This document shows positions 1-13,367 of a stretch of DNA of 13,367 nucleotides, piece after piece (positions within the stretch are counted from its first letter, which is position 1; every line of letters begins with the position of its first letter). Both the position numbers and the translations under genes were made by a program. Under the pieces are notes generated by a model. That model saw only the letters and a list, made by a program, of their open reading frames with translations. It ran no database searches and had not been told where the DNA came from. The stretch lies in the NCBI GenBank assembly GCA_945867245.1, contig CAMBHQ010000010.1, positions 1-13,367 of the forward strand. Direction: 5' to 3'. Source of the DNA: an uncultured Porphyromonas sp. (lineage in GTDB: Bacteria; Bacteroidota; Bacteroidia; Bacteroidales; Porphyromonadaceae).

Positions 1-118
1 GAATGGGTCCACTCACCACAGCACCAGTAGCCTTCACAGTCTTTACGATCTTCTCCGCAGACTTGTCTACGAGGCTGTGATCGTAAGATTTCAACTTGAT
101 TCTGATCTTTTGGCTCAT
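1..118 (-). CDS. rpsJ: 30S ribosomal protein S10, N-terminal part (cut by window edge)
   Basis: The reverse strand from the ATG at 118-116 reads [20 protein letters not shown] and continues in frame to base 1, giving 39 codons. This is the characteristic N-terminus of S10, which belongs to the small-subunit head and in many bacteria also serves as NusE in antitermination. It begins 17 bases after the fusA stop codon and is read in the same direction, so it is most likely the next cistron of the same operon; joined str and S10 operons are usual in Bacteroidota. The remaining ~60 residues lie outside the window. Nothing appears altered in the visible part. Confidence 0.95.
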
Positions 119-135
119 ATTTATACTTAGTGATA

Positions 136-2262
<2,127 letters not shown>

Positions 2263-2275
2263 AACGCGCTATGTA

Positions 2276-2752
2276 TTAGAAACGGAAGTGTGCGAATGCG
2301 CGGTTAGCCTCGGCCATGCGGTGCATATCTTCCTTACGCTTGAAGGCACCACCCTGGCTGTTGAATGCATCCATAATTTCGGCAGCGAGCTTATCAGCCA
2401 TCGTCTTACCACCACGCTTACGGGCGAAGAGGATGAGGTTTTTCATGCTGATAGACTCCTTACGTGATGCACGGATCTCTGTAGGAACCTGGTAGGTAGC
2501 ACCACCGATACGGCGGCTCTTTACCTCTACCTGTGGAGTGATGTTGTCAAGAGCAGCCTTCCATAGGTCGAGAGCGCTCTGCTCTTCGTTCTGCTTCTTG
2601 CCCTCCACAATCTTTAGGGCTGTGTAGAAAATATCGAAGGCAATACCCTTCTTGCCATCGTACATAAGGTGATTAACGAACTTAGTCACCTTAACATCTC
2701 CAAATACGGGATCAGGTAGTACCTGTCTCTTTTTTGGCTTTGCTTTTCTCAT
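2276..2752 (-). CDS. rpsG: 30S ribosomal protein S7
   Basis: S7 is a primary 16S rRNA-binding protein that nucleates assembly of the small-subunit head. The 158-residue product begins [19 protein letters not shown] and contains the family stretches [26 protein letters not shown] and [15 protein letters not shown], ending in [10 protein letters not shown]. The length matches the family. In E. coli S7 represses its own operon by binding the rpsL-rpsG spacer; here that spacer (2753-3011) is unusually long and contains hairpins, so a comparable control is possible but not shown. The start is preceded by an A-rich leader without a Shine-Dalgarno sequence, as is common in Bacteroidota. Confidence 0.98.
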
Positions 2753-3011
2753 TGTCTGTTTTCTTCGTTTTGTCGAATTGGTTGTTTTGCCTAAATGTCT
2801 TCAACGCCCCGCTGGGCATTTACTCAACCTGTTTTAGCCTATCCAACGAACTCAAAACTGGTTTCAAATTCTTTCTTTTTGCCGAGCCCTGTCCTCGGCT
2901 GGGAGGGTCTGCCCCTCGCTGGTTAGTAGTACTCCGCTAGTCTCGTCTAGCTAGCTCTACTGGGTTTGTCTACTCCCTCGGAGGGTCGCCCACTCCTTAT
3001 TATATATAGGA
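2753..3011 (-). other. rpsL-rpsG intercistronic spacer with hairpins
   Basis: This 259-base stretch between two ribosomal protein genes contains no recognisable gene. Near its middle is a perfect 6-bp stem, GCCGAG at 2881-2886 with CTCGGC at 2894-2899. Next to it is a 5-bp stem, 2903-2907 with 2913-2917, and CCCTCGGAGGG lies at 2975-2985. On the transcribed (minus) strand the largest hairpin is followed by A residues, so it is not an intrinsic terminator. No TAnnTTTG promoter core was found on the minus strand within it. Possible roles are RNA processing, mRNA stabilisation or autogenous control by S7; none is demonstrated. Confidence 0.5.
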
Positions 3012-3422
3012 CTACTTCTTCTTACCCTTAGCAGGAGCTGCTGCCTGACCTGGCTTAGGACGCTTAGCACCGTACTTACTACGACGCTGTGTACGACCGT
3101 TTACGCCAGCGGTATCGAGCGTACCACGAACGATGTGATAGCGCACACCTGGTAGGTCCTTCACACGACCACCACGTACGAGCACGATGCTGTGCTCCTG
3201 TAGGTTGTGTCCTTCACCTGGGATGTAAGCGTTCACTTCCTTCGAGTTTGTAAGGCGCACACGAGCTACCTTACGCATTGCAGAGTTAGGCTTCTTGGGC
3301 GTAGTCGTGTACACACGAACACAAACGCCACGACGCTGAGGACATGAATCTAGAGCTGGGCTCTTACCCTTCTCTACGATTACCTCACGGCCCTTTCTAA
3401 CCAATTGTTGAATTGTAGGCAT
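3012..3422 (-). CDS. rpsL: 30S ribosomal protein S12
   Basis: S12 sits at the decoding centre and helps set translational accuracy. The 136-residue protein carries the hallmark motifs [10 protein letters not shown] (residues 39-48), [10 protein letters not shown] and [13 protein letters not shown]. The lysines classically changed in streptomycin-resistant mutants (Lys43 here, and the Lys of RVKDLPG) have their usual identity, so no resistance substitution is visible. The protein is about 12 residues longer than E. coli S12 because of a lysine/alanine-rich tail, [14 protein letters not shown], which fits Bacteroidota. It is the first gene of the minus-strand operon, transcribed from the promoter at 3507-3536. 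Confidence 0.98.
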
Positions 3423-3473
3423 CTTTTACTGTTAATCTATTTATATTTAGCTATTTAACCTCTGGATAGGTGG

Positions 3474-3493
3474 GGAGTAGACGCTACTACTCC
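3474..3493 (-). other. Hairpin in the rpsL mRNA leader
   Basis: GGAGTAG (3474-3480) and CTACTCC (3487-3493) form a perfect 7-bp stem with a 6-base loop. It lies about 50 bases upstream of the rpsL start and just downstream of the predicted transcription start, so it would be at the very 5' end of the operon mRNA. A protective 5' stem or an attenuation element are both possible. Only the complementarity is observed. Confidence 0.5.
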
Positions 3494-3506
3494 ACACTAA
3501 TTGGCA

Positions 3507-3536
3507 CAAAGATACTGCTTTTTATCGAAACCACAA
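3507..3536 (-). promoter_or_regulatory. Promoter of the rpsL-rpsG-fusA-rpsJ operon
   Basis: On the minus strand TATCTTTG (3514-3507) matches the Bacteroidetes -7 consensus TAnnTTTG exactly. A TTG at 3536-3534 lies 19 bases upstream, at the spacing expected for the -33 element. It is 85 bases from the rpsL start and has no competing match nearby. Confidence 0.75.
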
Positions 3537-3556
3537 GCACTTACGAGAGAGAAAGT

Positions 3557-3689
3557 AGTGATCAGTGGCTAGTGGGCAGTGGGCAGTGATCAGTGGCTAG
3601 TGGGCGGTAGCCAGTGATCAGTGGCGTGCGCCAGCAACTGACCACCGACCACTAGCCACTGACCACTATAAAACCCTCTGACCACTATA
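3557..3689. repeat. Composite heptad repeat, element A
   Basis: The left arm consists of ten consecutive 7-bp units of type AGTGGNC/AGTGATC (3557-3626). A short junction TGCGCCAGC (3627-3635) follows, then the inverse units ACTGACC, ACCGACC, ACTAGCC and ACTGACC (3637-3664). The arms are complementary, so either strand can fold into a long imperfect hairpin. Unlike the other copies it has no CTAG block between the arms. A trailing ACTATAAAACCC is shared with element B. It lies just upstream of the rpsL promoter's -33 site. No ORF in it looks like a gene. Confidence 0.85.
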
Positions 3690-3693
3690 ATCT

Positions 3694-3770
3694 CCGCCTA
3701 ATAGGTCGACACTTGCCCGCCTAATAGGTGGACGATCGTCCGCCTATTAGGCGGCCACTTGGCCACCTAT
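3694..3770. repeat. 23-bp tandem array with palindromic core
   Basis: Three complete units start at 3694, 3717 and 3740, and a fourth is broken off after CCACCTAT (3763-3770). Each unit begins CCGCCTAWTAGGYSG, itself a palindrome that is perfect in the third unit (CCGCCTATTAGGCGG), followed by 8 variable bases. Units 2 and 3 together make a 38-bp inverted repeat (3717-3754) with one mismatched pair. It sits between elements A and B and is unlike either. The regular spacing and dyads would suit binding of a dimeric DNA-binding protein, but no function can be read from the sequence. Confidence 0.75.
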
Positions 3771-3795
3771 CGAGTGATGCCAGAGCGGGCTAGAG

Positions 3796-4003
3796 AGTGG
3801 GCAGTGATCGGTGGGCAGTGGCTAGTGGGCGGGCTCAAGCCCGCCATACTAGCTCTAGTATTCCTAGTGAGACTAGGGCTACTAGGGACACTAGGACCAC
3901 TAGCAAGACTAGCGAGACTAGACCTAGCCTGCGCCAGCCACCGCCCGCTAGCCACTGACCACTGGCCACTGACCACTGACCACTATAAAACCCACTGCCC
4001 ACT
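3796..4003. repeat. Composite heptad/CTAG repeat, element B
   Basis: Five left heptads (3796-3830) lead into an 8-bp-stem hairpin, GGCGGGCT-CA-AGCCCGCC (3828-3845). CTAG then occurs at exact 9-bp intervals eight times (3855 to 3918), bounded on each side by one more CTAG at 6 bp (3849 and 3924). The junction CCTGCGCCAGCC follows. The right arm is ACCGCCC, GCTAGCC and four units of ACTGACC type (3940-3981), then ACTATAAAACCC and a last ACTGCCC (3994-4000). The element stops 8 bases before the -7 box of the efp promoter. No transposase or flanking target duplication is evident. Confidence 0.9.
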
Positions 4004-4011
4004 ATTTTTAC

Positions 4012-4019
4012 TATCTTTG
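4012..4019 (+). promoter_or_regulatory. -7 promoter element for efp
   Basis: TATCTTTG fits the Bacteroidetes -7 consensus TAnnTTTG and lies 40 bases from the efp ATG, leaving an A-rich leader of about 35 bases. No TTG is found at the expected -33 distance; that position is occupied by the end of repeat element B. Confidence 0.7.
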
Positions 4020-4058
4020 CGACATATAATCAATTAAGAAAGCAATAGACAAACAAAC

Positions 4059-4628
4059 ATGGCAAGTACAGCAGACTTCCGTAATGGTATGTGCCTCGAC
4101 ATCGACGGGCAATACTTCTTCATCGTCGAATTCCTACACGTTAAGCCAGGCAAGGGCCCAGCTTTCGTACGCACTAAGCTCAAGAACGTAGCCACTGGCC
4201 GCGTTATCGACAAGACCTGGAACTCAGGTGTTAAGGTCGAAGAAGTGCGCATCGAACGCCGCCCATACCAATTCCTATACAAGGATGAGATGGGGCTCAA
4301 CTTCATGCACCCCGAGACCTTCGAACAGATTACTATCGCCGAGGCACTCATCGATGGCGTCCAATTCCTCAAGGATGGCGATATGGTAGAGGCCATGGTA
4401 CATGCCGAGAGCGAAACCGTCCTCACCTGCGAACTGCCAGCACACGTAACGCTACGTGTTACCTACACCGAGCCAGGCCTCAAGGGCGATACTGCTACCA
4501 ACACCCTAAAGCCCGCTACCCTAGAGACAGGCGCCGAGGTGCGTGTACCCCTATTCATTACCGAGGGTGAGCTCATCCAAGTGGATACCCGCGACGGCTC
4601 TTACCTAGGTCGCGTCAAGGAAGCCTAA
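4059..4628 (+). CDS. efp: Translation elongation factor P
   Basis: EF-P enters the ribosome between the P and E sites and relieves stalling at consecutive prolines. The 189-residue length is the family norm. The tip loop of domain [10 protein letters not shown] (residues 28-36), contains Lys32, equivalent to the lysine that is modified in E. coli EF-P. The domain III signature [10 protein letters not shown] followed by KPATLETGA and VPLFI is intact, and the protein ends KVDTRxG-like ([16 protein letters not shown]). The start is preceded by AACAAAC, with no Shine-Dalgarno. It is a single-gene unit converging with rpoD. Which modification pathway acts on Lys32 cannot be told from this window. 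Confidence 0.98.
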
Positions 4629-4653
4629 GCGCGCCCCCACAGGCACAACAAAA

Positions 4654-4697
4654 AAGACCTCCCCCAGAGCATCTATCCGAGCTCTGGGGGAGGTCTT
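4654..4697. terminator. Bidirectional terminator between efp and rpoD
   Basis: A perfect 17-bp stem (4654-4670 with 4681-4697) encloses a 10-base loop and sits between two converging genes. On the minus strand the stem is followed by a run of T residues (from AAAAAA on the plus strand), making a classical intrinsic terminator for rpoD. On the plus strand the tail TCTATTATTA is weaker but plausible for efp. Confidence 0.9.
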
Positions 4698-4712
4698 CTA
4701 TTATTAGTTGCC

Positions 4713-5576
4713 TTAACCGAGGTAAGCCTTCAGCGGGTCGCAGTTGGCTGTAGCACGTAGACGACGGATAGACTTCTCCTTAATCTGGCGTACACGCTCA
4801 CGTGTCAGACCAAACTTCTCGCCAATCTCCTCGAGGGTCATCGCCTGAGGTGTGCCGATGCCGAAGAAACACTTCACGATATCGGCCTCGCGCTCAGAGA
4901 GGTTAGAGAGCACACGCTCTATCTCTAGCCCTAGGGACTCGTGTAGTAGGCTACGGTCGGTGCTAGGGCCATCGTCGTGTGTCAGTACGTCGATGAGGCT
5001 GTTGTCCTCGCCCTCCTGAAAGGGGGCATCCACAGATATATGACGGCCCGACACCTTGAGCGTATCGGCAATCTTCGACTCGTCGATACCGAGAATCTCG
5101 GCAAGCTCTGCGGGCGAAGGGCGACGCTCGTTCTCCTGCTCAAACTTGGCCAAGGCCTTCTGTATCTTATTGAGCGTACCTACCTGATTGAGGGGTAGGC
5201 GCACGATACGGCTCTGCTCGGCTAGGGCCTGCAGGATAGACTGACGTATCCACCACACCGCATACGAGATGAATTTGAAGCCACGTGTCTCGTCAAACTT
5301 CTCAGCCGCTTTGATTAGGCCGAGGTTACCCTCGTTAATCAGGTCGGGCAGGCTTAGGCCCTGATTTTGGTACTGCTTAGCCACCGATACCACGAAGCGC
5401 AGGTTGGCACGTGTCAGTTTGTCGAGGGCACGGCGGTCGCCACGGCGGATGGCCTGCGCCAGCTCTACTTCTTCCTCGATGCTGATAAGCTCCTCGCGAC
5501 CAATCTCCTGTAGGTAGCGGTCGAGAGAGGCGCTCTCGCGGTTCGTAATCGACTTCGAAATTTTAAGTTGTCTCAT
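4713..5576 (-). CDS. rpoD: Primary RNA polymerase sigma factor (RpoD/SigA type)
   Basis: This is the housekeeping sigma factor that directs RNA polymerase to most promoters. Its 287 residues and N-terminus [18 protein letters not shown] are typical of the Bacteroidota primary sigma, which lacks region 1.1 and starts at region 1.2. Region 2 is visible as [37 protein letters not shown] and [15 protein letters not shown], covering core binding, -10 recognition and melting. Region 3 includes [12 protein letters not shown], and region 4 the helix-turn-helix [28 protein letters not shown]. An AAGGAG directly touches the ATG, too close to act as a Shine-Dalgarno, so the start rests on the conserved N-terminus. 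It is transcribed divergently from tamB. Confidence 0.95.
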
Positions 5577-5648
5577 CTCCTTATATCTATTATCCTGATT
5601 GTGTACTTGACTAACAGACGACGGGGTCTAATTGTTTGAATAAGTGTA

Positions 5649-5656
5649 CAAAGATA
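5649..5656 (-). promoter_or_regulatory. -7 promoter element for rpoD
   Basis: TATCTTTG on the minus strand matches TAnnTTTG and leaves a leader of about 70 bases before the rpoD ATG. The left arm of repeat element C begins six bases further upstream at 5663, so the -33 region consists of heptad repeats and contains no TTG. Confidence 0.7.
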
Positions 5657-5662
5657 CGAAAT

Positions 5663-5873
5663 AGTGGGCAGTGGGCAGTGGGCAGTGGGCGGTGGGCAGT
5701 GGGCAGTGGGCAGTGGGCGGTGGGTAGTGGGCGGGCTCAAGCCCGCCAGCCTAGCGCTAGCATTCCTAGTAAGACTAGGGACACTAGGGCTACTAGACCT
5801 AGCCTGCGCCAGCCACCGACCACTGACCACCGCCCACTGACCACTCTCTAGCCTGCGCCAGCCACTGCCCACT
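5663..5873. repeat. Composite heptad/CTAG repeat, element C
   Basis: Ten left heptads, nearly all AGTGGGC (5663-5732), run into the same GGCGGGCT-CA-AGCCCGCC hairpin as in element B (5730-5747). CTAG follows at 5751, 5757, 5766, 5775, 5784, 5793 and 5799, so the spacing is 6, then 9 four times, then 6. The right arm ACCGACC, ACTGACC, ACCGCCC, ACTGACC (5815-5842) is interrupted by 21 bases (exactly three heptads) that repeat the junction TGCGCCAGCC, and ends ACTGCCC ACT. The element fills the whole interval between the rpoD and tamB -7 boxes. ORFs crossing it are low-complexity and not credible. Confidence 0.9.
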
Positions 5874-5882
5874 AATAATCAC

Positions 5883-5890
5883 TACCTTTG
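5883..5890 (+). promoter_or_regulatory. -7 promoter element for tamB, close to the ATG
   Basis: TACCTTTG matches TAnnTTTG and ends six bases before the tamB ATG. Since transcription in this phylum starts only a few bases after this element, the mRNA would have no leader or almost none. No TTG -33 element is visible; the repeat's right arm occupies that position. Confidence 0.6.
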
Positions 5891-5896
5891 TAGACG

Positions 5897-8800
5897 ATGA
5901 CAGAGCAAGCGCCACGACGACGCTGGGGGAGATGGCTATTGGCCCTCGTCCTCCTGCCGCCCCTCCTAGTCCTGCTAGGGGGTATAGCGCTATATATCCC
6001 CGCTGTGCAAGACTGGGCCCGTGGCTATGCCGAGCGAGAGCTTAGCGAGCGACTAGGGATGACAACGCGCATCGGACAGCTCAGACTCGTCTTCCCCCTC
6101 GACCTCTCCCTGCGCGAGGTAGCACTACTGCACAGCCCGCAGGATACGCTCCTAGCCCTCGGCAGGCTCGATATAGGTATTAGCCCCCGCCCCCTGCTCG
6201 ACAAACAGGCCGTGATACCCCAGCTCGACCTCGAACGCCTATACTACCACGATACCGACAGCCTAGGCAGCACGACACGACTACGCCTCGGCGAGGCTAA
6301 GCTACGGGGCTTCGCCCTCGACCTAGACAGGCAGCGCATCATCGCCTCGGGTCTAGCAGCCTCGGGCCTAGAGGTCTATTACCACAGCACAGACACTACC
6401 GCATCGCAGGATACGACCCGCCTAAAGTGGCAGATAGCCCTCGGAGACCTCAGCCTAGAGAAGGCTCAGGTACGCGTAGAGCTACCCCACGACTCCGTAT
6501 ATATAAAGACGCAGTTTGACCACCTAGGTCTGCACAACGTGGCAGCCGACCTCGGGACGAATACCTACAAGGCCCTAGGGGCCGAGATAGCTCGAGCGCA
6601 GATTGCCTATGCTATCGATACCCTCCCCGCACGCAGCCCCTATATGGACTATGGGCACATCGAGGCCTCGGACCTCATGCTCAAACTCCGTGGCATACAC
6701 TCCGAGGGCGCACGCCTTAGCCTAGAGGTCCTAGAGGGCTCAGCGCGCGAACGCTCCGGCCTAGCCATCACCAGTCTGAAGGGCAAGTACCATCAGGATA
6801 GTCTCAGGATGCTCGTCTCTCAGCTAGACCTGCGCACCGAGCATTCGTCCCTCTCAGGCGAAGTCGATATACCCTGGCGCATCTTCGACGGGGACAGCAC
6901 GGCCCTACTGGTGGCCAAGCTCTCCGCAGGCATAGACGCCCACGATGTGCAGAGCATCGCTGGGGCCTATATCGCCACAAGCCCCACCTACCGACATATC
7001 AACAAAAGCCTCGCTACCGAGCTACAGGCCCCCGTGCATATCGAGCTGGATGCCCTCGGCACACTCGCCGATATGGAGGTCGAGCGCAGCTACATCCGCT
7101 GGCCACAGGTGCTAGAGCTGGAGCTCGAGGGACGTCTGGAGCAACTCCTCGACGCGCATCGTCGTAGGGGCAAGATGAGCCTCCGGAGCGAACTCGGTGC
7201 TCGGGCGCAGTCCCTGTTGCGCCTGGCTAGTCCTCAGCTAGCGCAGAGCTACCACTTGCCCCCTGGTACTACGCTCGATGGCGACCTCGATATCAGACGT
7301 AATTATTACCAACTGGATGCCCTCCTAGCCGAGGGTAATGGTAGCCTAGATATTGATGGCTTCTACGATGCACGGGCGCAGCACTACAGCCTAGACCTCG
7401 GCTTCGAGGACCTAGACCTCGCCCGCTTCATGCCTCGTGGCGACTTCGGTACCCTGACAGGCAAGCTGACAGCCAGCGGACGTGGCCTCGATATCCTAGG
7501 GGCACGCACCAGCACCACCCTAACAGGCCGTGTGCAGGGGCTTGCTTATAGAGGGATGGATCTTGCCAACATCACCCTAGACGGCAGTCTGGACCAAGGT
7601 AAGCTCAGCCTCGTAGCCAATAGCTTCAACCAAGGGCTCGACTTCGTCCTCGCCCTCGATGGCATGCTCTCTCGCCAGCAGATAAAGTCTAGCCTGAGCC
7701 TGAGCAGCATGGGCATAGACCTGCATACACTGGGGCTGAGCGAGCAGACACTAGCCGCGAGCTTCGACCTCGAGGGCGAGCTACGTAGCGATCTCACGGA
7801 CACGCACTACCTCAGCGCCGAGCTCGCCAACGTACAGATAATAGTCGATGAGGATAGCATACGCCCACAGCAGGTGAGCCTACTCGTCGATACCGACCAG
7901 AGCCGTAGCCGTGCCAGCATAAACTCGGGCGATATGGCCCTCCGCCTGCACCTAGGCGAGGGCCCTAGCCAGCTGATGAAGCGCAGCCAGCAGTTGGCTA
8001 GTCTGGCAGGCGAGCTACAGCAGGAGCTACAGCGCTCTGTGCCGATGACAAGCCGTCTAGAGCAGCTCTATGCCAGCCTGCCACGGCTAGACCTCGACCT
8101 AGAGCTCGGCAAGGACAATGCCCTGCGCCCCTACCTAGCCCAGCAGCGCATCGCCCTAGAGTCGCTAGAGGGACACCTGCGCCTGCACCCCCAGAGCGGT
8201 CTAGAGGGACACTTCACGGCACGAGATATTAGACGAGACACCCTGCGCATCAACTGCATCGACCTAGAGCTCTCTACCCAGCGCATAGCACGCACGGCGC
8301 TAGGACGCACACAGCCCCTAGACAGTATGCGCCTACTGGGGACACTGCGCATAGACAAGCGACGCTTCCGTCAGCAGGCGGGCTTCGGCCTCAGCGCCAA
8401 TATCAATACCTCGCTACAGGATGCCCTCCTCAGCCTAGAGGCCCTCGACGAGCGCGACCAGCCCCAGCACCGTATAAGCCTAGCGGGCCAATGGTCAGGC
8501 GACAGCTATCGTCTCCACCTCCCCGAGCCAACGCTCCTACTGGGCGGACATCGCCTCAGCGTCAATCCGGATAACTGGCTACAGCTAAGCAAGGGCGATT
8601 ATGCCCTTGGGGCAGACCTGCGCCTTGCCACCTCGGACAGCGCTCAGCTCAGCCTTAGCGCTCAGCACGAGGGCCAAGCGCTACAGGAGGCACGGCTCAG
8701 CATCAATGGCATTAAGCTAGAGGACTATCGTAGCCTAGGACTACCCGAGCTAAGCGGTAGGCTCGTGGGCGAAATCAACTATCAGCGCACAGGCGGACTA

Positions 8801-10660
8801 GAGGTACAGCCCATCATCAATGGCGATATAGCCATACAGCGCCTACACTACGAGGGCAAAGAGCTAGGACACTTCGCTACGGCATTCTTCTACGAGCCCA
8901 AGAGTGACGACAGCCACTATGTAACGGCCGATATGAGCCTCGGGGGCGTGCAGGCGCTCAGCATAAACGGCCTGTATAAGCCTAGGGATAAGGAGAACCC
9001 TCTCGGGGGTAGCCTTAGCCTCAAGGGCTTCCCGCTAGAGATAGCCAACCCCTTCGTCAGCGACTATGCTACTTACCTAGGCGGTAAGCTCAATGGAGAG
9101 CTAGCCCTCGGGGGCAAGCCTACTAGCCCGAGCCTTACGGGAGAGCTGAGCGCTGACAATGGCTCGGTAGAGCTACGCCAGTATGCCACTACCCTGCGCC
9201 TCGACAGCCTGCCCCTGCGCTTTGCGGGAGACGTGCTACAGCTAGACGGATACAAGGTCTACTCTAGCGTAGACCGCCAGCACCCGCTGACACTAGATGG
9301 CTCGATAGGCATCAGCGGTCAGCGCCTCATGCAGACAGACCTTAGGCTCACAGCCGACGAAATCACACTGCTAGACCAGGAGCGCCCCCGTAGCGACAAT
9401 CAGCTACTCTATGGGCGACTAATAGCCTCGACGAATATGCAGCTACGGGGCAAACTCAATGCCCTCAAGATACGCGGACAGCTGGGCATCAAAAATGGGA
9501 CTAAGGCGACCTACGTAATGCGTGAGTCTACGCTCGACGCTAGCGACAAGGCTCAGGGCCTCGTCTCCTTCGTAGACTTTGCCGATACCGTCTTCGTGGC
9601 GACTCCTGTCTACGAGGCCGAGCTGGGCGGGGTAGACCTTAGCCTAGCCATACAGGTAGAGCCCACTGTGCGCTTCGGGGTAGACCTCACGGCCGACGGC
9701 AGAGACTATATGCGCATGCAGGGCGGGGGCAACCTGCAGCTGCGCTACTTGCCCTATGGCGAGATAAACCTCCGTGGGCGCTACGATATGAGCGGGGGCG
9801 GACAGCTGCAGTACACTCTGCCCGTAGTGGGGAGCAAGCTCTTCAGCATAGACCCTAGCGGATACATCACCTTCGACGGCAATGCCTACAACCCCTATGT
9901 AGACTTCGTAGCGACACAGAAGGTCCGAGCAGCCACAGGAGAGGCCTCCGGAGGAAAGACCAACTTCCTGGTAAGCATCAAGATGAAAAACCGACTGGAG
10001 AACATCAACCTCGCCTTCGACCTCTCAGCACCCGAGAACCTAAGCATACAGAATAGCCTCGCCACCATGTCCGCCGAGGAGCGGGGCAAGCAGGCTATCG
10101 GACTACTGGCTACCGGCACTTACCTAGGCGGTAGCGCTGGAGGCAATAACCTCAACCTCAACGAGACCTTCGCCGCCCTGTTACAGAACCAAATCAATAC
10201 CGTCGCGGGCAACCTCCTCTCGGGCACAGACCTCAGCATCGGCATGGAGATGAACGACGGCACTACCGGCAATCAGCATACCAGCTATACCTATAGCTTC
10301 AGCCGACGCTTCTACAACGACCGCATACGCCTCGTCATCGGGGGCAAGCTACACACGGGCCAGAATGTGAGCAACAGCGAGCAGACGCTCATCGACAACG
10401 TAGCCCTAGAGTATCAGCTGGATAAGGCTGGCGAGCGCTTCGGGCGTGTGTATTACAAGCGTGTTACCGACAACGTCATCGAGGGCGAGTACAACGAGAC
10501 GGGCCTCGGCCTCATGCTGCGTCGCAAGCTCAATAAGCTCAACGAGCTATTCCGCTTCCGTCGCCCACAGCTCATACCGCAAGACACGACGAAGACACAG
10601 CCCATTATCCGTAGCTTTAGCCTACCTCTAGGCAACGAGCAGAAAGGAGCTACGCCATGA
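5897..10660 (+). CDS. tamB: TamB-like translocation/assembly module protein (AsmA-like bridge)
   Basis: The 1587-residue product begins with a basic stretch RRRWGRW and one hydrophobic segment (about residues 14-34), then PAVQDWARGYAERELSERLG, the usual TamB entry. This predicts an inner-membrane anchor with the rest in the periplasm. The body is repetitive beta-strand sequence with many G-x-L-x-I turns. The C-terminal third contains GYITFDGNAYNPYVDFVATQ and MSAEERGKQAIGLLATGTYL, matching the conserved TamB (DUF490) domain. Family members bridge inner and outer membranes and, with an Omp85 partner, support outer-membrane protein assembly or phospholipid transport. The partner gene is not in this window. 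Leucine CTA codons followed by G are frequent, making the gene rich in CTAG. Its stop overlaps the nadD start. Confidence 0.9.
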   Translation: MTEQAPRRRWGRWLLALVLLPPLLVLLGGIALYIPAVQDWARGYAERELSERLGMTTRIGQLRLVFPLDLSLREVALLHSPQDTLLALGRLDIGISPRPLLDKQAVIPQLDLERLYYHDTDSLGSTTRLRLGEAKLRGFALDLDRQRIIASGLAASGLEVYYHSTDTTASQDTTRLKWQIALGDLSLEKAQVRVELPHDSVYIKTQFDHLGLHNVAADLGTNTYKALGAEIARAQIAYAIDTLPARSPYMDYGHIEASDLMLKLRGIHSEGARLSLEVLEGSARERSGLAITSLKGKYHQDSLRMLVSQLDLRTEHSSLSGEVDIPWRIFDGDSTALLVAKLSAGIDAHDVQSIAGAYIATSPTYRHINKSLATELQAPVHIELDALGTLADMEVERSYIRWPQVLELELEGRLEQLLDAHRRRGKMSLRSELGARAQSLLRLASPQLAQSYHLPPGTTLDGDLDIRRNYYQLDALLAEGNGSLDIDGFYDARAQHYSLDLGFEDLDLARFMPRGDFGTLTGKLTASGRGLDILGARTSTTLTGRVQGLAYRGMDLANITLDGSLDQGKLSLVANSFNQGLDFVLALDGMLSRQQIKSSLSLSSMGIDLHTLGLSEQTLAASFDLEGELRSDLTDTHYLSAELANVQIIVDEDSIRPQQVSLLVDTDQSRSRASINSGDMALRLHLGEGPSQLMKRSQQLASLAGELQQELQRSVPMTSRLEQLYASLPRLDLDLELGKDNALRPYLAQQRIALESLEGHLRLHPQSGLEGHFTARDIRRDTLRINCIDLELSTQRIARTALGRTQPLDSMRLLGTLRIDKRRFRQQAGFGLSANINTSLQDALLSLEALDERDQPQHRISLAGQWSGDSYRLHLPEPTLLLGGHRLSVNPDNWLQLSKGDYALGADLRLATSDSAQLSLSAQHEGQALQEARLSINGIKLEDYRSLGLPELSGRLVGEINYQRTGGLEVQPIINGDIAIQRLHYEGKELGHFATAFFYEPKSDDSHYVTADMSLGGVQALSINGLYKPRDKENPLGGSLSLKGFPLEIANPFVSDYATYLGGKLNGELALGGKPTSPSLTGELSADNGSVELRQYATTLRLDSLPLRFAGDVLQLDGYKVYSSVDRQHPLTLDGSIGISGQRLMQTDLRLTADEITLLDQERPRSDNQLLYGRLIASTNMQLRGKLNALKIRGQLGIKNGTKATYVMRESTLDASDKAQGLVSFVDFADTVFVATPVYEAELGGVDLSLAIQVEPTVRFGVDLTADGRDYMRMQGGGNLQLRYLPYGEINLRGRYDMSGGGQLQYTLPVVGSKLFSIDPSGYITFDGNAYNPYVDFVATQKVRAATGEASGGKTNFLVSIKMKNRLENINLAFDLSAPENLSIQNSLATMSAEERGKQAIGLLATGTYLGGSAGGNNLNLNETFAALLQNQINTVAGNLLSGTDLSIGMEMNDGTTGNQHTSYTYSFSRRFYNDRIRLVIGGKLHTGQNVSNSEQTLIDNVALEYQLDKAGERFGRVYYKRVTDNVIEGEYNETGLGLMLRRKLNKLNELFRFRRPQLIPQDTTKTQPIIRSFSLPLGNEQKGATP

Positions 10661-11181
10661 TAGCTCTCTTCGCGGGCTCCTTCAACCCCATACACTGGGG
10701 GCATCTAGCCCTCGCCCGCTATGCACACGAGAGCTTGGGGGCCCGTGAGGTATGGCTAATGCTAAGCCCCCTCAACCCACAGAAGGAGGCCTCGGAGCAG
10801 TGGCCCTATGCCGAGCGGGCTCGCCTAATCCGTGCCGCCATAGCCCCATACCCTTATATGCGTCTAGTGGAGCTAGAGCAGGCGCTCCCACGTCCGCTCT
10901 ATACCTGGCGCACGGTGCAGGCGCTGCGCCTGCTGTACCCGAGAGAAGACTTCGCCCTCGTCATCGGCAGCGACAACCTACAGCGTTTCCGTTCCTGGAG
11001 TCGCTGGCAGTACCTGCTCTCGCTCATTAAGCTCTACGTCTATCCCCGCCCAGGCTACGAGATTGAGCCCAGCGAATACACAGACATACCGCATACCCTC
11101 TGCACGGATGCCCCGCTGATGGATATTTCCTCTACGGAGATACGCAGGGGCGGTGGGCAGTATGCAGTGGTCAGTGGCTAG
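10657..11181 (+). CDS. nadD: Nicotinate-mononucleotide adenylyltransferase with repeat-derived C-terminus
   Basis: NadD transfers AMP from ATP to nicotinate mononucleotide, giving deamido-NAD in NAD synthesis. The nucleotidyltransferase signature GSFNPIHWGH (residues 7-16) and the second motif ISSTEIR (157-163) are present, as are PQKEASEQW and FALVIGSDNLQRFRSW. Its ATG overlaps the tamB stop (ATGA), so translation is probably coupled. The protein has 174 residues, whereas family members are usually about 190-215. Homologues continue some 25-30 residues past ISSTxIR through a segment resembling LVP-x-V-x-x-YI. Here residues 166-174 (GGQYAVVSG) and the stop codon are encoded by repeat element D. 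Activity may be retained, because both active-site motifs are intact, but the tail is lost. Confidence 0.93.
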   Translation: MIALFAGSFNPIHWGHLALARYAHESLGAREVWLMLSPLNPQKEASEQWPYAERARLIRAAIAPYPYMRLVELEQALPRPLYTWRTVQALRLLYPREDFALVIGSDNLQRFRSWSRWQYLLSLIKLYVYPRPGYEIEPSEYTDIPHTLCTDAPLMDISSTEIRRGGGQYAVVSG

Positions 11182-11346
11182 TGGCTAGTAAGCAGTGGTC
11201 AGTGGTCAGTGGTCAGTGGCTAGATCCCTAGGACTACTAGGGATACTAGTACTACTAGTAAGACCAGCCAGACTAGACCTAGCGTGCGCCAGCCACCGAC
11301 CACTGCATACTGATCACTGCGGGCTCTGCCCGCCCCACCGACCACT
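11152..11346. repeat. Composite heptad/CTAG repeat, element D
   Basis: Ten left heptads (GGTGGGC, AGTATGC, AGTGGTC and similar; 11152-11221) start inside the nadD reading frame. CTAG recurs at 11228, 11237, 11246, 11255 and 11273 on a 9-bp grid, with CCAG in the 11264 position, then at 11279 after 6 bp. The junction CGTGCGCCAGCC and right units ACCGACC, ACTGCAT, ACTGATC follow. A 21-base insert (11316-11336) carries the hairpin GCGGGC-TCT-GCCCGC and preserves the heptad phase before ACCGACC ACT. No TAnnTTTG core separates it from the acyltransferase start at 11363. Confidence 0.9.
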
Positions 11347-11362
11347 CTAAAAAGAAACTCTT

Positions 11363-12496
11363 ATGCACCAGCAACAACAGCTCCCCAGTACCTCTGCCGG
11401 ACGTCCGCACTACCTAGCCCTCGATGGCCTGCGTGGTGTGGCCGCCCTAGTAGTCGTATGGTATCATATCTTCGAGGCTTTTGCCGCGAGTCCATTCAGC
11501 CAAGAGGTCAATCACGGCTATCTGGCTGTTGATTTCTTCTTCCTCCTCTCGGGCTTCGTCGTGAGCTATGCTTACGACGGGCGCTGGGCACAGATGGGCC
11601 TCGGCGAATTTATCAAGCGACGCCTCATCCGCCTACATCCGATGCTCATCATCAGCGCTCTCCTCGGGGGGCTGATGTTTTACACTCAGGCGACGCCTAC
11701 GCAGCCGCTGCACCTCGTTCCCGTAGGCATGGTATTGCTATCGACGCTGATGAATGCTCTGCTTATCCCCTCTCTGCCGAGCTGGGAGATACGTGGCTAT
11801 ACCGAAATCTTCCCGCTCAATGGCCCTACGTGGTCCTTGTTTTTCGAGTATATCGGCAATATCCTATATGCGCTTGTCCTGCGTCATCTACCGACGTGGG
11901 GGCTAACGCTGGCAGTACTGCTCTGCGGGGCGGGGCTCGCCTATGAGGGCTTTGTCCACTCTCCTTGGGGCTACCTTGGGGCAGGCTGGAGCTTTGCCGA
12001 TGGGGGCTTCTGGGGTGGTCTAGCACGTGTGTGCTTCTCCTTCGGTGCTGGGGTACTCCTCTCTAGGCTCTACCGCCCAGTGGCCTATCGTCGTGGCTTC
12101 TGGCTCTCGGCACTTGTGCTCGTAGCCCTGCTGGTGATGCCACGTATAGGCGATGCTGATACGCTCTGGATGAATGCCTTGTATGAGTGTGTTGTCGTGA
12201 TGCTTATCTTCCCTGTGCTGCTATGGCTAGGGGCCTCGGATAGCACGGAGAGCCCTCGCTTGCGGAGGCTGTACACGTTCCTAGGCGAGCTATCCTATCC
12301 GCTGTACATCATCCACTACCCCTCTGTATACCTATATATCGCTTGGGTGCGGAGCAATGAATTGACAGTCCTACAGTCGTTGCCTGGGGCGCTAGCGCTC
12401 TTTTTCGGCAACATTGTCTTGGCCTACCTACTACTACGCATATACGATCTGCCCGTACGTCGCTGGCTAAGCCGGAGGTTAGTGGTCGGTGGCTAG
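11363..12496 (+). CDS. Acyltransferase family 3 membrane protein
   Basis: Members of this family (OatA/WbbJ/NolL-like) are inner-membrane proteins that move acetyl or other acyl groups onto sugars of peptidoglycan, O-antigen or other glycans. The 377 residues begin with the diagnostic YLALDGLRGVAALVVVWYH (about 17-35), including the RG and the catalytic-type histidine, followed by GYLAVDFFFLLSGFVVSYAY and the basic FIKRRLIRLHPM. About ten hydrophobic segments follow, with LSYPLYIIHYP near the end, a typical late motif. The last residues VVGG and the stop come from repeat element E, but the transmembrane core looks complete. The acceptor substrate cannot be assigned. No clear own promoter was seen, so readthrough from tamB-nadD is possible. 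Confidence 0.9.
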   Translation: MHQQQQLPSTSAGRPHYLALDGLRGVAALVVVWYHIFEAFAASPFSQEVNHGYLAVDFFFLLSGFVVSYAYDGRWAQMGLGEFIKRRLIRLHPMLIISALLGGLMFYTQATPTQPLHLVPVGMVLLSTLMNALLIPSLPSWEIRGYTEIFPLNGPTWSLFFEYIGNILYALVLRHLPTWGLTLAVLLCGAGLAYEGFVHSPWGYLGAGWSFADGGFWGGLARVCFSFGAGVLLSRLYRPVAYRRGFWLSALVLVALLVMPRIGDADTLWMNALYECVVVMLIFPVLLWLGASDSTESPRLRRLYTFLGELSYPLYIIHYPSVYLYIAWVRSNELTVLQSLPGALALFFGNIVLAYLLLRIYDLPVRRWLSRRLVVGG

Positions 12497-12615
12497 TATG
12501 CAGTGGTCAGTATTCAGTGGCTAGCTCCCTAGGGCTACTAGGGACTACTAGGGACACTAGGGCTACTAGTAAGACCAGCTAGACTAGCCCTAGCGTGCGC
12601 ACGCCAGCCCACTCC
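12481..12615. repeat. Composite heptad/CTAG repeat, element E (right arm mostly missing)
   Basis: Six left heptads (12481-12522) start within the last codons of the acyltransferase gene. CTAG then recurs at 12529, 12538, 12548, 12557 and 12566, with CCAG at 12575, CTAG at 12584 and a last one 6 bp on at 12590. The steps are 9 bp except for one of 10. The segment CTAGTAAGACCAGC is shared with element D, so D and E are the closest pair. The junction is altered (CGTGCGCACGCCAGCCC), and the right arm is reduced to CCCACTCC. Confidence 0.85.
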
Positions 12616-12628
12616 AAAACTCACTACA

Positions 12629-12671
12629 ACACCCCCTGTCCCTACAGCTGAGCCGTAGGGACAGGGGGTGT
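12629..12671. terminator. Strong hairpin between converging genes, probable terminator
   Basis: A perfect 17-bp stem (12629-12645 with 12655-12671) surrounds a 9-base loop, between the plus-strand acyltransferase gene and the minus-strand gene ending at 12722. Stem length and GC-rich character match the efp/rpoD terminator. Neither flank has a good T run, so termination efficiency is uncertain. The remaining bases to 12721 hold only two small inverted repeats, at 12692-12706 and 12706-12717. Confidence 0.7.
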
Positions 12672-12721
12672 CTCCTTGTGGTGCTATCGACCTCTATCTA
12701 GTAGAGCCCGTGCGGGCGTCT

Positions 12722-13367
12722 CTAGTAGCGCGAATCACGTATATCAAACTCAGGGAGATTGTCCCATGCTTCCTGGCTATTGCCGACATAGCGTCTTACC
12801 CCAGGGGAAATCACTTTCTTGGGGAGAGGGATAATCATACGGCCTCCTACCATCTTAGGGTTACCGAGATATTCTCTGTTCCCAAGTATAGGATCGTTCG
12901 CCTTCTTATTGTTTACACGCGCTTGGTACCATTGTCTGTAGGTATGCCAGAAGGCATCTGAGGTAAATTGTACTGCTGTGCGTCCTCGGAAGTGGTTTTC
13001 ATTAGTCGCTACCTTATCACGATAGTATCCCCAACTACCCTTCTCTAGGTTCATCAGGTTGTTTAGGCTCGTAGCATCAACGCCACGGCGTCTTATCGGA
13101 TTTTTATGATGCCTCTGGACAAGTGCCAAAGCATCAAGTCTATCCATATTCATCACACCAAATTCCTTCCAATGTTTTGTGCTGTATGGATTATCTATAG
13201 CAACGATATATTGGCAGTAGCCTTTGTTGAAAGCTTGGTTGATATACTCGGGGAATGCTGGAGCGTTCTTATCTCCCGGAACAGGGTCTTGGAGGCTACT
13301 CCCGGGGGCTAGGTGACCACTCATAAGCACAAGCATCGTACGCCCGCCCTCGAGGGTGTATTTATCC
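12722..13367 (-). CDS. Unrecognised protein, C-terminal part (cut by window edge)
   Basis: The frame is open from the right edge to the stop at 12724-12722, giving at least 215 residues. An internal ATG at 13336 is probably not the start, because ten codons upstream (DKYTLEGGRT) remain open to the edge and read like protein. The visible part is hydrophilic, with no transmembrane segment, and rich in aromatic and basic residues (FWHTYRQWYQARVNNKK, HHKNPIRRRG). It contains LEGGRTMLVLMSGHLAPG and a proline/glycine-rich C-terminal stretch MIIPLPKKVISPGVRR. I do not recognise the family. The first segment faintly recalls lamin-tail-like surface lipoproteins of Bacteroidetes, but this is a weak impression. 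It is visibly more AT-rich than tamB. The upstream end, including any signal peptide, is outside the window. Confidence 0.7.
   Translation of the reverse strand, partial: DKYTLEGGRTMLVLMSGHLAPGSSLQDPVPGDKNAPAFPEYINQAFNKGYCQYIVAIDNPYSTKHWKEFGVMNMDRLDALALVQRHHKNPIRRRGVDATSLNNLMNLEKGSWGYYRDKVATNENHFRGRTAVQFTSDAFWHTYRQWYQARVNNKKANDPILGNREYLGNPKMVGGRMIIPLPKKVISPGVRRYVGNSQEAWDNLPEFDIRDSRY

What the first reader, a model, noticed from the sequence alone, without database searches (positions are those of the whole stretch)
3557..12615. Family of composite intergenic repeats with a fixed plan
Five copies (A 3557-3689, B 3796-4003, C 5663-5873, D 11152-11346, E 12481-12615) lie in every large gap except the rpsL-rpsG spacer. 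The plan is AGTGGNC heptads, a CTAG block, a TGCGCCAGCC junction, and ACTGACC inverse heptads. Copy A lacks the CTAG block and copy E has almost no right arm. Insertions in the right arms of C and D are 21 bases long, keeping the heptad phase. The arms could form very long hairpins in DNA or RNA. The copies flank diverging and codirectional genes alike, so they are not simply terminators. I know of no named family with this plan; whether it has been described is untested.
Basis: partly seen in the sequence, partly recalled or inferred. Interest (0 to 1): 0.75.

Follow-up and report, generated by a model that had tools for sequence, protein, structure and literature searches.

The report
Palindromic spacer repeats with CTAG core
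The gaps between this bacterium's genes hold a real family of repeats built from seven-base units that face inward around a nine-base CTAG grid; related species keep the same plan with other seven-base words, and it looks more like DNA that grows and spreads by itself than like a set of gene switches.

Summary
All five copies are at the stated places; heptads and CTAG grid far exceed shuffled sequence (29 vs 0.07; 12 vs 0.01). The family is genome-wide: 51 clusters in 238 kb examined.

Relatives widen it. The nine-base CTAG grid occurs in 7 of 38 genomes of the family, flanked in five sister species by other heptads (TTAGARR). Where a gap has both arms they point inward: 28 of 28 gaps here, 15 of 15 in the clade, 12 of 13 metagenome contig groups wholly. 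Orthologous copies differ by multiples of 7 in arms (15 of 24 gaps) and of 9 in cores (3 of 4). CTAG changes less than the bases between (3/213 vs 30/215, with ascertainment bias). Copies abut or enter gene 3' ends, and the nadD frame beside copy D lacks its relatives' tail. In other Bacteroidales the grid often lies in long frames, some in conserved enzymes.

Best reading: self-expanding palindromic spacer DNA, a new variant of known heptamer repeats, with a CTAG grid I found undescribed in the papers searched. How it spreads is unknown; a binding-array role stays open.

The parts
3557..3689 (.). Copy A: inward heptad arms around the junction (TGCGCCAGC at 3627); no CTAG grid
   Evidence: RNA fold z -5.87
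3796..4003 (.). Copy B: left heptad arm, GC palindrome, CTAG grid, junction at 3930, right heptad arm
   Evidence: z -7.26
3855..3921 (.). CTAG nine-base grid of copy B (8 CTAGs in step)
5663..5873 (.). Copy C, between the diverging rpoD-like and tamB-like genes; junctions at 5805 and 5854
   Evidence: z -6.22
5757..5796 (.). CTAG nine-base grid of copy C (5 CTAGs in step)
11152..11346 (.). Copy D; begins inside the nadD reading frame; right arm holds the 21-base GC palindrome block
   Evidence: z -6.54
10657..11181 (+). nadD reading frame whose last codons are copied from copy D's heptads and which lacks the C-terminal part seen in relatives
12481..12615 (.). Copy E: left arm and CTAG grid, almost no right arm; begins inside the acyltransferase-like reading frame
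   Evidence: z -1.06

Best explanation
The copies belong to a family of palindromic spacer repeats that grow and spread in the genome as near-neutral or mildly harmful DNA. Each is put together from tandem modules: inward-facing heptad arms (RGTGRNY here), often a grid of CTAG every nine bases, GC palindromes, and a small hairpin junction. Shown: inward polarity in every two-armed gap examined, length changes mostly by whole units between sister species, a lineage-specific heptad vocabulary, CTAG better kept than the five bases between, and copies that abut or enter gene 3' ends. Inferred: units are gained and lost by slippage or unequal recombination, helped by hairpins on single-stranded DNA; new sites are seeded by copies of the palindrome; a sequence-specific factor, enzyme or binding protein, not identified, keeps CTAG and the heptad core. 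Effects on neighbouring RNAs, such as folding at 3' ends, would be side effects or later uses.
For: Polarity: 28 of 28 two-armed gaps in G000 and 15 of 15 in the five-species clade, in codirectional, divergent and convergent gaps alike. Whole units: 15 of 24 alignment gaps in arms are multiples of 7 against 3 of 27 in flanks, and 3 of 4 in cores are 9. CTAG: 3 of 213 sites changed against 30 of 215 for N5, flanks 421 of 5461; in G000, not selected by CTAG, 74 of 102 mid positions are CTAG while neighbouring N5s agree at 2.16 of 5. Gene ends: repeats within 10 bp of or overlapping a 3' end in 18 of 43 cases, a 5' end in 2 of 54. nadD ends 11 residues after SSTEIR; 17 of 17 readable relatives go on for 22-64. 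Own arms pair no better than arms of different copies, as expected of units drawn from one pool.
Against: No empty site and no target duplication was found, so movement to new loci is not shown. No copying enzyme was found. CTAG conservation would equally be expected of a functional binding array. Pairs for one search were picked by four CTAGs in both members. 9 of 24 arm gaps are not multiples of 7. Copies A-D fold far better than shuffled sequence, which an RNA role would also predict.
Confidence: 0.48

Rival explanations
1. Binding arrays: a nucleoid, regulatory or RNA-binding protein recognises CTAG every nine bases and the heptads every seven, and the copies act as boundary or regulatory elements of the gaps.
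For: CTAG and the heptad core are kept while neighbouring bases vary; exact steps of 9 and 7; both arms face inward in all gap classes.
Against: Heptad words differ between G000 and the sister clade; unit number changes readily; copies enter gene ends and, in other Bacteroidales, reading frames; no protein was identified.
Confidence: 0.24
2. RNA elements: transcribed copies fold into long hairpins that end, protect or process mRNAs from either side.
For: A-D fold with z -5.9 to -7.3; arms often start at the stop codon.
Against: Gaps without any 3' end hold copies as well: 9 of 20 divergent against 5 of 15 convergent. No terminator-like site overlaps a copy. Plain hairpins stand separately in the efp-rpoD gap and after E. 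No locus-level pairing preference.
Confidence: 0.15
3. Transposon-derived elements (MITE or REP type) moved by a transposase that acts on the palindrome.
For: Many copies, palindromic, intergenic; BrickBuilt MITEs are known in P. gingivalis (PMC4596501, abstract and one section read).
Against: Published BrickBuilt, ISPg and MITE ends do not occur in the window and only 0-2 times each in the 21 sequences. Y1 transposase PF01797 is absent from G018, G017, G002 and the half-complete G000, and present in array-free G011. Target duplications were not found.
Confidence: 0.1
4. Assembly artefact of a repeat-rich draft genome.
For: G000 is a 270-contig, 54.6% complete draft; 3 of 39 contig ends examined lie within 100 bp of heptads.
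Against: The plan occurs in one- and two-contig relatives (G020, G017), and orthologous copies lie in separate assemblies.
Confidence: 0.02

Closest known systems
TAACTGA heptamer direct repeats of Beggiatoaceae, Cyanobacteria and some Bacteroidetes (MacGregor 2015, PMC4679880; abstract, sections 9, 10, 24 and passages read)
   Same: Intergenic heptamer arrays, patchy among lineages, often at start codons, some overlapping gene ends. Read on the other strand the unit is AGTTATC, which adjoins AGTGGNC units in phase in metagenome loci.
   Different: Here two inward arms around a core. That paper reports direct repeats and a single inverted one in its main genome. No doubled AGTTATC in the sequences of G000 or of the clade examined, and no CTAG grid in the passages read.
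BrickBuilt, a minisatellite inside a MITE of Porphyromonas gingivalis (PMC4596501; abstract, section 7 part 1, term search)
   Same: Tandem repeat inside an inverted-repeat element, intergenic, in what is probably the same genus.
   Different: 23-base unit and IS5-type ends; none of its ends in the window; the text does not contain CTAG or heptamer.
Rickettsia palindromic elements (passages in the review PMC10969869) and PARCELs (PMC2996958, abstract)
   Same: Palindromic repeats in frame inside genes, as the CTAG grid appears in other Bacteroidales.
   Different: About 150-base elements, or 25-residue protein repeats; here a nine-base grid with free five-base spacers. In G000 and G020 no array has a spanning frame of 150 codons.
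REP elements with RAYT transposases (recalled)
   Same: Extragenic palindromes in many copies.
   Different: No Y1 transposase in several array-bearing genomes; built of heptad and nonamer tandem units.

Membership tests
TAACTGA-type heptamer repeats (PMC4679880) | Direct repeats of TAACTGA (= AGTTATC on the other strand) | tested here: not met
   0 doubled units in the 21 G000 sequences and 0 in the clade loci
TAACTGA-type heptamer repeats (PMC4679880) | Wider vocabulary: units of one array mix with AGT[TA]ATC | tested here: inconclusive
   In phase next to AGTGGNC in 12 of 63 metagenome loci, 2 of 21 G000 sequences, none in the clade
BrickBuilt and other P. gingivalis MITEs (PMC4596501) | 12-base terminal repeats of IS5 type | tested here: not met
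   Four published ends with at most 1 mismatch: none in the window, 4 in all in the 21 sequences
BrickBuilt and other P. gingivalis MITEs (PMC4596501) | Target site duplication | not tested
   No empty site was found to compare with
REP/RAYT | Y1 transposase PF01797 in the same genome | tested here: not met
   Absent from G018, G017, G002; present in G020, G012, G280 and array-free G011; G000 none but only 54.6% complete
Rho-independent terminators | GC stem followed by T run at gene 3' ends | tested here: not met
   No terminator-like site overlaps copies A-E; divergent gaps are not depleted
Rfam RNA families | Match at the gathering score | tested here: not met
   0 matches in the window
Rickettsia palindromic elements | In-frame insertion in protein genes | tested here: not met
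   0 of 23 arrays in G000 and 0 of 19 in G020 have a spanning frame of 150 codons; other Bacteroidales do, 53 of 144

The most novel reading that the evidence does not exclude
The CTAG nine-base grid is the product of an undescribed sequence-specific DNA process that writes or keeps CTAG at exact 9-base steps in spacers and, in several Bacteroidales, in frame inside conserved genes. The inward heptad arms are a second such product, with one polarity rule across unrelated bacteria.
Probability: 0.25. Interest if true: 0.85.

Novelty: new variant of a known kind. Interest (0 to 1): 0.66.

Why it matters
Heptamer repeats are known from several groups of bacteria, and the one paper I read on them leaves their cause open. 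An inward polarity without exception in this genome and its relatives, a CTAG grid with an exact step, and sister species that differ by whole units at the same loci make the question of how such repeats arise testable. Their entry into gene ends shows that they can reshape proteins.

Tried and rejected
Terminator reading: rejected as the main role from the gap classes and because no terminator-like site overlaps a copy. RAYT: the Y1 transposase does not track the arrays. Stop-codon-array idea (TAG in every frame): fits the TTAGARR clade, but AGTGGNC arms are open frames, so dropped. Locus-level hairpin selection: own arms beat cross pairs in 0.52 (G000), 0.38 (G020) and 0.50 (G018) of comparisons, 0.5 being chance. 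Plasmid and phage BLAST with copy C: no match. rpoD spacers of the genus: the neighbouring gene differs from that of G000 and there are no arrays, so no empty site. Ten unselected rpoD and nadD loci of the five-species clade hold no arrays. The TAG excess at abutting stops (15 of 18, against 70 of 158 in a baseline gene set) is partly circular, since T before AGTGG makes TAG. Gene ends come from a crude longest-ORF caller of mine, and its repeat mask misses copy E. An impression in my notes, that one left arm switched heptad type between G017 and G018, was not borne out and is dropped.

Controls against the reading: the GATC control pattern also hits 7 of 393 genomes (at most 5 matches each) and that hits 3 of 38 (1 each), so presence alone says little; the large counts (9 to 83) do. 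The 10-base control grid hits 2 of 393. Three of the 14 genomes look like plain tandem repeats.

Rows dropped or not independent: of 12 pairs printed, L231/L292 was left out because an insertion breaks its left flank. Eleven pairs give 55 gaps of 3 bases or more; two pairs with diverged flanks (L221, L226) were kept, and without them arms give 13 of 19 multiples of 7. NadD ends were read in 17 of 25 relatives; a second extraction failed for 15 of 26 rows and was not used. One-sided gaps (10 in G000, 28 in the clade) say nothing on polarity. Clade loci include orthologues. The 63 viral-contig loci reduce to 51 groups; one group supplies 57 of the inward clusters. The loci were not analysed.
Full report
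What is there. The window is contig 10 of a 1.37-Mb, 270-contig, 54.6%-complete draft genome, G000. Its five copies are real and far beyond chance: 29 doubled AGTGGNC units against 0.07 expected, and 12 triple CTAGs at 9-base spacing against 0.01. The plan in full is a left arm of heptads, often a GC palindrome (GGCGGGCTYAAGCCCGCC type, 8 found), a grid of CTAG every nine bases, a junction GTGCGCCAGC that can form a small hairpin, and a right arm of inverse heptads. A second palindrome, GCGGGC-NNN-GCCCGC in a 21-base in-phase block, occurs 27 times in the sequences examined. Copies A-D fold with z between -5.9 and -7.3, E with -1.06.

Copy number. Copy B finds 79 matches in the draft. In the window and 20 further stretches (238 kb, chosen by size or by hits) I count 51 clusters; the rule joins A and B and misses E. 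Of 165 gaps called there, 40 hold repeats: 26 of 130 codirectional, 9 of 20 divergent, 5 of 15 convergent; of gaps of 200 bp or more, 26 of 53 (crude gene calls). Of 41 junction sites, 29 have an arm or grid on the left and an arm on the right within 45 bases.

The plan in relatives. A triple AGTGGNC pattern has 10 matches in G000 and none in the 25 other genomes held of the genus. The CTAG grid is found in 7 of 38 genomes of the family: G018 77, G000 51, G017 42, G020 34, G012 18, G002 9, G021 1; the GATC control pattern gives 1 match in each of 3 genomes. The single G021 match has no arms. In G020, G018, G017, G012 and G002 the grid is flanked by TTAGARR heptads on the left and YYTCTAA on the right, or by TTRGCTG-type heptads. 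Flanks of grids show period 7 in G000, G020 and G018 (0.39, 0.42, 0.34 against 0.26-0.28 shuffled) but not in G280 or the loci. On an RpoD tree of 24 genomes the five sister species form one clade (100/100) and G000 lies apart among array-free species. The best tree needs two changes and no bootstrap tree needs one, but the well-supported branches alone do not rule out one origin. All six have CTAG near its expected frequency (observed/expected 0.83-1.17, from two loci each; those of G000 include arrays). The 15 species with a ratio under 0.8 have no arrays, but neither do five others above it, counting G021 with its lone match.

Beyond the family. Among 393 genomes of the order 14 have the 9-base grid, 2 a 10-base control grid and 7 the GATC control. 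The difference lies in the counts: up to 83 for the grid, at most 5 for the controls. Three of the 14 look like plain tandem repeats. There the grid is often inside long frames: 53 of 144 arrays have a spanning frame of 150 codons or more, 6 of 14 in G280, 1 of 9 in G018, 0 of 23 in G000, 0 of 19 in G020. A long frame is not proof of a gene, but against solved homologues the IleS array is a 12-residue insertion, and those in ValS and carbamoyl-phosphate synthase add about four residues. Nine of ten further frames match Pfam families, among them topoisomerase, Mur ligase, ABC, RapZ, glycoside hydrolase, GcvP2 and sulfatase domains.

Polarity. In every gap with both arms, RGTGRNY (or TTAGARR) units lie left and their inverses right: 28 of 28 in G000 and 15 of 15 in the clade, in all gap classes; 10 and 28 further gaps have one arm only. 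In 63 metagenome loci called viral, chosen for four AGTGGNC units, 87 two-armed clusters are inward and 1 outward. After grouping, 12 of 13 groups are wholly inward, one group supplying 57 clusters; shuffled contigs give none. Whether these contigs are phage or host DNA was not tested.

How it changes. Eleven loci with two matching flanks among the five sister species were aligned. Of gaps of 3 bases or more, 15 of 24 in arms are multiples of 7, 3 of 4 in cores are 9, and 3 of 27 in flanks are multiples of 7. CTAG differs at 3 of 213 aligned sites, N5 at 30 of 215 (Fisher p 6e-7), arms at 90 of 1124, flanks at 421 of 5461; both members of each pair were picked by four CTAGs, which lowers the first figure. 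In G000, not picked that way, the position midway between CTAGs 18 apart is CTAG in 74 of 102 cases and one off in 9, while neighbouring N5s agree at 2.16 of 5. In the clade 179 sandwiched heptads keep TTAGA (168-178 per position), and the last two positions are purines in 169 and 172. Own arms pair no better than arms of different copies.

Gene ends. Repeats lie within 10 bp of, or overlap, a gene 3' end in 18 of 43 cases and a 5' end in 2 of 54 (p 5e-6). At copy D the nadD frame stops 11 residues after SSTEIR, the last of them written by heptads. All 17 relatives that could be read (of 25) go on for 22-64 residues, 13 of them with a D[LF]R-x-W block; the solved homologue 1kam also continues (194 residues). 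Whether the shortened protein works is unknown.

Mechanism. I read this as palindromic DNA that expands by units and seeds new gaps, and fills what selection leaves free: 3' ends up to the stop, 5' sides short of the promoter. An unknown specific factor keeps its core words. Polarity, unit-wise change, CTAG conservation and gene-end overlap are shown; seeding, hairpin help and the factor are inferred. A binding-array role is the strongest rival.

Comparison. It works like, and partly shares words with, the TAACTGA heptamer repeats (in phase side by side in 12 of 63 metagenome loci), but differs in the two-armed plan and the CTAG core, and G000 has no doubled TAACTGA. It meets no defining test of BrickBuilt or REP/RAYT and matches no Rfam family. 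Nine library searches found no paper on the plan. That the genus is Porphyromonas is my inference, from gene content and from the ISPg4/MITEPgRS-type end GAGACTGTTGCA in relatives' loci (PMC4596501 table 2); no named record was matched.

Noticed in passing
window 3694-3769: A different tandem repeat of 23 bases (CCGCCTAATAGGTSG...) between copies A and B; CCTAATAGG/CCTATTAGG occurs 30 times in 13 of the 21 G000 sequences examined.
   Followed up: partly
window 4645-4700 and 12625-12672: Plain perfect hairpins in the convergent efp-rpoD gap and after copy E look like ordinary terminators and are separate from the repeats.
   Followed up: no
G000 stretches C1-C11: CTAG, usually avoided in bacteria (recalled), is the commonest palindromic four-base word here, 1394 in 186 kb; in the genus its observed/expected ratio runs from 0 to 1.17.
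   Followed up: partly
G020 loci L217, L223, L227: Palindromic CCACGTGG-type repeats lie beside several CTAG arrays in the sister species.
   Followed up: no
L084-L086: About 30-base insertions ending in GAGACTGTTGCA/TGCAACAGTCTC-like repeats in rpoD loci of the sister species, like published P. gingivalis MITE ends.
   Followed up: no
L255, L123: In two Bacteroidales records the CTAG grid sits at the same place, just before a RapZ C-terminal domain.
   Followed up: no
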